Shown: positions 1 through 64,000 of the stretch, piece by piece
How positions within the stretch are numbered: position 1 is the first letter of the stretch
Layout of the letters: every line of letters begins with the position of its first letter
From: Lysinibacillus pakistanensis
GTDB taxonomy: Bacteria > Bacillota > Bacilli > Bacillales_A > Planococcaceae
NCBI RefSeq assembly: GCF_030123245.1
Contig: NZ_CP126101.1
Span: 928,501-992,500, forward strand
DNA: 64,000 nt
Direction: 5' to 3'
Made by a program: the position numbers and the translations under genes
Notes under the pieces: model-generated
Seen by the model: the letters and a program-made list of their open reading frames with translations, nothing else
Told to the model about the DNA's origin: nothing
Databases searched by the model: none

Positions 1-60
1 TAATAAAAGTGCTAAAATACAAAGTGACTTAATCATTCTGTAACAATAGGAGAGACAATA

Positions 61-483
61 ATGATTCAATCAATAGTTCATATCGCATTAGTAGTAAAAG
101 ACTACGATGAAGCAATAGAGTTCTATACAAAGAAACTAAATTTTGAATTAGTCGAAGATATTTATCAACCAGAACAAAACAAACGCTGGGTAGTGGTGTC
201 CCCTCCTGGTTCAGTAGGTACCACAATATTATTAGCTAAAGCATCTAAACCTGAGCAGGAACCCTTTATAGGTAATCAGTCGGGTGGTAGAGTTTTTCTT
301 TTCTTAAATACTGACGATTTTTGGAGAGATTATAACTATATGAAATCAAAAGGAATTGAATTTGAGAGAGAACCAAAAGAGCAATCATATGGAATAGTTG
401 CAGTGTTTAAGGATTTATACGGGAATTTATGGGATTTGTTGCAACTAAATGTTGATCATCCCATTGCTCAAAGAATTAAGTAG
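61..483 (+). CDS. VOC superfamily (glyoxalase/bleomycin resistance-like) protein
   Basis: 140-residue single-domain VOC protein. The N-terminus (IVHIALVVKDYDEAIEFYT) and the C-terminal DLYGNLWDLLQ stretch are the classic ends of the beta-alpha-beta-beta-beta fold, and the length is normal for the family. His7 sits at the usual metal-ligand position; the usual Glu near the C-terminus is Asp here. VOC proteins act as lyases, dioxygenases or drug-binding proteins, and the substrate cannot be read from sequence. The ATG follows AGGAGAG at good spacing. The gene is followed by a hairpin repeat related to those after the small genes at 3.7-4.7 kb, so it may belong to the same cassette-like patch. 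Confidence 0.85.
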   Translation: MIQSIVHIALVVKDYDEAIEFYTKKLNFELVEDIYQPEQNKRWVVVSPPGSVGTTILLAKASKPEQEPFIGNQSGGRVFLFLNTDDFWRDYNYMKSKGIEFEREPKEQSYGIVAVFKDLYGNLWDLLQLNVDHPIAQRIK

Positions 484-577
484 GATAAACTGGAAATTTC
501 CAATAATTAGGAAAGCTCTTTTTCTATGAATGATAGTGGTGCAACCGTAAAAAGAACTGTTTTTTGTGAAAAAATGT

Positions 578-600
578 ACTTAAACAAACGGGGGCTTTCG
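578..600 (+). repeat. Degenerate copy of the CTAACGG-GC repeat
   Basis: The segment ends in AAACGGGGGCTTTCG and resembles the core of the repeats at 3667-3702, 4100-4135 and 4654-4688 (CTAACGGNGC). It lies between the VOC gene and the IS110 element, as the others lie after small genes. Only the left half is clear, so this is a low-confidence member. Confidence 0.35.
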
Positions 601-608
601 TATTATAT

Positions 609-642
609 AGTTCAGCCAGAACTTTCTGGTTGAACTTTTTTT
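609..642 (+). terminator. Rho-independent terminator
   Basis: AGTTCAGCCAGA pairs with TCTGGTTGAACT across a 4-nt loop (one g.t pair) and is followed by a T-run. It probably ends the VOC transcript. Confidence 0.75.
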
Positions 643-843
643 ATTTAGATTTAATCTATCAGTAGCCAGGGTAGAACGTACGGGTGCGAGGGACATTGAT
701 CCCGTCAACTAAACTGTTCACCCCCTACTTGTAGAAATATGTTTGAGGCTGGTTGGGACTTAGATCTCGTATAACAAGCGAAGCTATAATACTACTTGGA
801 GGTAATAGGGGTTACTGGTGAATACGTTGTAGGAGGAGAAAAA
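643..843 (+). ncRNA. Candidate IS110 bridge RNA region
   Basis: This is the noncoding left end of the IS110 element, directly upstream of the recombinase. It contains local hairpins such as GAGGGACATTGATCCC near 688-703 and a purine-rich stretch before the ribosome site. In IS110-group elements such as IS621 this segment encodes the bridge RNA, whose two internal loops pair with target and donor DNA. The assignment here rests on position and structure potential only; the guide loops were not resolved. Confidence 0.4.
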
Positions 844-2046
844 ATGAACCCAGTAGTGGGTATTGATGTAGCTAAAGATGAAAGTGAAGTACAAGCTTTT
901 TTAGAAAAAGGAAAGCCATATGGGGAAAATTTTTCAATTAAGCATAATCGTGAAGAGTTAGACAAGTTTATAGGATTTTTAGGAGAGATTAGATCGATAG
1001 CAGGGAGTAAGCCTGTTGTCATTTTGGAATCAACAGGTCATTATCATACACCGATTATTCAATGTTTAGAAGAAAATGAAATACTTTATATTTTGTTAAA
1101 TCCGATCATCTCTTATCAAGCAAAGAAGTCAAGTTTAAGAAAGGTAAAGACAGATGCCTTCGATGCCTATCAATTATGTGTTCTCTATTACAAAGAGGAA
1201 TTCGAACCTTATAGAATGAGAGGGATTCAGCTTCTAAACCTTCGTAATCTATCGAGACAACAGGAGATTATAACGAATATGTATGTGGAAGCTAAGTTGC
1301 AATTTCATACTATTTTAGATCAGGTTTTCCCTGAATATAGAAAAGTTTTTGGAGATCTTTTTTCTAAAGTTTCTTTGTTGATATTGAAAGAATATCCAAC
1401 GTCAGAAAAAATTCTAGAATCTAACGAGGATGATTTATCAAATAGTATACGTGAATATTGTCCGAGTCGCTCTGCCCTATGGGCAAGAGAAAAGGCAAGA
1501 AAACTGATAGATTCAGCCAATCAAAATCCTTTTCAGAAGGTGATGTATCAAAGTCACTTATTTAATCTGAATATGTATATTGATATCCTATTTCATTACC
1601 AAGGACACCTTTCGGAATTAGAGGGCCAAATGTTATCCCTGGCAAGTGAAATAGAAGAATATAAGATTATCCAATCAATCCCTGGAATCGGTGAAAAGAT
1701 CGCTGCAACGATCATTTCTGAAATTGGGGAAATTGATCGGTTTAATCATCCTAAAAAATTGGTTGCCTACGCCGGAATTGATCCGAGTGTTTATTCGTCA
1801 GGAAAATTCACAGCGACAACGAATCGGATTACTAAACGTGGTTCTAGTAGGCTAAGGCACAGTTTATATTTAGCTGTTTTGTGTGGAATAAGAAGCTCTA
1901 GAAATAAAAAACTCAAAGAGTTTTATGACAAGAAACGGTCAGAAGGAAAACCTTCAAAAGTTGCGTTAGTTGCTTGTATTAATAAACTTCTTCAATGGAT
2001 ATATGCTTTATTAAAGAGGAAAGAAGTTTTCCTTGATTTATCTTAA
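844..2046 (+). CDS. IS110-family DEDD transposase (recombinase)
   Basis: 400-residue recombinase of the IS110 group. The N-terminal RuvC-like DEDD domain shows VGIDVAKDE (first Asp), VILESTGHY (Glu) and KTDAFDAY (two Asp). The C-terminal Tnp domain shows SIPGIGEKIAATIISEIG and YAGIDPSVYSSGKF, which carries the serine used in strand exchange. Start chosen at 844 (MNPVVGID), preceded by GTAGGAGGAG at ideal spacing; an earlier in-frame ATG at 796 has no such site. The length is typical and no frameshift is seen, so the enzyme could be active with the upstream bridge RNA. Confidence 0.93.
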   Translation: MNPVVGIDVAKDESEVQAFLEKGKPYGENFSIKHNREELDKFIGFLGEIRSIAGSKPVVILESTGHYHTPIIQCLEENEILYILLNPIISYQAKKSSLRKVKTDAFDAYQLCVLYYKEEFEPYRMRGIQLLNLRNLSRQQEIITNMYVEAKLQFHTILDQVFPEYRKVFGDLFSKVSLLILKEYPTSEKILESNEDDLSNSIREYCPSRSALWAREKARKLIDSANQNPFQKVMYQSHLFNLNMYIDILFHYQGHLSELEGQMLSLASEIEEYKIIQSIPGIGEKIAATIISEIGEIDRFNHPKKLVAYAGIDPSVYSSGKFTATTNRITKRGSSRLRHSLYLAVLCGIRSSRNKKLKEFYDKKRSEGKPSKVALVACINKLLQWIYALLKRKEVFLDLS

Positions 2047-2191
2047 TTTATTAAATTGACCATTAGATGAAAAGCCTTCCACAATACACTTGGAGGGTTA
2101 TTTGGTATGCCCAAAAACAGTATAACATAAAGAAAAGTGCCATCTTACAAAAAAAAAGATATTGACAACCTATTAGCTGGTTTAGTCAAGT

Positions 2192-2223
2192 GGAGCAATG
2201 TCTTTTAAGACTTTGCTCCTTTT
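2192..2223 (+). terminator. Terminator-like hairpin between IS110 and integrase
   Basis: GGAGCAATGTCTT pairs with AAGACTTTGCTCC (one mismatch, 2-nt loop) and is followed by TTTTAC on the plus strand. It sits just past the stop of the minus-strand integrase, so it may separate the two convergent units. Confidence 0.6.
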
Positions 2224-2227
2224 ACAT

Positions 2228-3067
2228 TTAAAAGTACTTCTGATAATACTCTTTTCTTAGCCTCCCGTTTAATTGAGCGTAGATCCTAGTTGTTTCGCTT
2301 TTCTCATGCCCCATAAGACTTTGTATGACTTCTATGGGAGCTCCATTGTTCAACAAATGAGTTGCATAGCTGTGTCTAAGTTGGTGTGGATGAATTTCTT
2401 TATTGATTTCAGCACGATTTGATATCCGCTTGATGATGTATCGCATTTGGGCAACACTCATTTTATGTGGCTGCCTTACTGTCACAAAGATGGCAGGATT
2501 ATTGTCAGTACGGCTTTCAATATAACGTTTAAGCCATATGTCACAACGCGTATTAAAATAAACCTCCCTTTCCTTATCACCTTTTCCTCTAACGATTGCG
2601 GATTGATTGGACCAATTAATATGGTTTTTTTCTAACGCAACTATTTCTCCAATTCGGCAACCAGTAGAAAACATGAATTCGAAAATTGCTTTTTCCATTG
2701 CGGAATGACAGGATTCACGGAGGTGTTCAATTTCCCGTTCGGTTAAATACTTGGGTATCCGCTTTCCTACTTTCGGTTCTTTAATTTTGGAAGTTGGATT
2801 CTTACTCAGGTAACCTTCTTCATGAGACCAACGAAAAAATGATTTCATAAAACGGATACGATGTGCAAGACTGGCTGGTTTTAAGTGCTTGCCGGATATA
2901 GCAAGATATTCTTTCAGTTGATTGGTGTCAAGCAATTCCATCTCTATATCCTTAAAATAACCAATTAATAGAAAAGACTGTAACCGGTAGGCCTTCAGCG
3001 TTTGTGGCGAAAAGCCCTCTATTCGTTTATCAGCATCAAACAAAGTCCACGCTTTTGACAGTAACAA
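2228..3067 (-). CDS. Tyrosine recombinase (phage integrase/XerC-D type)
   Basis: About 280-residue site-specific recombinase. The N-terminal SAM-like core-binding domain (about 1-100) precedes a catalytic domain with all conserved residues: Arg in STGCRIGEI, Lys in VRGKGDKER, HQLRHSYATH (HxxR), LMGHEKSETT and the nucleophile Tyr in TRIYAQL. A TTG start at 3067 is spaced correctly from AGGGGG; an ATG two codons earlier lies too close to that site. It is shorter than integron IntI proteins and I see no extra IntI helix. It faces away from a set of small orphan genes separated by related hairpin repeats, so it may be their mobilising enzyme, but that link is inference. Confidence 0.88.
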   Translation of the reverse strand: MLLSKAWTLFDADKRIEGFSPQTLKAYRLQSFLLIGYFKDIEMELLDTNQLKEYLAISGKHLKPASLAHRIRFMKSFFRWSHEEGYLSKNPTSKIKEPKVGKRIPKYLTEREIEHLRESCHSAMEKAIFEFMFSTGCRIGEIVALEKNHINWSNQSAIVRGKGDKEREVYFNTRCDIWLKRYIESRTDNNPAIFVTVRQPHKMSVAQMRYIIKRISNRAEINKEIHPHQLRHSYATHLLNNGAPIEVIQSLMGHEKSETTRIYAQLNGRLRKEYYQKYF

Positions 3068-3138
3068 TTCCATTCCCCCTAAAATAGTAATATAAAAGGG
3101 ATTATTGCCAACTTAATAGAATTCTAGACATAAGGAGT

Positions 3139-3172
3139 GATTTAACTAATGAGGTAGTTTAGTGCAAAAAGG
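3139..3172 (+). repeat. Cassette-type hairpin repeat, copy at 3.15 kb
   Basis: TTTAACTAATGAGGTAGTTT followed by AGTGCAAAAAGG matches the family consensus CTAACGGNGCAGTTTAGT with flanking pairing arms. It lies between the integrase promoter side and the first small gene (3277). Confidence 0.5.
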
Positions 3173-3276
3173 TTTTCAAATGAACCCAAAATCTTGCTTT
3201 AGGAATCTTACACTCTCTATCTGGCGTCTTTTGAAATAAGGCATGTAAAATTTAGGTATAGAGTGCTTAGGGGCTT

Positions 3277-3666
3277 ATGAAAAAAATAGTTTATGTAGTC
3301 TTTATTATTGCCATTATAGGTTTAGCTGTAAATTTATTAGTGAATCGAGCCAGTCAAGACACGGGTTTAGCTAAAGAAATTGACTCCCTTTTAGAAAAGG
3401 GAGAAACACAAATTGATTTAACAGGGTTAACTAATTTTAAATGGACCCAAGTCAGTCTATTTGGACCTTATACATCGGATGAACAGATTGAAGATTCAAT
3501 GAATATCGAGTTTAAAGGGGACAATGGTGGAATTGATTACCTAGACGACCGTTTTTTATTGGTATTTGCTAATGAAAAACATGCCGTCAAAACCGTTGTG
3601 CTCTCAAGGATGATACATGGTACCTACACCATTAAAGATAATAAAATTTTAGTTGTTGACCGATAA
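3277..3666 (+). CDS. Small membrane-anchored or secreted hypothetical protein
   Basis: 129 residues. The first 22 form a hydrophobic signal anchor (MKKIVYVVFIIAIIGLAVNL) with no lipobox Cys. The remainder is a soluble acidic domain that would lie outside the membrane, with the phrases WTQVSLFGPYTS and YLDDRFLLVFANEKH. This pattern is familiar from small Bacillus proteins of unknown function; no function is claimed. ATG follows AGGGGC. The stop codon lies immediately before the hairpin repeat at 3667-3702, an arrangement repeated at the gene ending at 4662. Confidence 0.75.
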   Translation: MKKIVYVVFIIAIIGLAVNLLVNRASQDTGLAKEIDSLLEKGETQIDLTGLTNFKWTQVSLFGPYTSDEQIEDSMNIEFKGDNGGIDYLDDRFLLVFANEKHAVKTVVLSRMIHGTYTIKDNKILVVDR

Positions 3667-3702
3667 CCTTATTCAACTAACGGGGGCAAGAGTTAAACAA
3701 GG
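3667..3702 (+). repeat. Cassette-type hairpin repeat directly after the stop codon
   Basis: CCTTATTCAACTAACGGGGG then CAAGAGTTAAACAAGG. The arms CCTTATTCAAC and GTTAAACAAGG pair with two mismatches. It starts at the base after the TAA of the preceding gene. ATTCAAC and GTTAAAC fit the RYYYAAC/GTTRRRY core boxes of integron attC sites, but other copies of the repeat do not, so the resemblance may be chance. Confidence 0.55.
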
Positions 3703-3725
3703 TGTTGCAAAGGAGCATCTTTTTT

Positions 3726-3759
3726 CTTGTTGAGCTAACGAAGCAGATTAGTTGAAGAG
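3726..3759 (+). repeat. Cassette-type hairpin repeat
   Basis: CTTGTTGAGCTAACGAAGCA followed by GATTAGTTGAAGAG: same core (CTAACGNNGCAG-TTAGT) with imperfect pairing arms. It is in tandem with the copies at 3667 and 3773. Confidence 0.5.
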
Positions 3760-3772
3760 TGATGTTTAACTT

Positions 3773-3803
3773 GTGTTCAACTATCGTGCCAGATTGTTAG
3801 AGG
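3773..3803 (+). repeat. Degenerate cassette-type repeat
   Basis: GTGTTCAACTATCGTGCCAG then ATTGTTAGAGG matches the family core with several changes. It is the third repeat in the gap before the gene at 3844. Confidence 0.4.
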
Positions 3804-3843
3804 ATATAAAATTACAGTTACACGAAGGGGAGAAACATTAGGT

Positions 3844-4026
3844 GTGAAAAATAAAGATCTAATAAATAGTTTAATACCACTAGGGATGATTTTTGGTTCT
3901 GCTATTGGTGTAATTCTTGGCATATTTTTCGAACCAATTTCTCAAGGATTTTCAATTGTTATAGGAGCTGGAATTGGGTTATTACTGGGTTCTATCGCTT
4001 ATGGATTTTATAGTAAGAAAGGGTAG
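3844..4026 (+). CDS. Small two-helix membrane protein, unknown function
   Basis: 60 residues, GTG start after a GAAGGGGAG site. Two predicted membrane helices (about 8-27 and 37-55), the second glycine-rich (IVIGAGIGLLLGSIAYGF) like glycine-zipper membrane proteins, with a short basic tail (YSKKG). No function is recognised. It lies in the patch of small genes separated by hairpin repeats; the next repeat begins 73 nt after the stop. Confidence 0.6.
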   Translation: MKNKDLINSLIPLGMIFGSAIGVILGIFFEPISQGFSIVIGAGIGLLLGSIAYGFYSKKG

Positions 4027-4099
4027 AATACAACAATTGGGCGCGATTGCGGGGTAGCTTTACTTGAAGACCATAGAACTGCTAAGTCAGCTCTTTTTT

Positions 4100-4135
4100 C
4101 TTATTGTACTAACGGAGCAGTTTAGTGCAACAAGG
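4100..4135 (+). repeat. Cassette-type hairpin repeat, best-paired copy
   Basis: CTTATTGTACTAACGGAGCA then GTTTAGTGCAACAAGG. The arms CTTATTGTACTAA and TTTAGTGCAACAAGG pair almost throughout, leaving CGGAGCAG as the loop. This copy defines the family consensus best. Confidence 0.6.
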
Positions 4136-4206
4136 AACGATAGAAATACAATAAATATGGAGTTTTGGGGAATAATGATACTAAACAAATTTAAGGAGAA
4201 TCAGAA

Positions 4207-4662
4207 ATGAAAAAATTGCTTTTTAGCCTTATCTTCGTTTTAGTAATTCTTCCTTCACAAACACACTCTGAGAATAAAATTGAAGAGTTGCCATCTTGTT
4301 CAGCAATACTTGAACCAACAAAAAACGTACCTAAAAATGCCAGAGGAGTAGCACTGATCTATAATATTGAAAGAAAGTTTAATGATGAACGAACAAGTCT
4401 CAGTGTTCACGCACTTCATTTACCAAAACCATCTAATTTTGGGGATTATGATGGTTATGAAGTATTAGCATATATTCCGAAGGAAATAAGTTGGATTTTC
4501 TCATTGTCCCCTTTAACTAAATATGGAGAAACTATTTGGGCTGGGAATTTAGATGAAGTTTCTCCTGTAATAAGACCTACTCGTATCAAAGTCCGAACAG
4601 TCAATACAACGACAAAGAAAACGGGTACTATTGTACTTGAAAAAATACTAAAACCTTGTTGA
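4207..4662 (+). CDS. Secreted hypothetical protein
   Basis: 151 residues with a clear signal peptide (MKKLLFSLIFVLVILPSQTHS, cleavage probably after Ser21). The mature part has two cysteines (about residue 31 and the last residue) that could form a disulfide, and a beta-rich composition. No known domain recognised. ATG follows AAGGAG at good spacing. The final codons and stop lie inside the hairpin repeat at 4654-4688, as cassette-borne genes often end within their recombination site. Confidence 0.72.
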   Translation: MKKLLFSLIFVLVILPSQTHSENKIEELPSCSAILEPTKNVPKNARGVALIYNIERKFNDERTSLSVHALHLPKPSNFGDYDGYEVLAYIPKEISWIFSLSPLTKYGETIWAGNLDEVSPVIRPTRIKVRTVNTTTKKTGTIVLEKILKPC

Positions 4663-4688
4663 ACTAACAGGTGCTTTAGTAAAAGAAG
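4654..4688 (+). repeat. Cassette-type hairpin repeat overlapping a stop codon
   Basis: CCTTGTTGAACTAACAGGTG then CTTTAGTAAAAGAAG. Its first 9 nt are the last codons and stop of the preceding gene. Core CTAACAGGTGCTTTAGT. Confidence 0.5.
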
Positions 4689-4692
4689 AAAA

Positions 4693-4736
4693 GGTTCTAC
4701 ATATTAGTCATATCTAATATGTAGAACCCTTTAATT
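4693..4736 (+). terminator. Rho-independent terminator
   Basis: GGTTCTACATATTAG pairs perfectly with CTAATATGTAGAACC (loop TCATAT), followed by CTTTAATTTTT. It ends the small-gene patch. Confidence 0.85.
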
Positions 4737-4976
4737 TTTCTATCTTTTTTTAAAATTAGGTCTTGATAACACAAACGGCGCTGTTAAAATGAATGAATGG
4801 TTTTTAATTTTTTTGTATAGCAATTATAACTGAATTATGTACATAATTTTAAATCAAAAATATTAATTGTGTACTCTTAAAATAATATGTACACTAGAAA
4901 TGATTCTTTAAGTGTTAGTAATGATAGTGCTTTGGATAAAAAAAATAATTATGTACGCGTATGTTTATGGTGATGT

Positions 4977-5394
4977 GATGGCGATACAATTCAGGCGACA
5001 ATAAATGGCAAGAAAGAAAAAATCCGCTTATTAATGGTCGATACACCAGAAATGAATTACAACAAAGGTGAAGCACAGCCTTTTGCTGAATAGGCAAGAG
5101 ACTATACGATTAAATTGTTAGAAAACGCTAAAAAGATAGAGGCAGTTTACGATGTAGGGCCAGAAACGGACAATACGATCGACTGTTAGCCTATGTTTTG
5201 TGGATGATGTGTTATTACAGGAATCGTTATTGAAAGAAGGGCTTGCGGCAGTACGTTTTATCCATAAACCAAATAATACGTTTGAGGATGAATTCAGAGA
5301 TATTCAGCAGGAAGCCGAACAAGAAAAATTAAATATTTGGTCACACGATAATTACTTCCAAAAAGATGGATTCCATCCGGAAATATTGAAGTAA
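4977..5394 (+). pseudogene. Decayed thermonuclease (SNase family) gene
   Basis: Three reading frames joined end to end give a staphylococcal-nuclease domain: DGDTIQATINGKKEKIRLL and VDTPEMNYNKGEAQPFAE in the first frame, a KYDRLLAYV-like stretch in the second, and DDVLLQESLLKEGLAAVRF plus the C-terminal helix in the third. The decay consists of an in-frame TAG at 5091-5093, a 1-nt loss near 5173 and another near 5197. Both losses shift the frame the same way. The N-terminal secretion signal is missing or unrecognisable. The intact family cleaves DNA and RNA outside the cell using Ca2+. The 3' open piece from 5200 could be translated alone but lacks the catalytic core. Confidence 0.85.
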
Positions 5395-5407
5395 AGGTAA
5401 CAATCAA

Positions 5408-5459
5408 GGGACAGTCCCAAAAGGCAATGAATAATGCCTTTTGAGGGCGGTCCTTTTTT
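5408..5459 (+). terminator. Composite terminator hairpin
   Basis: Nested pairing: AAAAGGCA with TGCCTTTT around an 8-nt loop, extended by GGGACAGTCCC with GAGGGCGGTCC, then TTTTTTG. It lies after the thermonuclease remnant. Confidence 0.7.
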
Positions 5460-5470
5460 GATTGTATGTA

Positions 5471-5575
5471 GAAGTGATGGATAGAATTGCTGAGGTGAAG
5501 AATAGAAACGGAGGACGAGCGGATAGAGCAGTTGAAGTGGCGGATAGAATGATTGAAATGACGGATAGAGCAGTG
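5471..5575 (+). repeat. Five degenerate 21-bp units (GGATAGA repeat)
   Basis: Five consecutive 21-nt units begin at 5471, 5492, 5513, 5534 and 5555, each with GA-rich left ends and a central (G)GATAGA or AATAGA. Because 21 is a multiple of three, the segment is open in one frame and reads as repeated ADRxxEx heptapeptides, but the frame has no good ribosome site and ends in unrelated sequence. I treat it as noncoding. The same 21-bp period occurs in the larger array at 15870-16450. Confidence 0.6.
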
Positions 5576-5682
5576 AGTCGAATGTGGGATGGATCTTTTA
5601 AAATGAGAGAATGGGATTTTTTAACAATCCTGTGTTTTTATATTTTCAAAAAACGAGCTTGCAAAATTCATGAAATATGTAT

Positions 5683-5711
5683 ATATTGTATATAAAGTAT
5701 ATATACAATAT
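5683..5711. promoter_or_regulatory. 12-bp perfect dyad upstream of the CPBP gene
   Basis: ATATTGTATATA and TATATACAATAT are perfect inverted arms separated by 5 nt. The dyad lies about 70 nt before the ribosome site of the protease gene, a typical place for a GntR/YtrA- or PadR-type operator. No regulator gene is adjacent, so the binding protein is unknown. Confidence 0.45.
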
Positions 5712-5778
5712 TATGAACAGAGGTACAGAAGTTTTAAAGTATATGTACATTAAAGTTCTCAGGAAAGGAAATTTATTT

Positions 5779-6627
5779 ATGAAATGGATAAAACTTTTAT
5801 TAATAGGATGGTTAACGTTAGTTGTTAGTCTATTCCTAGCTTCTCTTTCAGGTGATATTTCTGAAAAGTTGTTTGGTTCGTCGAGGGATTTTCAAAATTT
5901 TATAAAGGGTCTTGTGATGAGTGGACTGGTCGTTCCTATTGTTTTGTATTTATATCAGCATGTCTATCGAATGACTGGTGTTAAACCCAATGCGCCCGTA
6001 TATTCATGGAAAAGGCTGTATCACTTTTTTACTGGGGTTTTCTTGGCAATTGCCCTGGCTTCATTGGGTATCATAATTGCTGGTTATCAAGGATGGCTAA
6101 TCATTGAAGACTGGCATGCCCCTAATCAGTGGTATGGTCCGTTACTGATCAATATTATTTTTGCTTTCTTTTATGAAGCTTTGCCGGAGGAATTGGGATT
6201 ACGAGGATTATTATATGATGTCTTACGTTTTCGATTCGCCACTTGGCTTTCAGTTTTATTGCAAACCTTACTATTTGTATTAGTTACTATTGCAGTTGCC
6301 TTGATTCAAGCACTTGTGGGATTAACCCCAGGAGTATCCATTAACATCGGTTATATTATTTTAATTCTATGCTTTGGATTATGTTTGCAGCTACTTCGTC
6401 TATGGACTGGGAGTCTTTGGACATCAATTGGTTTTCATCTAGCATATTTAGAAATCATGAGATTTGCCATCTCACCACATCAATACGGTGTATCACCAAT
6501 CATAACCTACGACGGATCAATGCCTGAGCTCGGTGCCTTAATCTGTGTCATTATGATGGTTATTGGGGGTATCATTGTCTCACTCGTTATACTAGGTGCT
6601 AAGCGTTTTATACGGAAAAGTACATAA
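5779..6627 (+). CDS. CPBP-family intramembrane glutamic endopeptidase
   Basis: 282 residues, about eight membrane helices. It carries the CPBP (Abi) motif EELGLR (EExxxR, about residue 136) and a later membrane histidine (SIGFHLAYL), the catalytic set of the family. Start 5779 (MKWIKLL) follows AGGAAAGGA; the longer open frame upstream begins in AT-rich DNA without a site. Members process membrane proteins or protect against bacteriocins; the substrate is unknown. It is probably monocistronic and preceded by a strong dyad operator. Confidence 0.82.
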   Translation: MKWIKLLLIGWLTLVVSLFLASLSGDISEKLFGSSRDFQNFIKGLVMSGLVVPIVLYLYQHVYRMTGVKPNAPVYSWKRLYHFFTGVFLAIALASLGIIIAGYQGWLIIEDWHAPNQWYGPLLINIIFAFFYEALPEELGLRGLLYDVLRFRFATWLSVLLQTLLFVLVTIAVALIQALVGLTPGVSINIGYIILILCFGLCLQLLRLWTGSLWTSIGFHLAYLEIMRFAISPHQYGVSPIITYDGSMPELGALICVIMMVIGGIIVSLVILGAKRFIRKST

Positions 6628-6670
6628 TTAGAGCGACTTACTACGATTATGACTTAAAACAAATTAAAGA

Positions 6671-6708
6671 AAGTCGATTCCTTTTTATACAGGGAATCGA
6701 CTTATTTA
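6671..6708. terminator. Bidirectional terminator between convergent genes
   Basis: AAGTCGATTCC pairs with GGAATCGACTT. It sits between the CPBP gene (+) and the betaine-binding lipoprotein gene (-) and could serve both. Confidence 0.75.
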
Positions 6709-6738
6709 GATTATATCTGTTTAGCGAAACAACTATAA

Positions 6739-7602
6739 TTATTTTACATCCTTTGACCACTCTATAACTTTCTCTTCATTATTTTCAATCCATTTTTTTG
6801 CTGCTTCTTTAGGATCAGCGCCTTCCATAATATCAAACATCACGCTTTCTATATCTTCTGCAGTCCAGTGGAAGTTTTTAAGAACACTATATGCGCCTGG
6901 ATTATCCTCTTTTAATCCTTTACGTGCAAATGTGCCAATATATTCTTCGGCACCATAAATACCTTTCGGATCGTCTAAATATTTTAAATCAAAAGCATTA
7001 AAAATCCAGTGAGGGGACCAACCAGTAATAATAATTTCCTCGTTTTTAGCTAATGCCTGACTAAGTGCAGCAGTCATGGCACCTGCTGATGAGGTAAGGA
7101 CATGCCAGCCTTCAAGGTTATGATATTCCTTATAAGCATTTTCTGTTGTAGCCATCATATTTGCCCCTGGCTCAATACCTGTAATTGTTTGATTAGCCTC
7201 GTTTGTTAAATCTTCAATAGAATTTACATCCATATAACTTGGGACAACTAAGCCAATCTTAGCCCCTGTTAGATTTTTTCCCAAATTTTCAATTTTATTT
7301 TTATACTTTTCAACTTGAGGGGCATGCGTTTGTGGTAGCCATGCTGAAACCATACCATCAACCTCACCATTAGCAAGTGCCTCCCACATAATGCCATTGT
7401 CAAGAGGGGTTAATGTGACATCGTATCCCAAATTCTCTAAAACCTGTCCTACTACGTGTGTAGAGGCAACTTCAGTATCCCATTCAACGTAGGCTAAATT
7501 AATTGCTTTATTTTTGGAGTCATCGCTAGCTGAGCTACACGCTGTTAATAACAGCATGATTCCCACTGCAAATCCCCATTTTAATAATTTATCGAACTTC
7601 AT
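6739..7602 (-). CDS. Glycine betaine/proline-type ABC substrate-binding lipoprotein (OpuAC-like)
   Basis: 287 residues. Signal peptide with lipobox LLTACSS (Cys about residue 22), then an OpuAC-type periplasmic-binding fold. Tryptophans in YVEWDTEV, SAWLPQTHA and IITGWSPHWIF match the aromatic cage that holds quaternary amines. The family delivers osmoprotectants such as glycine betaine to an ABC importer. Here it is an orphan: no OpuAA ATPase or OpuAB permease gene is adjacent, so it must use a transporter encoded elsewhere or have another ligand. ATG follows AAGGAGAG. The gene has its own terminator shared with the CPBP gene. Confidence 0.9.
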   Translation of the reverse strand: MKFDKLLKWGFAVGIMLLLTACSSASDDSKNKAINLAYVEWDTEVASTHVVGQVLENLGYDVTLTPLDNGIMWEALANGEVDGMVSAWLPQTHAPQVEKYKNKIENLGKNLTGAKIGLVVPSYMDVNSIEDLTNEANQTITGIEPGANMMATTENAYKEYHNLEGWHVLTSSAGAMTAALSQALAKNEEIIITGWSPHWIFNAFDLKYLDDPKGIYGAEEYIGTFARKGLKEDNPGAYSVLKNFHWTAEDIESVMFDIMEGADPKEAAKKWIENNEEKVIEWSKDVK

Positions 7603-7940
7603 AAAATCTCTCCTTACTATAAAGTTTTATGTTTTAGATAAACTGCATGAATAGTTACTTCTATTAAAATAAAAATAATATAAACTAAAAATTAACAAGT
7701 AACAACTTAAAATTAACAAAGAGTTGTTACTTTTGTCAAATCACTAAAATAGAAAGAAATGCAAGTCTACTAGCAACCCAAACTTTTTGTCCATAGGATT
7801 TTTAGGAATGACAGGGAGAAAAGTGGAATGGGAGAATATCTAATGACTCTTCATCAAATGCATTTAGAGAAGCCCAAAAATCCAAATTTTGCCCACATAT
7901 GATAGGTGAAAATGGATACTTGGGTTTGAGGAGGCTTAGA
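7603..7940. other. Divergent intergenic region (338 nt)
   Basis: AT-rich spacer between the betaine-binding gene (-) and ytaF (+). It must contain both promoters, but I see no consensus pair, dyad or hairpin strong enough to name. No small open frame with a ribosome site was found. Confidence 0.5.
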
Positions 7941-8510
7941 ATGCATTGGATATCCATCATTCTGATTGGTATTGCTGCTAATTTAGATAATTTAGGAATA
8001 GGTCTTGCTTATGGTGTGAAACGGGTAAAAATTCCAGTCCTATCTAACGCAGTTATTGCTATTATGTCAATGATTGTCACATTTGTTGCCGTAACAGCGG
8101 GGGGGACGATTGTTGAATATATATCCCCTCATATCGCAAATTTGTTGGGGAGTCTATTGCTTTGTACGATTGGATTGTGGACATTAGTGTCTAATCGTTT
8201 TTCTCAGCAAGGGATTGCAGAACAGCCTGAATTATTTGATGAGGATAAAAACTATATTATTTCATTTAGAGAAGCAATAACACTTGGTTTTATCTTATCT
8301 GCTAACTGTTTAGCAGGGGGGATTGCTATCGGTGCTCACGGTATTTCAGTCATCTGGACAGTGATTTCTATTGGAACATTTTCATTTATTACAGTTGCAA
8401 TCGGCAGCCATTTCGGAAATTTACTAACTAAAACTTTTATTGGAAAATACTCAGCGGCTATATCAGGCTGGTTACTCATAATGATTGGAGTATTGGAAAT
8501 TTTAGGGTAA
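7941..8510 (+). CDS. ytaF: Sporulation membrane protein YtaF / MntP-like
   Basis: 189-residue polytopic membrane protein, about six helices. The paired motifs AANLDNLGIGLAYG (N-terminal half) and ANCLAGGIAIGA (C-terminal half) are the duplicated signature of the YtaF/MntP family. YtaF is a sporulation membrane protein of unknown biochemical role, and MntP relatives export Mn2+. Start 7941 (MHWISII) follows GAGGAGG exactly; the frame extends upstream without a site. The length fits YtaF. It ends with its own terminator. Confidence 0.83.
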   Translation: MHWISIILIGIAANLDNLGIGLAYGVKRVKIPVLSNAVIAIMSMIVTFVAVTAGGTIVEYISPHIANLLGSLLLCTIGLWTLVSNRFSQQGIAEQPELFDEDKNYIISFREAITLGFILSANCLAGGIAIGAHGISVIWTVISIGTFSFITVAIGSHFGNLLTKTFIGKYSAAISGWLLIMIGVLEILG

Positions 8511-8537
8511 TAGAGACTTGTTTAAATAGAATTATTT

Positions 8538-8576
8538 AAGGGATATCACAAATTCTTCTGTGATATCCCTTTTATT
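8538..8576 (+). terminator. Rho-independent terminator after ytaF
   Basis: AAGGGATATCACA pairs with TGTGATATCCCTT across an 8-nt loop, followed by TTATTG. It isolates ytaF from the haem operon. Confidence 0.85.
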
Positions 8577-8617
8577 GTAGAAAATTTGACATATTAAGGA
8601 CGAATTTGGTTTAGCAG

Positions 8618-8681
8618 TTGACATACGTTGGTATCAACGATTATTCTTGGAAATAGAAGTGTAATTGAGAATAATTTTCGT
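8618..8681 (+). promoter_or_regulatory. Haem-operon promoter region with Fur-box-like dyad
   Basis: TTGACA at 8618-8623 is a consensus -35, but the -10 is weak. A Fur-type 7-1-7 dyad TGAGAATAATTTTCG lies at 8667-8681 (consensus TGATAATNATTATCA, four mismatches). Fur represses haem and iron uptake genes in Bacillaceae when iron is plentiful. About 105 nt separate the box from the first gene. Confidence 0.55.
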
Positions 8682-8787
8682 TTACGTGAAAATGCTTTCA
8701 ATCTGAATATTGTGAACGAAAATTTTTTCAATTATAATGTTCTGTGGAAATTAGACGAATATATTCCAATAAGGAGGAGTTCAGCAC

Positions 8788-9387
8788 ATGAAGAAATTAA
8801 TGATGTTCGTCATGCTAGTAATGGTATTTACCTTCAATTTAGGGTTACCACAAGCATCTGCCCAACTATCTGACGGTACTCATTCCATAAAATATCAGGT
8901 TAATAAGCCTGAAAGTAGCTCGGTGTCCATTGCCAATGATTATTTTGTAAAACCAGCAAAGGTCACTGTGAAAAATGGTACGGCGACAGTTCAAATTACC
9001 TTGAAAAATAGTAAATGGATTACTAAATTTCAGCCACCTGGTGGAGCAACCGTAGTAAGTGAAGATAAGGCAGCAGATACGCGAATCGTGCAATTCACAG
9101 TGAAAGATTTAACGAAACCTGTTGTGACTTCAATGAAAATTGATATTGATGATATTAATTATCACCATGAATATAGTGTTGCACTAGTTTTTGATGCGGT
9201 ATCTACTGAAGGCTCAGCAGCGCCAAAAACTAATGATGTAAAAGCTTCGACAAATTCAACTGCCGAAAGTCAAGTGCCCAATCCACAAACAAGCGATACA
9301 ACACCCTATCTATTAATCGTTGCATTAGTGGGATCAGCATTTTTACTTTATAGAAAAAAATTACAATCCAAAACGGAGGGTCAATAA
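8788..9387 (+). CDS. isdC: IsdC-like NEAT haem-binding protein with sortase B signal
   Basis: 199 residues. Signal peptide (1-25, ASA-Q), one NEAT domain (about 28-145), a Ser/Thr/Ala-rich linker, then NPQTS (about 165-169), a hydrophobic helix and a basic tail. NPQTN/S is the sorting motif of sortase B, whose gene closes the operon. The NEAT domain keeps YHHEY, the YxxxY pair whose first Tyr binds haem iron, so it should pass haem through the wall like staphylococcal IsdC. First gene of an operon of seven; its stop overlaps the next start (TAATG). Confidence 0.9.
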   Translation: MKKLMMFVMLVMVFTFNLGLPQASAQLSDGTHSIKYQVNKPESSSVSIANDYFVKPAKVTVKNGTATVQITLKNSKWITKFQPPGGATVVSEDKAADTRIVQFTVKDLTKPVVTSMKIDIDDINYHHEYSVALVFDAVSTEGSAAPKTNDVKASTNSTAESQVPNPQTSDTTPYLLIVALVGSAFLLYRKKLQSKTEGQ

Positions 9388-10886
9388 TGACTAAAAAACG
9401 TCAATCACGCGCAACAAAAATCGTCCTAGCTTCATTGCTAGCAGCATCTTTAACAGTTCCATCATTTGCATCAGCAGCAGAGGTTGTTACGACAAACACG
9501 GAAGTAAAGGCAGGGACTACGAAGGCTGAGAAAGCTGATAAGATTGTCAATTTCCAAATCTTTAAACCAGGTACTACCGAAGCTCAACCTGCTATCAGCT
9601 CTCATCTTGTCACACAAGGTACAATTGTTGAGAAGGATGGTAAGTTTGAAGCAAAATTAACAGTGGTAGCAAAATCTGCGCCAATGATTGCAGGCTTACA
9701 AACTAAACAAGGCGATAAGTATGTAGATGCTACTGAAGTGAAAAATGAAGATGGTACAATTACATATAGTTTCCCAGTGGTAGCTGATAAGTTGTTAGCT
9801 GCAAAAATTCATGTAGTAGCTGAAACACCTAAAGGTCCGATGGATAAATGGTATGAATTTGATTTAAAAGCAGTAGAAAATAAAGAAGCAACGACTACAG
9901 AGGAAAATGGAAAAACTGAAGAGGTAAAAGAAGAAGTTAAGGAAGAAGTAAAAGAAGTAAAAGAAGAAGTTAAGGTCAATGATGTAGCAATTACTGTTTA
10001 CAAAAACGGTACTTCTGAAGAATCTATGATGAAGCAATATATTGCACCTAAAGTAGGCATCTCAGTAGTAGACGGTAAAAACATCGTAACGATGACATTC
10101 CCGCAAGGTCAATATGTTAAAGGATTTACAGTGGAAGGGAAAGAAGCAACTTTAGTAAGTGAAGACAAAGCAACAAAAGCAAGTACGTACTCATTTGAAG
10201 TGAAGGACTTAAAGAAACTTGTGAATGCTCAACTGCGTATTGTTGTGAATGAGCCAGGCGTGAACTATGATACCAACCACCAAGTACAATTTAGCTTTGC
10301 TGTGGAAGGTGCAGTGAAGCCAGTGGTAAATCCATTTAAAGATATCAGCAATGATGGGAATAAAGAAGCTATCTTAGCATTATACAGCAAGGGAATTGTG
10401 AAGGGGCAAGATAACTTCAAACCATACGACAATATTACACGCTCTCAATTTGCGTTAATGATTGCTCGTGCATTAAATTTATCATCAACAACAGATGCTG
10501 GATTTAAAGATACAGCCGCACTTGACGCTGAACGTAAACAAGCAATCAATGCTTTAGCTGAGGCTAAAATTATTGTAAAAGCGGAGAACTTTAATCCAAA
10601 TGGTACACTTACTCGCCAACAGGCTGCTGTAATGATTTACCGTGCTGTAGCGCATGTTGCAGGGAAAGAAATGAACTATGGTGACCCAAGCCTATCCTAT
10701 TATGCTGATGGTGCAACTGTAACAAGCGAAGAAGCGAAAAAAGCATTTGCCTTTTTAAATAAAGGTAAAATTATGACTGGCTCTGCCAATGCTGAAGGTA
10801 AAACAGTGATTAATGCAAACAGTCCTTTAAAACGCACACAAATGGCAAAAATTTTAAATGGTGCATTACAATACATGAATAAATAG
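9387..10886 (+). CDS. S-layer-anchored protein with two NEAT and three SLH domains
   Basis: 499 residues. Signal peptide (1-30, cleaved near ASA-AE), NEAT-1 (about 48-165), a charged KEEV-rich linker (170-205), NEAT-2 (about 205-315) and three SLH repeats (about 314-362, 375-428, 440-499). SLH domains bind pyruvylated secondary wall polymer, so this protein would be held in the S-layer. NEAT-1 lacks the axial Tyr (MDKWY in place of YxxxY). NEAT-2 has YDTNH, with the axial Tyr kept and the second Tyr replaced by His. The nearest described relative by architecture is BslK of Bacillus anthracis (SLH plus one NEAT). The 4-nt junction with the preceding gene implies translational coupling. Confidence 0.9.
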   Translation: MTKKRQSRATKIVLASLLAASLTVPSFASAAEVVTTNTEVKAGTTKAEKADKIVNFQIFKPGTTEAQPAISSHLVTQGTIVEKDGKFEAKLTVVAKSAPMIAGLQTKQGDKYVDATEVKNEDGTITYSFPVVADKLLAAKIHVVAETPKGPMDKWYEFDLKAVENKEATTTEENGKTEEVKEEVKEEVKEVKEEVKVNDVAITVYKNGTSEESMMKQYIAPKVGISVVDGKNIVTMTFPQGQYVKGFTVEGKEATLVSEDKATKASTYSFEVKDLKKLVNAQLRIVVNEPGVNYDTNHQVQFSFAVEGAVKPVVNPFKDISNDGNKEAILALYSKGIVKGQDNFKPYDNITRSQFALMIARALNLSSTTDAGFKDTAALDAERKQAINALAEAKIIVKAENFNPNGTLTRQQAAVMIYRAVAHVAGKEMNYGDPSLSYYADGATVTSEEAKKAFAFLNKGKIMTGSANAEGKTVINANSPLKRTQMAKILNGALQYMNK

Positions 10887-10894
10887 TATTATTA

Positions 10895-10943
10895 CAGCAA
10901 CTTCCTTTCTCACTTCTTTGAGGAAGGAAGTTACTGTGCTTTT
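10895..10943 (+). terminator. Intercistronic terminator/attenuator hairpin
   Basis: AACTTCCTTTCTCA pairs with TGAGGAAGGAAGTT (one wobble), with outer CAG/CTG pairing, followed by GCTTTTC. It lies inside the haem operon after the SLH gene and could limit read-through to the downstream genes. Confidence 0.7.
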
Positions 10944-10967
10944 CAAGAATTTGGGGGGATTTTCATA

Positions 10968-12233
10968 GTGATTAGCAACAAAAAAATATGCCAAGCATTT
11001 CTATTCAGCACTATTTTGCTGATGTTTTTCCCTCCCTGTAATTGGCTTCAGGTCAATGCTGAAGAAACTATAATTGAAAATGGAAGCTATCAAGTTGAAC
11101 TAAGTTTTTCATCTATAGAAGGATTGGGAGAAAATATTTTTAGCGAAGTGGCAACTCTAGATGTAAAGAATGGTCAGTATAAACTAGAGCTAACACTGGA
11201 AAAGCCATGGATTGTAACAGACATCCAAATGAAACAGCTAGATGATGAAATAACTTCCACTGTTGTGCGCGAAAATTTAGTTCAGTTTGATGTCAAAGAT
11301 ATACATCGGCCAATTAGGGTAAACGGTGTAGTATACACAACTACAGAGGAGTCCCTCCCTTTTTCGCAGGAACTCCACATAAATGCCCAAACACTTACGC
11401 AGCTAAATAAGGAGACTGTTCCAGATACAGATAACGAAAAAGCTACTTCGAAAGATACGGTATCTGAGGAACGGACATTGAATTATGTATTGCTGGTAGA
11501 TGGCAAAAATGAGCCTTCTATAATGAATACCTATGTAAATCCACAGGCAAAGATAATAGAAAAAGATGGTATATACTATGCCCAAATGACAATATTAAAA
11601 TCAGCATGGGTGACAGGAATTACTGTAGATCAACAAGGAAATCAGATAGAACCAAAGGTAGTCTCAATTGTTGATAATGTTAAAATTGTTGAATTTGCAG
11701 TGAATGATTTTGAGCAACCTATACGTATGTGGGTTAAAGTTGATATTCCTGAGCTCTCTTATTATCATCAATATTTCGTTAATCTAAAGTTTGATCAGCA
11801 GCAAGTTGCCAAACTTTTCAGTAAGCCTTCTGAAGTAAAGCCTTCCGAGCAAGTGAACAGCGTGAAACCAGAGGTAGTTCATAAAGAAGTTGAAAAGCAA
11901 TCTCCAGTAATAATGGTAGAGGAGAGCATATCCAAAGCAGCTCTGCCAACCCAGCCTTCAGTTCAGCCAACTATGCCAAAGGAGGAGCAATTAGCATTTG
12001 ATCGTACATTTGATGCTCCAACTAAAGACGATGTAAAAGAAGGAGCTGAGGAGGCAGAAATAAAGGAAGAAATCACTACTAAAAAACCAATGCAAGATTC
12101 AAAAACTGATCAGCAGCTTGCACAGCTAAACGTAGTAAAGGTTATCTTGCTTATTGGAGTTTGTATTTTATCGGGCTTACTGCTCGTTCGCCGTATCAAA
12201 TATTCAAAAAAAGATGTGACTGAACAGAAATAA
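10968..12233 (+). CDS. Membrane-anchored protein with two NEAT domains
   Basis: 421 residues; GTG start 8 nt after GGGGGG. Signal peptide (1-31), NEAT-1 (about 35-140), NEAT-2 (about 170-278), a long acidic/Pro-rich stalk (280-385), a C-terminal membrane helix (about 390-408) and a basic tail. NEAT-2 has YYHQY with the haem-binding YxxxY. NEAT-1 has none (FSQEL at that place), as in haemoprotein-binding NEATs. No LPxTG or NPQT motif precedes the helix, so anchoring is probably by the membrane segment itself. Confidence 0.85.
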   Translation: MISNKKICQAFLFSTILLMFFPPCNWLQVNAEETIIENGSYQVELSFSSIEGLGENIFSEVATLDVKNGQYKLELTLEKPWIVTDIQMKQLDDEITSTVVRENLVQFDVKDIHRPIRVNGVVYTTTEESLPFSQELHINAQTLTQLNKETVPDTDNEKATSKDTVSEERTLNYVLLVDGKNEPSIMNTYVNPQAKIIEKDGIYYAQMTILKSAWVTGITVDQQGNQIEPKVVSIVDNVKIVEFAVNDFEQPIRMWVKVDIPELSYYHQYFVNLKFDQQQVAKLFSKPSEVKPSEQVNSVKPEVVHKEVEKQSPVIMVEESISKAALPTQPSVQPTMPKEEQLAFDRTFDAPTKDDVKEGAEEAEIKEEITTKKPMQDSKTDQQLAQLNVVKVILLIGVCILSGLLLVRRIKYSKKDVTEQK

Positions 12234-12248
12234 ATAGGAGATGACAGT

Positions 12249-13172
12249 ATGCAAAAGAAACTGAAATGGTTGCTGTTAATGGCAGCTTTGATGTCATTGT
12301 TATTACTAGTTGTTGGCTGTAATGATAGCAGTAATCAAGAAAATAAGGGAGATTCGAGTGAAAAAGAGCAAGTTTCTGCAGAGGCTACTGAGAAGGATGA
12401 ACAGCGTATCATCGCTGGTACTGTTGTTATTGCAGAAATTATGGATAGGCTTGAGTTGGACGCTATAGCAGTACCAGAAACGGAGAAGAAATTAGCAAAA
12501 CGTTTTGATGGACTACCAACTATCGGTAATGCGATGGAACCGGATATGGAAATTGTGAAATCATTAAACCCAACAGATGTGTTATCGGTATCTACGTTAG
12601 AGTATGATTTACAAGATAAATTCAAGCAATTAAATATTCCAGTCAACTTTTTAAACTTTCAAAGTGTAGATGCGATGCTTTCTGAGGTTCAAAAACTTGG
12701 AGGACGCTATAAACGCGAGGCACAAGCTGAAGAATTAGTGAAGGAACTCCAGAAAAATATTGAGGCTGTTCAAAATGTAGCTGGCAATAAAGAGGGACCT
12801 CGCGTCCTCATTTTACTTGGAATTCCAGGTAGTTATTTAGTGGCAACAGAAAATTCTTATGCGGGCGATCTGGTGAAACGTGCTGGTGGTATTAATGTGA
12901 TGGAAGGACAGGACGCTGAATACTTAGCATCAAATACTGAGTATCTCCATAATAGTAATCCTGACATTATTTTACGTTTATCTCACGGCATGCCTGACGA
13001 AGTAGTAAAAATGTTTGATGAGGAATTTAAAACAAATGATATTTGGAAGCATTTTAAAGCGGTTAAAAATGGCAAGGTTTATGATTTAGAGGAGGAATTA
13101 TTTGGCACTACAGCCTCCTTACAAGTACCACAAGCTTTAGGACAACTGATGGAAATTTTCTATCGAGAATAG
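12249..13172 (+). CDS. isdE: IsdE-like haem-binding lipoprotein
   Basis: 307 residues. Lipoprotein signal with lipobox VVGCND (Cys about 24), then a TroA/FecB-type helical-backbone binding fold. Met in GNAMEPDMEI and His in RLSHGMPDE fall at the places of the Met/His haem ligands of staphylococcal IsdE. It would accept haem from the NEAT proteins and give it to the permease encoded next. ATG follows AGGAGATG. It lies 15 nt after the preceding gene and is clearly cotranscribed with it. Confidence 0.9.
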   Translation: MQKKLKWLLLMAALMSLLLLVVGCNDSSNQENKGDSSEKEQVSAEATEKDEQRIIAGTVVIAEIMDRLELDAIAVPETEKKLAKRFDGLPTIGNAMEPDMEIVKSLNPTDVLSVSTLEYDLQDKFKQLNIPVNFLNFQSVDAMLSEVQKLGGRYKREAQAEELVKELQKNIEAVQNVAGNKEGPRVLILLGIPGSYLVATENSYAGDLVKRAGGINVMEGQDAEYLASNTEYLHNSNPDIILRLSHGMPDEVVKMFDEEFKTNDIWKHFKAVKNGKVYDLEEELFGTTASLQVPQALGQLMEIFYRE

Positions 13173-13186
13173 CAATCTGGAATTGT

Positions 13187-13229
13187 CGCTCGTATCACAA
13201 GCATAGTCTTGTCATAGAGCGCTTTTCTT
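13187..13229 (+). terminator. Intercistronic hairpin with T-rich tail (attenuator)
   Basis: CGCTCGTATCACAAG pairs with CTTGTCATAGAGCG (one bulge, one mismatch), followed by CTTTTCTT. It is the second internal hairpin of the haem operon, between the lipoprotein and permease genes. Confidence 0.6.
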
Positions 13230-13268
13230 ATAAAATGATGGAATTTGAAATGATAAAGGAAGTCCAAT

Positions 13269-14234
13269 ATGACAAAAAAAATAGTTAGTTTTTCAATTGT
13301 AATTGTATTATTACTTGTTTCAGCGGTTTATGCAGCGACAACAGGTAGCATTAAGATGGGCTTTTTCGAATTTATTGCGGCATTGTTTGAGGATGGAAAT
13401 AATCAAATGGAAGCTATTCGGGATTTACGATTTCCACGCATTATCGTTGCCCTGTTTGCCGGAGCGGCATTATCTGTTTCAGGGGTCCTGTTACAATCTG
13501 TGATGCGCAATCCATTAGCAGATGCCGGCGTTATCGGTATATCTTCAGGGGCAGCGTTTGTACAGCTCTTTATAATTTCCTTCTTTCCCGCATTATTTTT
13601 CATGACGCCTGTATTAGCCTTTATAGGTGGGGCATTTGCCTGTGCACTTGTATTTGCGCTGTCATGGAAATCAGGGTTAAGTCCTTTAAAACTCATTTTA
13701 GTTGGGATTGCGATTAATGCTATGTTTACAGGACTAACAGAGGCATTTATAAGTCTAGGTGGCTCTTTAAATACGTCAGTCTCGGGTGTTATTGGCTCTA
13801 ACCTAACGATGCGTACATGGAAAGATGTTTCGACAATTGTTACATATGGTACTGTGGGATTAATAGCAGCTTTCGCGCTGTATAGTTGGTGTAATCTCCT
13901 TGTCTTACAAGATAAAACAGCGAAAAGCTTAGGCTTTCCTGTTGCACGTGCTCGACTAATCATTGCTGCTGTAGCAGTATTACTATCGGCAGTTTCTGTT
14001 GTCGTAGCGGGCGTTATTTCATTTGTTGGTTTGTTGGTACCACATATTGCACGACGTTTAGTTGGACATGATCATAAAGTGCTGATTCCCTTTACAGCAT
14101 TAGCTGGAGCATTACTGATATTAGTGGCTGATACGATTGGGCGTACAATAGTAGCTCCCATTGAAGTACCAGCTTCAACCATTATGGCAATTATCGGTGG
14201 ACCGTTCTTAATATTCCTATTACGAAAAGAGTGA
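13269..14234 (+). CDS. isdF: FecCD-family haem/iron ABC permease (IsdF-like)
   Basis: 321 residues, about nine to ten membrane helices. FecCD signatures are clear: RFPRIIVALFAGAALSVSG, QSVMRNPLADAGVIGIS near the N-terminus and GVISFVGLLVPHIARRLVG in the last third, which contacts the ATPase. Length and order match IsdF/BtuC-type permeases. ATG follows AAGGAAG. The gene sits between the haem lipoprotein and the ATPase (6-nt gap to the latter). Confidence 0.92.
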   Translation: MTKKIVSFSIVIVLLLVSAVYAATTGSIKMGFFEFIAALFEDGNNQMEAIRDLRFPRIIVALFAGAALSVSGVLLQSVMRNPLADAGVIGISSGAAFVQLFIISFFPALFFMTPVLAFIGGAFACALVFALSWKSGLSPLKLILVGIAINAMFTGLTEAFISLGGSLNTSVSGVIGSNLTMRTWKDVSTIVTYGTVGLIAAFALYSWCNLLVLQDKTAKSLGFPVARARLIIAAVAVLLSAVSVVVAGVISFVGLLVPHIARRLVGHDHKVLIPFTALAGALLILVADTIGRTIVAPIEVPASTIMAIIGGPFLIFLLRKE

Positions 14235-14240
14235 CGAAAC

Positions 14241-15011
14241 ATGGACATACAAAATATTATCGTATCACATGATAATACTCGAAATCATTTAGATGGTGTA
14301 TCAACAATGATTCAAAAGGGAAAAATCACGACGATTATAGGTCCAAATGGCTGCGGAAAATCAACATTATTAAGTGTTATGTCACGCAATAATATGCCAA
14401 AGTCAGGGAATGTATCGTTAGAAAACAAGGATTTGCTGCATTATAAATCAAAAGAGTTTGCTAAAAAATTAGCTATTGTTTATCAGCAAAATGAAATTCC
14501 AAAGGATTTAACAATTGAAAAATTAGTAAGCTTTGGACGTCTTCCATATCAAACAATACTGAAAAGAAATCACGAGGAGGACGCTAAAGCTATTGAATGG
14601 GCACTTGCTTGTACAAATTTACTTGAAAAACGCAATACCGATTTAGAGGCACTATCAGGTGGAGAGCGTCAGAGAGTATGGATTGCCATGGCTTTAGCAC
14701 AGCAATCTGAAATTTTATGCTTGGATGAGCCAACAACCTATTTAGATATTTTCTATCAAATTGAATTATTAGAGCTTGTAAAAGCATTAAATAAGGAACA
14801 TGGCTTCACAATTGTTATGGTTCTTCATGATATTAATCAGGCAATTCGTTATAGCGACCATATTATCCTAATGAAGGCAGGACAAATAGTAGCTGAGGGA
14901 GCACCAAGAGAGGTCATCACAAGGGAAGTTATTAAAGAGGTGTATGGGGTTGAGGCGGTTTTTTACGAGGATAAGCAGCTTGGATTCTACATGGTTCCCC
15001 TTGGTATTTAA
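14241..15011 (+). CDS. ABC transporter ATPase for the haem importer
   Basis: 256 residues with Walker [14 protein letters not shown]-loop VYQQNE, signature LSGGERQRVWIAMALA, Walker B ILCLDEPTTYLD and switch His in VLHDINQA. It is FecE/FhuC type and pairs with the adjacent FecCD permease. The S. aureus isd locus lacks its own such ATPase gene, whereas this operon includes one. It starts 6 nt after the permease stop with a weak ribosome site, so coupling is likely. Confidence 0.93.
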   Translation: MDIQNIIVSHDNTRNHLDGVSTMIQKGKITTIIGPNGCGKSTLLSVMSRNNMPKSGNVSLENKDLLHYKSKEFAKKLAIVYQQNEIPKDLTIEKLVSFGRLPYQTILKRNHEEDAKAIEWALACTNLLEKRNTDLEALSGGERQRVWIAMALAQQSEILCLDEPTTYLDIFYQIELLELVKALNKEHGFTIVMVLHDINQAIRYSDHIILMKAGQIVAEGAPREVITREVIKEVYGVEAVFYEDKQLGFYMVPLGI

Positions 15012-15023
15012 GTAGGTGACAGC

Positions 15024-15794
15024 ATGAAAAAATGGACTTCTAAGTTATTAACAATTGTATATTTAACTATATTTCTATTTTCTGGATTTTCTTTAGCAAA
15101 GTATTTATATACGTATTATGAAACCTCTAAATCTCTGGAAGAAGTACAAACGATTTATGAATCTTCATTGGCTGCTCATGAGAAAGTAACTAAAGAAGAA
15201 AAGACTGTGGATCCTCTATCGCCCTATACTATTCGACCACAATTTGATGAGTTGCTTGCTGTTAATAAAAATATCGTTGGATGGATTTCTATCGATGGTA
15301 CAAAATTAAATAACCCCATTCTTCAAAGTAACAACAATGATTTTTATTTAAATCATAATTTTAAAGATAGAGAAAGCCGTGCGGGGAGTGTCTTTATGGA
15401 TTACCGCAATGATGTACAGGCTATCAATCGAAATACTATTTTGTATGGCCATGCTATGAAGAATGACACAATGTTTGGCAGTCTAAAAAATTATTTAAAG
15501 CAGGACTATGCAGATCAATTTCCTATTATTTACTTAGACACATTATATGAAGGATACGATATTGAAGTCTTCGCTGCTTATGAGACAACCATTGATTTTT
15601 ATTATATTGAAACAGAATTTGATAGCAATGAGGCTTTTCAAACATTTTTACATGATATTCAAGCACGATCTGCCATTGATATGAATGTAGATGTTAGTCC
15701 AGAGGATAAAATACTAACTTTATCTACATGTAAAGATGCTGTCTTAAGTGATGATCACCGTTTTGTTGTTCAAGGTAAATTAGTAAAACGCTGA
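15024..15794 (+). CDS. srtB: Class B sortase
   Basis: 256 residues. An N-terminal membrane anchor (about 5-27) precedes a sortase fold with catalytic His in LYGHAMKNDTMFG, Cys in TLSTCKDA and Arg in DDHRFVVQG. The extra N-terminal helices and the location inside a NEAT operon indicate class B. Its substrate is expected to be the NPQTS-bearing first protein of the operon. It starts 12 nt after the ATPase gene and is the last gene of the operon. Confidence 0.93.
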   Translation: MKKWTSKLLTIVYLTIFLFSGFSLAKYLYTYYETSKSLEEVQTIYESSLAAHEKVTKEEKTVDPLSPYTIRPQFDELLAVNKNIVGWISIDGTKLNNPILQSNNNDFYLNHNFKDRESRAGSVFMDYRNDVQAINRNTILYGHAMKNDTMFGSLKNYLKQDYADQFPIIYLDTLYEGYDIEVFAAYETTIDFYYIETEFDSNEAFQTFLHDIQARSAIDMNVDVSPEDKILTLSTCKDAVLSDDHRFVVQGKLVKR

Positions 15795-15799
15795 TAGAT

Positions 15800-15838
15800 A
15801 GAAGTTTTCTCAATTTAAATGGGGGAAGCTTCTTTTTG
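15800..15838 (+). terminator. Weak terminator after srtB
   Basis: AGAAGTTTTC pairs imperfectly with GGGGAAGCTTCT, followed by TTTTG. Confidence 0.4.
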
Positions 15839-15869
15839 TTTGACGAAATCCTTTAGAAATAATAAAAAT

Positions 15870-16450
15870 GCTCAGGTCAAACTTGAAACTGCTCGGGTCC
15901 CAGAAAAAGTCGCTCAGGCCGAGCCCGAAATCGCTCGGGTCCCAAAGAAAGCCGCACAGGTCGAGCCAAAAACTGCTCGGGTCCCAAAGAAAGCCGCACA
16001 GGTCGAGCCAAAAACCGCTCAGGTTCCAGAGAAAGCCGCTCAGGTCCAGCCAAAAACTGCTCAGGTCCCAAAGAAAGGCGCACAGGTCGAGCCCAAAATC
16101 GCTCGGGTCCCAAAGAAGCCGCACAGGTCGATCCTGAAATCGCTCGGGTTCCAAAGAAAGCTGCTCAGGTCGAGCCAACAACTGCTCGGGTCCCAAAGAA
16201 ATTCGCTCAGGTCGAGCCAAAAACTGCTCGGGTCCCAAAGAAATTCGCTCAGGTCAAGCTCAAAATCGCTCAGGTCCCAAAGAAAGCCGCTCAGGTCGAG
16301 CCAACAACTGCTCGGGTCCCAGAAAAAGCCGCTCAGGTCGAACCAAAAACTGCTCGGGTCCCAAAGAAAGCCGCTCAGGTCGAGCCTGAAATCGCTCGGG
16401 GTCCCAGAGAAAGCCGCTCAGGTCGAGCCAAAAACCGCTCGGGTCCCAAA
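15870..16450. repeat. GC-rich tandem array, 27.5 units of 21 bp in alternating A/B types
   Basis: Every 21 nt a unit starts with GCTCRGGTC or GCACAGGTC. Type A continues with GAGCCAAAAACT and type B with CCAAAGAAAGCC; they alternate, giving a 42-bp super-period. Unit 12 lacks one base and unit 26 has one extra base; all others are exactly 21. Because 21 is divisible by three, long open frames appear on both strands (for example one from 15819), but they shift frame at units 12 and 26 and have no convincing start. The base composition is far richer in GC than the flanks. I treat the array as noncoding, or at most a decayed low-complexity gene. Confidence 0.9.
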
Positions 16451-16692
16451 CAATATACAGAAATTCACCCAGCGCAGGAAACTTCCATTACGCAATAAAC
16501 TCTACCATTCATGATATATTAGAAAAAGTTAAAATAATTACTTGACGTAAATTATTTATTAATATATAGTAGGTTACATAAAGTAATTGATTACTTTTAG
16601 TAACTAGGATGTACAAATGAGGTAACTACATATGTTTAATCCATAATTTCTTGGGTAACATAATTAATGTAGTTGCTTCATATTTTAACTTA

Positions 16693-16710
16693 TATCTCGA
16701 AATCGAGATA
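16693..16710. promoter_or_regulatory. MhqR-like operator upstream of yceI
   Basis: TATCTCGAAATCGAGATA: 8-bp perfect arms, 2-nt centre. As I recall it, the operator of the Bacillus subtilis quinone sensor MhqR is an inverted repeat of the same ATCTCGA/TCGAGAT type. It lies 30 nt before the YceI start. An MhqR-like MarR gene is present at 49326. Confidence 0.6.
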
Positions 16711-16739
16711 AATAACAACTCAATTGGAGGAAATTTAAA

Positions 16740-17267
16740 ATGGCAAAATGGAATATTGATTTAGGACATTCAGCAATTAATTTTCAAGTAAAGCACATGA
16801 TGGTATCAAAAGTAAAAGGTGTATTTGATAGCTATACAGCAGATATTGAAGCAGCAGATCTTGCAGATTTAACAACAGCAAACATTAGCTTCACAATTGA
16901 TGCAACAAGCATTAATACACGTAGTGAAGATCGTGACAATCACTTAAAAGCGGCAGATTTCTTTGATACAGAAACATATCCAACGATTATATTTAAATCA
17001 ACAAATATTACTAAAAAATCAGCTGATCAATACGCACTTACTGGTGATTTAACAATTAAAGATGTAACAAAACCGGTAACTTTCGAAACTGAATTTAATG
17101 GAAAAGGGACAAATCCATGGGGCCAAGAAGTCTATGGTTTTGAAGCTGAAACAACAATTAATCGTGAGGAATTTGGTCTTACTTGGAATGCTGCATTGGA
17201 AACAGGTGGCGTGTTAGTTGGTAAAGATATTAAAGTGACAGTTGAATTAGAAGTTAATCCTGCATAA
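16740..17267 (+). CDS. YceI-family lipid/polyisoprenoid-binding protein
   Basis: 175 residues, no signal peptide, so cytoplasmic. The complete YceI lipocalin-like barrel is present: WNIDLGHSAINFQVKHMMVS at the start, SFTIDATSINTRSEDRDNHL in the middle and DIKVTVELEVNP at the end. The family binds isoprenoid-type lipids and is often induced by stress. The strong AATTGGAGG site precedes ATG. Expression is probably controlled through the palindrome at 16693-16710, which suggests a role in quinone or electrophile stress. Confidence 0.9.
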   Translation: MAKWNIDLGHSAINFQVKHMMVSKVKGVFDSYTADIEAADLADLTTANISFTIDATSINTRSEDRDNHLKAADFFDTETYPTIIFKSTNITKKSADQYALTGDLTIKDVTKPVTFETEFNGKGTNPWGQEVYGFEAETTINREEFGLTWNAALETGGVLVGKDIKVTVELEVNPA

Positions 17268-17274
17268 TTTTATA

Positions 17275-17312
17275 AACTGTGTCTGAGTAGTATACTTGGA
17301 CACAGTTTTTTG
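17275..17312 (+). terminator. Rho-independent terminator after yceI
   Basis: AACTGTGTC pairs with GACACAGTT, followed by TTTTTG. Confidence 0.8.
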
Positions 17313-17419
17313 ATTCATGTTCCCCAAATCTATAAATAAAATAATCCATAAATAAGTTGCTTGCATATTTTTAGCAATAATTGCATATAAAACACCATAT
17401 TGTTTTTGGGGGCGATGGG

Positions 17420-18346
17420 ATGAATGTGTTAGTGACGGGTGGCTATGGTTTTATCGGTAGTGCTGTGGCGAGGCGATTTTATGATGAAGGTGCAAATATA
17501 TATATCATTGATAATTTAAGCACTGGTCATTTACGCAATGTCGAATTTGAACATAAATCCTACCTTTTGAATGTAGAAGATGAGGTGTGCGAGCATTTCT
17601 TTAAGGAAATTGCGTTTGATGTTGTTGTGCATTGTGCAGCGCAAACGAGTGTTCAAAAATCAATGCAAGAACCAGTGAAGGATATATTGACGAACATTAT
17701 CGGGCTTAGTCAGATGCTTTTCTTATCGTCAAAATATAAGGTAAAGCATTTTGTTTTTGCTTCATCAGCGGCTGTTTATGGAGATAGTCATTATCCGCCA
17801 CTAGAAGAAACAGATATAAGTGAACCCATTTCTATGTATGGGCTAAATAAAAGCATTGGGGAAACATATTGCGAAAAATGGCAAAAGGATTATGGCTTGC
17901 CAACATTAATTTACAGATTTGCGAATGTATTTGGTCCAAGGCAATATATGCAGGGAGAAGCGGCTGTTATTCCTAGTATGCTAAAAAGCAGTATGGAAGG
18001 AAAACCCTTTACGATTTATGGAGATGGGGAACAGACACGTGATTTCGTTTATGTGGATGATATTGCAGATGTGATTTATGCTGGTGTTCAAGCGAAATTA
18101 CAAGGAATTTATAATGTATCAACAAATGAGGCATGGTCAATTCATCAAGTAATTTTATTACTACAGCATTTAAACCATCCATTAGAAATACAATATGCTC
18201 CTGCAAGAGAAGGTGATATCGAGCATTCGTTTTTAAACAATGAAAAGCTTGCAAATGCAATAGGATGGAAGCCTAAGATTTCCTTTGCAGAAGGCATAGA
18301 GCGTACATTGCAGGCATTACAAAATGAAAAAATAGTGGAAATTTAA
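17420..18346 (+). CDS. NAD-dependent sugar epimerase (UDP-glucose 4-epimerase-like)
   Basis: 308-residue extended SDR. Rossmann motif TGGYGFIGS (TGxxGxxG), DNLSTGH after the second strand, catalytic Tyr-Lys in MYGLNKSIGE and FGPRQ/RDFVYVDD substrate-side motifs place it with GalE-type UDP-sugar epimerases. Start 17420 (MNVLVTGG) follows GGGGGCGATGG; an in-frame ATG 13 codons earlier lacks a site. The exact sugar cannot be told. It is monocistronic with its own terminator, and no cell-wall sugar genes are adjacent. Confidence 0.85.
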   Translation: MNVLVTGGYGFIGSAVARRFYDEGANIYIIDNLSTGHLRNVEFEHKSYLLNVEDEVCEHFFKEIAFDVVVHCAAQTSVQKSMQEPVKDILTNIIGLSQMLFLSSKYKVKHFVFASSAAVYGDSHYPPLEETDISEPISMYGLNKSIGETYCEKWQKDYGLPTLIYRFANVFGPRQYMQGEAAVIPSMLKSSMEGKPFTIYGDGEQTRDFVYVDDIADVIYAGVQAKLQGIYNVSTNEAWSIHQVILLLQHLNHPLEIQYAPAREGDIEHSFLNNEKLANAIGWKPKISFAEGIERTLQALQNEKIVEI

Positions 18347-18368
18347 TAGAAGAGTCATTTTTATTCAT

Positions 18369-18408
18369 TCAACGCCAAGGAAGCTAGGAACCTTGGCGTT
18401 GAGTTTTT
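18369..18408 (+). terminator. Rho-independent terminator
   Basis: TCAACGCCAAGG pairs with CCTTGGCGTTGA across 10 nt, followed by GTTTTT. Confidence 0.85.
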
Positions 18409-18584
18409 ATTTACATAACTGAAACTTTATTTGAAATTTCTTGAAGCGCTTTTTTCATCTGTTCGACTAATGGTTACAGGATAGAGAGCGTTAAGTAATA
18501 CTAACACAGTAATAATTCAAAGGTATAAGACTATAAAATTTCTGAATAGACGAATAATATTAATTTTTAAAGCTCCGTTTACAA

Positions 18585-18600
18585 ATCTATAAAAATAGAT
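18585..18600. promoter_or_regulatory. ArsR-type operator candidate (autoregulatory)
   Basis: ATCTATAAAAATAGAT is a 6-bp inverted repeat immediately before the regulator gene. It shares ATCTATA/TATAGAT half-sites with the dyad at 18959-18984 that precedes the MFS gene. Confidence 0.45.
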
Positions 18601-18603
18601 ATA

Positions 18604-18924
18604 ATGAATTTTATGGAACCTTCACAAATTTATAAAGCATTATCAAACGATACAAGACGTCAAATATTATTATGGTTAAAGAATCCAGAGGAATTTTTTG
18701 ATGAAAAACTTTATTTACAACAAGGGATTAGTTTTCAAGTTGGAGTATGTGTAAGAGATATTCAATTAAAAGCAGGACTAGCTCAATCGGTTATCTCTAA
18801 TTATTTATTAACTATGCAACAAGCTGGATTATTACAATCCGAACGTATTGGAAAGTGGACTTATTATCGTAGGAATGAGAAAACCATACAAGAATTTCGA
18901 GAGTACATTCAAAAAGAATTATAA
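18604..18924 (+). CDS. ArsR-family winged-helix transcriptional regulator
   Basis: 106 residues: IYKALSNDTRRQILLWL is the standard ArsR opening helix, and AGLAQSVISNYLLTMQQAGLL is the recognition helix region. One Cys (GVCVRDI, about residue 49) is present but no metal-binding CxC pair, so it may sense an organic ligand. No strong ribosome site is visible; ATG at 18613 is an alternative start. It is followed by an MFS efflux gene, and matching dyads lie in front of both genes, so it probably represses both. Confidence 0.8.
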   Translation: MNFMEPSQIYKALSNDTRRQILLWLKNPEEFFDEKLYLQQGISFQVGVCVRDIQLKAGLAQSVISNYLLTMQQAGLLQSERIGKWTYYRRNEKTIQEFREYIQKEL

Positions 18925-18958
18925 ATAGAAAGGAGGATTTCTTTTTTTTTGCTCGATA

Positions 18959-18984
18959 CATCTATATATACGGATATATAGATG
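18959..18984. promoter_or_regulatory. 10-bp-arm dyad, operator for the MFS gene
   Basis: CATCTATATA and TATATAGATG are perfect inverted arms around TACGGA, located between the ArsR gene and the MFS gene, about 90 nt before the latter. Confidence 0.55.
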
Positions 18985-19076
18985 TATATATAAATTATGG
19001 TTTCACATCTATCAATTTTTGTAACAATATTCAACTAATTTTTATTAAATCAATTTAAGATTGGAGATTTTTATAA

Positions 19077-20249
19077 ATGCGAAAAATAAATTCTTTACTT
19101 ATTTTTATACTAGCAATAGGTGTATTTGGAATTATTACAACAGAAATGAGTATTGTCGGAGTATTACCACAAATAGCTCAAAAATTTGAGGTTTCAACCG
19201 CACAAGCAGGTTTGTTAGTAAGTATATTTGCTCTAGTTGTTGCTATCTCTGGGCCATTTTTAATATTACTTGTGTCTGGGATTAATCGTAAGATACTTTT
19301 ATTAACAACAATATTTATATTTGTTATTTCTAATATTTTTTATGCTTATACGACACATTTTGAAGTTATGCTTATTTTTCGTATTATACCTGCGGCACTT
19401 CACCCTCTATTCTTTTCAATAGCTCTTGTAACTGCAGCTAATCTTGTTCATCCAGAAAAAAGCAGTCGAGCAGTTACCAAAGTTTTCATGGGAATTACGG
19501 TTGGCTTTGCTTTAGGTGTACCATTAACTTCTTATCTTGCAGAACAGTTTTCACTAGAAATTGCTTTCTTGTTTGGAGCGATTGTAAATGCTGTAGCCTT
19601 TATAGGAATATTAATTTTGCTACCTTCTATGCCTGTTAAAGAAAAAATGTCTTTTGGCAAGCAAGTCGGTATATTACGAAAAACAGAATTATGGATAAAT
19701 ATAGGAGCTGTTGTATTTATTTTTGCAGCTATGTTTTCTGTTTACAGTTATTTTGCTGAATACCTTGCAAAAGTCACTCAAATGAATGGCTCCTTGATTA
19801 GTATTATGTTGCTAATATTTGGTGTAATTATGATTTTAGGTAATTCTTTATTTGGATTTCTTTTACAAAGAAACATGTTGAAAACTGTAATATCTTTTCC
19901 GGTACTATATTTATTCGTTTACTTATTCGTTTATTATTTAGGTTCTTATTTAGTTCCAATGATTTTTATGGTATTCATTTGGGGAATCGTACATTCTGGC
20001 GGTTTAATTATTAGTCAGGCATGGTTAATAAGTGAAGCTAAAGAAGCTCCTGAATTTGGTAATAGCCTATTTGTTTCATTTTCAAATCTTGGAATTACTT
20101 TAGGAACATCTTTTGGCGGTTGGTTTATTTCTCAATTAGGAATTCATCAACTTATTTGGAGCGGCATTATTTTTTCACTATTTTCTTTTGTATTGATATT
20201 AATAAAAATAAAACTTTTCAACTCTAGTATTCTATCGCCATCAAATTAA
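19077..20249 (+). CDS. MFS transporter, DHA1-type drug/sugar efflux
   Basis: 390 residues with twelve predicted membrane helices. The N-terminal half shows TTEMSIVGVLPQIA (motif D1-like, with the acidic residue in helix 1) and the helix 4-5 region shows SSRAVTKVFMGITVGFALGVP (motif C-like, typical of antiporters). It resembles AraJ/NepI/YdhP efflux proteins. Substrate unknown. It lies downstream of an ArsR-type regulator and its dyad operator, so it is likely an inducible exporter. It ends before a repeat-rich gap. Confidence 0.85.
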   Translation: MRKINSLLIFILAIGVFGIITTEMSIVGVLPQIAQKFEVSTAQAGLLVSIFALVVAISGPFLILLVSGINRKILLLTTIFIFVISNIFYAYTTHFEVMLIFRIIPAALHPLFFSIALVTAANLVHPEKSSRAVTKVFMGITVGFALGVPLTSYLAEQFSLEIAFLFGAIVNAVAFIGILILLPSMPVKEKMSFGKQVGILRKTELWINIGAVVFIFAAMFSVYSYFAEYLAKVTQMNGSLISIMLLIFGVIMILGNSLFGFLLQRNMLKTVISFPVLYLFVYLFVYYLGSYLVPMIFMVFIWGIVHSGGLIISQAWLISEAKEAPEFGNSLFVSFSNLGITLGTSFGGWFISQLGIHQLIWSGIIFSLFSFVLILIKIKLFNSSILSPSN

Positions 20250-20320
20250 AATAATTGTGAGACCCAGTACAGAGCGAATGTATTTTGTGCGAAGGCGAAG
20301 CGACAGCAACAATAAGGCGG

Positions 20321-20374
20321 AGGAAGCGGCTCGACGTTGCTCGTAGGACAGCGAGTAGCCTGTAGCGGAAATCA
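20321..20374 (+). repeat. Partial copy of a dispersed GC-rich module
   Basis: AGGAAGCGGCTCG followed by GCGAGTAGCCTG and CGGAAATCA matches the 3' module of the noncoding elements at 31911-31980 and 55375-55432. Only this module is present here. Confidence 0.6.
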
Positions 20375-20495
20375 TCGTCTTCCAATTAATAAAAATGGTT
20401 AATGTATTGTTTGTTCCACGAAAAACGAGAAACTTTAAACTTATAGCGTTTTATAGTCTCTGAAGGTGGCGAAATGAATACGGATGTGGTTCCTT

Positions 20496-20575
20496 TTCAG
20501 TAGGTGTCAAACACCTACTGAATGAAGATAAAGCCTCCGAACGCAATTACGCCAAGGCGAAATCTGCATTTATTT
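20496..20575 (+). repeat. Hairpin element (perfect 12-bp stem plus ATTACGCCAAGGCG box)
   Basis: TTCAGTAGGTGT and ACACCTACTGAA form a perfect stem with a 3-nt loop. About 25 nt later comes CAATTACGCCAAGGCG. The same order, hairpin then CAATTACGCCAAGGCG, occurs at 43003-43063 inside the riboswitch insertion. It is probably a small mobile palindromic element. Confidence 0.55.
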
Positions 20576-20664
20576 AGTATTATTCTGAGTAATATGTCTT
20601 TTTTCACGTCTATAGTATAATAATCTTTTAAAGGAATGTTGTGGAATTGAACGGGGGCTTACAC

Positions 20665-21942
20665 ATGCTTGTAGATTTTAGAGTGAAAAATTGTTTAAGT
20701 TATAAAGATGAAACACTATTTTCAATGGTAGCGGGAAGCCGCATTCGAAAATTAAAGGACTCACATACTATTCAGCTGGACGCCTTTCGACTTGTAAAAA
20801 GTGCCTTTATTTTCGGACCAAATGGCAGTGGAAAATCGAATTTGTTTACAGCTATTAAAGTGTTGCGTACGTTATTGTTTAATTTCGAAAACCTTAATAA
20901 TGTTAAACAACTTCGCTTGCCCTACCAACCATTTAAGCTCGGGGGACAGCAAGAACAGCCAACTGAGTTTATGATTTCATTATTATTAGATGGGATTCTA
21001 TATGATTATGAGGTACAGTATAATGCTACACAGGTGCTTTATGAGAGTCTTACGAAGACAACGAAGTCCACAAAGGAGCAGCTCTTTAGTAGACAGTGGG
21101 ATGGGGCAGAATATTCATATGAAACGGCTCAACACACTGCTCTTGAATTGACAAAATATACGAGGAATAATACCGCTTTTTTGTCTGTCTTAAATGTATT
21201 TAATGATCCTGATGCGACGAAAATATTTGATTGGTTTTTACATAAAATTCTGTTCTTAGATGAGGCTAATCGGTTATCAAGTCACCCTCTTATTCGTAAA
21301 CTTGAAGAGGAGCCATTTAAGAGAGAGGTAATTAAGCTACTAAAAATTGCTGATTTTTCTATTCAGGATGTAACAGCTAGACGAGTTGAACGTAGAGAGA
21401 AAAATACTATTGGCTATGAATTTGACTCACCCGAAGTTATCCAAGAGGTTGATATTGATTTGCACTATTTATCGTTTGATGAAGCAGGTGCACCAATTGG
21501 AACAGAGACCATTAATTGGACGATGGATTCAAAGGGAACTGTTCGAATGCTACATTTAGCGTGTGTTATGGTCGATGCATACAATAAAGGAAAGACTATT
21601 TTTATCGATGAATTTGATACAGCCTTTCATGTATCCATTTGCGAATTTTTAATGGCCATCATGAACAGTAAGAGAAATGTCTGCAATCAATTTGTTGTCA
21701 CTAGCCATGAAATTGATTTACTAGACCAGCCACTCCGTTCTGATCAAATTTGGTTTGTCAATAAAAGCTTTAAAAATGAATCAGAATTATACTCCTTATT
21801 TGATTTTGCGGATTTGCAGAAGAAGCGTGGAGATATTTCCTATGCAAAGCGTTATTTAAAAGGGGAGTTTGGTGCGACACCAGTTATTAATGAATATTTA
21901 TCAGATCAATATTTAGGTGAAGTGGAGGTATCTGAGCAGTGA
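20665..21942 (+). CDS. AAA/ABC-type ATPase of a RloA/AbiLi-like pair
   Basis: 425 residues. The N-terminal half carries Walker A FGPNGSGKSNLF after an FRVKNCLSYKDE start typical of AAA_15/AAA_21 (OLD-like) ATPases. The C-terminal half has the Walker B-like KTIFIDEFDTAFH and the VVTSHEIDLLD switch. No Toprim domain is fused, unlike OLD proteins. Start 20665 follows GGGGGC. The stop overlaps the next start by 4 nt, so the two proteins are made together. In RloA/RloB, AbiLi/AbiLii and PARIS systems such an ATPase senses phage components and controls a partner effector. Confidence 0.88.
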   Translation: MLVDFRVKNCLSYKDETLFSMVAGSRIRKLKDSHTIQLDAFRLVKSAFIFGPNGSGKSNLFTAIKVLRTLLFNFENLNNVKQLRLPYQPFKLGGQQEQPTEFMISLLLDGILYDYEVQYNATQVLYESLTKTTKSTKEQLFSRQWDGAEYSYETAQHTALELTKYTRNNTAFLSVLNVFNDPDATKIFDWFLHKILFLDEANRLSSHPLIRKLEEEPFKREVIKLLKIADFSIQDVTARRVERREKNTIGYEFDSPEVIQEVDIDLHYLSFDEAGAPIGTETINWTMDSKGTVRMLHLACVMVDAYNKGKTIFIDEFDTAFHVSICEFLMAIMNSKRNVCNQFVVTSHEIDLLDQPLRSDQIWFVNKSFKNESELYSLFDFADLQKKRGDISYAKRYLKGEFGATPVINEYLSDQYLGEVEVSEQ

Positions 21943-22514
21943 GAGTACGTCAACAAGGGAATCGAACACTGCGTAAAACCATTTTAATTTATTGTGAAGG
22001 TGAAACAGAGCGCATTTATTTTGAGCAAATGCGTATTTTAAAGCGCTCTAAAATGGTAAGTGTCAAAATAAAAAATGTTAAGCGTTCAGCAATTAAGCTA
22101 GCCCAGCATGCCTATCGAGATTCTAGCTATCAATATTTTGATGAGGTGTGGATTGTGTTTGATAAGGATGATTTAACGGAAAGGCAATTAGAGGAAGTTA
22201 ATGATTTTTGTGAGGAGAAAAACATTCACATCGCTTACACAAATGAAGCATTTGAACTATGGCTACTCTTGCATTTTGAGGAGGTCGATATTACAGAAAA
22301 GTATCCTCGTGCTGTATTAAATGACAAAATGGAGCAGCACCTAGGTGTCTCCCGCTATTTTCGCCATAAGGCGGACGAGTCAGTTATTGCACCCATCGCA
22401 TTGCGTCATGAGATTGCGATAAAAAATTGCACAGATATGATGGCCTTTCGGGGAACACAAAGTCGTGACAATCCATATTGCAATATACATGAAATGATAA
22501 AATACATATTTTAA
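21939..22514 (+). CDS. RloB-like protein (AbiLii family), probable effector
   Basis: 191 residues, GTG start overlapping the ATPase stop. RloB hallmarks: ILIYCEGETERIYF (acidic CEGxTE motif), VWIVFDKDD (DxD) and NEAFELWLLLHFE, arranged like the metal-binding residues of a Toprim-type nuclease fold, then a C-terminal NPYCNIHEMIKYI. RloB was named from genes found within restriction loci, and AbiLii is its lactococcal phage-abortive relative. Nuclease action here is inference from the motif pattern. A terminator follows, so the pair forms a two-gene unit. Confidence 0.85.
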   Translation: MRVRQQGNRTLRKTILIYCEGETERIYFEQMRILKRSKMVSVKIKNVKRSAIKLAQHAYRDSSYQYFDEVWIVFDKDDLTERQLEEVNDFCEEKNIHIAYTNEAFELWLLLHFEEVDITEKYPRAVLNDKMEQHLGVSRYFRHKADESVIAPIALRHEIAIKNCTDMMAFRGTQSRDNPYCNIHEMIKYIF

Positions 22515-22524
22515 AGTAGAATGG

Positions 22525-22555
22525 CAGATTTTCTTGAAAATCTGCTTTTTTTTGT
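22525..22555 (+). terminator. Rho-independent terminator after the RloB gene
   Basis: GCAGATTTTC and GAAAATCTGC with a 2-nt loop and a run of eight T. Confidence 0.88.
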
Positions 22556-22616
22556 TTTCACTACTAAATTATCTGAATACAATTTTTTTTCATAAAATTA
22601 GGTTGTAATTTTGGAC

Positions 22617-22637
22617 TAAGTATAATAAAATAACTTA
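22617..22637. promoter_or_regulatory. Shared operator/-10 box, copy 1 (ABC operon)
   Basis: TAAGT-ATAATAAAATA-ACTTA: 5-bp inverted ends around a TATAAT -10. The same 21-nt box with one change lies at 25770-25790. Neither has a good -35, which suggests control at the -10 by a regulator, probably the HxlR protein encoded between the two operons. Confidence 0.55.
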
Positions 22638-22691
22638 AAACATATTAAACCTAGTAAAATTATAAGAATAAAAAGAGGTGACAAGATTCAA

Positions 22692-23462
22692 ATGACAGCA
22701 CCGTTAATTTCTATCCAGCAGGTGAGTAAAAAATTTATCGAACAAGAAGTACTTAATCAAATTTCATTGGATATTCAAAAGGGTGAAATAATCGCCATTT
22801 TAGGTAAAAGTGGTTGTGGTAAAAGTACACTTTTAAATTTAGTTGGAGGCTTTGAACAACCAACAACTGGACAAGTGTTGCTTGATAATCAAATCGTAAC
22901 TAAGGCAAGTAAACGTTGCATTATGCTGATGCAAAATTATGGGTTACTTCCTTGGCGATCTGCCCAAAAAAATGTGGAATTGGCTTTAGAAGGGGAGGCA
23001 TTGTCCAAGATAGAGCGTCAGCAGCGTGCCCAACACTATCTCAAGCTTGTAGGTTTAGAAGATCGTCTTTCGGCATTACCGAGTGAATTATCAGGAGGAA
23101 TGCAGCAGCGTGTAGCAATTGCTCGTGCACTGGCGATACACCCTGAAGTAATTTTGATGGATGAACCATTTGCAGCGCTTGACACATTTACTCGTTATTA
23201 TTTGCAGGATGAGCTTCTTGCCATTCAAAAGGAGGAGCGAACAACGATTTTATTGGTAACACATGATATTGATGAAGCGATTTATTTGGCAGATCGAATA
23301 TTTATCATGAGTCCCAACCCTGGGCGTATACATCGTGAAATACATGTACGAAGTACCAAGCCTAGAGATCGTGCAGATTCGGAATTCCAACATTTCCGAG
23401 AAGTTATTTTTAATGAATTCCATTTTACACAACCGCAGGACACGATTGAATACAACATTTAA
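22692..23462 (+). CDS. ABC transporter ATPase, nitrate/sulfonate/taurine type
   Basis: 256 residues: Walker [19 protein letters not shown]-loop [10 protein letters not shown], signature [16 protein letters not shown], Walker [12 protein letters not shown] and switch His [11 protein letters not shown] form the SsuB/TauB/NrtD subtype. It acts with the binding protein and permease encoded directly downstream (12-nt gaps). ATG follows AGAGGTG. Confidence 0.93.
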
Positions 23463-23474
23463 TACGGAGGAAAA

Positions 23475-24431
23475 TTGATGAAGAAATATTTATCGTTGTT
23501 TTTGATATTGACTTTATTACTGATTTTATCAGCTTGTGGAAAAAGTGAAGAGAATAGCAGTTCAAACACAGTAGATGATAAAAAAATCGTTAAAATTGGC
23601 TACCTGCCTATTACTCATGCGGCACCATTATACATGCAAACAGACAAAGAATACGAGGGCTACGCTATTGAATTGGTGAAATTTGGGTCTTGGCCAGAGC
23701 TAATGGATGCATTAAATACAGGTAAAATAGATGGAGCATCGGTGCTAATTCAGCTTGCTATGAAGGCAAAGGAACAAGGAATCGATTTAAAGGCTGTGGC
23801 ACTAGGTCATCGTGATGGTAATGTAGTTGTTGTGGCACCTAATGTTGAAAAGGTTGAAGATTTAAAGGGGAAAAGCTTTGCTATTCCAAATAAATACTCC
23901 ACACATAATATTTTATTGTATCGAATGCTTCAGGACGCTGGGATAAATTATCAGGATGTGGATGTTGTGGAGCTTCCTCCAGCGGAAATGCCAGCTGCTT
24001 TAGCGGAAGGACGAATTGCAGGATATGTGGTTGCAGAGCCATTTGGTGCGATTTCTGTATCACTTGAAAAAGGAAAGGTTTTATTCCAGTCTGAAGATAT
24101 CTGGCCAAACTCTATTGACTGTGGTTTAGTATTACGAAATGCATTTATTGAGAAACACAAAGATATTGCTAAACAATTTGTAAAGGATTATGCGGCTGCA
24201 GGTGAGCTGATGAATGCTAATGATGACCATGCTCATGAGGTAGTGGCGAAGTATATAAAAGTGGATAAAGAAGTATTAGATCTATCGTTACATTGGATCT
24301 CTTATAATAATTTAAAAATTGAAAAAGATGCCTATAAGATTTTAAGAGATTCACTAATAGAAATGGGCTTATCTGAAAATCCGCCGACATATGATGAATT
24401 TGTAGATTCTTCATTGATTGAAGAAAAGTAG
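23475..24431 (+). CDS. ABC substrate-binding lipoprotein, SsuA/NMT1 type
   Basis: 318 residues; lipobox LILSACGKS (Cys about 21). The NMT1/THI5-like fold shows KIGYLPITHAAPLYM, GKIDGASVLIQLAMKAKEQG and VVAEPFGAISV. Relatives bind sulfonates, nitrate, bicarbonate or thiamine precursors. The downstream flavin-type enzyme makes an organosulfur compound attractive, but this is not shown by sequence. ATG follows ACGGAGG. Confidence 0.9.
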   Translation: MMKKYLSLFLILTLLLILSACGKSEENSSSNTVDDKKIVKIGYLPITHAAPLYMQTDKEYEGYAIELVKFGSWPELMDALNTGKIDGASVLIQLAMKAKEQGIDLKAVALGHRDGNVVVVAPNVEKVEDLKGKSFAIPNKYSTHNILLYRMLQDAGINYQDVDVVELPPAEMPAALAEGRIAGYVVAEPFGAISVSLEKGKVLFQSEDIWPNSIDCGLVLRNAFIEKHKDIAKQFVKDYAAAGELMNANDDHAHEVVAKYIKVDKEVLDLSLHWISYNNLKIEKDAYKILRDSLIEMGLSENPPTYDEFVDSSLIEEK

Positions 24432-24443
24432 GGTGATAGTTGA

Positions 24444-25199
24444 ATGAAAAAAATAGGACCTATTTTACTTGGATTAATACTATTACTTTGCATTTGGCAA
24501 CTAGTTACAGTGATTGGGGGACATGATGCCGCTTTATTTCCTCCACCATTAAATGTTCTGACAGCTTTATATGAAATCATTAAGGATGGCTCTATTTTTG
24601 AGCATATACAAATTAGTCTATTTCGATTTTTTAGTGGTTATTTATTAGCAGTGGTAGTAGCAGTTATTTTGGGACTTTTCCTAGGTAGGTGGACGAAAGT
24701 TTGGTCTATTTTAGATCCAATTGTGCAAGTGCTACGCCCTGTTTCACCAATTGCATGGTCACCATTTATTGTCTTGTGGTTTGGCATTGGCAATATGCCA
24801 GCTATTGTAATTATTTTTATTGCTGCGTTTTTTCCTGTACTACTATCAACGGTGTCGGCAGTGAAAAAAGTGGATAATGTTTATCTACGAGTTGCAGCAA
24901 ATTTTGAAATGTCTCAGTTCCATTTATTGAAAAAAATAGTTTTTCCAGCTGCCTTTCCAATGATTGCAAATGGCTTGCACATGGCTTTAGGTAGTGCATG
25001 GATATTTCTTGTGGCGGGCGAAATGGTAGGTGCACAATCTGGTCTTGGATTTTTAATAGTGGATGCACGAAATTCACTTAGTTTGGATTTAGTCATGGCA
25101 GCTATTATTGTGATTGGTCTACTAGGCTTACTTTTAGACAAAGCCATCCGCTATTTTGAAAATTGGGTGACAAAAATCTGGGGAGGACAGGGAGCATAG
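24444..25199 (+). CDS. ABC permease, SsuC/TauC type
   Basis: 251 residues with six predicted helices. The BPD permease EAA-like loop is VAANFEMSQFHLLKKIVFPAAFP with a conserved Gly-poor variant, and GSAWIFLVAGEMVGAQSGLG follows; both are typical of the SsuC/TauC family. It completes the importer with the two preceding genes. TTGAATG context with GGGTGAT upstream. Confidence 0.92.
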   Translation: MKKIGPILLGLILLLCIWQLVTVIGGHDAALFPPPLNVLTALYEIIKDGSIFEHIQISLFRFFSGYLLAVVVAVILGLFLGRWTKVWSILDPIVQVLRPVSPIAWSPFIVLWFGIGNMPAIVIIFIAAFFPVLLSTVSAVKKVDNVYLRVAANFEMSQFHLLKKIVFPAAFPMIANGLHMALGSAWIFLVAGEMVGAQSGLGFLIVDARNSLSLDLVMAAIIVIGLLGLLLDKAIRYFENWVTKIWGGQGA

Positions 25200-25201
25200 G
25201 A

Positions 25202-25243
25202 TAGCTGCTAGAATTCTGCCGAGGTATGGCAGAATTCCTGGCT
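25202..25243. terminator. Inverted repeat between convergent genes
   Basis: GAATTCTGCC and GGCAGAATTC around a 7-nt loop, with TAGC/GCTA outside. No T-run on either strand, so termination is uncertain. It lies between the permease and the convergent HxlR gene. Confidence 0.4.
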
Positions 25244-25271
25244 ATGTAGGGGCTAAAAGTGATTCGATTAG

Positions 25272-25700
25272 CTATTTTGCAATGGGGCGTATTTGAATGG
25301 TATCAATACGTTCACCCGAATTTTTTGCATAATAGCCAATCTCTACACGTTCTCCTGTCTTCGCATCAACAATTTCCTTGTAGCACTGGTCTAAATGTTC
25401 ACTACCCCATAAAATCATGGCGTTAAATATTGGCTCCAATGCCTTACCTGCATCTGTTAGTGAATAGGCATAGCGAGGTGGATGTGCTGAGTAAAGGGTT
25501 GATGCTACTAATCCAGCCTCTTCCAATGATTTTAAGCGTGCAGATAAGAGATTCGCTGAAAGCCCTGGCAAATTTAATTTAATATCATTAAAATTTGATT
25601 GGCCAATTAGAAGCTCGTGCAAAATGAGTAAAGTCCAGCGATCACCGATAATATTTAAAGTTTGTGCAATATTGCATGGTAAGTCATAGCGTGTTTTCAT
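25272..25700 (-). CDS. HxlR-family transcriptional regulator
   Basis: 142 residues, complete HxlR winged helix: CNIAQTLNIIGDRWTLLILHELL at the start and LPGLSANLLSARLKSLEEAGLV for the recognition helix, with a longer C-terminal tail than YodB. One Cys near the N-terminus (DLPCNIA) is at the position used for redox sensing in some relatives. Start 25700 follows GGAGGG; ten extra upstream codons lack a site. It is flanked by two operons with the same operator box and divergent from one of them, so it probably controls both and itself. Confidence 0.87.
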   Translation of the reverse strand: MKTRYDLPCNIAQTLNIIGDRWTLLILHELLIGQSNFNDIKLNLPGLSANLLSARLKSLEEAGLVASTLYSAHPPRYAYSLTDAGKALEPIFNAMILWGSEHLDQCYKEIVDAKTGERVEIGYYAKNSGERIDTIQIRPIAK

Positions 25701-25769
25701 TGAATTTCCCTCCATGCAGTAGTGTAGCACAAAATATAATTTTTAGTAAATTCAGTTGTTTTTATTAAG

Positions 25770-25790
25770 TAAGTATAATAAAATAACTCA
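25770..25790. promoter_or_regulatory. Shared operator/-10 box, copy 2 (DUF4242 operon)
   Basis: TAAGT-ATAATAAAATA-ACTCA differs from the copy at 22617 by one base. It is placed in the divergent region between the HxlR gene and the DUF4242 gene. Confidence 0.55.
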
Positions 25791-25826
25791 CATAACAAAA
25801 AAACTAACTATTCGGAGGTATTTACT

Positions 25827-26345
25827 ATGAATTTATATTTGGTAGAATCAACAGTAAATGAAATTACAAACAAAGAACAATTTTCAGCATTAGTGGAGCG
25901 CATTAGTGATTCACAGGATGTGGCAGTGATTGAGGTGCAGGTAGCTAAAGATTTCAGCCGCGCTTACTTCATTGTAGAAGCTAATGAAGAGGCACAAGCA
26001 ACTGCGGCATTAATAGCTCAGCATGTACAAGCTGATTTAGTGAAGGAAGTACGTCTTGTCGGTAAAGAGCTGGAAGATGTAAAGCAAAATCAGGAAGTAG
26101 TGAATTACTTAGTGGAGTGGGAAATTCCTGCGGAGATTACAATGGATCAATACTTAGCACGTAAAAAGAAAAATTCAGTTCACTACGAAGAAGTACCAGA
26201 AGTACATTTTTCACGTACTTATGTTTGTGAGGATATGTCGAAATGCTTATGTTTCTATGATGCACCAGATGAAGCGGCAGTAAAACGAGCTCGGGAGGCT
26301 GTACAAACACCAATTACATCGTTAACAGAATTAGCAGATAAGTAA
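25827..26345 (+). CDS. DUF4242-type protein
   Basis: 172 residues. The C-terminal half (about 90-170) reads YLVEWEIPAEITMDQYLARK through HFSRTYVCEDMSKCLCFYDA to DEAAVKRARE, the DUF4242 pattern of small ferredoxin-like-fold proteins, one of which (SCO4226) binds nickel. The N-terminal half looks like a diverged second copy of the same fold (MNLYLVESTVNEI), so the protein may be an internal duplication. Strong site CGGAGG. It starts an operon with the acyl-CoA-dehydrogenase-like gene, about 45 nt apart. Confidence 0.75.
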   Translation: MNLYLVESTVNEITNKEQFSALVERISDSQDVAVIEVQVAKDFSRAYFIVEANEEAQATAALIAQHVQADLVKEVRLVGKELEDVKQNQEVVNYLVEWEIPAEITMDQYLARKKKNSVHYEEVPEVHFSRTYVCEDMSKCLCFYDAPDEAAVKRAREAVQTPITSLTELADK

Positions 26346-26389
26346 AAGTAAGAAAATAGCAGAATAAGTGAAGGATAGGAGTGGAAGCC

Positions 26390-27448
26390 ATGGCAGAAGA
26401 AGCGGTAGTTTTACAGGCTTTAATCGATGAAAAATTAAAACCGTTGGTAAAAAAGATTGATGAGGAAGCTTATTATGCGGAGGAATATTTATTTGCCCTT
26501 GGAAAAGCAGGCTTTTTCCAATCAACACATAAGGATGAAGAAAGTACACTTCTTGATGAGCTAACAATTGTACAAGAAACGGCAAAGGTCTGTATGACAA
26601 CTGCATTCTGCCTATGGTGCCACCTTGCTGCATTAACATATATTCGTAAAACGAGCAATTCTGAGTTACGTGCAGTAGTATTACCTTTACTTGAGGGTGG
26701 AGAGTTACTCGGAGCCACAGGTTTATCGAATCCTATGAAGTTTTATGCAGGTCTAGAAAAGCTTCATTTATCAGCTGAACGTGTTGATAGTGGCTATGTT
26801 TTAAACGGTGTGTTACCTGCCGTTTCCAACTTGGCTGATAATCATTGGTTTGGAGCTATTGCCTGTTATGAAGGAAAAGAAGTAATGCTATTCGTCAATA
26901 CAAATAATTCAGCAATCACTCTAAAAGAAAAAGTTCATTTCTTAGGGGTAAATGGTAGTGCCACTTATAGCTGTAAATTTGATAAAGTCTTTGTAGCTGA
27001 TGAATATGTAATAGCACATGATGCAAGTTTATTTGTTGATACGATTCGACCAACATTTGTCTTGTATCAAATACCACTAGGCTTTGGTGTGATGGAGGCA
27101 TGCATTGAAGGAATTGAAAAAGTAAAAGCAAAGCAGAATGGCTGTAATGAGTATTTACAGGTTCAGGCGGATGAACTTGCAAAAGAGCTTCAGCAATTAC
27201 AAGAAGCTTTACAATTAAACGTACTAGCAGGTGGAACGGATTTATATGAAATTTGTCAGCTTCGCTTACAGACAGTCTATGCCACATTGGCAGCAGTACA
27301 GGCAAATATGCTGCATAATGGATCTGCTGGTTATATCGTGGGTAGTACACCTTCACGCAAGCTTCGAGAGGCCTATTTTTTCGCTAATTTAACACCAACA
27401 GTTAGACAGCTTGAGAAAATGTCAAAAGTTTTAAAAATCGCAGAATAA
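26390..27448 (+). CDS. Acyl-CoA dehydrogenase-fold flavoenzyme
   Basis: 352 residues. The N-terminal helical domain (AEEYLFALGKAGFFQ), middle beta domain (GGELLGATGLSNPMK, RVDSGYVLNGVLPAVSNL) and C-terminal helical bundle fit the acyl-CoA dehydrogenase/DszC/SfnB superfamily. The usual catalytic Glu is not obvious, so a monooxygenase-like role with a separate reductase is possible. Start 26390 follows AGGATAGGAG; an upstream in-frame GTG overlaps that site. The operon context with DUF4242 and the nearby sulfonate-type importer suggests catabolism of an imported small molecule. Substrate unknown. Confidence 0.78.
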   Translation: MAEEAVVLQALIDEKLKPLVKKIDEEAYYAEEYLFALGKAGFFQSTHKDEESTLLDELTIVQETAKVCMTTAFCLWCHLAALTYIRKTSNSELRAVVLPLLEGGELLGATGLSNPMKFYAGLEKLHLSAERVDSGYVLNGVLPAVSNLADNHWFGAIACYEGKEVMLFVNTNNSAITLKEKVHFLGVNGSATYSCKFDKVFVADEYVIAHDASLFVDTIRPTFVLYQIPLGFGVMEACIEGIEKVKAKQNGCNEYLQVQADELAKELQQLQEALQLNVLAGGTDLYEICQLRLQTVYATLAAVQANMLHNGSAGYIVGSTPSRKLREAYFFANLTPTVRQLEKMSKVLKIAE

Positions 27449-27619
27449 CAATGAGAAACCTTGAGAGGCATATGACCAATCAAGGTTTTCTTGCATTTGA
27501 TAGGAAAAATGCTGCTGTGCTTTGTCATTCTTTGTGGAATGTAATTGAAAGCATGATTATTCCAGACAGACATATAGTGTATATTGAGAATTATGAGTAT
27601 GGAAATGAAAGGGGATTGT

Positions 27620-29686
27620 GTGGATAAATCTAAGTCGAATCAACGCAAAAATTTGGAGGAGAATGCAAAGGATCAGCAGCTAGAGCAATTTCGTGTCGAT
27701 AATAAAGGAACAAAGATGACGACAAATCAGGGACTTAAAGTTTCAAATGATGAGGATTCGTTGAAAGCCGGGGTACGTGGCCCAACGATAATGGAGGATT
27801 TTCATCTTAGAGAAAAAATAACCCATTTTGATCATGAGCGTATCCCGGAGCGTGTTGTTCATGCAAGAGGCTATGCTGCTCACGGTGAATTTGAATTGTA
27901 CGAGTCGATGAAAGAATATACGAGAGCTAACTTTTTACAGGATACTAGCAAGAAAACGCCTGTGTTTGTTAGGTTCTCCACGGTCGTTGGAAGTCTAGGC
28001 TCGATGGATACAGCTCGCGATGTACGTGGGTTTGCCACAAAATTTTACACAGATGAGGGCAATTATGATTTAGTTGGAAATAATATACCTGTCTTTTTTA
28101 TTCAGGATGCCATTAAGTTTCCAGATTTAATTCATGCAGTAAAACCAGAGCCTCATAATGATATGCCACAGGCTGCCTCTGCGCATGATACATTTTGGGA
28201 CTTTGTCGCGAATAATCAAGAAATTGCACATATGGTGATGTGGGTTATGTCGGATCGAGCAATCCCTAGAAGCTTTCGGATGATGGAGGGCTTCGGTGTC
28301 CATGCATTCCGTTTCGTCAATGAAAAAGGAAAGTCAAGATTTGTGAAGTTTCATTGGAAGCCTGTGCTAGGTGTTCATTCATTGGTTTGGGATGAGGCAC
28401 AAATTATCGGTGGGAAGGATTCAGATTTTCAACGACGTGATTTATGGGAGGCAATTGAAATTGGTGATTACCCTGAATTTGAGCTAGGTGTGCAGATGCT
28501 TGAGCCAGAGGATGAATTTAAATTTGATTTTGATATTTTAGATGCAACAAAGCTTTGGCCTGAAGAAATAGTGCCTGTGAAAAAAATTGGCAAAATGACC
28601 TTGAATCGTAATGTGGATAATGTTTTTGCTGAAACAGAACAGGTCGCCTTTCATCCAGGAAATGTAGTACCAGGTATAGATTTTACCAATGATCCACTTT
28701 TACAGGGACGTCTATTTTCTTATTTAGATACACAGCTTATTCGCCTAGGTGGACCTAACTTTGCAGAAATACCGATTAATCGACCAGTTTGCCCAATTCA
28801 CAACAATCAACGCAATGGCTTTAGTCGACAAGCCATCAATTTAGGAAGGGTCAGTTATCATAAAAACTCTTTGGCAAATAATACTCCTTCACCAGCTACT
28901 GCAAAGGAGGGTGGCTATGTCCACTATGAGGAAAAGGTGGAAGGCCGAATTACACGAGCGCGAAGTAAATCCTTTGATGATCACTTTTCACAGGCAAGGT
29001 TATTCTGGAATAGTATGTCGCCTCCGGAAAAGCAGCATATTATAGAAGCTTTTAGCTTTGAGGTAGGAAAAGTAAAAAGTAAATCCGTACGTCAGCAGGT
29101 CGTCAATATGTTTGTTCGAGTGGATAAAGCGATGGCAACAACAATAGCAGATAATGTTGGTGTCAATCGACCAACCGGTGAACAAATAAATGTTACAGCA
29201 TCCTCCCCAGCATTGAGCCAAGCTAATACTATAAAAGTACCTCAAACACTAAAGGTTGGAGTTCTAATTGGTGATGGTTTTGATGCTAATGAGGTGGGAG
29301 AAGTGCTGAAGTATTTAACGAGACAAGGCGTGCGATATAGTATTATTTCAGATAGGTTAGGGGTAGTGACTAGTAGTAATGGAGTACAATTAACCGCAAC
29401 TGAAACATTTATCACAACTGATGCAGTATTATTTGATTCATTATACGTTGTAGGTGTAAAGGCAAATAATCAGGCAAAGTTCAATACACATATTGTTAAC
29501 TACATGAACGAATCATATCGACATTATAAGCCAATTGGTATTGCTACAACGGGAACTACATTTTTTAATATGTCTAATGCAAATGTAGGACCAGGGATTG
29601 TACTGGCAACAGGTAATAAAGATTTTGCTAAAAAATATGTAGATGCCATTGCCCAGCAACGTTTTTGGCAGCGCAATATTTATTAA
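27620..29686 (+). CDS. katE: Large-subunit (clade 2) haem catalase
   Basis: About 688 residues. Catalase core: active-site His in [13 protein letters not shown], Asn in [12 protein letters not shown] and the proximal haem-ligand Tyr in [12 protein letters not shown]-terminal DJ-1/class I amidotransferase-like domain (about 540-680, [18 protein letters not shown]) marks the large-subunit class, as in KatE of Bacillus. It degrades H2O2 in the cytoplasm; large catalases of this kind are often general-stress or spore associated. GTG at 27620 follows AAAGGGG; several upstream in-frame ATG/TTG codons (from 27584) are alternatives. No PerR box was recognised upstream. Confidence 0.93.
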
Positions 29687-29792
29687 CATATTGAGATTAA
29701 TCCACAAGAACTTATTTATTCAATACATGAACGCTAGGTCGAGTAAATCATATTTGCATGATTCTTTTTTTCGATTATCTCCTAATTCAAAT

Positions 29793-29836
29793 AAAGTCTC
29801 TCATGTTCTATTGAGGAGATGAGGGACTTTTTTTAC
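29793..29836 (+). terminator. Rho-independent terminator after catalase
   Basis: AAAGTCTCTCAT pairs with ATGAGGGACTTT (one wobble), followed by TTTT. Confidence 0.82.
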
Positions 29837-29989
29837 TACTACTTTTCCTATTCCTCACTCTTTGATCGCCAGTAAAAATTCGTCTATCCTTACAGTCCTA
29901 ATAAAGGAAATATTAATAAGTTTTCTGCAAAAGATATGCCGTTGCATTCAAATTTTGTAAGTGATATGGTGGTACATGAGGTGAAATTT

Positions 29990-31327
29990 ATGGAAAAATT
30001 TGATATTGCAATTATTGGCGCAGGTCCTGGTGGCTATGTGGCAGCTATTTATGCAGCTAAAAGTGGCAAGAAAGTTGCTTTAGTGGAACGTCATAAAGTA
30101 GGAGGGGCCTGCTACAATGTTGGATGTATCCCTTCAAAGATTTTGCTGGAGCATAGTAAGCTTGTGCAGGAAATAAAACGTGGTAATGACTGGGGAATTG
30201 AAACATCTAAGGTAAATGTGAATTTTACACGGTTAATGCAGCGAAAGGACTCCTTGATTGAAGAACTTTTGGCCAATATTGAGGGTTATATTTTAAGCAA
30301 TCATATTACGTTTTACCGCGGTGAAGCTTCAGTTGCTAAAGACATGACCGTAACTGTCGGAAAAGCAATCTTTACTGCGACGGATATTATTTTAGCGACA
30401 GGAAGCAAACCATTTGTACCACCATTTAAAGGTCTAGAGTCAGCTAAATACTATACGACAGATACTTTTTTTAGTATTGATGAACTACCAAAACAGTTAA
30501 CTATTATTGGTGGCGGTGTTATTGCAGTAGAAATGGCATTTAGCTTAGCGCCACTTGGAACAAAGGTAACAATGCTGAATCATAGTGAGGATATTTTACA
30601 GACAGAAGAGCCAGACGCAAGACCTCTAATTCGACAAAAAATGAAAAAGCTTGGAATTGAGCTTGTCATAGATTTTCAATTTAACCATTTTAAAGACAAT
30701 GAAATTCATACATCTAAAGGAATTTATACATATGAAAATCTTTTATTTGCGACAGGTCGACGTCCAAATACAGAAATAGCTCAGCAATTGGGACTAGCAT
30801 TTGATGGTCGTTTAATTGCAGTTAATGAACACCTAGAAACAAGTCAGCCACATATTTACGCAATAGGTGATTTAGTTGGTGGCTATCAGCTAGCTCATTC
30901 AGCTAGTGCAGAGGGTATTCATGTAATCGATCATATTTTAGGGAATAAACCGTTATTAATTGACCAAGATGCTATTCCTCGTTGTGTTTATACACATCCT
31001 GAAATCGCGACATTTGGTTTATTAGAAAATCAGGTGAAGGTGCCATGTACGGTTATAAAAATACCTGTTCATTCCAATTCTAAGGCACTAATGGAGGGAA
31101 ATACAGAGGGCTTTGTGAAGCTAATTGCTACAAAAAAAGAAGGACATATTTTAGGTGCATGTGTAGTCGCTGATGGGGCAACAGAAATACTAAACTCAAT
31201 TTTAGCAACGAAAAATGCTGGTGGTACTGCACATATGCTTGCAAAAATGATTTTCCCACATCCAACCGTATCTGAGCATATTGGTGATGCGGCAAAAGGT
31301 ATTTTTGATAAAGCTATACATCAATAA
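29990..31327 (+). CDS. Dihydrolipoyl dehydrogenase (E3-like) flavoprotein
   Basis: 445 residues of the class I pyridine nucleotide-disulfide oxidoreductase family. FAD motif IIGAGPGGYVAA, redox pair GGACYNVGCIPSK (CxxxxC), NAD motif IIGGGVIAVEMAF, second FAD motif IYAIGDLVGG and the C-terminal HPTVSEH base of dihydrolipoyl dehydrogenases are all present. Start 29990 (MEKFDIAI) follows GAGGTG. It is not next to any E1/E2 genes, so it is an extra E3 paralogue; it may serve another lipoyl or thiol system. Confidence 0.88.
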   Translation: MEKFDIAIIGAGPGGYVAAIYAAKSGKKVALVERHKVGGACYNVGCIPSKILLEHSKLVQEIKRGNDWGIETSKVNVNFTRLMQRKDSLIEELLANIEGYILSNHITFYRGEASVAKDMTVTVGKAIFTATDIILATGSKPFVPPFKGLESAKYYTTDTFFSIDELPKQLTIIGGGVIAVEMAFSLAPLGTKVTMLNHSEDILQTEEPDARPLIRQKMKKLGIELVIDFQFNHFKDNEIHTSKGIYTYENLLFATGRRPNTEIAQQLGLAFDGRLIAVNEHLETSQPHIYAIGDLVGGYQLAHSASAEGIHVIDHILGNKPLLIDQDAIPRCVYTHPEIATFGLLENQVKVPCTVIKIPVHSNSKALMEGNTEGFVKLIATKKEGHILGACVVADGATEILNSILATKNAGGTAHMLAKMIFPHPTVSEHIGDAAKGIFDKAIHQ

Positions 31328-31333
31328 CTTATA

Positions 31334-31369
31334 AAATCTAGATTCTTTAAAAAATCATAAATGTAGATT
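31334..31369. repeat. Left flanking hairpin of noncoding element, copy 1
   Basis: 36 nt beginning AAATCTAGATTCTTT and ending ATGTAGATT. It matches the 36-nt hairpin at 32038-32073 with few changes, so both sides of the element carry the same sequence in the same orientation. The right copy is a perfect hairpin and this one is decayed. Confidence 0.7.
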
Positions 31370-32037
31370 GATGTTGTTGAAATACTATTTTGTCAAGGAA
31401 ATCAAGGTGGCAAATTAATAAGTATAGCCCTTTTTCAATACGAGGAGTTGACGACTGTGTGCTTTCCTGCTGAATCCCCGAGGAATCACTCAGTCTACAC
31501 TCCAATCAACCATTGCTCATAGTATTTTCATTAGCATTTCACATAAATTTATAGTGATAAATTGAAGTCTTAGCCCTCACTATTTTGCGCAAAAATGGAG
31601 CCTGATAATATTTTTCTATCGACTGCAATAAGTGATTTTTTATAAAGTTAGAAATTAGTTTTATGCATAAAAATAAAATGTAGGTTGACAGCTATAGAAT
31701 TGTACCACTATTCTATCCATTTAATGATGATGAGTAATATGCTTTTGCTTTACTTTTGAGGGAAGAAAATATTTAAAGTTCCACACTATTGCTGATTGGA
31801 GTGTAAGGCTACTCGACTCCCGTGGGATAGCGAGACAGACGAGAAACTGAGGCCAACACGATGTTGGTCACGAAGGCATTGTCACAGGAAGTGACGCACT
31901 TAGCCTTCGTTCCTCCAGCGCAGGAAGCGGCTCGTCGCTCGCCCACTGGAAAGCGAGTAGCCTGGAACGGAAATCACCTTCATTTGACTTAGTAGTGTTT
32001 ACAAAGAATCCCTTGACCATTTAGTTTTTCAACACTA
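31370..32037. repeat. Noncoding repeated element, copy 1 (about 670 bp)
   Basis: It is homologous along its length to 53373-53907 plus 55336-55489. The ends are imperfect inverted repeats: left GTTGTTGAAATACTA...GTCAAGG, right (reverse complement) GTGTTGAAAAACTA...GTCAAGG. The 3' part contains a GC-rich domain closed by GGCTACTCG (31807-31815) pairing with CGAGTAGCC (31954-31962). No frame longer than short stretches is open, so it encodes no protein. It is bounded by a duplicated hairpin. This makes it a MITE-like element or a mobile structured RNA. Confidence 0.75.
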
Positions 32038-32078
32038 AAATCTACATTCATTAAAAAATAATGAATGTAGATTTTTTT
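32038..32078 (+). terminator. Terminator; right flanking hairpin of element copy 1
   Basis: TCTACATTCATT and AATGAATGTAGA pair perfectly (7-nt loop), then TTTTTTTG. It is the right-hand copy of the duplicated flank. Confidence 0.8.
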
Positions 32079-32092
32079 GTTAAAAAAGCCTA

Positions 32093-32303
32093 TTGACTTT
32101 GTAGGTTTTTGTGATAAATTAAATTTATAGGATTACTAGGTATTTTAATTTAAGTTGACTAGACATCTAGAGGCTTCTAATACAAAGCGAATTTTCACTT
32201 TGTAAATATAGAGGCTTTTTTATTATTTTAAGTCATTTCCATTCGATATAGAGGAAAAGTTTAGTCAACATGTTAGGAGATATTATTAAGGGGAGTGGTC
32301 AGG
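32093..32303 (+). other. Promoter and long structured leader of the FMN reductase gene
   Basis: TTGACT (32093) and TAAATT (32115) spaced 16 nt form a plausible sigma-A promoter. The next roughly 180 nt contain a CTAGACATCTAG dyad, a TACAAAG/CTTTGTA hairpin and two direct copies of TAGAGGCTT (near 32169 and 32209), the second before a T-run. It may be a regulatory leader, but it matches no riboswitch class that I can name. Confidence 0.35.
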
Positions 32304-32837
32304 GTGACAAAAGCAGTGATTATTAATGGAAGTAATTCAAAAAGTTCTCGTTTAACGGCAATTCATGATAAAGTAGAGAACTATTTTAAAGCACAGGGGA
32401 TAGCTGTCCATAATAATTTTATATACGAATTACCTGCAGAGGATTTGATAACAGCCAATTTTACAAGTAAGGCTATTATTTCTGAAAATAAGCAAATAGA
32501 AGAGGCGGACATCATTGTAGTTTTGACACCGATATATAAAGCTTCATATACAGGTATTTTAAAAACGTATATTGATTTGTTACCACAAAAGGCATTGCGT
32601 GGAAAGCTTATCTTGCCGATTGCTGTGGGCGGCTCTATTGGTCATTTACTTGCATTAGAATATGCGTTAAAACCCATTTTATCAGTTTTAGGGGCGACAA
32701 CTATTGCACATTCTGTATATATTTTGGATCAACAAATTATTCGACTTGAGAATGGAGGCTTTGCAATTGAAGAAGAAGCCATTCAGCGATTAGATGTAGA
32801 GTTAAAGCAAATTCAGCAATTAGTGATAGTTAATTAA
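32304..32837 (+). CDS. NADPH-dependent FMN reductase (SsuE-like)
   Basis: 177-residue flavodoxin-like reductase: AVIINGSNSKSSRLT phosphate loop, VVLTPIYKASYTGILKTYIDLLP and LPIAVGGSIGH are characteristic of SsuE-type FMN reductases. These supply reduced flavin to monooxygenases that desulfonate organic sulfur compounds. Start GTG 32304 is 8 nt after AAGGGGAG; a GTG three codons earlier overlaps that site. It is not adjacent to a monooxygenase gene, but the ACAD-fold enzyme and sulfonate-type importer at 22.7-27.4 kb are possible partners. Confidence 0.85.
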   Translation: MTKAVIINGSNSKSSRLTAIHDKVENYFKAQGIAVHNNFIYELPAEDLITANFTSKAIISENKQIEEADIIVVLTPIYKASYTGILKTYIDLLPQKALRGKLILPIAVGGSIGHLLALEYALKPILSVLGATTIAHSVYILDQQIIRLENGGFAIEEEAIQRLDVELKQIQQLVIVN

Positions 32838-32856
32838 AGAAAATGTATGAAGTACG

Positions 32857-32904
32857 AAAAATAGCGCATTATAGGAAATAAATCCTATAATGCGCTATTT
32901 TTAA
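32857..32904. terminator. Bidirectional terminator
   Basis: AAAATAGCGCATTATAGGA and its perfect complement (32883-32901) around 7 nt, with A-run on the left and T-run on the right. It overlaps the stop codon of the minus-strand small gene. Confidence 0.85.
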
Positions 32905-33053
32905 TTTACTTCAGACTCATCATCTTTCTCTGTCGGTGTTGTAGAGAGATATAAGAAAGCCTCATCTTGCAATAGCAATATTTTTTCTTCACAAATACCG
33001 TGTGCCAATGGTCCTGAAAAAATTGACTCCCACCATGTTCCTGTTGTTGTCAT
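32901..33053 (-). CDS. Small conserved-looking protein, unknown function (50 aa)
   Basis: A short gene reading MTTTGTWWESIFSGPLAHG then a Glu/Lys-rich middle and an acidic tail (TEKDDESEVN). It has a good ribosome site (CGGGGGCG) 9 nt before ATG, and its stop falls inside a strong bidirectional terminator shared with the convergent reductase gene, both signs of a real transcript. No transmembrane segment and no family recognised. It is divergent from the aldehyde dehydrogenase. Confidence 0.5.
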   Translation of the reverse strand: MTTTGTWWESIFSGPLAHGICEEKILLLQDEAFLYLSTTPTEKDDESEVN

Positions 33054-33263
33054 TCATCTACGCCCCCGTTTCAATTTTCAAATATGTAGTTGTATATTTC
33101 CAAAAATCAATAAAGTAAAACATCCTCACTCATCAAATCATTTAACACCACCTTTTTAGAAAGAGGAATTTTTGTCTTCAATGTTGTATCGTATAGACAA
33201 TGATAGTTTGTTTCGAAATGAAAAAACTATGTATGACATTTTAAAAAAAAGGGGTGCGTTAAG

Positions 33264-34652
33264 ATGAATTTTACGACACAAGATGTGGAAAATATGATTA
33301 CAGAGCAACGTCAATTTTATTTTTCACGAGCAACGAAAAGTGCTAAATTTCGAAAAGAACAATTAATTAAACTAAAGAAATCTATTTTAAAATACGAAAA
33401 AGAAATTTTAAATGCGCTATATTTAGATTTGCGAAAAAGTGAATTTGAGGCATATGCAACGGAAATTGGTATTGTGTTAGATAGTATTTCATATATGGTG
33501 AAGCATGTGGAAGAATGGATGGAGCCAGAAGCTGTAAAAACACCCATACAATATCAGATGGGAAAAAGCTTTATTGTGCGAGAGCCGTATGGAGTAACCC
33601 TAATTATTGGTCCATTTAATTATCCATTCCAGCTTGTTATGGAGCCATTAGTAGGAGCTATTGTTGGAGGGAATACAGCAATAATAAAACCATCAGAAAC
33701 ATCTGTGCATACGGCGGCAATTGTAAAGAAAATAATTGAAGAAACATTCCATCCCTTTTATGTTCGTGTTGTGGAGGGGGAAAAAGAGGAAGTAACTGCC
33801 TTAATTCATGCCTCATTTGATTATATTTTTTTTACAGGTAGTGTGGCAGTAGGTAAAGTGGTGGCCAAGGCAGCAGCAGAAAGATTAACACCAATTGCCT
33901 TAGAGCTTGGGGGAAAAAGCCCTGCGATTGTCGATCAAACGGCTAATTTAGAAGTGGCGGCTAAAAGAATTGCTTGGGGGAAATTTACAAATACTGGACA
34001 AACATGTGTGGCGCCAGATTATCTGCTAGTCCATAAAGATGTCTATGATCAATTTATGAAAGTATTGAAGGATACCATTCGTTCTTTTTATGGGAAAAAT
34101 GCATTGAAAAGTCCCGATTATGGTCGTATCGTAAGTTTAAGACAATTTGACCGCCTTCAGAAAATTTTAACGGAGGAACGAGATGCTATAACATTTGGGG
34201 GAAGAACAGATCGTGATGATCTATATATTGAGCCTACCATTATCGAATACGTGAAGTGGTCAAATCCTTCCATGCAAGATGAACTATTTGGTCCCATCCT
34301 ACCTGTCATGATGTATGATGATTTACCACTGGTCATTCATCAAATTCGTCAATTACCAAAGCCTTTAGCCGCCTATTTTTTCTCGGAGCATGACAAGGCT
34401 ATCCAGTACTTCTTAGAGGAACTGCCATTTGGGGGCGGTTGCATTAATGATACAATTACACATGTTGGAAATTTACATCTCCCATTTGGTGGTGTTGGAC
34501 CGTCAGGAGTAAAGGCTTATCATGGCAAGGCTAGCTTTGAAAATTTTACACATGCGAAATCTATTCTAAAGAAATCTTCAAAACTGGAAACGAACGTTCT
34601 CTTCCCTCCTTATAAACAAAAAGTTAAGATTGTGCGAACAATTATGAAATAG
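33264..34652 (+). CDS. Aldehyde dehydrogenase, class 3 / YwdH-like
   Basis: 462 residues. The short N-terminus and length match class 3 (fatty/aromatic) aldehyde dehydrogenases. NAD-fold motif FFTGSVAVGK, catalytic Glu in LELGGKSPAIV and Cys in NTGQTCVAPDY are intact, and GPFNYPFQL is the conserved oxyanion region. It ends with a basic hydrophobic tail (YKQKVKIVRTIMK) that may touch the membrane, as in some class 3 enzymes. Oxidises aldehydes with NAD(P)+; exact substrate unknown. ATG follows AAAGGGGTG. Confidence 0.92.
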   Translation: MNFTTQDVENMITEQRQFYFSRATKSAKFRKEQLIKLKKSILKYEKEILNALYLDLRKSEFEAYATEIGIVLDSISYMVKHVEEWMEPEAVKTPIQYQMGKSFIVREPYGVTLIIGPFNYPFQLVMEPLVGAIVGGNTAIIKPSETSVHTAAIVKKIIEETFHPFYVRVVEGEKEEVTALIHASFDYIFFTGSVAVGKVVAKAAAERLTPIALELGGKSPAIVDQTANLEVAAKRIAWGKFTNTGQTCVAPDYLLVHKDVYDQFMKVLKDTIRSFYGKNALKSPDYGRIVSLRQFDRLQKILTEERDAITFGGRTDRDDLYIEPTIIEYVKWSNPSMQDELFGPILPVMMYDDLPLVIHQIRQLPKPLAAYFFSEHDKAIQYFLEELPFGGGCINDTITHVGNLHLPFGGVGPSGVKAYHGKASFENFTHAKSILKKSSKLETNVLFPPYKQKVKIVRTIMK

Positions 34653-34658
34653 TAGATG

Positions 34659-34689
34659 GAGGTGTCAGACTATAGAATCTAGACACCTC
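34659..34689 (+). terminator. Possible terminator after aldehyde dehydrogenase
   Basis: GAGGTGTC and GACACCTC flank 15 nt that contain AGA/TCT pairing. The T-run is weak (CTCTCTGCTTTATTT). Confidence 0.45.
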
Positions 34690-34926
34690 ACCTCTCTGCT
34701 TTATTTGTTCAATCCTCCAATGACCATATTTTTCTTGTTGATTTGAATTATTGTTGTCGATAAATGGCGATTCTTAATAAGAAAGGCTAATTTCGACGGA
34801 TTATTAACTTTATATTGAAATGATAGCGTTTTCATTGAAAAAACGACTCATGAGACATTTTATTTATCGAGAAATAAGTAGTAAAATAAATTCAATAGAA
34901 TGTGGGGGAATTCATCTTGTCATTTT

Positions 34927-34954
34927 TTGTCGAAAAAACAAAGGATGATAAAAT
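34927..34954 (+). promoter_or_regulatory. Probable sigma-A promoter of murE
   Basis: TTGTCG and TAAAAT separated by 16 nt, ending 30 nt before the murE start. The preceding 230 nt hold no other signal that I can name. Confidence 0.45.
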
Positions 34955-34984
34955 GAGTGTTGAGATTGATTGGAGGACTATGAA

Positions 34985-36451
34985 ATGTATGCAGAGGAAT
35001 TGTTAAGTGCATTACCTTTGAAAAAAATAATTGGAGTGTTGCCAGACCAGGTCTGTGATATTGTGGTGGATTCTCGAAGTGTACAACCGAATAGCATGTT
35101 TGTTTGTATAAAGGGCTACACAGTGGATGGTCATGACTATGCACAAAAAGCAGTTGAAGGTGGCGCGACAATAATAGTGACTGAACGTAAATTACCATTA
35201 GGAGAAGCAATAGCACAGGTCATTGTGAAAGATACCGATAGAGCTGTTGGCTTACTTGCTGCTAAATTCTTTGATTATCCCTCAAAGGATATAACGATGA
35301 TTGGAGTAACAGGTACAAATGGCAAAACATCAGTGACAGGGATTATTCAGAATATTATGCACGGTATGGGCGAAAAGTCTGCACTAACTGGAACAATTGG
35401 CTTTAATTTAAATGGTATTTTATATGAATCTGCTAATACGACAAGTGATGCTTTATCGACACAGCAAATGATTTTCCGAGCCAAAATGGAAGGCTGTCGT
35501 CTTATGACAATGGAGGTTTCTTCCCATGGCTTAGCATTAGGGCGTTTAGCTGGCGTTGATTATGATGTAGCTATTTTTACAAATCTTACACATGATCATC
35601 TTGATTTCCATGGTACGATGGAGGAATATGGCCATGCAAAAGGTTTACTATTCTCTCAACTTGGACAAGATTTAGAAAAAAATAAATTTGTGGTGTTAAA
35701 TGCTGACGATGAATGGTCAGAGCGCTATGCTGCAATGACACCCTTCCCAGTATGGACATATGGACTCATAAATGAAACAGCTGATTTCCGAGCTATTAAT
35801 TGTGAGTATCATGATTACATGACTTCCTTTGATGTCGAAATGTCGGAAGGGATATTCCGTGTAAAAATGAATTTACTTGGTGAATTTAATATTTACAATG
35901 TACTTGCTGCAATGGTTGCTTTCTATGGTCGAGGTTACTCTATGGAAACGATTATTGAGCAGATCGAGCAATTGCCACCAGTAAAAGGACGTATGGAGAA
36001 AGTTTGCTCAGATTTACCAGTGCAAATTTTTGTAGACTATGCCCATACTCCAGATGCAATTGAAAAGGCGATTGCAGCAGCACAGCCGTATAAAAAAGGG
36101 AAGCTTATTTTCCTTGTAGGTACAGGTGGTAATCGTGATAAATCGAAGCGCCCGGCGATGGCGGAAAAGGCATCAGCAGCAGATTATGTGATTTTGACGA
36201 CAGATGATCCACGCTACGAAGACTACGATAGCATAACAGGTGACCTTGCCAAAGGGATGCTTCATGAAAATTATGCTTGTATTGGAGATCGTGCAGAGGC
36301 AGTCCGTCATGCTATTGAAATTGCTGAACCAGGAGATATGATTATTTTTGCTGGTAAAGGTCATGAGGATTACCAGATTATTGAGAATACAAAATATCCA
36401 CATAGCGATGCAGAGATTGCTATTGAAGCGGGTCGATTAAAATTCGTATAA
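34985..36451 (+). CDS. murE: UDP-MurNAc-tripeptide synthetase MurE (probably L-Lys adding)
   Basis: 488 residues, three Mur-ligase domains: N-terminal UDP-binding (VVDSRSVQPNSMFVCIKG), central ATPase with GVTGTNGKTSVTG (about 107) and the carbamylated-Lys region, and C-terminal domain with TTDDPRYEDYDS (about 405). Diaminopimelate-adding MurE enzymes carry DNPR there; DDPR is the form found in the L-Lys-adding enzyme of the Lysinibacillus sphaericus group. Start 34985 follows TTGGAGG. The gene lies outside a division/cell-wall cluster and is followed by prfC, a pairing I also recall from Staphylococcus. Confidence 0.92.
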   Translation: MYAEELLSALPLKKIIGVLPDQVCDIVVDSRSVQPNSMFVCIKGYTVDGHDYAQKAVEGGATIIVTERKLPLGEAIAQVIVKDTDRAVGLLAAKFFDYPSKDITMIGVTGTNGKTSVTGIIQNIMHGMGEKSALTGTIGFNLNGILYESANTTSDALSTQQMIFRAKMEGCRLMTMEVSSHGLALGRLAGVDYDVAIFTNLTHDHLDFHGTMEEYGHAKGLLFSQLGQDLEKNKFVVLNADDEWSERYAAMTPFPVWTYGLINETADFRAINCEYHDYMTSFDVEMSEGIFRVKMNLLGEFNIYNVLAAMVAFYGRGYSMETIIEQIEQLPPVKGRMEKVCSDLPVQIFVDYAHTPDAIEKAIAAAQPYKKGKLIFLVGTGGNRDKSKRPAMAEKASAADYVILTTDDPRYEDYDSITGDLAKGMLHENYACIGDRAEAVRHAIEIAEPGDMIIFAGKGHEDYQIIENTKYPHSDAEIAIEAGRLKFV

Positions 36452-36540
36452 TGGATACCCCATTATCGGTTTTGTTTTAGATTATCAAAACGATTATCTG
36501 CAAATTTCAATATTTTAGGCATACTGATGAATGTTAAAGG

Positions 36541-36573
36541 AACCCTTTTAGTAGTCACTAAAGGGTTTTCTTT
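36541..36573 (+). terminator. Rho-independent terminator between murE and prfC
   Basis: AACCCTTTTAGT pairs with ACTAAAGGGTT around AGTC, followed by TTCTTTTTC. Confidence 0.78.
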
Positions 36574-36655
36574 TTCGGGAATTCATGTAAAAAGCTTGTA
36601 CGAAAGGCAAGTCTTCTTTTATTATTAGTAAGTATGAAAAAAGGAGAATGACGAG

Positions 36656-38233
36656 ATGAATTCAAATTTAGAAAAAGATATAGTATCGCGTCGGACATTC
36701 GCCATTATCAGTCACCCTGATGCTGGGAAAACGACGATTACAGAAAAGCTTTTACTATTCGGTGGTGCGATTCGTGATGCTGGTACAGTAAAAGGGAAAA
36801 AAACAGGTAAGTTTGCAACATCTGACTGGATGGAAATTGAAAAGCAGCGTGGGATTTCTGTAACTTCCTCCGTAATGCAATTTGATTATAATGGCTCTCG
36901 TGTCAATATCTTAGATACTCCAGGTCACCAAGATTTCTCAGAGGATACGTATCGTACATTAATGGCTGTAGATAGTGCTGTTATGGTTGTCGATGCTGCC
37001 AAAGGGATTGAAGCACAAACTTTAAAGCTTTTTAAAGTTTGTAAAATGCGTGGTATTCCAATTTTTACTTTTATCAATAAACTGGACCGTCAAGGAAAAG
37101 AGCCACTTGAGCTGATTGAAGAGCTTGAGGAGGTACTGGGCATTCACGCTTACCCAATGAACTGGCCAATTGGTATGGGTAAAGAGTTTCTAGGTATTTA
37201 TGATCGTTATAATAAACGTATCGAGCAATTCCGTACTGATGAAGAAGAACGTTTTTTACCTATTGATGATAATGGAGAACTTGCAGTTGAGCATCCAATG
37301 AAGGTGACTTCTTATTATTCGCAAGCAATGGATGATATTATGCTGCTTGACGAAGCGGGTAATGCTTATTCTGAGGAAAAGATTCGTCGTGGTGAATTAA
37401 CGCCAGTTTTCTTTGGATCTGCTTTAACGAACTTTGGTGTCCAAACATTCCTTGAAACCTATTTACAATTTGCACCGACACCTCAGCCTAGGATTACTGA
37501 AGATGAACAGTTTATTGATCCTGTTGAACATGAGGAATTTTCAGGTTTTATTTTTAAGATTCAAGCTAATATGAATCCTGCCCATCGTGACCGTATTGCT
37601 TTTGTTCGTATTGTATCTGGAAAATTTGAACGTGGTATGAATATGACACTATCTCGTACAGGTAAATCGTTCAAGGTGACACAATCTACACAATTCCTTG
37701 CAGATGATCGTGAAACAGTAGATGAAGCTGTAGCTGGCGATATTATCGGTTTATACGATACTGGAACATATCAAATTGGGGACACTGTTGTAGGTGGAAA
37801 GAAAACATTCCACTTTGAAAAATTACCACAATTTACTCCTGAGTTATTTGTGCGTGTAACAGCGAAAAACGTGATGAAATCAAAGCAATTCCATAAAGGG
37901 ATTTTGCAATTAGTTCAAGAAGGCGCTATTCAATACTATAAAACATTGCATACCGAAGAAGTCATTTTAGGGGCTGTTGGTCAGTTACAATTTGAGGTTT
38001 TTGAACATCGCATGAAAAACGAATACAATGTTGAAGTGAAGATGGAGCCAATTGGTTCGAAAATAGCACGATGGATTGAAAATGAAGAGGATGTAAAGGA
38101 GTCTATGTCTTCAGGGCGTTCAATGCTTGTAAAAGATCGCTTTGATAATCTTGTTTTCCTCTTTGAAAATGAGTTTGCTATGCGTTGGTTTGCTGATAAA
38201 AACGAAAACATTAAACTATATAGTCTCTTATAA
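36656..38233 (+). CDS. prfC: Peptide chain release factor 3 (RF3)
   Basis: 525 residues, translational GTPase. G1 [14 protein letters not shown]2/switch region [13 protein letters not shown]3 [14 protein letters not shown] and G4 NKLDRQG, followed by RF3 domains II and III. RF3 recycles RF1/RF2 from the ribosome after termination. Length matches PrfC and exceeds no neighbour. ATG follows AAGGAGAATGACGAG. The separate terminator after murE suggests its own promoter in the 200-nt gap. Confidence 0.95.
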
Positions 38234-38240
38234 ATTACTA

Positions 38241-38276
38241 ACACGAATCGACAATTTTGCGATTCGTGTTTTTTTA
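38241..38276 (+). terminator. Rho-independent terminator after prfC
   Basis: ACACGAATCG and CGATTCGTGT around 9 nt, followed by TTTTTT. Confidence 0.88.
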
Positions 38277-38529
38277 CAAGGAAAATTAGAGCAATGTGTA
38301 GAATATATACAGTATTAGGAAATGTAGTTTATCACTAAAAGTTGAGCTGACATATTTTTAGACAAAAATTAACCATCCTTTGTAACTTCTAGCCATTACT
38401 AACCCTTACATAGTCATCTGTAAAATATACTAGAATTGTCAAAAATAGGTTTATGTTTTTCTGATTTATAAAATATTCTCCTTTTCGGTTATCATAGGAA
38501 GGAAGAGATAGAGAAGGAGTTTGTAAAAA

Positions 38530-41500
38530 ATGAACATTAGTGATTTTTCAATTAAAAGACCCGTTTTTACAATTGTTACGATGCTATTTGTCATTATTTT
38601 AGGTGGGGTTTCATTATTAAAAATACCAATTACGCTAATACCTGAGCTACATCCACCTATAGGTGTCGTTGTTACTTCTTATCCTGGAGCGAGTCCAGCA
38701 GAAGTCAATGAAAAGATAACCAAGCCTTTAGAAACAACGCTCGCAACCCTACCAGGTATAAAAAAACTACAGTCTACCTCACAAGAAGGATCCAATTTAA
38801 TTGTACTTGAGTTTAATTGGTCAACCAATATAGAAGATGTACAGCTTGATATTTTACAGCGAATTGATATGACCCCCTTACCGAGTGATGCTGAAAAGCC
38901 TAGCTTTTTAAAGTTTGACCCATCCCAATTTCCGATTATACAGCTTTCGCTTCGTGCAGAAAATGATGATGTAGACGTACGATTATTGGCGGAGGACTTA
39001 GAAAAAGAGCTTCGTCGAACAGCAGGAGTCGCAAGTGTAAATGTTTCTGGTAAGCTTGTAGAAGAAGTTCAACTAACTTTAGATGAATCAAAGCTAGTTG
39101 AAAAAGGCTTAACGCAAGCGGATATAATACAAATCATTCAATCGAACAATGTATCTCTTCCAGGAGAGCCCGTGTTAACTAACGATGGGAAAATGCTAAC
39201 TACACGTATCCTGAGCACATTAAGTACAGCTGAAGACATCGCTGATTTAATTGTTTCAGTTAATCCATTAGATGGTAAAGCCTTGACAGTTGGGGAGGTA
39301 GCAACTGTTGAACGTGTAGAACAGATATCCATGACCACAACACGAGCAAATAACCATCCAGCTGTATTAATGTCTGTTTTACAGGAGTCAGGTGCGAATA
39401 CAGCAGAGGTATCGAAGGCCTTTCAAGATGCGTTAAATGAATTATTGGCAAAGAAGCAGTATCAGGGCATTGTTGCTGATGTACTAACAGATCAAGGAAA
39501 CTATGTAGATTTAGCGATTAGCAATATTGGATCCTCGTTATTATTAGGTGGCTTATTCGCAATGTTCGTGCTTTTTGTCTTTTTACGTAGCGTGAAAAGT
39601 CCTATTATTATAGGTATTGCTATTCCATACTCAGTAATTGTCACATTTGTTTTAATGTATTTTGCGAATTTCTCCCTCAATATTATGACATTGGGAGCAT
39701 TAGCGCTTGGGATTGGGATGCTTGTAGATAATGCCATCGTTGTGATTGAAAATATTGAGCGTCATCTAGGAATTGGCAAGAGCCCTATAGTAGCAGCTAA
39801 AGAAGGAACGAAAGAGGTAGCACTTGCTATCACCGCGTCCACTCTTACTACAATTGCGGTATTTATTCCTGTCATGTTTATTGAGGGATTAATAGGACAG
39901 ATTTTCACAGAATTTGCCTTAACCATATCCTTTAGTTTAATTGCTTCTTTAGTGGTTGCATTAACGGTTGTTCCAATGCTTGCAAGCCGTCTTTTAAAAA
40001 TAAAAGCTGTTAGCATTTATGAGAAACGTAATGAGTCAATCTTATATAAAAACTATAGAGCTTCCATTGTTTGGGTATTGCAACATCGCATGCTTGTCCT
40101 TATCTCAACAATCGTCTGCTTTGGCATCGCACTGTTTGGTCTTATGCGAATCGGTACAGAGTTTTTACCACCGACCGATGAAGGATTTACTTCAATTAGT
40201 GTAAATCTAGAGAAGGGTGTTGCTGTATCAGAAACAGAGAAAATAGTTGCGAAAATTGAAGATCGGCTAAAACAGGAGAGGGATGTGGATGTATATGTCA
40301 GCTTAGTTGGTGGTACACAACAATCACAGGCTCGGGGACAAACAAGTGCAAATCAGGCAGAGCTTTATGTAAAGCTAGTTCCTTTAGCAGATAGAAAACG
40401 TTCAATTTTTGAATTTGTTGAGGAGCTTGAGCAAGATTTACATACTGAGCTTGGTGAACAGGCGGAAATCACCTTTAATGTCTCCACATCAACTGGCTCA
40501 TCCCCAAATACATTGACATTTAGATTAACAGATTCTGATGAACAGCGACTCCATAGTGCAGTCGATAAAGTACAACAGGAGCTTTTGAAGGTAAATGCTG
40601 TTACAAACGTCTCCACAGATTTAGATAACACTGTAAAAGAAATTCAAGTGGAGGTGGACCGAGAAAGGGCAAAAGATTACGGATTTGTTCCTGCACAAAT
40701 AGCACAAATGGTCAATCAAATGACTAAGGGTCAACTTACAACACAAATCATTGCAGAGGATGGTGCGGTACTACCGGTTTATACAGGCTTTGGACATGTC
40801 TTTAATAATAGTATCGAATCTTTAAAATCTATGCAGTTACGTTCTCCTGCAGGCTTATTTGTAAAGCTTGAGGATATAGCTACTGTTGCTGTTCAAGAAG
40901 GACCCGTATCGATTAGACGTTCTGATCAAGCGGCTGCTGTAGCATTTTTTGTGGAGTATGAAACGAAGGAATCTTTAGGCGGTATTTCGGCTAAAGTCGA
41001 CCAAGCATTGCAAAAGGCTAAGTTACCTTCTGAAACCCAGGTAGTCTTTAGTGGAGATCGTGAACTTTATGATAGTGCCATCAATGATATGCTTTTAGCC
41101 GTTGCATTAGCTGTAGTGCTCGTATATATCGTAATGGCAGCACAATTCGAATCATTTAAGCATCCATTTGTAATCATGTTTACGGTACCGTTAATGATTA
41201 TTGGTGTTGCCATAGCAATGTTTATGACAAATACGCTTATTGGGGTGACCTCTGTTATCGGTATATTAGTCCTTGTAGGGATTGTCGTTAATAATGGAAT
41301 TGTGCTTGTAGATTATATTAATCAGCAAAAGTCTAAAGGAATGGGGACCTATGATGCGATTTTACTTGCTACTCAGGATAGACTTCGCCCAATTTTAATG
41401 ACGGCGCTCACGACCATTTTAGGTTTGCTGCCACTTGCACTGGGCTTTGGTGAAGGAACAGAGATGAATCAGCCCATGGGTATTGCAGTTATTGGCGGCC

Positions 41501-41583
41501 TTGTCACATCGACTTTGCTGACATTATATATTGTACCGACTGTTTATAGCTTAATGGATAAAGAAACTCGGAAGATACGGTAG
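38530..41583 (+). CDS. swrC: RND-family efflux pump, SwrC/AcrB-like
   Basis: 1017 residues with the RND plan: helix 1 (FSIKRPVFTIVTMLFV), a large extracellular loop, helices 2-6 with GIGMLVDNAIVVIENIERH (proton-relay Asp), a second large loop, and helices 8-12 with GIVVNNGIVLVDYINQ. Bacillus SwrC (YerP) is the main RND pump of this group and is linked to surfactin resistance and swarming. No membrane-fusion or outer-membrane partner is encoded, as expected in a Gram-positive. Strong site GAGAAGGAG. The next gene starts 18 nt later and may be cotranscribed. Confidence 0.9.
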   Translation: MNISDFSIKRPVFTIVTMLFVIILGGVSLLKIPITLIPELHPPIGVVVTSYPGASPAEVNEKITKPLETTLATLPGIKKLQSTSQEGSNLIVLEFNWSTNIEDVQLDILQRIDMTPLPSDAEKPSFLKFDPSQFPIIQLSLRAENDDVDVRLLAEDLEKELRRTAGVASVNVSGKLVEEVQLTLDESKLVEKGLTQADIIQIIQSNNVSLPGEPVLTNDGKMLTTRILSTLSTAEDIADLIVSVNPLDGKALTVGEVATVERVEQISMTTTRANNHPAVLMSVLQESGANTAEVSKAFQDALNELLAKKQYQGIVADVLTDQGNYVDLAISNIGSSLLLGGLFAMFVLFVFLRSVKSPIIIGIAIPYSVIVTFVLMYFANFSLNIMTLGALALGIGMLVDNAIVVIENIERHLGIGKSPIVAAKEGTKEVALAITASTLTTIAVFIPVMFIEGLIGQIFTEFALTISFSLIASLVVALTVVPMLASRLLKIKAVSIYEKRNESILYKNYRASIVWVLQHRMLVLISTIVCFGIALFGLMRIGTEFLPPTDEGFTSISVNLEKGVAVSETEKIVAKIEDRLKQERDVDVYVSLVGGTQQSQARGQTSANQAELYVKLVPLADRKRSIFEFVEELEQDLHTELGEQAEITFNVSTSTGSSPNTLTFRLTDSDEQRLHSAVDKVQQELLKVNAVTNVSTDLDNTVKEIQVEVDRERAKDYGFVPAQIAQMVNQMTKGQLTTQIIAEDGAVLPVYTGFGHVFNNSIESLKSMQLRSPAGLFVKLEDIATVAVQEGPVSIRRSDQAAAVAFFVEYETKESLGGISAKVDQALQKAKLPSETQVVFSGDRELYDSAINDMLLAVALAVVLVYIVMAAQFESFKHPFVIMFTVPLMIIGVAIAMFMTNTLIGVTSVIGILVLVGIVVNNGIVLVDYINQQKSKGMGTYDAILLATQDRLRPILMTALTTILGLLPLALGFGEGTEMNQPMGIAVIGGLVTSTLLTLYIVPTVYSLMDKETRKIR

Positions 41584-41601
41584 GCTCAGGGGGAGTGAGA
41601 G

Positions 41602-42687
41602 ATGGGGGTTCATTTTTTTACAGGTTTTCCAGGATTCATTTCAAGTCAATTGATAAGGGAGATATTTCGAAAAAATCAGGCACAGGAAGTTGTAGTTATC
41701 GTTTTAGCAGGAGAATTAGTAAAGGCTAATATTGAAAAAGATTCTATTATTGTGGAGTTTCCAAATTGTTTGATTCGTATAGTAGAGGGAGATATTACAT
41801 TACCGAATCTTGGACTAGAAAATCAAACAGTACAGGAAGTAGTGCCTCAAATAGAAGTGCTTTGGCACCTAGCAGCCATATATGATTTAGCAGTCCCACG
41901 TGACATAGCCTGGAAGGTAAATGTGCATGGTACAACGATGGTCAATGATTTTGTTCGAAGTCTTCCAAATTTAAGACGTTATATGTACTTTAGTACAGCC
42001 TATGTGGCAGGTACACGTGAAGGTGTTTTAAAAGAAAATGAACTCGTTCGTCCTCCTGCATTTAAAAACTATTATGAGGAAACAAAATATGAAGCTGAGC
42101 ATCGTGTAGAAGATTTAAAATCAGAAATTCCATTAACCATTATTCGACCTGGTATTGTGCGTGGTCATTCTGAAACAGGAGAAACAATCAAATTTGATGG
42201 ACCTTACTTCTTTTTAAATATGGTAGATAAATTAAAATGGTTACCCTTTATTCCGTATATCGGTCAATCTACATCAACAATTAATGTAGTTCCAGTAGAT
42301 TATATTATTAATGCTTCAACGTATCTTGTTGATGAAAAATGTGCTGAAGGGAAAACCCTGCATTTAACAGATCCGAATCCGCATCCTGTTCAAGCAGTAT
42401 ACCGGACAATGGTGAAATTATTAACGAGTCAATCTCCTAAGGGACAATTTCCATTGATTCTAGCAAAAGTATCCTTGCGAGTACCACTTATTCGAAAAAA
42501 ACTTGGAGTAGAGCAGGAAACGTTAGACTATTTAACGTGGAATGCTCACTTTGATACAACGGAAGCAGTAGCAATCTTGACAAAGGGTGGGATTACATGT
42601 CCTGATTTTATAGATACGATGCCCATAATGATTGATTTCTATTTAGCGCATAAAGAAGAAAAAAACTATCAAATTCAGATAAAATAG
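41602..42687 (+). CDS. Extended SDR / NAD-binding-4 (fatty acyl-CoA reductase-like) protein
   Basis: 361 residues. N-terminal FFTGFPGFISSQL is the TGxxGFxxx nucleotide motif (Ser in place of the last Gly), and the catalytic pair is YYEETKYEAE (YxxxK). The middle ALWHLAAIYDLAVP-like segment and IRPGIVRGHSETG match the NAD_binding_4 / SDR group related to fatty acyl-CoA reductases and carboxylic-acid reductase domains. There is no second C-terminal male-sterility domain, so reduction of an acyl thioester is only a possibility. It lies 18 nt after the RND pump gene, with a GGGGGAG ribosome site. Confidence 0.78.
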   Translation: MGVHFFTGFPGFISSQLIREIFRKNQAQEVVVIVLAGELVKANIEKDSIIVEFPNCLIRIVEGDITLPNLGLENQTVQEVVPQIEVLWHLAAIYDLAVPRDIAWKVNVHGTTMVNDFVRSLPNLRRYMYFSTAYVAGTREGVLKENELVRPPAFKNYYEETKYEAEHRVEDLKSEIPLTIIRPGIVRGHSETGETIKFDGPYFFLNMVDKLKWLPFIPYIGQSTSTINVVPVDYIINASTYLVDEKCAEGKTLHLTDPNPHPVQAVYRTMVKLLTSQSPKGQFPLILAKVSLRVPLIRKKLGVEQETLDYLTWNAHFDTTEAVAILTKGGITCPDFIDTMPIMIDFYLAHKEEKNYQIQIK

Positions 42688-42799
42688 AATTATTCTTTTA
42701 TCTTTTTTGCTATGAAGATGAATTAGTGGATAGATCATTTTGCCACGCTTTCATGTTAGTGCTATAATAATTTTTACAGAAGAACACCTTCGACATTTT

Positions 42800-43116
42800 G
42801 TCAAAGGGGAGTAGCTAACAGATACGAGCGTTGTAGCTGGTTTCACATTCGTCAAGACATGGTATTTACCATCGGGTGTGATAGTAAATAACTTTATGCT
42901 TTCTAGCCTGGAGTTGAAATTTTCTGATAGAAGGGATTTATCTTCATTCAGCAAATGTTTTTTGTATCGAAAGCATGGCGGCTGATACAGAAAACTCCCA
43001 CCTCTAAAGGTGGTGAGATGAAATGAAAATCCGTGACATCCGCCAATTACGCCAAGGCGTAATTGATTTACTTAGCGAGACCTTTGCCTTTTCATAGGGC
43101 AGAGGTCTTTTCTTTT
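42800..43116 (+). promoter_or_regulatory. yybP-ykoY (Mn2+) riboswitch with terminator
   Basis: 5' TCAAAGGGGAGTAGC and 3' TTAGCGAGACCTTTG are the paired hallmark ends of the class: P1 by CAAAGG (42802-42807) with CCTTTG (43081-43086). P3/L3 appears as CACATTCGTCAAGACATGGT with ACCATCGGGTGTG. The expression platform is a terminator, AGACCTTTGCC with GGCAGAGGTCT then TTTTC (43078-43116), which overlaps P1 and so would form without Mn2+. The downstream gene is a TerC protein, the usual partner. P4 (AGTAAAT/ATTTACT) contains a large insertion, listed separately. Confidence 0.85.
42890..43065 (+). repeat. 176-nt insertion in the P4 loop of the Mn riboswitch
   Basis: Between AGTAAAT (42883-42889) and ATTTACT (43066-43072), where other members have a short hairpin. 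It contains a CCCACCT/AGGTGG hairpin and CAATTACGCC/GGCGTAATTG hairpin in the same order as the repeat at 20496-20575. It is probably a small palindromic mobile element tolerated in a peripheral loop. Confidence 0.55.
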
Positions 43117-43170
43117 GTACCTGTATAGTAATGACTAATTTGGGTATACAGAGGTAGAGGAGGCACTTAT

Positions 43171-43935
43171 ATGGAAGCAATTTTATTACAGTATGGGTGG
43201 GTACTTATTGTACTGATTATTTTAGAAGGATTATTAGCAGCAGATAATGCAGTTGTAATGGCTGTAATGGTGAGACATTTACCGCGTGATCAACAAAAAA
43301 AGGCTTTATTTTATGGATTATTTGGTGCATTAATTTTCCGATTTTCAGCGCTTTTTATTATTACAGTGCTAGTGAATTATTGGCAGATTCAAGCACTAGG
43401 AGCAGCATATTTATTATTCATGTCAGCTAAAAATATATATGATTTACGCCATAAAGAGGATTCAACAGACGAAACGAATGAGAAAGTAGCAAAAAGAGGT
43501 AGTGGTTTCTGGATGACAGTGCTTAAGGTGGAGGCTGCGGATATTGCATTTGCTATTGATTCTATGCTTGCAGCAGTAGCTATAGCGGTCACACTACCAG
43601 AACTAGGGCATTTTGATATTGGTGGTATCAATGGTGGTCAATTTGCAGTGATGCTACTTGGAGGATTTATTGGTGTTATCATGATGCGATTTGCTGCACA
43701 ATGGTTTGTAAAAGTATTAAATGACTATCCTTCACTTGAAACGGCTGCATTTTTAATTGTTGGTTGGGTAGGTGTCAAGCTTGTTGTGTTAACATTGTCA
43801 CACGAAAGAGTAGGTATTTTACCAGTAGAGTTCCCTCATTCTACAGCGTGGGAGGTAACTTTTTGGGTTGTACTAATAGCAATTGCACTAGTTGGTTACT
43901 TAGTAGGTGTAAGGAATAAACAACATACACATTAA
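43171..43935 (+). CDS. TerC-family membrane protein (YkoY-like)
   Basis: 254 residues, about seven to eight helices. TerC signatures: EGLLAADNAVVMAVMVRHLP in the first third and KVEAADIAFAIDSMLAAVAIA in the middle, two related halves with conserved acidic residues within the membrane. TerC proteins such as YkoY and YceF are involved in Mn2+ efflux or metalation of exported enzymes, which fits control by the yybP-ykoY riboswitch upstream. Strong site AGAGGAGG before ATG. Confidence 0.92.
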   Translation: MEAILLQYGWVLIVLIILEGLLAADNAVVMAVMVRHLPRDQQKKALFYGLFGALIFRFSALFIITVLVNYWQIQALGAAYLLFMSAKNIYDLRHKEDSTDETNEKVAKRGSGFWMTVLKVEAADIAFAIDSMLAAVAIAVTLPELGHFDIGGINGGQFAVMLLGGFIGVIMMRFAAQWFVKVLNDYPSLETAAFLIVGWVGVKLVVLTLSHERVGILPVEFPHSTAWEVTFWVVLIAIALVGYLVGVRNKQHTH

Positions 43936-43941
43936 TTTTTT

Positions 43942-43976
43942 GAGGAATAGTCATATCTATTCCTCTTTCTTTTTTG
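43942..43976 (+). terminator. Rho-independent terminator
   Basis: GAGGAATAG and CTATTCCTC around TCATAT, followed by TTTCTTTTTT. Confidence 0.88.
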
Positions 43977-44033
43977 ACGTATTTTTTCTATACTAATATC
44001 TATCGAGTTTAGAGTATGGAAGGAGTTAAGAAA

Positions 44034-45389
44034 GTGCCTTGGAAAAAATCATCGAATAGGCTTGTAACGCCGTTTCAGGTACTAGTATCTTATTATTTTA
44101 TAGCGATAGCCATTTCCTTCCTGTTACTACGACTTCCGGGCGTTCATCAAGAAGGTGTGAAAGTTTCGTTATTAGATAGCTTGTTTACAGCAGTAAGCGC
44201 AGTAAGTGTAACGGGTTTAACAACATTTAATATTTCAGAGACGTATACAACCTTTGGACTCGTAATGGTGCTTGTTATTCTGCAGCTTGGAGCCATTGGC
44301 ATTATGTCACTCGGTACCTTTGTTTGGTTATTGGTTGGGAAAAAAATAGGCATGCGTGAGCGACAATTAATTATGATAGACCATAACCAATATAATTTAT
44401 CTGGCGTAGTTCAATTAATACGGGAAATATTAAAAATCTTAATCGGTATTGAGGTTGTAGGTGCATTTATACTAACATTACACTTTACGAATTATTTCGA
44501 TACGTTAGAGGAAGCTTTTCTACATGGTGTCTTTGCTTCTATTTCCGCCACAACTAATGGTGGTTTCGATATTACAGGAATGAGCTTGCTACCGTTTCAT
44601 AACGATTATTTTGTTCAATTGATTACGATGGTATTAATTGTCCTTGGCGCAATAGGCTTCCCGGTACTTATAGAAGTAAAAACTTTTTTAATGAATCGGC
44701 ATGCAAATTTCCGATTCAGTTTATTTACAAAAATTACTACCTCCACGTATGCAATTTTATTTGTAGTTGGTGCTGTCGTAATTTTTCTGCTTGAATCATT
44801 TCATTCATTTAAGGGAATGGCTTGGCATGAGGCGCTGTTTTCTGCTATGTTTCATTCGGTTTCGACACGCTCAGCAGGGCTTACAACATATGATGTAACA
44901 ACATTTAGTGAAGCAACAGATATTTTTATGAGTTTCCTAATGTTTATCGGTTCTTCACCTAGCTCAGTTGGTGGTGGGATACGTACAACAACATTTGCCA
45001 TGGCTATCCTATTTCTTATTACCTTTGCAAGAGGAAGAGAGGATATTCAAGTGTTTGGACGTGAAATACATTTAATTGATGTCTTTCGCTCGTTTGTTGT
45101 TATTTTGTTAGCTTTCTTTATGGTCTTGGTTGCGACTATTATTTTACTTATTACCGAGCCGCATGCATCACTGATACAAATCATTTTTGAAATTACCTCA
45201 GCATTCGGTACATGTGGCATGTCATTAGGAATTACTTCTGATTTATCAATAGTCGGCAAAATTATCATTATTATTTTGATGTTTGTTGGTCGTGTTGGCT
45301 TAATTTCCTTCCTTTATACTCTTGGTGGAGGAGGAAGAGGTAAAAAATCAAGCTATCATTATCCAAAGGAACGTGTAATTATTGGGTAA
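44034..45389 (+). CDS. Ktr/Trk potassium transporter membrane subunit (KtrB/KtrD-like)
   Basis: 451 residues of the TrkH/KtrB family, four M1-P-M2 repeats. The four selectivity-filter segments are visible: SAVSVTGLTT, SATTNGGFD, SVSTRSAGLTT and SAFGTCGMS, each with the conserved Gly. It imports K+ (with Na+) together with a cytosolic RCK subunit, which is not encoded here; solitary KtrD is also unlinked to KtrC in Bacillus subtilis. GTG at 44034 is placed 9 nt after AAGGAG; an in-frame ATG at 44016 overlaps that site. Confidence 0.92.
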   Translation: MPWKKSSNRLVTPFQVLVSYYFIAIAISFLLLRLPGVHQEGVKVSLLDSLFTAVSAVSVTGLTTFNISETYTTFGLVMVLVILQLGAIGIMSLGTFVWLLVGKKIGMRERQLIMIDHNQYNLSGVVQLIREILKILIGIEVVGAFILTLHFTNYFDTLEEAFLHGVFASISATTNGGFDITGMSLLPFHNDYFVQLITMVLIVLGAIGFPVLIEVKTFLMNRHANFRFSLFTKITTSTYAILFVVGAVVIFLLESFHSFKGMAWHEALFSAMFHSVSTRSAGLTTYDVTTFSEATDIFMSFLMFIGSSPSSVGGGIRTTTFAMAILFLITFARGREDIQVFGREIHLIDVFRSFVVILLAFFMVLVATIILLITEPHASLIQIIFEITSAFGTCGMSLGITSDLSIVGKIIIIILMFVGRVGLISFLYTLGGGGRGKKSSYHYPKERVIIG

Positions 45390-45405
45390 CAGGGTTTTGT
45401 CATAA

Positions 45406-45452
45406 CCTGAGTATACGTTAAAAAGTATATTTAACGTGTATTCGGGTTTCTT
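45406..45452 (+). terminator. Terminator after the Ktr gene
   Basis: AACCTGAGTATACGTTA pairs with TTAACGTGTATTCGGGTT (wobbles and one mismatch), followed by TCTTTTT. The following 285 nt to the next hairpin hold only a doubtful minus-strand frame. Confidence 0.75.
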
Positions 45453-45737
45453 TTTAACTTGGTAAAGGCAATAGAAAAATCGCTAAAAAAACAATTTTCG
45501 TTAAAATGTCAAAAAATTTAAAATTATTTATCCCGAATGTATTATTATCGAAATGGGTATTAATTACAAGATGATTATGTTCTTCAGCTAAGAATTTAGC
45601 ACTAAGAATTTTTGGGTTATTTGTGCTACCATTACTAAGGGAAAGTAACAGAAGTGAACTTCCTGTTTGTCTGTTCATTATGGTTACTTTTGAAGAGTTA
45701 AATAGGTTTGGGAAATTTAAGAATTCTTTAAGAATAG

Positions 45738-45781
45738 AAAAACGCCAATCCTAACGTTGATTTTATAGGATTAGCGTTTTT
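45738..45781 (-). terminator. Terminator of the radical SAM gene
   Basis: AAAAACGCCAATCCTA and TAGGATTAGCGTTTTT form a long stem (one mismatch) just beyond the minus-strand gene's stop; on the minus strand it ends in a T-run. Confidence 0.82.
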
Positions 45782-45783
45782 AA

Positions 45784-47523
45784 TTATATAGAATGGATGG
45801 ACGCAAAGTACGGGGCTTGTCCATGACGGAAATATGTGAATAGATAGCCGTTTTTTTGTACAATTTTGCCTTTTGTGAAATTTTGGTAATCCAAGTGGTG
45901 TGGTACTACAAGTGTATGTTTAAATAATTCTTTTTCTGATAAATTGAAATTAGCGAATGTTTCGCCCGCTATTGAAGGGTTTTCACGCAAGGCATTGTAA
46001 ATTGCTTTTTGCTGTTCTTCAGTAGGACGTTCCTTCCACCATAGTTTGCGAGGCTGGAATTGCTGTACCATCAGATAATCTAGTTGCATTAAGCTTTTAA
46101 CAATATCTATATTCACACCCTCTATCGTTTCTAAAAACATTAATAAACGATGGAATAAATCCTCAAGTTGATGACCAATTCGGGACCATCCCTTCGATTC
46201 CCAATAAGTTCCAAAGTTTTGGAAGAAATCAAAAGGTGTTTCAAAAACTTCCGTTACTAGATATTCAACTGTATGATCCATACGATGATCATTCCAATAC
46301 TTCTCAAGTACATCCTCGGCATGTTTAATACGGACAATATCGTCGAAGTTTAAGACATTATTAGAGAAAATCTCATAGGGCGCTAAATCAACATAAGTAT
46401 AGCCGAATTTTTCAGCTTCAAGGCGAAGCCCTGTCCCGCGCAGCAGCTTTAGGAACCCAAGCTGTAATTCCTCAGGTCTCATTGCAAAAACATCATTAAA
46501 GGTTTGTCTGAAGCTACCATAGTCCTCTTCAGGCAGACCAGCAATTAAATCTAAATGCTGATCAATTTTCCCTCCATCTTTTACCATGGTCACTGTACGC
46601 ATTAGCTTTTCAAAATTTTGACGGCGTTTGACGAGTGTATTTGTTAAATCGTTTGTGGATTGTACGCCTATTTCAAAACGGAATAAACCTTTTGGGGCGT
46701 TATCATTTAAAAATTGGATGACCTCAGGGCGCATAATATCTGCGGTAATCTCAAATTGAAAGACAACACCTGGCTTATGCTCATCGATTAAAAATTGAAA
46801 CATTTCCATAGCATAGCTACGACTAATATTAAAAGTACGGTCAACAAATTTAATTGTACGTGCACCATTATTCATTAGAAAACGAATGTCTTCTTTTATT
46901 TTTTCACGGTTAAAGTAACGAACCCCTACTTCAATAGAAGATAAGCAAAATTGACAGCTAAACGGACATCCTCTGCTTGTTTCAATATACTGAATTCGTT
47001 TGCTGAGGTGTGGAATATCCTCTTCAAAACGAAATGGACTAGGCAATTCTCGTAAGTCTATCTTTGGAGGCTGAGCGTGAATTCTTACTTTACCATCCTC
47101 TAAATAACATATCCCTGGTACATCCTCTAATGAAATATCTCCATGTAAATAATGAAGTAATTGTTTGAAAGATGTCTCGCCTTCACCCATGATAATAAAA
47201 TCAATTTCTTCAATCCTACGTAACCAATAGTGGACATCATAAGAAACTTCAGGCCCCCCCAGCAAAATTTTAACATCGGGGCAGACAGTTTTTAACATTT
47301 TAATAACATGAATAGTTTCTTCAATATTCCAGATGTAGCAACTAAATCCTACAATATCAGGTTTTTTTTGAAATAAATCTGATACAATATTAAAAGAGGG
47401 ATCTTTAATTGTGTATTCTGCAATAATTGGATTGAATTCTGGTAAAGCAGCTCCTTTTAAGTAACGCAATGCTAAATTTGTGTGAATATACTTTGCGTTT
47501 AAAGTAGTTAAAATAGTATTCAT
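45784..47523 (-). CDS. B12-binding radical SAM protein (DUF4080 type)
   Basis: 579 residues. An N-terminal cobalamin-binding Rossmann domain (about 1-150, with ILLGGPEVSYD) precedes a radical SAM barrel with the cluster motif SRGCPFSCQFCLSS (CxxxCxxC, about 185) and the GLPEEDYGSF region. A C-terminal DUF4080-like extension follows (about 390-579). Such enzymes perform radical methylation or rearrangement using B12; the substrate of this subgroup is not known to me. ATG follows GAAAGGAAG. It is transcribed alone, convergent with the Ktr gene and divergent from the kinase. Confidence 0.9.
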   Translation of the reverse strand: MNTILTTLNAKYIHTNLALRYLKGAALPEFNPIIAEYTIKDPSFNIVSDLFQKKPDIVGFSCYIWNIEETIHVIKMLKTVCPDVKILLGGPEVSYDVHYWLRRIEEIDFIIMGEGETSFKQLLHYLHGDISLEDVPGICYLEDGKVRIHAQPPKIDLRELPSPFRFEEDIPHLSKRIQYIETSRGCPFSCQFCLSSIEVGVRYFNREKIKEDIRFLMNNGARTIKFVDRTFNISRSYAMEMFQFLIDEHKPGVVFQFEITADIMRPEVIQFLNDNAPKGLFRFEIGVQSTNDLTNTLVKRRQNFEKLMRTVTMVKDGGKIDQHLDLIAGLPEEDYGSFRQTFNDVFAMRPEELQLGFLKLLRGTGLRLEAEKFGYTYVDLAPYEIFSNNVLNFDDIVRIKHAEDVLEKYWNDHRMDHTVEYLVTEVFETPFDFFQNFGTYWESKGWSRIGHQLEDLFHRLLMFLETIEGVNIDIVKSLMQLDYLMVQQFQPRKLWWKERPTEEQQKAIYNALRENPSIAGETFANFNLSEKELFKHTLVVPHHLDYQNFTKGKIVQKNGYLFTYFRHGQAPYFASIHSI

Positions 47524-47722
47524 TCAATAATCTTCCTTTCAACATCTAATTGTAACAGTCAAGTAGCTATCATACAATATAATCCTTTTTACCTATTTAT
47601 TTTGTGAACGGTTCGTGAAATAATTTTAAATACTTAAATTTACTAAATTTTGTAATAATAGAATCGTACAGTCATAAAGTATAGTAAAGGCTCAAAATTC
47701 AATTTAGAGGTTTTTTACTCTT

Positions 47723-49204
47723 TTGAAAGGTTCGGTGAGAAAGTTGAAGCAAAATGATATTAATCAATGTTTTGGAAATCTTATGAAAAGTACTTCGTCA
47801 CCAACACTTATTCTGAATAAAGCAGGAAAAATTTTAAACGTTAATGAAGCTGCTATAAAACTTTTTAACCTGAATTTAACGTATATTGGCTATTTAGCAA
47901 TGGACGAGCCATCCAATTTAAAATGGGCGAAGTTTGTCAAACAACTACAAAACGACCTGAGATCTGAAGAAATCTTTAATATTCGTATTGCAGGTAACGA
48001 ATTTGAGATGATGTCCTTCAAATGTTTTTATGATCCAAATACAGGGGAAATCGTTGCCCAAATATCAACATTAAATAATGATGTTGCCCATAGGTTATAT
48101 GTTAGTCAGGAGCAGGAAAGGTCACAGTCTTTCAATGCATACGATCACTTACCATATGCTGTCATAGTAAGTGATGCTAGCGGGATAATTCTTGGGCTCA
48201 ATAAGTATGCAGAAATGTATTTAAAATTAGAAAAAACGCAGCTTCTTCATAAAGCACATCAGCATATTTTTGACTCATTTACAATGAAAAAGGGACAAAT
48301 TACATCCTATCTTTCAAAGTTAATGGGTGAGAAACATGCAAGTATTCATGTTGTTGATGAAACGCAAGTTAGTAGAACATGTTATTATGAAATCTCTAGT
48401 GTTTTTGATGAATACAACAATATTATTATCACAGTTATTAATGATGAAACAGAAAAGAAACAACTTCAACATAAAGTTGAGCATCAGCAGGCTTTAAATG
48501 TGGTTGGTCAAATGGCAGCAAGCATTGCCCATGAAATTCGGAATCCATTGACTTCACTCAAGGGCTTTACGGAATTATTAAAGCTAAATGCTGATGAAGA
48601 ATCGCGAATGTATTTATCTGTCATTGATAGTGAGCTACAACGGATGGAACAAATTTTATCCGAGCTTTTAGTATTGTCCAAGCCAACAAGTATGAAGGTG
48701 GAATTATTAGATTTGGACAATATTGTGAAGCAAGTGATTGAATTTATGCTTCCGGATGCTTTGATGAAAAATATTATGATTCAATATATTTCTTCTACTA
48801 ATCAAGCAGCTTATATTGGTGGTAATGAAAATCGTTTAAAGCAAGTTTTCATGAATCTCATCAAAAATGCGATGGAGTCCATGAATAATGGTGGAACAAT
48901 CACGATAGAAATGAATGTCATTGACTGCACGATGGTTGAACTAATGATTAAAGATGAAGGCAACGGTATGGATAGCAGTACCCTTCAAAACTTATTCCAG
49001 CCTTTTTACACGACTAAATCAACAGGGACAGGACTAGGCCTTGCTTTCGTGAAAAAAGTGATAGAAGAGCATGAAGGGTTAATTGGTGTGAATAGTGAAT
49101 TACAGAAGGGGACATGCTTCCACCTGCAATTCCCTATTTACACATTTAATCAAATGGATGCAGTGGATGTATCGTCGAAGGACTCCGCTTATTTAGTAAC
49201 ATAA
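47723..49204 (+). CDS. PAS-domain sporulation-type sensor histidine kinase
   Basis: 493 residues, no membrane helices, so cytosolic. Two PAS domains (about 20-125 and 140-245), then HisKA with AHEIRNPLTSLKGF (His about 273) and HATPase with NLIKNAMESM (N box), DEGNGMD (G1) and TGTGLGLAFVKK (G2). PAS-PAS-HisKA arrangement and the H-box fit the KinA/KinE group that feeds the Spo0F-Spo0B-Spo0A phosphorelay. No response regulator is adjacent, as usual for these orphan kinases. The start is uncertain: TTG 47723, GTG 47735 and TTG 47744 are all possible. Confidence 0.88.
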   Translation: MKGSVRKLKQNDINQCFGNLMKSTSSPTLILNKAGKILNVNEAAIKLFNLNLTYIGYLAMDEPSNLKWAKFVKQLQNDLRSEEIFNIRIAGNEFEMMSFKCFYDPNTGEIVAQISTLNNDVAHRLYVSQEQERSQSFNAYDHLPYAVIVSDASGIILGLNKYAEMYLKLEKTQLLHKAHQHIFDSFTMKKGQITSYLSKLMGEKHASIHVVDETQVSRTCYYEISSVFDEYNNIIITVINDETEKKQLQHKVEHQQALNVVGQMAASIAHEIRNPLTSLKGFTELLKLNADEESRMYLSVIDSELQRMEQILSELLVLSKPTSMKVELLDLDNIVKQVIEFMLPDALMKNIMIQYISSTNQAAYIGGNENRLKQVFMNLIKNAMESMNNGGTITIEMNVIDCTMVELMIKDEGNGMDSSTLQNLFQPFYTTKSTGTGLGLAFVKKVIEEHEGLIGVNSELQKGTCFHLQFPIYTFNQMDAVDVSSKDSAYLVT

Positions 49205-49260
49205 GGAAAGTATAAATGGTTGCATAAATGCTTTAAAATGCACGAATTTAGATATTGCTT

Positions 49261-49290
49261 TTGACAATGCTTTTCTAAAATCGCTATAAT
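49261..49290 (+). promoter_or_regulatory. Consensus sigma-A promoter of the MarR gene
   Basis: TTGACA (49261-49266) and TATAAT (49285-49290), both perfect, 18-nt spacer. No MhqR-type ATCTCGA palindrome is present here, so autoregulation is not indicated. Confidence 0.8.
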
Positions 49291-49325
49291 GGCATGTATA
49301 AAGAGCGAATTGAGAGGAAAAGGAT

Positions 49326-49772
49326 ATGACGTCAGAAGATTTAAAGCAATCTTTAAAATTATATATTGTATTATCACGTGCACATAAAGCGATTAATGAG
49401 ACAACTCATTCATTCTTTCAAGAGAATGGATTAAATCCTACTGAATTTGCTGTATTAGAGCTTCTTTATCATAAAGGAAGACAACCTTTACAGCAAATTG
49501 GCAATAAAATTTTGCTAGCCAGTGGGTCTATTACGTATGTCATTGACAAGCTTGAAAAAAGAGGATATTTATTACGTGTCTCTTGTCCAGCAGATCGCCG
49601 TGTTACCTATGCAGAAATTACTGAGAAGGGTGAGGCGTTTATGAGTGAGTTATTTCCAAAGCATGAGCGTCATTTGCATGAGCTAGTGAGTGTGTTATCT
49701 GTGGAGGAAAAAGATCAAGCCATCAATTTGTTGAAAAAATTAGGGCTGTCCATTAAAGATTTATCTTATTAA
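49326..49772 (+). CDS. mhqR: MarR-family regulator, MhqR-like
   Basis: 148 residues. GLNPTEFAVLELLYHKG, QPLQQIGNKILLASGSITYV and DRRVTYAEITEKG follow the Bacillus subtilis MhqR (YkvE) sequence very closely as I recall it; MhqR represses quinone-detoxification genes. A matching ATCTCGA palindrome is found upstream of the YceI gene at 16.7 kb. No conserved redox Cys near the N-terminus. Good site AGAGGAAAAGG before ATG. Monocistronic, with strong promoter and terminator. Confidence 0.82.
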   Translation: MTSEDLKQSLKLYIVLSRAHKAINETTHSFFQENGLNPTEFAVLELLYHKGRQPLQQIGNKILLASGSITYVIDKLEKRGYLLRVSCPADRRVTYAEITEKGEAFMSELFPKHERHLHELVSVLSVEEKDQAINLLKKLGLSIKDLSY

Positions 49773-49804
49773 GAAGTACCCGATTGTTAAGGGCACTGAA
49801 AAAG

Positions 49805-49844
49805 TCGATTTGCCGTAAAAAATGCGGTGCAAATCGATTTTTTT
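49805..49844 (+). terminator. Rho-independent terminator after the MarR gene
   Basis: TCGATTTGC and GCAAATCGA (inner CG/CG pairing), followed by TTTTTTTAG. Confidence 0.85.
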
Positions 49845-49911
49845 AGTTTTAAAAAAGATAAAAAGTGAATTTTTTAGTTCTTTATTGCTTTGGGATGTTT
49901 TTATGAACAAA

Positions 49912-49948
49912 AAGACTGTAGGCAACTTTTTAGTTCGTCTACAGTCTT
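49912..49948 (-). terminator. Terminator of the minus-strand lipoprotein gene
   Basis: AAGACTGTAG and CTACAGTCTT around 17 nt. Read on the minus strand the stem is followed by TTTTG. Confidence 0.75.
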
Positions 49949-49958
49949 ATTTTAATAT

Positions 49959-50636
49959 TTATTGTTTTGAAATTGTTGCCGCCATATTAAGCATAGCATC
50001 TGTTAAGTCTAATTCATCATTATCATGGATTATTAGTTTTGTAATTAAGCCATCTTTTTCAAAAACAACCCCAACTACTTTTTCTGTATCGAAATCAACC
50101 ACATAGCCTTCGATATTTGTTACATTCTTAAATGCTGAAAGTTCCTCAGATGTTAATGCTACTGTTTCCCCGACAGCATTCATATGATCTTGCAAAGAAG
50201 TTTTAACATCATTAAAGTTTGCCTGAGAAGCATCTACAGTTTCAATACGCATAAATACTTCATCATTTTCATTTGAGACTAGCATATCTTTACCTGGTTC
50301 TTCTTGAGTAAGTGTGAATCCTGGTAGCTGCTGCATTTTATAGCCTTGTTCAACGCTTTTAGATTCACTTGCCTTTTCAGTTTTATCTACACCTTTTTGG
50401 ACGTATTTAACCTCTTGTTGTGGACTAGTAGAAGTATCTGCGTTTGAATCATTTGATGTAGGCGTTTCTTGCCCTTCACCTGCAGTGTTATCCTCAGATG
50501 GTTTTTGTTCATTGGAAGTATTTGATGGCTCATTATTTTGAGCACCTGAACTCTCTGATTTGTCAGTAGTATTACATCCTACAAATAAAACGGCTGTTAG
50601 TAATAATGCAAGTAATGAGAATAATTTTTTTTGCAT
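49959..50636 (-). CDS. Hypothetical lipoprotein
   Basis: 225 residues. Signal with lipobox LFVGCNT (Cys about 21), a long Ser/Asn/Glu/Thr-rich low-complexity linker (about 25-75) and a folded domain (about 80-225) with FTLTQEEPGKDMLVSNENDE and NIEGYVVDFDTEKVVGVVFE. No family recognised. It would be tethered to the outer face of the membrane. Strong site AAGGAGGGC. The upstream minus-strand CPBP gene is separated by about 60 nt and may share a transcript. Confidence 0.8.
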   Translation of the reverse strand: MQKKLFSLLALLLTAVLFVGCNTTDKSESSGAQNNEPSNTSNEQKPSEDNTAGEGQETPTSNDSNADTSTSPQQEVKYVQKGVDKTEKASESKSVEQGYKMQQLPGFTLTQEEPGKDMLVSNENDEVFMRIETVDASQANFNDVKTSLQDHMNAVGETVALTSEELSAFKNVTNIEGYVVDFDTEKVVGVVFEKDGLITKLIIHDNDELDLTDAMLNMAATISKQ

Positions 50637-50697
50637 GAAATGCCCTCCTTTTCTAAATTAAACGTTGGTAAAGATAAAATGTTTCCAATTTTTAATG

Positions 50698-51315
50698 TTA
50701 TGATGTTAAAGGTAACACTAAAAATAATAATAGTACAAAAACTACATGGGCTACAATAACAAGTGGCATACTTTTACGCCATTCATATAAAAAGCCCCAT
50801 ATGAGGCTAGCTATGAGTGCGGCAACCATACCAAGCATAAAACCGCTTAAGGCAATGGAGATGGCACATAAAATAGCTGTTACAATAACTGCTACAGCAG
50901 GACGCATAAAGCGTTTTAACTGTTGTTGAACATATCCGCGCCAAAATAGTTCTTCACCAATAGCTATAATGAATACAAGTAAAATATAGTGCCAAATATT
51001 TTGTGGTCCATAGTTTGTTAAAAATTTTTGAACAGATTGTACTAACGAATCATTGATGTATGGTGCAAGCCAATAACCAAAGCGAATGATACCATATGTG
51101 ATTGTACCGTATCCAATACCAAAGAGTAGGAATTGCCATGTAGGTAATTGATCTTCGATTTTACCGGCTAAAATGGAGATTGCAATACATACAAGCAAAA
51201 TAAATGCATACAAGTACCAAAATACTGCTTGATTAGCAAAGGTAAAAGCTAGCATGCCATAAACGAATAATAAAGAAAGGAGAAATAATATTGTTTGTTT
51301 CGAATTTGTAAGCAT
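50698..51315 (-). CDS. CPBP-family intramembrane metalloprotease-like protein
   Basis: 205 residues, about six helices, with the CPBP motif IAIGEELFWRGYVQQQLKRF (EExxxR) and a later membrane His (VIVAHVVFVLL). Start 51315 (MLTNSKQ) follows TGGAGG; ten further upstream codons lack a site. It is the second CPBP protein in the window, shorter than that at 5.8 kb. Probable targets are signal peptides, prenylated proteins or bacteriocins; none is indicated by the neighbours. Confidence 0.82.
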   Translation of the reverse strand: MLTNSKQTILFLLSLLFVYGMLAFTFANQAVFWYLYAFILLVCIAISILAGKIEDQLPTWQFLLFGIGYGTITYGIIRFGYWLAPYINDSLVQSVQKFLTNYGPQNIWHYILLVFIIAIGEELFWRGYVQQQLKRFMRPAVAVIVTAILCAISIALSGFMLGMVAALIASLIWGFLYEWRKSMPLVIVAHVVFVLLLFLVLPLTS

Positions 51316-51351
51316 AATTCGACCTCCATGCTTTAATTTTATCAAAAAAAA

Positions 51352-51385
51352 AGTCCCATATCATCTATAAAGACAAATAGGGACT
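51352..51385 (-). terminator. Terminator of the ykvS-like gene
   Basis: AGTCCC and GGGACT form a short stem; read on the minus strand it is followed by eight T. Confidence 0.6.
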
Positions 51386-51395
51386 ATTCAGACTA

Positions 51396-51584
51396 TTAAG
51401 CTTCATTAGTATATAAAATTTTGTATCGTTTATGGTTAACAACTGTTTTCTCTTCGATCTCTAGAGAATCGAAATTCTCCATGTATGTTAAATCTACAAT
51501 TACCGAATTTTCATTTACCTTTTCAACAATACCTTGCAGACCATTTTTAAACTCGATAATATTTCCAACTTCAGCTATTTTCAC
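51396..51584 (-). CDS. ykvS: YkvS/DUF2187 family protein
   Basis: 62 residues: an SH3-like small beta domain, GNIIEFKNGLQGIVEKVNEN then SVIVDLT and VVNHKRYKIL, which is the DUF2187 pattern of Bacillus YkvS. Function unknown; related KOW-like folds bind RNA or other proteins. It has a good site (GGAGCTGAC) upstream and its own terminator. The MarR gene mhqR is ykvE in B. subtilis, so some ykv-region synteny may persist. Confidence 0.8.
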   Translation of the reverse strand: MKIAEVGNIIEFKNGLQGIVEKVNENSVIVDLTYMENFDSLEIEEKTVVNHKRYKILYTNEA

Positions 51585-51709
51585 AGACAGTCAGCTCCTT
51601 CATCGACTAATAATATACAGTTTGCATTAAAAAAAGGGAAACGTAAAGCTTTTTTTGAATAATTCATAATTTATTACACAAAATGATTTAGAAGAAAGGA
51701 ATAGAATAA

Positions 51710-51898
51710 ATGGATAAATACGAAAATATGCTTAAACAATTACAAAATGGGGAAATTAACAGTATAGAAATTGATAAGGAACAATTTTATGAATTCCGAG
51801 AAGTACTGGTAAAACACCCTTTATTCAAACATTTTCGTGGTGAGGCCAAACAAAATGGGCTAGTGATTTACACTTATCAGGAAATTCCTAGAAGTTAA
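51710..51898 (+). CDS. Small acidic hypothetical protein
   Basis: 62 residues, soluble: MDKYENMLKQLQNGEIN, then an EFREVLVKHPLFKHFRG stretch and LVIYTYQE. No family recognised, but the composition, AAAGG ribosome site and codon use look genuine. Short intergenic distance (about 90 nt) to the Spo0E-like gene, so the two may form one unit. Confidence 0.65.
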   Translation: MDKYENMLKQLQNGEINSIEIDKEQFYEFREVLVKHPLFKHFRGEAKQNGLVIYTYQEIPRS

Positions 51899-51990
51899 TT
51901 TGTCGAACATTGTCGGAAGTTAATGCTGTAAGAAATGAAATATAAATGTATAATAATGGTATGATTATTTGTATGTGGAGGGTTGTATGA

Positions 51991-52167
51991 ATGGTCAATC
52001 TACTCTTGAAACAAATGGAACAAACTCGTGAGATGATGATTCGCTCAGGTGTAGAAAACGGGTTACAAAACGCAAAAACCATTCAACTGAGTCGCAGATT
52101 AGATCAGTTAATGAACACTTATTATAGACAGACAGCATTTGAGGAAGAAGAAGATCAAGAAGAATAA
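51991..52167 (+). CDS. Spo0E-family aspartyl-phosphate phosphatase
   Basis: A 58-residue gene. QMEQTREMMIRSGVENG forms helix 1, and IQLSRRLDQLMNTYY helix 2 carries the family signature SxxLD (normally SQELD; here SRRLD), followed by an acidic tail. Spo0E proteins dephosphorylate Spo0A~P and delay sporulation. Upstream GGAGGG with 8-nt spacing before ATG; a stop codon immediately upstream in frame fixes the start. The proper terminator at 52273 follows. It opposes the sporulation-type kinase at 47.7 kb. Confidence 0.85.
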   Translation: MVNLLLKQMEQTREMMIRSGVENGLQNAKTIQLSRRLDQLMNTYYRQTAFEEEEDQEE

Positions 52168-52272
52168 AAGAATGTTCCAGTATTCAGAGTATAAACTTAA
52201 AAAAAGATGTTTAAAAAACATTTAACGGGGAATACTTAAATTGAACACAGCAACATTCTCATTTCCCCCTTT

Positions 52273-52307
52273 AGAGCAGTGATACCCCATCACTTGCTCT
52301 CTTTTTT
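52273..52307 (+). terminator. Rho-independent terminator
   Basis: AGAGCAGTGAT and ATCACTTGCTCT (one bulged T) with a short loop, followed by CTTTTTTG. It probably ends the Spo0E transcript. Confidence 0.75.
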
Positions 52308-52465
52308 GTTTATTCGTATAATTTTTTAACCATGACATTTTAGTATAAGTCATAAGAAGAGTTTGAATTATTGCACTTATTCCACTACACTGAAAAGACA
52401 ACAATTAGTGTTAATCATTCATTTTCAATTGATGGCTAGCATGGAATAAGAAGGAGTCACTACAT

Positions 52466-53329
52466 ATGGGAAAAGAACGTATTGCATTTATTGGTACAGG
52501 CGTTATGGGCGCTAGTATTGTTAAGCATTTATTACACAATGGTCATGAAGTAACGGTTTATACTAGAACTAAAGAAAAAGCTGAACCACTTGTAGCATTA
52601 GGTGCAACTTGGGCTAGCTCTCCAGCAGAGGCATTTAAAAATAAGGATTTAGCTTTCACAATGGTTGGATACCCTTCAGATGTAGAGGAAGTATATTTTG
52701 GAGACAATGGATTATTTCAATCTGCTGAAACAGGCAATATCTTGATTGATATGACTACTTCAGAGCCGACATTAGCAAAGCAAATTTTTACTCATGCTCA
52801 AACGCTTGGGGTAGAAGCGTTAGATGCACCTGTTTCTGGGGGGGATATTGGTGCCCAAAATGGTACATTATCCATTATGGTTGGCGGCAGCAAGGCTACA
52901 TTTGATAAAGTATTAGCAGTTATGAAACATTTTGGTGAGAATATTGTTTATCAAGGTGAAGCAGGTGCAGGACAGCATGCTAAAATGTGTAATCAGATTG
53001 TTATTGCTTCTGGGATGATTGGTGTATGTGAATCATTAGCTTATGGTTTAAAAGCTGGACTTGATTTACCAACAGTATTACAATCGATTGCTTCTGGTGC
53101 TGCTGGATCCTGGTCTTTAAGTAATTTAGCACCTCGCATGATTAATGATGATTACGCCCCTGGTTTTTATATTAAACATTTTATCAAGGACATGAAAATT
53201 GCTTTAGATGAATCTAAAAAAATGGGGATATTGTTACCAGGTTTAACACTTGCTTATGAAATGTATGAGAAGCTTATTGAAGAGGGCTATGGTGAGTATG
53301 GTACGCAGGCACTTTTAAAAGCTTATTAG
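52466..53329 (+). CDS. 3-hydroxyisobutyrate dehydrogenase-family oxidoreductase (YkwC-like)
   Basis: 287 residues. NAD motif FIGTGVMGASIVKHL, the family box DAPVSGGDIGAQNGTLSIMVGG and catalytic Lys in GAGQHAKMCNQIVIA are intact, and the C-terminal helical domain has FYIKHFIKDMKIALDE. It closely follows Bacillus YkwC. Such enzymes oxidise beta-hydroxyacids with NAD(P)+; the physiological substrate is unknown. Strong site AAGAAGGAG. Its terminator is the left flanking hairpin of the noncoding element. Confidence 0.88.
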   Translation: MGKERIAFIGTGVMGASIVKHLLHNGHEVTVYTRTKEKAEPLVALGATWASSPAEAFKNKDLAFTMVGYPSDVEEVYFGDNGLFQSAETGNILIDMTTSEPTLAKQIFTHAQTLGVEALDAPVSGGDIGAQNGTLSIMVGGSKATFDKVLAVMKHFGENIVYQGEAGAGQHAKMCNQIVIASGMIGVCESLAYGLKAGLDLPTVLQSIASGAAGSWSLSNLAPRMINDDYAPGFYIKHFIKDMKIALDESKKMGILLPGLTLAYEMYEKLIEEGYGEYGTQALLKAY

Positions 53330-53338
53330 TAATATTAT

Positions 53339-53372
53339 AGAAAACCCGAAGTATAGGTACTTCGGGTTTTCT
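53339..53372 (+). terminator. Terminator; left flanking hairpin of element copy 2
   Basis: AGAAAACCCGAAGTA pairs with TACTTCGGGTTTTCT. It is identical, except for one loop base, to the hairpin at 55490-55523. Here it directly follows the dehydrogenase gene. Confidence 0.85.
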
Positions 53373-53907
53373 CATGTTGTTGAAATACTATTATGTCAAG
53401 GAAATCAAGGTGACAAATCAAAAAGTATAGCCCTTTTTCAAAACGAGGGGTTGATCTCCGTTCCGACTGAGTGCTTTCCTGGGGGCGTCCGATGAGCCGC
53501 TTCACTCGCGATTGCTCGCTCCAGGGTCTCATCTGTGACGCTGTGATCCCCAAGGAGTCACTCATTCTACACTCCAATCAACCATTGCTCATAGTATTTT
53601 CATTGGCATTTCACATAAATGTATAGTGATAAATTGAAGTCTTAACCATCACTATTTTTCGCAAAAAAGAAGCTGATTACATTTTTCTATTCGAAAGCAG
53701 TGCGACAGTAATAAGTGGCTCTATGTTTAGTTATAAAGTAGTTTTATGGACAAAATGTAGGTTGACAGCTATAGAATTTTACTACTATTCTATCCATTTA
53801 ATAATGGTGAGTAATATGCTTTTACTTTACTTTTGAAGGAAGAAAATATTTAAAGTTCTACACTATTGCAGATTGGAGTGCAAGGCTACTCGACTCCCGT
53901 GGGATAG
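53373..53907. repeat. Noncoding repeated element, copy 2, left part
   Basis: Homologous to 31370-31833. It starts TCATGTTGTTGAAATACTA and ends GGCTACTCGACTCCCGTGGG + ATAG, where the IS3-family element inserted. It contains about 70 nt near 53466-53550 that copy 1 lacks, including an inverted form of the GC-rich module. The right part continues at 55336. Confidence 0.75.
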
Positions 53908-53962
53908 TGAACTGCACCCAAAATATTGGACTTAAAAAATCTAATATAAGGGGGTGCAGTTA

Positions 53963-54469
53963 GTGATTTCTGATGAACAAAAATTAGCCGCTGTTATTGC
54001 TTACTTTGAAGAAGATGAAAGTACGTATCAGATTGCAAAAAGATTACAGATTGACCGACATTACATTCGATTATGGATTGAATTATATCGATATCATGGC
54101 ATCGAAGGAATTATTCGTCCTCAGGGGTACACGAATTATGAAGATTCTTTTAAAATAAAAGTAATTCAACACCTGATAGAGACGGGCGATTCGCTCTTAC
54201 AGACCGCTGCGAAGTTTAATATTCCTTCTCGTGAAACCGTTCGAAGATGGAAAAAACAATGGATGTCAAAGGCTGGAGAGGTGCTCTATCAAGTAGAAAA
54301 GGAGTGCCAATCGATGCCAAAAAAACATACCCCTGCGACCGATTTAAATGAGAAAACGATGGATGAGTTAAAAGAAGAAATTGAATATTTACGTATGGAA
54401 AATGCCTATTTAAAAAAGTTGAAAGCCTTAGCTCAAGAAAAGGATGCATTCAAACCAAAGAAAAAGTAA
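53963..54469 (+). CDS. IS3-family transposase OrfA
   Basis: 168 residues. Two helix-turn-helix units (EDESTYQIAKRLQIDRHYIR and DSLLQTAAKFNIPSRETVRR, IS150 type) and a C-terminal coiled coil (DELKEEIEYLRMENAYLKKL) for OrfA-OrfAB dimerisation. GTG 53963 lies 9 nt after AAGGGGG; another GTG at 53954 is too close. The frame continues into OrfB by -1 slippage at 54412-54418. Confidence 0.9.
   Translation: MISDEQKLAAVIAYFEEDESTYQIAKRLQIDRHYIRLWIELYRYHGIEGIIRPQGYTNYEDSFKIKVIQHLIETGDSLLQTAAKFNIPSRETVRRWKKQWMSKAGEVLYQVEKECQSMPKKHTPATDLNEKTMDELKEEIEYLRMENAYLKKLKALAQEKDAFKPKKK
54412..54418 (+). promoter_or_regulatory. -1 ribosomal frameshift site of the IS3 element
   Basis: A AAA AAG heptamer, in the right phase with OrfA (codons TTA AAA AAG). 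The -1 frame is open from here through the whole OrfB, giving an OrfAB fusion transposase. Confidence 0.8.
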
Positions 54470-54519
54470 GAGCTGTATATGAGCTAAGGCTGGATTTTCC
54501 TCTTCAAGCTCTATTAAAG

Positions 54520-55308
54520 GTGGCAAAACTAAAGAAAAGTACGTATTATTATCACCTTCAAAAATGGACAAAACCAGATAAATATCAAGAGATCAAAGAA
54601 CGAATCCAGACGCTTTTTCATCATCATAAGGGGCGTTATGGTTATCGTCGTATTTGTTTAGCCCTCCGTAATGAAGGATTTTTCATCAATCATAAAACGG
54701 TTCAACGATTGATGCAGGAATTGGGCCTAAAAGGGACGGTACGCCCTAAAAAATACCGCTCGTATAAAGGGACAGTGGGCTATGTCGCAGAGAATCTAAT
54801 TCAGCGCGATTTTGAAGCCACTGAACCAAATCAGAAATGGGTAACCGATGTAACTGAATTTAAAATGAATGGCCAAAAAATCTATATTTCAGCTGTATTA
54901 GATTTATTCAGTCGAGAAATTGTTGGATATGAGGTATCGAAGTCACCTAATTTTGAGTTAGTTCAACAGTCTTTTAAAAAGGCGTTTACGTATACAAAGT
55001 TACTGGAAAAGAATGACTTAATCATTCATTCTGATCAAGGATGGTTATATCAAATACCGCGTTTTCAAGAGTTATTAGCAACTTATGAAATCAAGCAAAG
55101 TATGTCACGGAAAGGAAATTGTTTAGATAATGCCGTGATAGAAAGCTTTTTTGGCATAATGAAATCAGAATTTCTGTATACCACTACGTTTAAAAACTAT
55201 GAAGAATTCAAAAAAGCGTTAGCAGACTATATCTATTATTACAATCATGAACGGATAAAAATAAAACTCAATGGAAAAAGTCCAGTTGAGTTTCGAAAGG
55301 TTTCTTAA
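54520..55308 (+). CDS. IS3-family transposase OrfB (DDE integrase)
   Basis: 262 residues from a GTG start; the open frame extends upstream to the slippery site. An HTH_21-like segment (HHHKGRYGYRRICLALRN) precedes an rve integrase core with catalytic residues in WVTDVTEFK (Asp), IIHSDQGWLYQ (Asp) and NAVIESFFGIMKSE (Glu). It catalyses IS circle formation and insertion as the OrfAB fusion. No damage is seen. Confidence 0.92.
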   Translation: MAKLKKSTYYYHLQKWTKPDKYQEIKERIQTLFHHHKGRYGYRRICLALRNEGFFINHKTVQRLMQELGLKGTVRPKKYRSYKGTVGYVAENLIQRDFEATEPNQKWVTDVTEFKMNGQKIYISAVLDLFSREIVGYEVSKSPNFELVQQSFKKAFTYTKLLEKNDLIIHSDQGWLYQIPRFQELLATYEIKQSMSRKGNCLDNAVIESFFGIMKSEFLYTTTFKNYEEFKKALADYIYYYNHERIKIKLNGKSPVEFRKVS

Positions 55309-55335
55309 AAAGTTCAAATTTTTGGGGTCAGATCA

Positions 55336-55489
55336 TAGCGAGACAGACGAGACCCTGCACGGAGCGTCAGCGCAGGAAGCGGCTCGTCGCTCGCCCACTG
55401 GAAAGCGAGTAGCCTGGAACGGAAATCACCTTTATTTTGGCTAAATATTCACATAGAGTCCCTTGACTATTTAGTTTTTCAACACTATG
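55336..55489. repeat. Noncoding repeated element, copy 2, right part
   Basis: Homologous to 31828-32037, but missing about 55 nt that copy 1 has. It includes GCAGGAAGCGGCTCGTCGCT and CGAGTAGCC (55406-55414), which would pair with GGCTACTCG at 53884-53892 across the IS, and the right end CCCTTGACTATTTAGTTTTT + CAACACTA. Confidence 0.75.
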
Positions 55490-55523
55490 AGAAAACCCGA
55501 AGTATTGGTACTTCGGGTTTTCT
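55490..55523. terminator. Right flanking hairpin of element copy 2
   Basis: AGAAAACCCGAAGTA pairs with TACTTCGGGTTTTCT, the duplicate of 53339-53372. Confidence 0.82.
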
Positions 55524-55574
55524 TTTTCTAAAGCTGCTCACTACCACACAGAAAATAGAGAGCTGCGGAAAACA

Positions 55575-55967
55575 TTACTCTTTTTTGAAAAGTTTCGCAT
55601 CTAAAGAGTAGCTAGATGCTCCAGCAAGGGCAAAGTATAAAGCAATGGCACCTAAAGCTAGGTCTAATTCATAGCCTGCCAATCCATTCTCTCCGATAAA
55701 ACCAACACTAAGCTTCGCTGTAAAAATAGCAACTACCATTGTTGCAGTCAATAAAGCCCCAAAAAGTCTTGTACCCAAGCCTAAAATGATCGCAGCACCA
55801 CCTACTAATTCGATGATAGCTACAACATAAGCCATAAAGCCGGGGATTCCAAGGGAACTAAAATAATCAGCTGTAAAGCTAATACCACCCTGAAATTTTT
55901 GATATCCATGAACTGCAAAAATAATGCCAAGTACGACACGTAAAATAGTTGATCCAATATTTTGCAT
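55575..55967 (-). CDS. DoxX-family membrane protein (CatD/MhqP-like)
   Basis: 130 residues, four helices. DoxX pattern: GSTILRVVLGIIFAVHGYQKF, FTADYFSSLGIPGFMAYVVAI and VGGAAIILGLGTRLFGALL. Bacillus DoxX-type proteins CatD and MhqP belong to quinone/catechol-inducible operons under YodB, CatR or MhqR. Here it is divergent from a YodB-like regulator, which supports the same role. ATG follows AAAGGAGATC. A promoter TTGACA-17-TAAACT can be read on the minus strand (56032 to 56004). Confidence 0.87.
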   Translation of the reverse strand: MQNIGSTILRVVLGIIFAVHGYQKFQGGISFTADYFSSLGIPGFMAYVVAIIELVGGAAIILGLGTRLFGALLTATMVVAIFTAKLSVGFIGENGLAGYELDLALGAIALYFALAGASSYSLDAKLFKKE

Positions 55968-55998
55968 TTTTAATGATCTCCTTTCGCTTACATTTCGT

Positions 55999-56043
55999 AA
56001 CTTAGTTTATTTTTAAAAACGACTTTTGTCAAGTAACTAAGTT
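55999..56043. promoter_or_regulatory. Operator pair in the doxX/hxlR divergent promoter
   Basis: Two palindromes AACTTAGTT (55999-56007) and AACTAAGTT (56035-56043) lie 36 bp apart, each within GTAACTWAGTTT. The doxX -10 (minus strand, 56004-56009) overlaps the first, and the -35 (56027-56032) lies just inside the second. This is the layout expected for repression by the adjacent regulator. Confidence 0.55.
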
Positions 56044-56116
56044 TTATTTTTTAAAACTGCTTTTGAAAAAATGATATACTATTAAATAAGAAAAAATGAC
56101 GATGGAGGCAGGTAGA

Positions 56117-56434
56117 TTGGAGCAAAAAAAAATTTGTCCACGCTTTGAAAGGGCGCTAACCATATTGAATCATCGCTGGAACACCTTGCTTATTTATCAG
56201 TTATTAGAAGGTCCTAAAAGGTTCTCAGCTATCAAAAATCAACTAGGAATCAGCAGCAGAGTGTTAACAGAAAGATTAAAGGAATTAGAGATTGAACAAA
56301 TTGTCACACGGACAGTTATTCCTTCAACCCCAGTAGTGATTGAATATGAGCTAACAGCAAAAGGGCATGCACTTGCGCCAGTTCTTCAGGCAATTGAAGA
56401 ATGGTCTTCCATGTGGGTAAATATCAAGGAATAG
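56117..56434 (+). CDS. HxlR-family redox regulator, YodB-like
   Basis: 105 residues from TTG 56117 (8 nt after GGAGG; two earlier in-frame ATG codons overlap or precede the site). KICPRFERALTILNHRWNTL carries a single N-terminal Cys at the place of the redox-sensing Cys6 of YodB, followed by the winged helix (GPKRFSAIKNQLG, SRVLTERLKELE). YodB-type proteins lose DNA binding when this Cys reacts with quinones or diamide. Divergent doxX gene with paired palindromes suggests direct control. Confidence 0.82.
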   Translation: MEQKKICPRFERALTILNHRWNTLLIYQLLEGPKRFSAIKNQLGISSRVLTERLKELEIEQIVTRTVIPSTPVVIEYELTAKGHALAPVLQAIEEWSSMWVNIKE

Positions 56435-56440
56435 TGGAGT

Positions 56441-56475
56441 GAATATCCAAGCGAGGGGGCTTGGATATTCTTTTT
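56441..56475 (+). terminator. Rho-independent terminator after the HxlR gene
   Basis: GAATATCCAAGC and GCTTGGATATTC around 6 nt, followed by TTTTTG. Confidence 0.88.
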
Positions 56476-56584
56476 GCTAGTCGATAATAATTTGTAAATA
56501 ATATTATTTTTTTTTAAACAAAAGGTATTTTTTATTACAGAGAGAAATTAATTTAATATTATAGAGAATAGGAGGAGGGGGTTT

Positions 56585-57907
56585 ATGAAGAGGGGCTCAG
56601 CAGTAGACACACAACATAGAAGTCAATTTGCACTTTATTTATCGCTGCCAATACTTTCATGGGCATTTTATGATTTTGCAAATACAATTTTTTCTTCAAA
56701 TATTAATACAATATTTTTCCCGTTTTATATGGATGAGGTTTTAGGAACAAATGAAGTTATGCAGCAAGTTGCAAGTACATTTATTTCTTATGCAAATGCC
56801 ATTGCAAGCTTTTTACTTGTTGTGTTTTCACCATTGTTTGGCGTATGGGTTGATAATACAGGCTATAAGAAGAGATTTATCGTATGGTTTGCATCCATTT
56901 CTATATTCTTTACCTTTATGATGGGGATCTTTGCGAATCTACAGACGACCACGAATTTTTCAGGTGTGTCACTAAGTTTATTTTTAGTTGTAGCTAGTTT
57001 TGTCATTGCAAAATTTTTCTTTAATTCTAGTCTAGTATTCTATGATTCAATGATGGCAGATTTAGGAACAAAAGAGGAGATGCCTCTTATTTCTGGCTAT
57101 GGTGTAGCAATTGGTTATTTGGGGACAATTTTCGGCTTACTCGTTTATTTGTATGTAGGAAACAGTGATTTTCATCGAGCATTTATTCCAACCGCAATTT
57201 TGTATTTATTATTTTCATTGCCTTTATTTTTTATTAATAAAGATACACCGTTTCCAAAATCTCAGCGGAAGTCTATAAAGTTCCTAGAAGGCTATAGGGA
57301 AATTATTCAGACCTTTAAGGATATGAAGCAATATAAGGCAATTTTCACCTTTATGATTGCTTATTTCTTTTTAAATGATGCTATTGCCACAACGATTGCT
57401 ATGATGGCTGTTTATGCCACAACAATTGTCGGCTTTACATCAGGTCAGTTTATCGTTCTATATTTAGTATCGACTGTTTCAACAATTATTGGCTCACTTG
57501 CGTTTGGTTATATTACAAAGGCAATCGGAGCAAAGCGTGCCATCACTTTAGTTGCGATATTAATGATTGTCGCTTTAGCATTTGCTGTCTTTGCTACTGC
57601 ACAATGGATGTTCTGGATTGCTGGTAGTATGTTTGGTATATCTTTAGGCTCAATGTGGGTGACCTCGAGAACCTATATCATTGAACTTTCTCCAGATGAA
57701 AAACGTGGACAATTTTTTGGGTTGTTTGCATTTTCAGGTAAAGTATCCTCCATCATTGGACCAGCAGTCTACGGGACAGTTACATTATGGATGAAAGATT
57801 ATGGAACATTAGCAAGTAGGGTGGCACTTTCCACATTAATTGTAATGACGGTAATCGGTCTATTTGTACATTTAAAAGTTCATGATAAAAATGGAAATAG
57901 CAAGTAG
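56585..57907 (+). CDS. MFS transporter, UMF1 (Atg22-like) family
   Basis: 440 residues, twelve helices. SWAFYDFANTIFSSNINTIFFPFY in helix 1 and SSLVFYDSMMADLG with SGYGVAIGYLGTIFGL are the hallmarks of the UMF1/Atg22-like group (Bacillus YxiO). Yeast Atg22 effluxes amino acids from the vacuole; the bacterial substrate is unknown. Site GGAGGAGGGGG before ATG. Independent of neighbours by direction and spacing, although cheV starts 68 nt downstream. Confidence 0.87.
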   Translation: MKRGSAVDTQHRSQFALYLSLPILSWAFYDFANTIFSSNINTIFFPFYMDEVLGTNEVMQQVASTFISYANAIASFLLVVFSPLFGVWVDNTGYKKRFIVWFASISIFFTFMMGIFANLQTTTNFSGVSLSLFLVVASFVIAKFFFNSSLVFYDSMMADLGTKEEMPLISGYGVAIGYLGTIFGLLVYLYVGNSDFHRAFIPTAILYLLFSLPLFFINKDTPFPKSQRKSIKFLEGYREIIQTFKDMKQYKAIFTFMIAYFFLNDAIATTIAMMAVYATTIVGFTSGQFIVLYLVSTVSTIIGSLAFGYITKAIGAKRAITLVAILMIVALAFAVFATAQWMFWIAGSMFGISLGSMWVTSRTYIIELSPDEKRGQFFGLFAFSGKVSSIIGPAVYGTVTLWMKDYGTLASRVALSTLIVMTVIGLFVHLKVHDKNGNSK

Positions 57908-57975
57908 GAGAAATGTATTGCCTATGATACAATTGAATTATAAAAAGAAGTTGAACAGAAAGGAGCGGGGTTGCT

Positions 57976-58878
57976 TTGGAACAAAAAGGTATATTATTAG
58001 AAAGTGGCACAAATGAGCTAGAAATCGTTGAATTCGAAGTGGCTAACAATAAATTTGGTATTAACGTTATTAAAGTAAAAGAAATTATTCAACCGATTCC
58101 AGTAACATTTATTCCACACGCGCACCCGCATGTAGAGGGGATTATTCAATTACGAGGAGAGGTATTACCAGTAGTTGATATGCTTCGTGTTTTAGGGATT
58201 CAACATTCAGAGCGCAATCCTCAACAAAAATATATAGTTGCAGAATTTAATAAACAACGCGTTGTATTCCATGTTGATAATGTTACACAGATTCATCGAA
58301 TTTCATGGAATCAAATTGAGAAACCTTCAGATATGTATCAAGGAGGTACCTCACAAGTAATTGGTGTTATTAAACAAAATGAGCAGATGATTCTGTTACT
58401 AGATTTCGAAAAAATTATGGTGGACATTAATCCAGATTCAGGTATTAGTGTAGAATCTGTTAAAAAGCTTGGTCAACGTGAGCGCTCTGAAAAACGTATT
58501 TTGATTGCGGAAGACTCACCATTATTACGGAAGCTATTATTTGATACGATGAGCGAAGCAGGCTATGTTAATGTCGAATTTTTCGAAAATGGTCGTGATG
58601 CCTATGAATACTTAGAATCCATTGTCAAAGGTGGAAGCGATGTATCAGAGCATGTTCAATTAGTGGTGACTGATATTGAAATGCCACAAATGGATGGGCA
58701 TCATTTAACACGAAAAATCAAGGAACATCCGGATCTTAAAAAGCTCCCTGTCATTATCTTCTCAAGCTTAATTACAGATGATCTTCGACATAAAGGTGAT
58801 AAAGTAGGCGCGGAGGATCAAATCAGTAAACCTGAAATTGCTGAGCTTATTTTACGTGTAGACCAGTTGATTTTATAG
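57976..58878 (+). CDS. cheV: Chemotaxis coupling protein CheV
   Basis: 300 residues: a CheW-like domain (about 10-155, NKFGINVIKVKEIIQPIPVT and IIQLRGEVLPVVDM) followed by a receiver domain (about 170-300) with acidic pocket AEDS, phosphoacceptor Asp in VVTDIEMPQMDG and Lys in DQISKPEIAEL. CheV couples receptors to CheA and takes part in adaptation. TTG start after AAAGGAGCGGGG. A solitary che gene, as in Bacillus subtilis. Confidence 0.95.
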   Translation: MEQKGILLESGTNELEIVEFEVANNKFGINVIKVKEIIQPIPVTFIPHAHPHVEGIIQLRGEVLPVVDMLRVLGIQHSERNPQQKYIVAEFNKQRVVFHVDNVTQIHRISWNQIEKPSDMYQGGTSQVIGVIKQNEQMILLLDFEKIMVDINPDSGISVESVKKLGQRERSEKRILIAEDSPLLRKLLFDTMSEAGYVNVEFFENGRDAYEYLESIVKGGSDVSEHVQLVVTDIEMPQMDGHHLTRKIKEHPDLKKLPVIIFSSLITDDLRHKGDKVGAEDQISKPEIAELILRVDQLIL

Positions 58879-58964
58879 ATTTACTGTCAATATTGGATAG
58901 AGTAAAAAGGTACTTCACAATATTAATAATGGGTATCCTGAACGTATCATTAATAACTGAAAGA

Positions 58965-58999
58965 AAGTCGGATGCCCGTAAAGGAGTCCGACTTTTTTG
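58965..58999 (+). terminator. Rho-independent terminator after cheV
   Basis: AAGTCGGA and TCCGACTT around 14 nt, followed by TTTTG. Confidence 0.82.
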
Positions 59000-59068
59000 T
59001 ATAGATAAATGTGCCAAAAACAAAATAAGACTGTGCATATGCATGTAGGCATTTAAGGAAGTGATTAT

Positions 59069-60622
59069 TTGAATGAATTAAAAACGGCAATTATCGATAT
59101 TGGTTCTAACACCATTCGATTAGTACTGTATCTATACGATAAAGAAGAGGGACTTCGTGAACTTGGGAATATTAAAACAGTTGCACGTTTACGTACCTAT
59201 TTACAACCCTCTGGAGAAATGTCTGAAGAAGGCATACAAGTATTGACCGAAACGTTATTAACGTTTAAAGCAATGCTTGACGATTTTGAAGTAACTGATG
59301 TTAAAGCTGCTGCAACAGCTGCTATACGCCAAGCTACGAACAGAGCTGAAATTATTGACCGAATGAAGGCAATAACAGGTATACAAATAGACCTTTTATC
59401 TGAGGAAGAAGAGGCTTATTTTGGCTTTGTTGCTGTAGCCCATTCAATGGGTACTAAATCTGCTGTAACTATTGACATTGGCGGTGGAAGTACTGAAATT
59501 ACACTATTCGAAAACAAAGAACTTCAGAAATCTTACAGTTTCCCATTCGGTACAGTGTCTTTAAAGCAGCGCTTTGTTAAAGGTGACATCATTAATAGCA
59601 GTGAAAAAAAGGAGCTCATTGCATTTATCAAAGAGCAATTTAAAGCACTTCCATGGATTCAAAACGTTGGATTACCGATTATCGCTATTGGTGGAAGTGC
59701 ACGAAATATTGCTCAAATTCATCAACAAAAATGCGACTATCCAATTGCAAGTGTCCATGGCTATGAAATGTCAAAGGAAAATTTAGATGACCTTAGTGAA
59801 TTTTTAGGAGAATTGAGCTTCCATGATTTGAAGCAATTAGATGGGCTTTCAGCGGATCGAGCAGATATTATAGTTCCAGCTTTGGAAGTTTTTCGCGTTC
59901 TAATGGAGGTAGCTGGAAGTGAAGTGTTCCAACTAACGAAAAAGGGCTTACGTGAGGGGCTTACTATTCAACGAATTTTACAGACGGACCCAAGTGCTTA
60001 TGATAAATACAATGTATTTGAGGGAAACGCTAGAAGATTAGCTCGTCAGTATGGTCGAACAGAAGACGAGGTCGACTATTTAATGCATTTAGCTGATCAA
60101 TTATATCGTGAGTGCTGCCATTTAAAATATTTGCAATATAATCCAAAAGATTTGCAATTATTGACGAAAGCGGCGAAAGTATTCAATATTGGCGAATATA
60201 TTGAGTTAAGCTCTGCAAGTCAGCATACTTTTTATTTACTAGCAAACCAAACTATAGACGGATTAAATCACAAGGAACGCGTAAAATTAGCACTTCTTGC
60301 TTCTTATAAAAATCGAGATTATTATCAGCGATTTGCAGCTCCATTTGAGGACTGGCTGGGACGTGAGGAATACCGGAAAATACGAGACTTTGGTGCACTT
60401 TTAAAATTTATTTATGCTTTGAATGTCTCTAAAAGAAGAATTGTACATGCTATTGAAATGCACAATGAAGAGGATTATGTACAGCTTGGTATATACGTAA
60501 AAAATCATGCTGCTGCCGAAAAATATCAAGCAAATCGACATAAAAAACATCTTGAACGTGCATTAAAGATACCAATAAAAATAAACTTTATTGAAGAAGG
60601 GTTGATTAATGATGACAACTGA
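59069..60622 (+). CDS. ppx: Exopolyphosphatase / guanosine pentaphosphatase (Ppx/GppA)
   Basis: 517 residues. Actin-like ATPase fold with AIIDIGSNTIRLVLY (phosphate 1), VKAAATAAIRQATN, EEAYFGFVAV and TIDIGGGSTEITLF (phosphate 2), GGSARNIA (adenosine), then an HD-like C-terminal domain. It removes terminal phosphate from polyphosphate or pppGpp. TTG start after AAGGAAGTG; the ATG 4 nt later is out of frame. It overlaps ppk by 14 nt, so synthesis and breakdown enzymes are coupled in one operon. Confidence 0.93.
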   Translation: MNELKTAIIDIGSNTIRLVLYLYDKEEGLRELGNIKTVARLRTYLQPSGEMSEEGIQVLTETLLTFKAMLDDFEVTDVKAAATAAIRQATNRAEIIDRMKAITGIQIDLLSEEEEAYFGFVAVAHSMGTKSAVTIDIGGGSTEITLFENKELQKSYSFPFGTVSLKQRFVKGDIINSSEKKELIAFIKEQFKALPWIQNVGLPIIAIGGSARNIAQIHQQKCDYPIASVHGYEMSKENLDDLSEFLGELSFHDLKQLDGLSADRADIIVPALEVFRVLMEVAGSEVFQLTKKGLREGLTIQRILQTDPSAYDKYNVFEGNARRLARQYGRTEDEVDYLMHLADQLYRECCHLKYLQYNPKDLQLLTKAAKVFNIGEYIELSSASQHTFYLLANQTIDGLNHKERVKLALLASYKNRDYYQRFAAPFEDWLGREEYRKIRDFGALLKFIYALNVSKRRIVHAIEMHNEEDYVQLGIYVKNHAAAEKYQANRHKKHLERALKIPIKINFIEEGLINDDN

Positions 60623-62765
60623 ATTGACGAATAATCAGCTAGAGGAGGAAGTTTCAGAAACACAAAGTCGATTATTAGAGGAAATTGCCAAGCCTCAATA
60701 TTATAATAATCGTGAATTAAGCTGGCTTGCCTTCAATGAACGAGTTTTAGAGGAGGCAGAGGATGTTAATAACCCTCTGCTAGAACGTCTAAAATTTTTA
60801 GCCATTTTTAGCTCAAATTTAGACGAGTTTTTTATGGTTCGTGTAGCAGGTTTGCAGGATCAGGTACGTGCAGGATTCCATAAGGCTGAAAATAAGTCTG
60901 GTTTAACACCGAAAGAGCAACTTGCTAAAATTGCAGAGCGTACTCAAGCATTAGTGCGTCGCCAAACGGAGGTATACAGACATTTAATCTATGATTTATT
61001 ACCCCAACACAATGTACATATTGCAGACATCAAAGATTTAAATAGTACACAAAAAGCATTCATCAATGAAATGTTTGCAGAAACAATCTTCCCTGTGCTG
61101 ACACCTGTTGCAGTAGATGCCTATCGTCCTTTCCCAACATTGCTTGGTAAAACATTAAATTTACTTGTATTATTGGAGCAAGATGAGACAGATCTAGAAA
61201 GTCGCGAAAAAGTCGCGATTGTACAGGTACCATCTGTATTAGATCGTTATATTAAAGTTCCTTCAGCAGAAGGAGAATCAGTAGTTGTTCTTTTAGAAGA
61301 CGTGATAGTAGCCCATATAGAGAAGCTCTTTTATGGCTATAGTGTTAAATCAGCACAGGCTTTCCGTTTAACACGTAATGCTGATTTAACCATTCATGAA
61401 GAAGGGGCAAGGGATTTACTGGTTGAAATTGAGAAAGAGCTGAAAAAGCGTAAATGGGGCGTTGGAAGTCGCCTAGAAGTACGTGAGGGTGAAATGAATG
61501 AAGAAGTTCTCAATTATCTGCTAGATGAATTTGAAATAGAGGAATCAGATGTCTTTCATATTGACGGACCATTAGATTTAACATTTATGTTTTCCTTTGT
61601 AAAGGGCATAGCAGTTGGTAGAGAGCATCTGGAATATGAGAGTTTTATCCCGCAGCCTCCTTTAGATCTACAATCTGATGAAAATATTTTTGAAAAGGCA
61701 TTGCAGCAGGATATCTTTTTCCACCATCCATATGAATCCTTTGCACCTATTGTTGATTTTATCTCAGAGGCGGCAATGAATCCGAATGTATTGGCTATTA
61801 AACAAACATTGTATCGAGTAAGTGGAAATTCTCCAATTATACAGGCATTAAAGCTCGCAGCTGAAAACGGCAAGCAGGTAACGGTTTTAGTTGAATTAAA
61901 GGCTCGTTTTGATGAGGAAAATAATGTGCATTGGGCAAAGCAACTGGAGCAAGCTGGCTGTCTCGTTATTTATGGTATGAATAATTTAAAAACACATTCT
62001 AAAATAACGCTTGTTGTGAGTCGCCGTAACGGAAAAATTGAACGCTTTGTCCATTTAGGTACAGGAAATTATAACGATGCTACTGCAAAAATTTATACAG
62101 ATATGGGCATAATAACGACAGATAAGGAATTTGGTATTGATGCTACTAACTTCTTTAATTATTTAAGCGGCTATACAGAGAAGCCTACTTTTAATCATTT
62201 AGTTGTGGCACCGTTTGATATTCGAGATGAATTTATACGATTAATGGATGAGGAAATAGCCTGTCATAAGAAGTATGGAAATGGTTTTATTCGTGCAAAA
62301 ATGAATTCACTCACAGATAAAGATTTAATGATGAAGCTATATGAGGCGTCCATTGCAGGTGTCAAAGTGGAGCTAATTATTCGTGGCATTTGTTGTATTA
62401 GACCTGGAATTCCTGGCATTAGTGACAATATCACTGTAACGAGTATTGTTGGCCGTTTCCTTGAACATTCCCGTATTTATTGGTTCCATCATAATGGGGA
62501 AAACAAAGTCTATTTATCTTCAGCGGATATGATGACACGCAATATGATTAAACGTGTAGAAATTTTATTCCCTGTATATGCAAGTGAAGCAAAAGCTCGT
62601 ATTATTAACATCATGAATACACAACTTGAGGATACTGCCAAAGCACGTATTCAAGATTCTAATGGCAAATATCATTACAAAGAGTTTGATCGAAGTGAAG
62701 ATCCTATTAATAGTCAAGAAATGTTCTTAAAGGATGCACTAAAGCCTACGCTAGACGAAGAATAA
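60609..62765 (+). CDS. ppk: Polyphosphate kinase 1
   Basis: 718 residues, full-length PPK1: N-terminal domain with NRELSWLAFNERVLEEAED, head domain, and two phospholipase-D-like domains. The autophosphorylated His lies in NLKTHSKITLVVSRR, with HLGTGNYNDATAKIYTD following and the second HxK-like region LEHSRIYWFHHNGE. It makes polyphosphate from ATP reversibly. The start overlaps the end of ppx; a second ATG follows at once. Confidence 0.95.
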   Translation: MMTTELTNNQLEEEVSETQSRLLEEIAKPQYYNNRELSWLAFNERVLEEAEDVNNPLLERLKFLAIFSSNLDEFFMVRVAGLQDQVRAGFHKAENKSGLTPKEQLAKIAERTQALVRRQTEVYRHLIYDLLPQHNVHIADIKDLNSTQKAFINEMFAETIFPVLTPVAVDAYRPFPTLLGKTLNLLVLLEQDETDLESREKVAIVQVPSVLDRYIKVPSAEGESVVVLLEDVIVAHIEKLFYGYSVKSAQAFRLTRNADLTIHEEGARDLLVEIEKELKKRKWGVGSRLEVREGEMNEEVLNYLLDEFEIEESDVFHIDGPLDLTFMFSFVKGIAVGREHLEYESFIPQPPLDLQSDENIFEKALQQDIFFHHPYESFAPIVDFISEAAMNPNVLAIKQTLYRVSGNSPIIQALKLAAENGKQVTVLVELKARFDEENNVHWAKQLEQAGCLVIYGMNNLKTHSKITLVVSRRNGKIERFVHLGTGNYNDATAKIYTDMGIITTDKEFGIDATNFFNYLSGYTEKPTFNHLVVAPFDIRDEFIRLMDEEIACHKKYGNGFIRAKMNSLTDKDLMMKLYEASIAGVKVELIIRGICCIRPGIPGISDNITVTSIVGRFLEHSRIYWFHHNGENKVYLSSADMMTRNMIKRVEILFPVYASEAKARIINIMNTQLEDTAKARIQDSNGKYHYKEFDRSEDPINSQEMFLKDALKPTLDEE

Positions 62766-62794
62766 AGCAAACACGCTACTTAGTGAGGGATATA

Positions 62795-64000
62795 ATGGAA
62801 AAATATAAAGAGAGTGTAGCGCCATTTGCAGACTATCACCAAGTCATACAGCTTAATCCATTTGATGCAGTTGTATGTTTAAGAAAAGTTGATACAAAAG
62901 CATTTGAAATCGTTAATTTTAACGATAAACTACCATCATTAATTGAGCTACAGGATGTGGATGCCACCAAAGCCGAGAATTTTTTTCCAGAGGAATGTTG
63001 GCTACAAGTAATAAAAATATTACAGCAAGAACTAAATACGGATCATAAGCTAGAGATTTGTACAGGGAACAAAGTAAAAACATTAATAGCCAATGTACAG
63101 CATCTAGAAAAATCAGTTGTTGCAGTTATTTTACGAGAGACACATAATGATGTGGCACCTTATTTACAATTTGTGGAACAATATGTAAGTCCTGTGTTAA
63201 CAACTGATGTTCAAGGTCGTATTATACATCAAAACTTTGCCGCCACTACTTTATTATCAAGTGGACATCACAACCTGATAGGACGAAATATTTTTTCATT
63301 ATTAGATAGTAAGTATAGCGATGAATTCAAATTATTATTTGGAAAAACTATTGAGGGTTCTGCTTTTGGTATGCCTAAATGTTTGTTTAAAGACCAATTG
63401 CTTAGTCATGAACCTTTTTACTTAAAGACTCATCCAACCTACTTTAATGGTGAAATTATTGGTGTCCATTTATTTGTAAAAGATGCCAATAGCTTTATGA
63501 ATGATCAAGAATCCTTTTATTATTTAGCCTTAATGGATGAACTGACAGGTATTTGGAACCGTAAAGCATTTAAAGAGCATTGGCTTCATCATTTAAATGA
63601 TAAAAAACATGAAAGTAAACAAGCAGCACTTATTTTAGTGGATATTGATCGCTTTAAAAAATTTAATGAATCCCTTGGTGAAAGTAAGGGAGATGAGCTG
63701 ATGCGCATGTTTAGTCATAGACTTCGTGAACTGTGCTACTCAAAGTGCTCTCTTTATCGTTATAACAGTGATGAATTCATATTTGTTCTAAAAGATGCAA
63801 CCATCAATAAAATAGAAAAAACAGCAAATGCTATATTAGATGCTCTCAAACAGCCGTTTATGATTGATGGGCAGGAATATTTTATTAGTGTATCGATTGG
63901 TATTTCTCTTAGCCCTGCGGATGGCAAGGACTTAGAGACGCTAGTGCGTAAAGCGGATAAAGCGTTATTTTCTGTAAAGGAACATGGACGTTCACACTAT
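62795..64000 (+). CDS. PAS-GGDEF signalling protein with degenerate GGDEF (partial at window end)
   Basis: 402 residues are visible and the frame is still open at the window end. After about 120 undefined residues there is a PAS-like domain (about 125-240, FVEQYVSPVLTTDVQGRIIH) and a GGDEF domain (from about 245: LALMDELTGIWNRKAFKEHW, ILVDIDRFKKFNESLG). The active-site loop reads YRYNSDEFIFVL, with Asn-Ser in place of Gly-Gly, so cyclase activity is doubtful; it may bind GTP or c-di-GMP as a sensor, and an EAL domain may follow beyond the window. ATG follows GTGAGGGA, 29 nt after ppk, so it may belong to the ppx-ppk operon. Confidence 0.85.
   Translation, partial: MEKYKESVAPFADYHQVIQLNPFDAVVCLRKVDTKAFEIVNFNDKLPSLIELQDVDATKAENFFPEECWLQVIKILQQELNTDHKLEICTGNKVKTLIANVQHLEKSVVAVILRETHNDVAPYLQFVEQYVSPVLTTDVQGRIIHQNFAATTLLSSGHHNLIGRNIFSLLDSKYSDEFKLLFGKTIEGSAFGMPKCLFKDQLLSHEPFYLKTHPTYFNGEIIGVHLFVKDANSFMNDQESFYYLALMDELTGIWNRKAFKEHWLHHLNDKKHESKQAALILVDIDRFKKFNESLGESKGDELMRMFSHRLRELCYSKCSLYRYNSDEFIFVLKDATINKIEKTANAILDALKQPFMIDGQEYFISVSIGISLSPADGKDLETLVRKADKALFSVKEHGRSHY

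Follow-up and report, generated by a model that had tools for sequence, protein, structure and literature searches.

Target hairpins duplicated around a short IS1182-type element in the genome of Lysinibacillus pakistanensis

Two hairpin-flanked element copies in the window

The stretch of DNA analyzed here, referred to as the window, comprises 64,000 nt of Lysinibacillus pakistanensis and covers positions 928501-992500 of a 5.25-Mb single-contig genome (G000). It contains two copies of a short element, each located between two copies of a hairpin (Table 1). The gene 5' of the left hairpin of copy 1 (29936-31327) is dihydrolipoyl dehydrogenase-like, the one 5' of the left hairpin of copy 2 (52466-53329) is 2-hydroxy-3-oxopropionate reductase-like with a score under the cut-off of the model. 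Coordinates and alignments agree with the original prediction that both copies are homologous and bracketed by hairpins, and that the hairpins of one copy are unlike those of the other. Of the two hairpin lengths given there, 34 nt is correct for one copy, but the 36 nt given for the other has to be corrected, as the repeated unit measures 34 nt at both sites.

Table 1. Features of the two element copies and their flanks, in window coordinates
Feature	Position	Strand	Remarks
Left target-hairpin copy of copy 1, decayed	31336..31369	.	34 nt
Putative non-autonomous IS1182-type element, copy 1	31370..32039	+	left end GATGTTGTTGAAATACTA, right end TAGTTTTTCAACACTA(AA)
Bacillaceae-1 RNA motif (RF01690), within element copy 1	31853..31919	-	69.6 bits, threshold 35
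Right target-hairpin copy of copy 1, then T tract	32040..32073	.	34 nt
Left target-hairpin copy of copy 2	53339..53372	.	34 nt
Element copy 2, split by an IS3-family insertion sequence	53373..55489	+	
Nested IS3-family insertion sequence in copy 2	53908..55335	+	ORFs 53954-54469, 54520-55308
Right target-hairpin copy of copy 2, then T tract	55490..55523	.	34 nt

Copy 1 is among the poorer examples of its family: the left hairpin is decayed and the outermost bases are altered. Its hairpin pair is identical at 30 of 34 positions, the left member folding with -2.5 and the right one with -15.2 kcal/mol. The right limit lies at 32037 or 32039 depending on whether the terminal (AA) is counted. No ORF of at least 80 aa is listed within this copy, in line with the earlier statement that no protein is encoded. 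In copy 2 the hairpins are better conserved (33/34 identical), and the limits of the nested IS3-family insertion were placed by visual comparison with copy 1.

Inside, copy 1 is a mosaic that has blocks in common with repeats of other genomes in the genus. The Bacillaceae-1 motif of the Rfam collection found there sits in a mobile element, so this RNA family may be spread partly as repeat cargo and not as a free sRNA gene.

Element family, flanking hairpins and empty sites

Searching the own genome with copy 1 yielded 66 matching pieces. With the conserved end motif 94 end-like sites were detected at up to 2 mismatches, compared to 2 with a reversed-pattern control. From these we obtained 42 complete copies, in which both ends are present and correctly oriented, with 320-2554 bp between the end motifs; one-ended or degenerate copies (L094, L101, L109, L112) were excluded. 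Without nested insertions the element measures 0.32-0.78 kb. The ends had earlier been described as imperfect and inverted, which is correct, but their sequence is better written as CATGTTGTTGAAATACTA... and ...TAGTTTTTCAACACTATG for the family as a whole.

Seven copies exceed 1.9 kb. We considered that they might carry passenger genes and rejected this, as the additional sequence belongs to nested IS3 (three copies), IS4 (three copies) and a group II intron (one copy). The IS3-family insertions are found in copy 2, L099 and L105, that of L099 being reversed. The IS4-family insertions of L095, L100 and L102 occupy the same interior position. Movement of an IS4-enlarged element as a unit was considered and dropped, since the insertion in L102 has the opposite orientation and a hot spot is equally likely. 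The interior of the element seems to hold hot spots for insertion. In L106 (951-2213) the element copy is split by the group II intron, which carries reverse transcriptase and maturase domains. According to the ORF list of copy 1 and inspection of the seven long copies, the element has no transposase gene of its own, as is typical of IS1182-type MITEs.

For each of the 42 copies we aligned the 60 bases to the left with the 60 bases to the right. In 39 copies a direct repeat of 18-49 bp was found, which is specific for the site and is itself a stem-loop that folds on at least one side. The repeat abuts the element without gap on both sides in 35 of these 39 cases and is at most 3 nt away in the other four, and both members of the pair are letter-identical in 24. 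The median score of the flank-to-flank alignment was 26.5 for the 42 copies versus 6 for 1722 swapped pairs, of which two reached 15. The centre of the repeat coincides with the single best palindrome centre in 34/39 copies; in four the two differ by half a base, and in one (L016) there is a tie with two other centres. Complementarity ends at the edge of the repeat in 24 copies and runs 1-6 bp past it in the other 15, thus the cut would not always be located at the extreme foot of the stem. A full hairpin pair is lacking in three copies only: L093 (at 198406) misses the right hairpin, L111 misses the left half and L108 is composite. All counts over 39 omit these three, two of which are accordingly damaged on one side.

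We also looked for unoccupied counterparts of the insertion sites. For 11 complete sites and a half site we joined the flanks and compared them to 32 genomes from the genus, among them the own genome. The 13 hits that were aligned represent 8 of the 11 sites; each has a single hairpin without the element, and a pair of hairpins preceding insertion was seen in none of them. Identity across the junction reached 92-94% in the best cases. At the empty sites of window copy 2 and L018 the hairpin of the relative has a longer loop. Two sites are occupied in G004, a near relative: that of L024 (L196), which is empty in three other genomes, and that of L106, where an element of this kind sits at the same hairpin (L195). 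The alignments cover sites other than those of L027, L012 and L106. For copy 1, the dihydrolipoyl dehydrogenase gene of the window has 77-87% matches at 13 loci of named Lysinibacillus genomes, where the orthologous site mostly shows a different terminator or none; at one of them (L056) it holds a single hairpin, which is unlike that of copy 1.

A hairpin at each end of 39 of the 42 copies could also mean that the element itself is equipped with a terminator at both ends and that no target is duplicated. This is refuted by the finding that the hairpins are locus-specific and equal to the hairpin of the same-locus empty site in related genomes, and we give it almost no credence. The claims of the original prediction that the flank came from the target and was duplicated, and that transposition creates a long target duplication, are both borne out by the locus-specific repeats and the single-hairpin empty sites.

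The next question concerns the nature of the target. An A-rich tract on the left or a T-rich tract on the right (at least 5 in 8) is located next to 30 of 39 targets, whereas five control distances gave 4-12 of 39. The 3' end of an ORF (frames of at least 90 codons) lies within 200 nt of 35 of the 42 copies, 13 of which are located between convergent frames. With respect to the terminator the element is found in both orientations without preference (11 vs 10), as expected for a symmetric target. One copy of the helper insertion sequence described below (L115) resides in a 14-bp palindrome reached from both sides by open frames on the same strand, and is apparently inside a gene. The hairpin at L115 is very weak (-0.4 kcal/mol), so extrusion is doubtful there. 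Since 9 of 39 targets are without an A/T tract and L115 apparently lies in a gene, we read the target as the hairpin and not as termination itself, although most targets look like terminators. The proposed targeting of rho-independent terminators was therefore slightly too narrow.

The terminator-like appearance of most targets and the proximity to ORF 3' ends would also be explained by insertion guided near terminators by sequence or by a protein, for instance by coupling to termination, followed by duplication in another process such as recombination between neighboring copies. However, in 38 of 39 copies, and without ties, the centres of repeat and palindrome lie no more than half a base apart; the hairpins without an A/T tract, the helper copy apparently within a gene and the lack of orientation bias point in the same direction, and the position near 3' ends may mirror the distribution of hairpins and of tolerated insertion sites. 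We consider such guided insertion improbable and continue with the hairpin as the target.

A candidate helper insertion sequence

The original prediction had suggested a search for a helper transposase with the same ends, and an IS1182-family insertion sequence of this kind was found in the same genome. PF13751 has 8 matches there, three of which, in 473-codon open frames, lie just inside the three GTTGAAATAAGATTATGTCAATG-type end motifs listed. The protein is assigned to the IS1182 family by NCBIfam (NF033551, 289.8 bits at a cut-off of 270), and PF13751 and PF05598 both score above cut-off. Eight copies of the insertion sequence were examined, three in G000 and five in G004, and each measures 1552 bp; a partial ninth copy exists. 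Its layout is that of the IS1182 family, with a single gene for a DDE type transposase of about 464 aa between the imperfect terminal inverted repeats CATTCTGTTGAAAAAC / CATAGTGTTGAAATAA.

The left end of the element matches the right end of the insertion sequence at 26 of 30 positions and its right end matches the left end at 23 of 30, while the cross pairings gave 19 and 21 of 30. Only these approximately 30 terminal bases are common to the element and the helper. Exact hairpin repeats of 14-37 nt flank 5 of the 8 helper copies. The remaining three are without a repeat on both sides; one is composite, one lies beside another insertion sequence and one is unexplained.

The match of the ends to a DDE insertion sequence and the long target duplication argue against an RNA-mediated element, for example one resembling group II introns, which would home to terminator stems with its folded interior as the active RNA. 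Group IIC introns insert near terminators, and the interior of copy 1 indeed folds into more stable structures than shuffled sequences (z -6.45 and -4.68 for the two strands, 20 shuffles each), perhaps owing to palindromic repeats nested inside it. At Rfam gathering thresholds Bacillaceae-1 was the only RNA family found in the window, with no group II intron or other large RNA; at E values up to 1, five loci gave Bacillaceae-1 twice, one sub-threshold SmY match and again no group II intron or other large RNA. An RNA-mediated element appears extremely improbable to us, and a DNA transposon served by the helper is the reading followed here.

Four of the 8 helper copies adjoin an element copy with one hairpin in between (L102 and L108 in G000, L113 and L114 in G004). 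A duplicated hairpin may attract further insertions. In G004 the genes flanking the L102 site map to approximately 4.17 and 2.12 Mb, and each is adjacent to a copy of another insertion sequence (IS612, described below; L117, L122), which suggests a rearrangement between IS612 copies.

In L108 (2090-4480; G000:C1:4704590-4706980) the order is hairpin A, insertion sequence, hairpin B, element, hairpin A. The inner hairpin B equals the target hairpin flanking the element at locus L003. The element of L108 is closest to that of L013 (99.7%), and the one at L003 comes fifth (98.6%). The simplest account is that insertion sequence and element moved as a unit by means of one end of the insertion sequence and one end of the element. 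Use of such a mixed pair of ends would make mobilisation in trans by the helper very likely, a reading that we regard as strongly supported.

Terminal repeats shared with a helper, and many copies with target duplications and empty sites, are also features of MITEs. The ends, the candidate helper, the hairpin-sized duplications and the single-hairpin empty sites are read directly from the genomes, and the element is very probably a non-autonomous, MITE-like transposon that is moved in trans by the IS1182-family DDE transposase of the 1.55-kb insertion sequence, with a target duplication defined by DNA structure.

Related transposases, proposed mechanism and known systems

When 200 genomes from the order were searched, relatives of the helper protein were found in 48, which belong to 11 of 17 genera. 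At 30 loci with related transposases from 8 genera of the family, two of which (L219, L248) are elements already counted elsewhere, a palindromic flanking repeat was present in 23 cases compared to 3 of 870 swapped right flanks; any repeat was seen in 78 of the 870 controls. At the other seven loci no palindromic repeat of at least 12 bp was found. Of 15 loci from relatives besides G004 that were inspected for ends of this type, seven carry both ends between hairpins (five in G011 and two in G012, both genomes of the genus), and no pair of ends between hairpins was found at the other eight.

Other members of the IS1182 family were compared as well; names such as IS535 and IS612 are our own labels derived from frame lengths. 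A second IS1182 element with a 451-aa protein (G007) is flanked by hairpin repeats of 27-30 nt in 4/4 copies. IS514 duplicated 9-11 bp at the tip of the hairpin in 4/4 copies. Repeats of 9-11 bp were also found in all four copies of IS581, the targets of which are mixed, two being clear hairpin tips and two not. IS492 has constant repeats of 9-10 bp (7/7) and its target folds are not clean hairpins. All seven IS492 copies (L133-L139, G006) are located in apparent members of repeat families of the genus. Among copies with both ends found, no repeat of at least 5 bp was detected for IS535 (4/5), IS612 (5/5) and IS602 (2/2); the exception is the IS535 copy L124 with a 6-bp repeat overlapping its ends, and a sixth IS612 stretch has no end pair. 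At one site each, the empty site of a relative, clean for IS535 (L125, G004) and less clean for IS602 (L149, G007), indicates that a terminator-like hairpin was replaced by the insertion sequence.

The three outcomes correspond to three clades, with support of 0.99-1.0, in a tree built from 35 transposases. Members of the whole-hairpin clade were chosen for their similarity to the helper; the clade includes six loci at which no repeat was found, and is compared with only three loop-type and three no-duplication elements. Within one genus, three clades thus show three outcomes: the whole hairpin is duplicated, 9-11 bp around its tip are duplicated, or the hairpin is replaced without duplication.

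A stagger that follows the length of the hairpin is hard to obtain on linear DNA and is simple if the feet of the stem are neighbors in an extruded hairpin or cruciform. We propose that the target hairpin is extruded in this manner, which would bring its two feet side by side. A complex of fixed geometry acting on the adjacent feet would then produce a stagger equal to the hairpin length. In the helper clade the attack would take place at the phosphates of the 5' feet, and gap repair would leave one complete hairpin on each side.

DDE transposases are usually taught as having a fixed stagger and hence a fixed target duplication. Palindromic targets are also used by REP- or hairpin-targeting insertion sequences such as IS1397, ISKpn1, the IS1111/IS110 types and IS200/IS605, but these have transposases of other families and short or no duplications. 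ISfinder lists direct repeats of 0-60 bp for IS1182, so curators may already be aware of long palindromic repeats.

For the IS1182 family in staphylococci, IS1272 and TnSha1/TnSha2 are described as targeting stem-loops of whatever sequence, often terminators (Furi 2016, PMC4923244; Wan 2017, PMC5678879). In the passages available, these elements share with the present system the family, the stem-loop target and insertion at the base of the stem. IS1272 is reported there to delete or replace the stem-loop without target duplication (Wan 2017, PMC5678879), whereas the Lysinibacillus element duplicates the whole stem-loop, and replacement of the IS1272 kind is not what its copies show. The same work drew two further pathways (b, c): joining at the 5' feet, by which the stem-loop would be duplicated, and joining at the loop, by which the loop would be duplicated. 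Our data fit the 5'-feet pathway for the helper clade and the loop pathway for the loop clade.

MITEPye1 of Paracoccus yeei (PMC11578231) and the ISMac2-type MITEs (PMC3852290) are likewise short and transposase-less, carry IS1182-family ends and were proposed to move in trans. As far as the passages concerned tell, the Lysinibacillus element, with 42 complete copies and 0.32-0.78 kb without nested insertions, is longer than both. For ISMac2-type MITEs the entries apparently give direct repeats of 4 bp and 0 bp, and the passages on MITEPye1 mention direct repeats and do not describe hairpins, in contrast to the 18-49 bp hairpins observed here. Hairpin targeting by IS1182 elements and the existence of IS1182-type MITEs are, by these sources, already known (PMC4923244, PMC11578231, PMC3852290). 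In the accessible parts of the open-licence literature, duplication of the whole hairpin by IS1182 elements was found only as the hypothetical pathway of Wan 2017 (PMC5678879); neither its occurrence on this scale, nor its empty sites, nor a division of outcomes among three clades turned up there.

We lean slightly towards the broader view that IS1182-family transposases read the shape of the extruded hairpin and have no fixed duplication length, different clades attacking different points of the hairpin with the same chemistry and with three outcomes. If true, attack at the 5' feet would duplicate the whole stem-loop, attack at the tip would duplicate 9-11 bp and attack at the 3' feet would replace the stem-loop. 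Because the duplication of 14-49 bp keeps in step with the hairpin, recognition of DNA structure is indicated. The repeats would represent natural evidence, readable from sequence, of hairpin or cruciform extrusion at terminators, and they provide many examples for a pathway that, in the passages available, was drawn for IS1272 beside the observed one. The three-clade pattern offers a direct comparative route to the determinants in the transposase. For genome biology, the mode of insertion is one in which both sides of the insert keep a hairpin. As the gene-proximal hairpin is now followed by the end of the element and not by the T tract, transcription may continue into the element and end at the distal hairpin. 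Terminators would, if the broader view is true, serve as refuges that survive both the whole-hairpin and the tip-duplication outcome.
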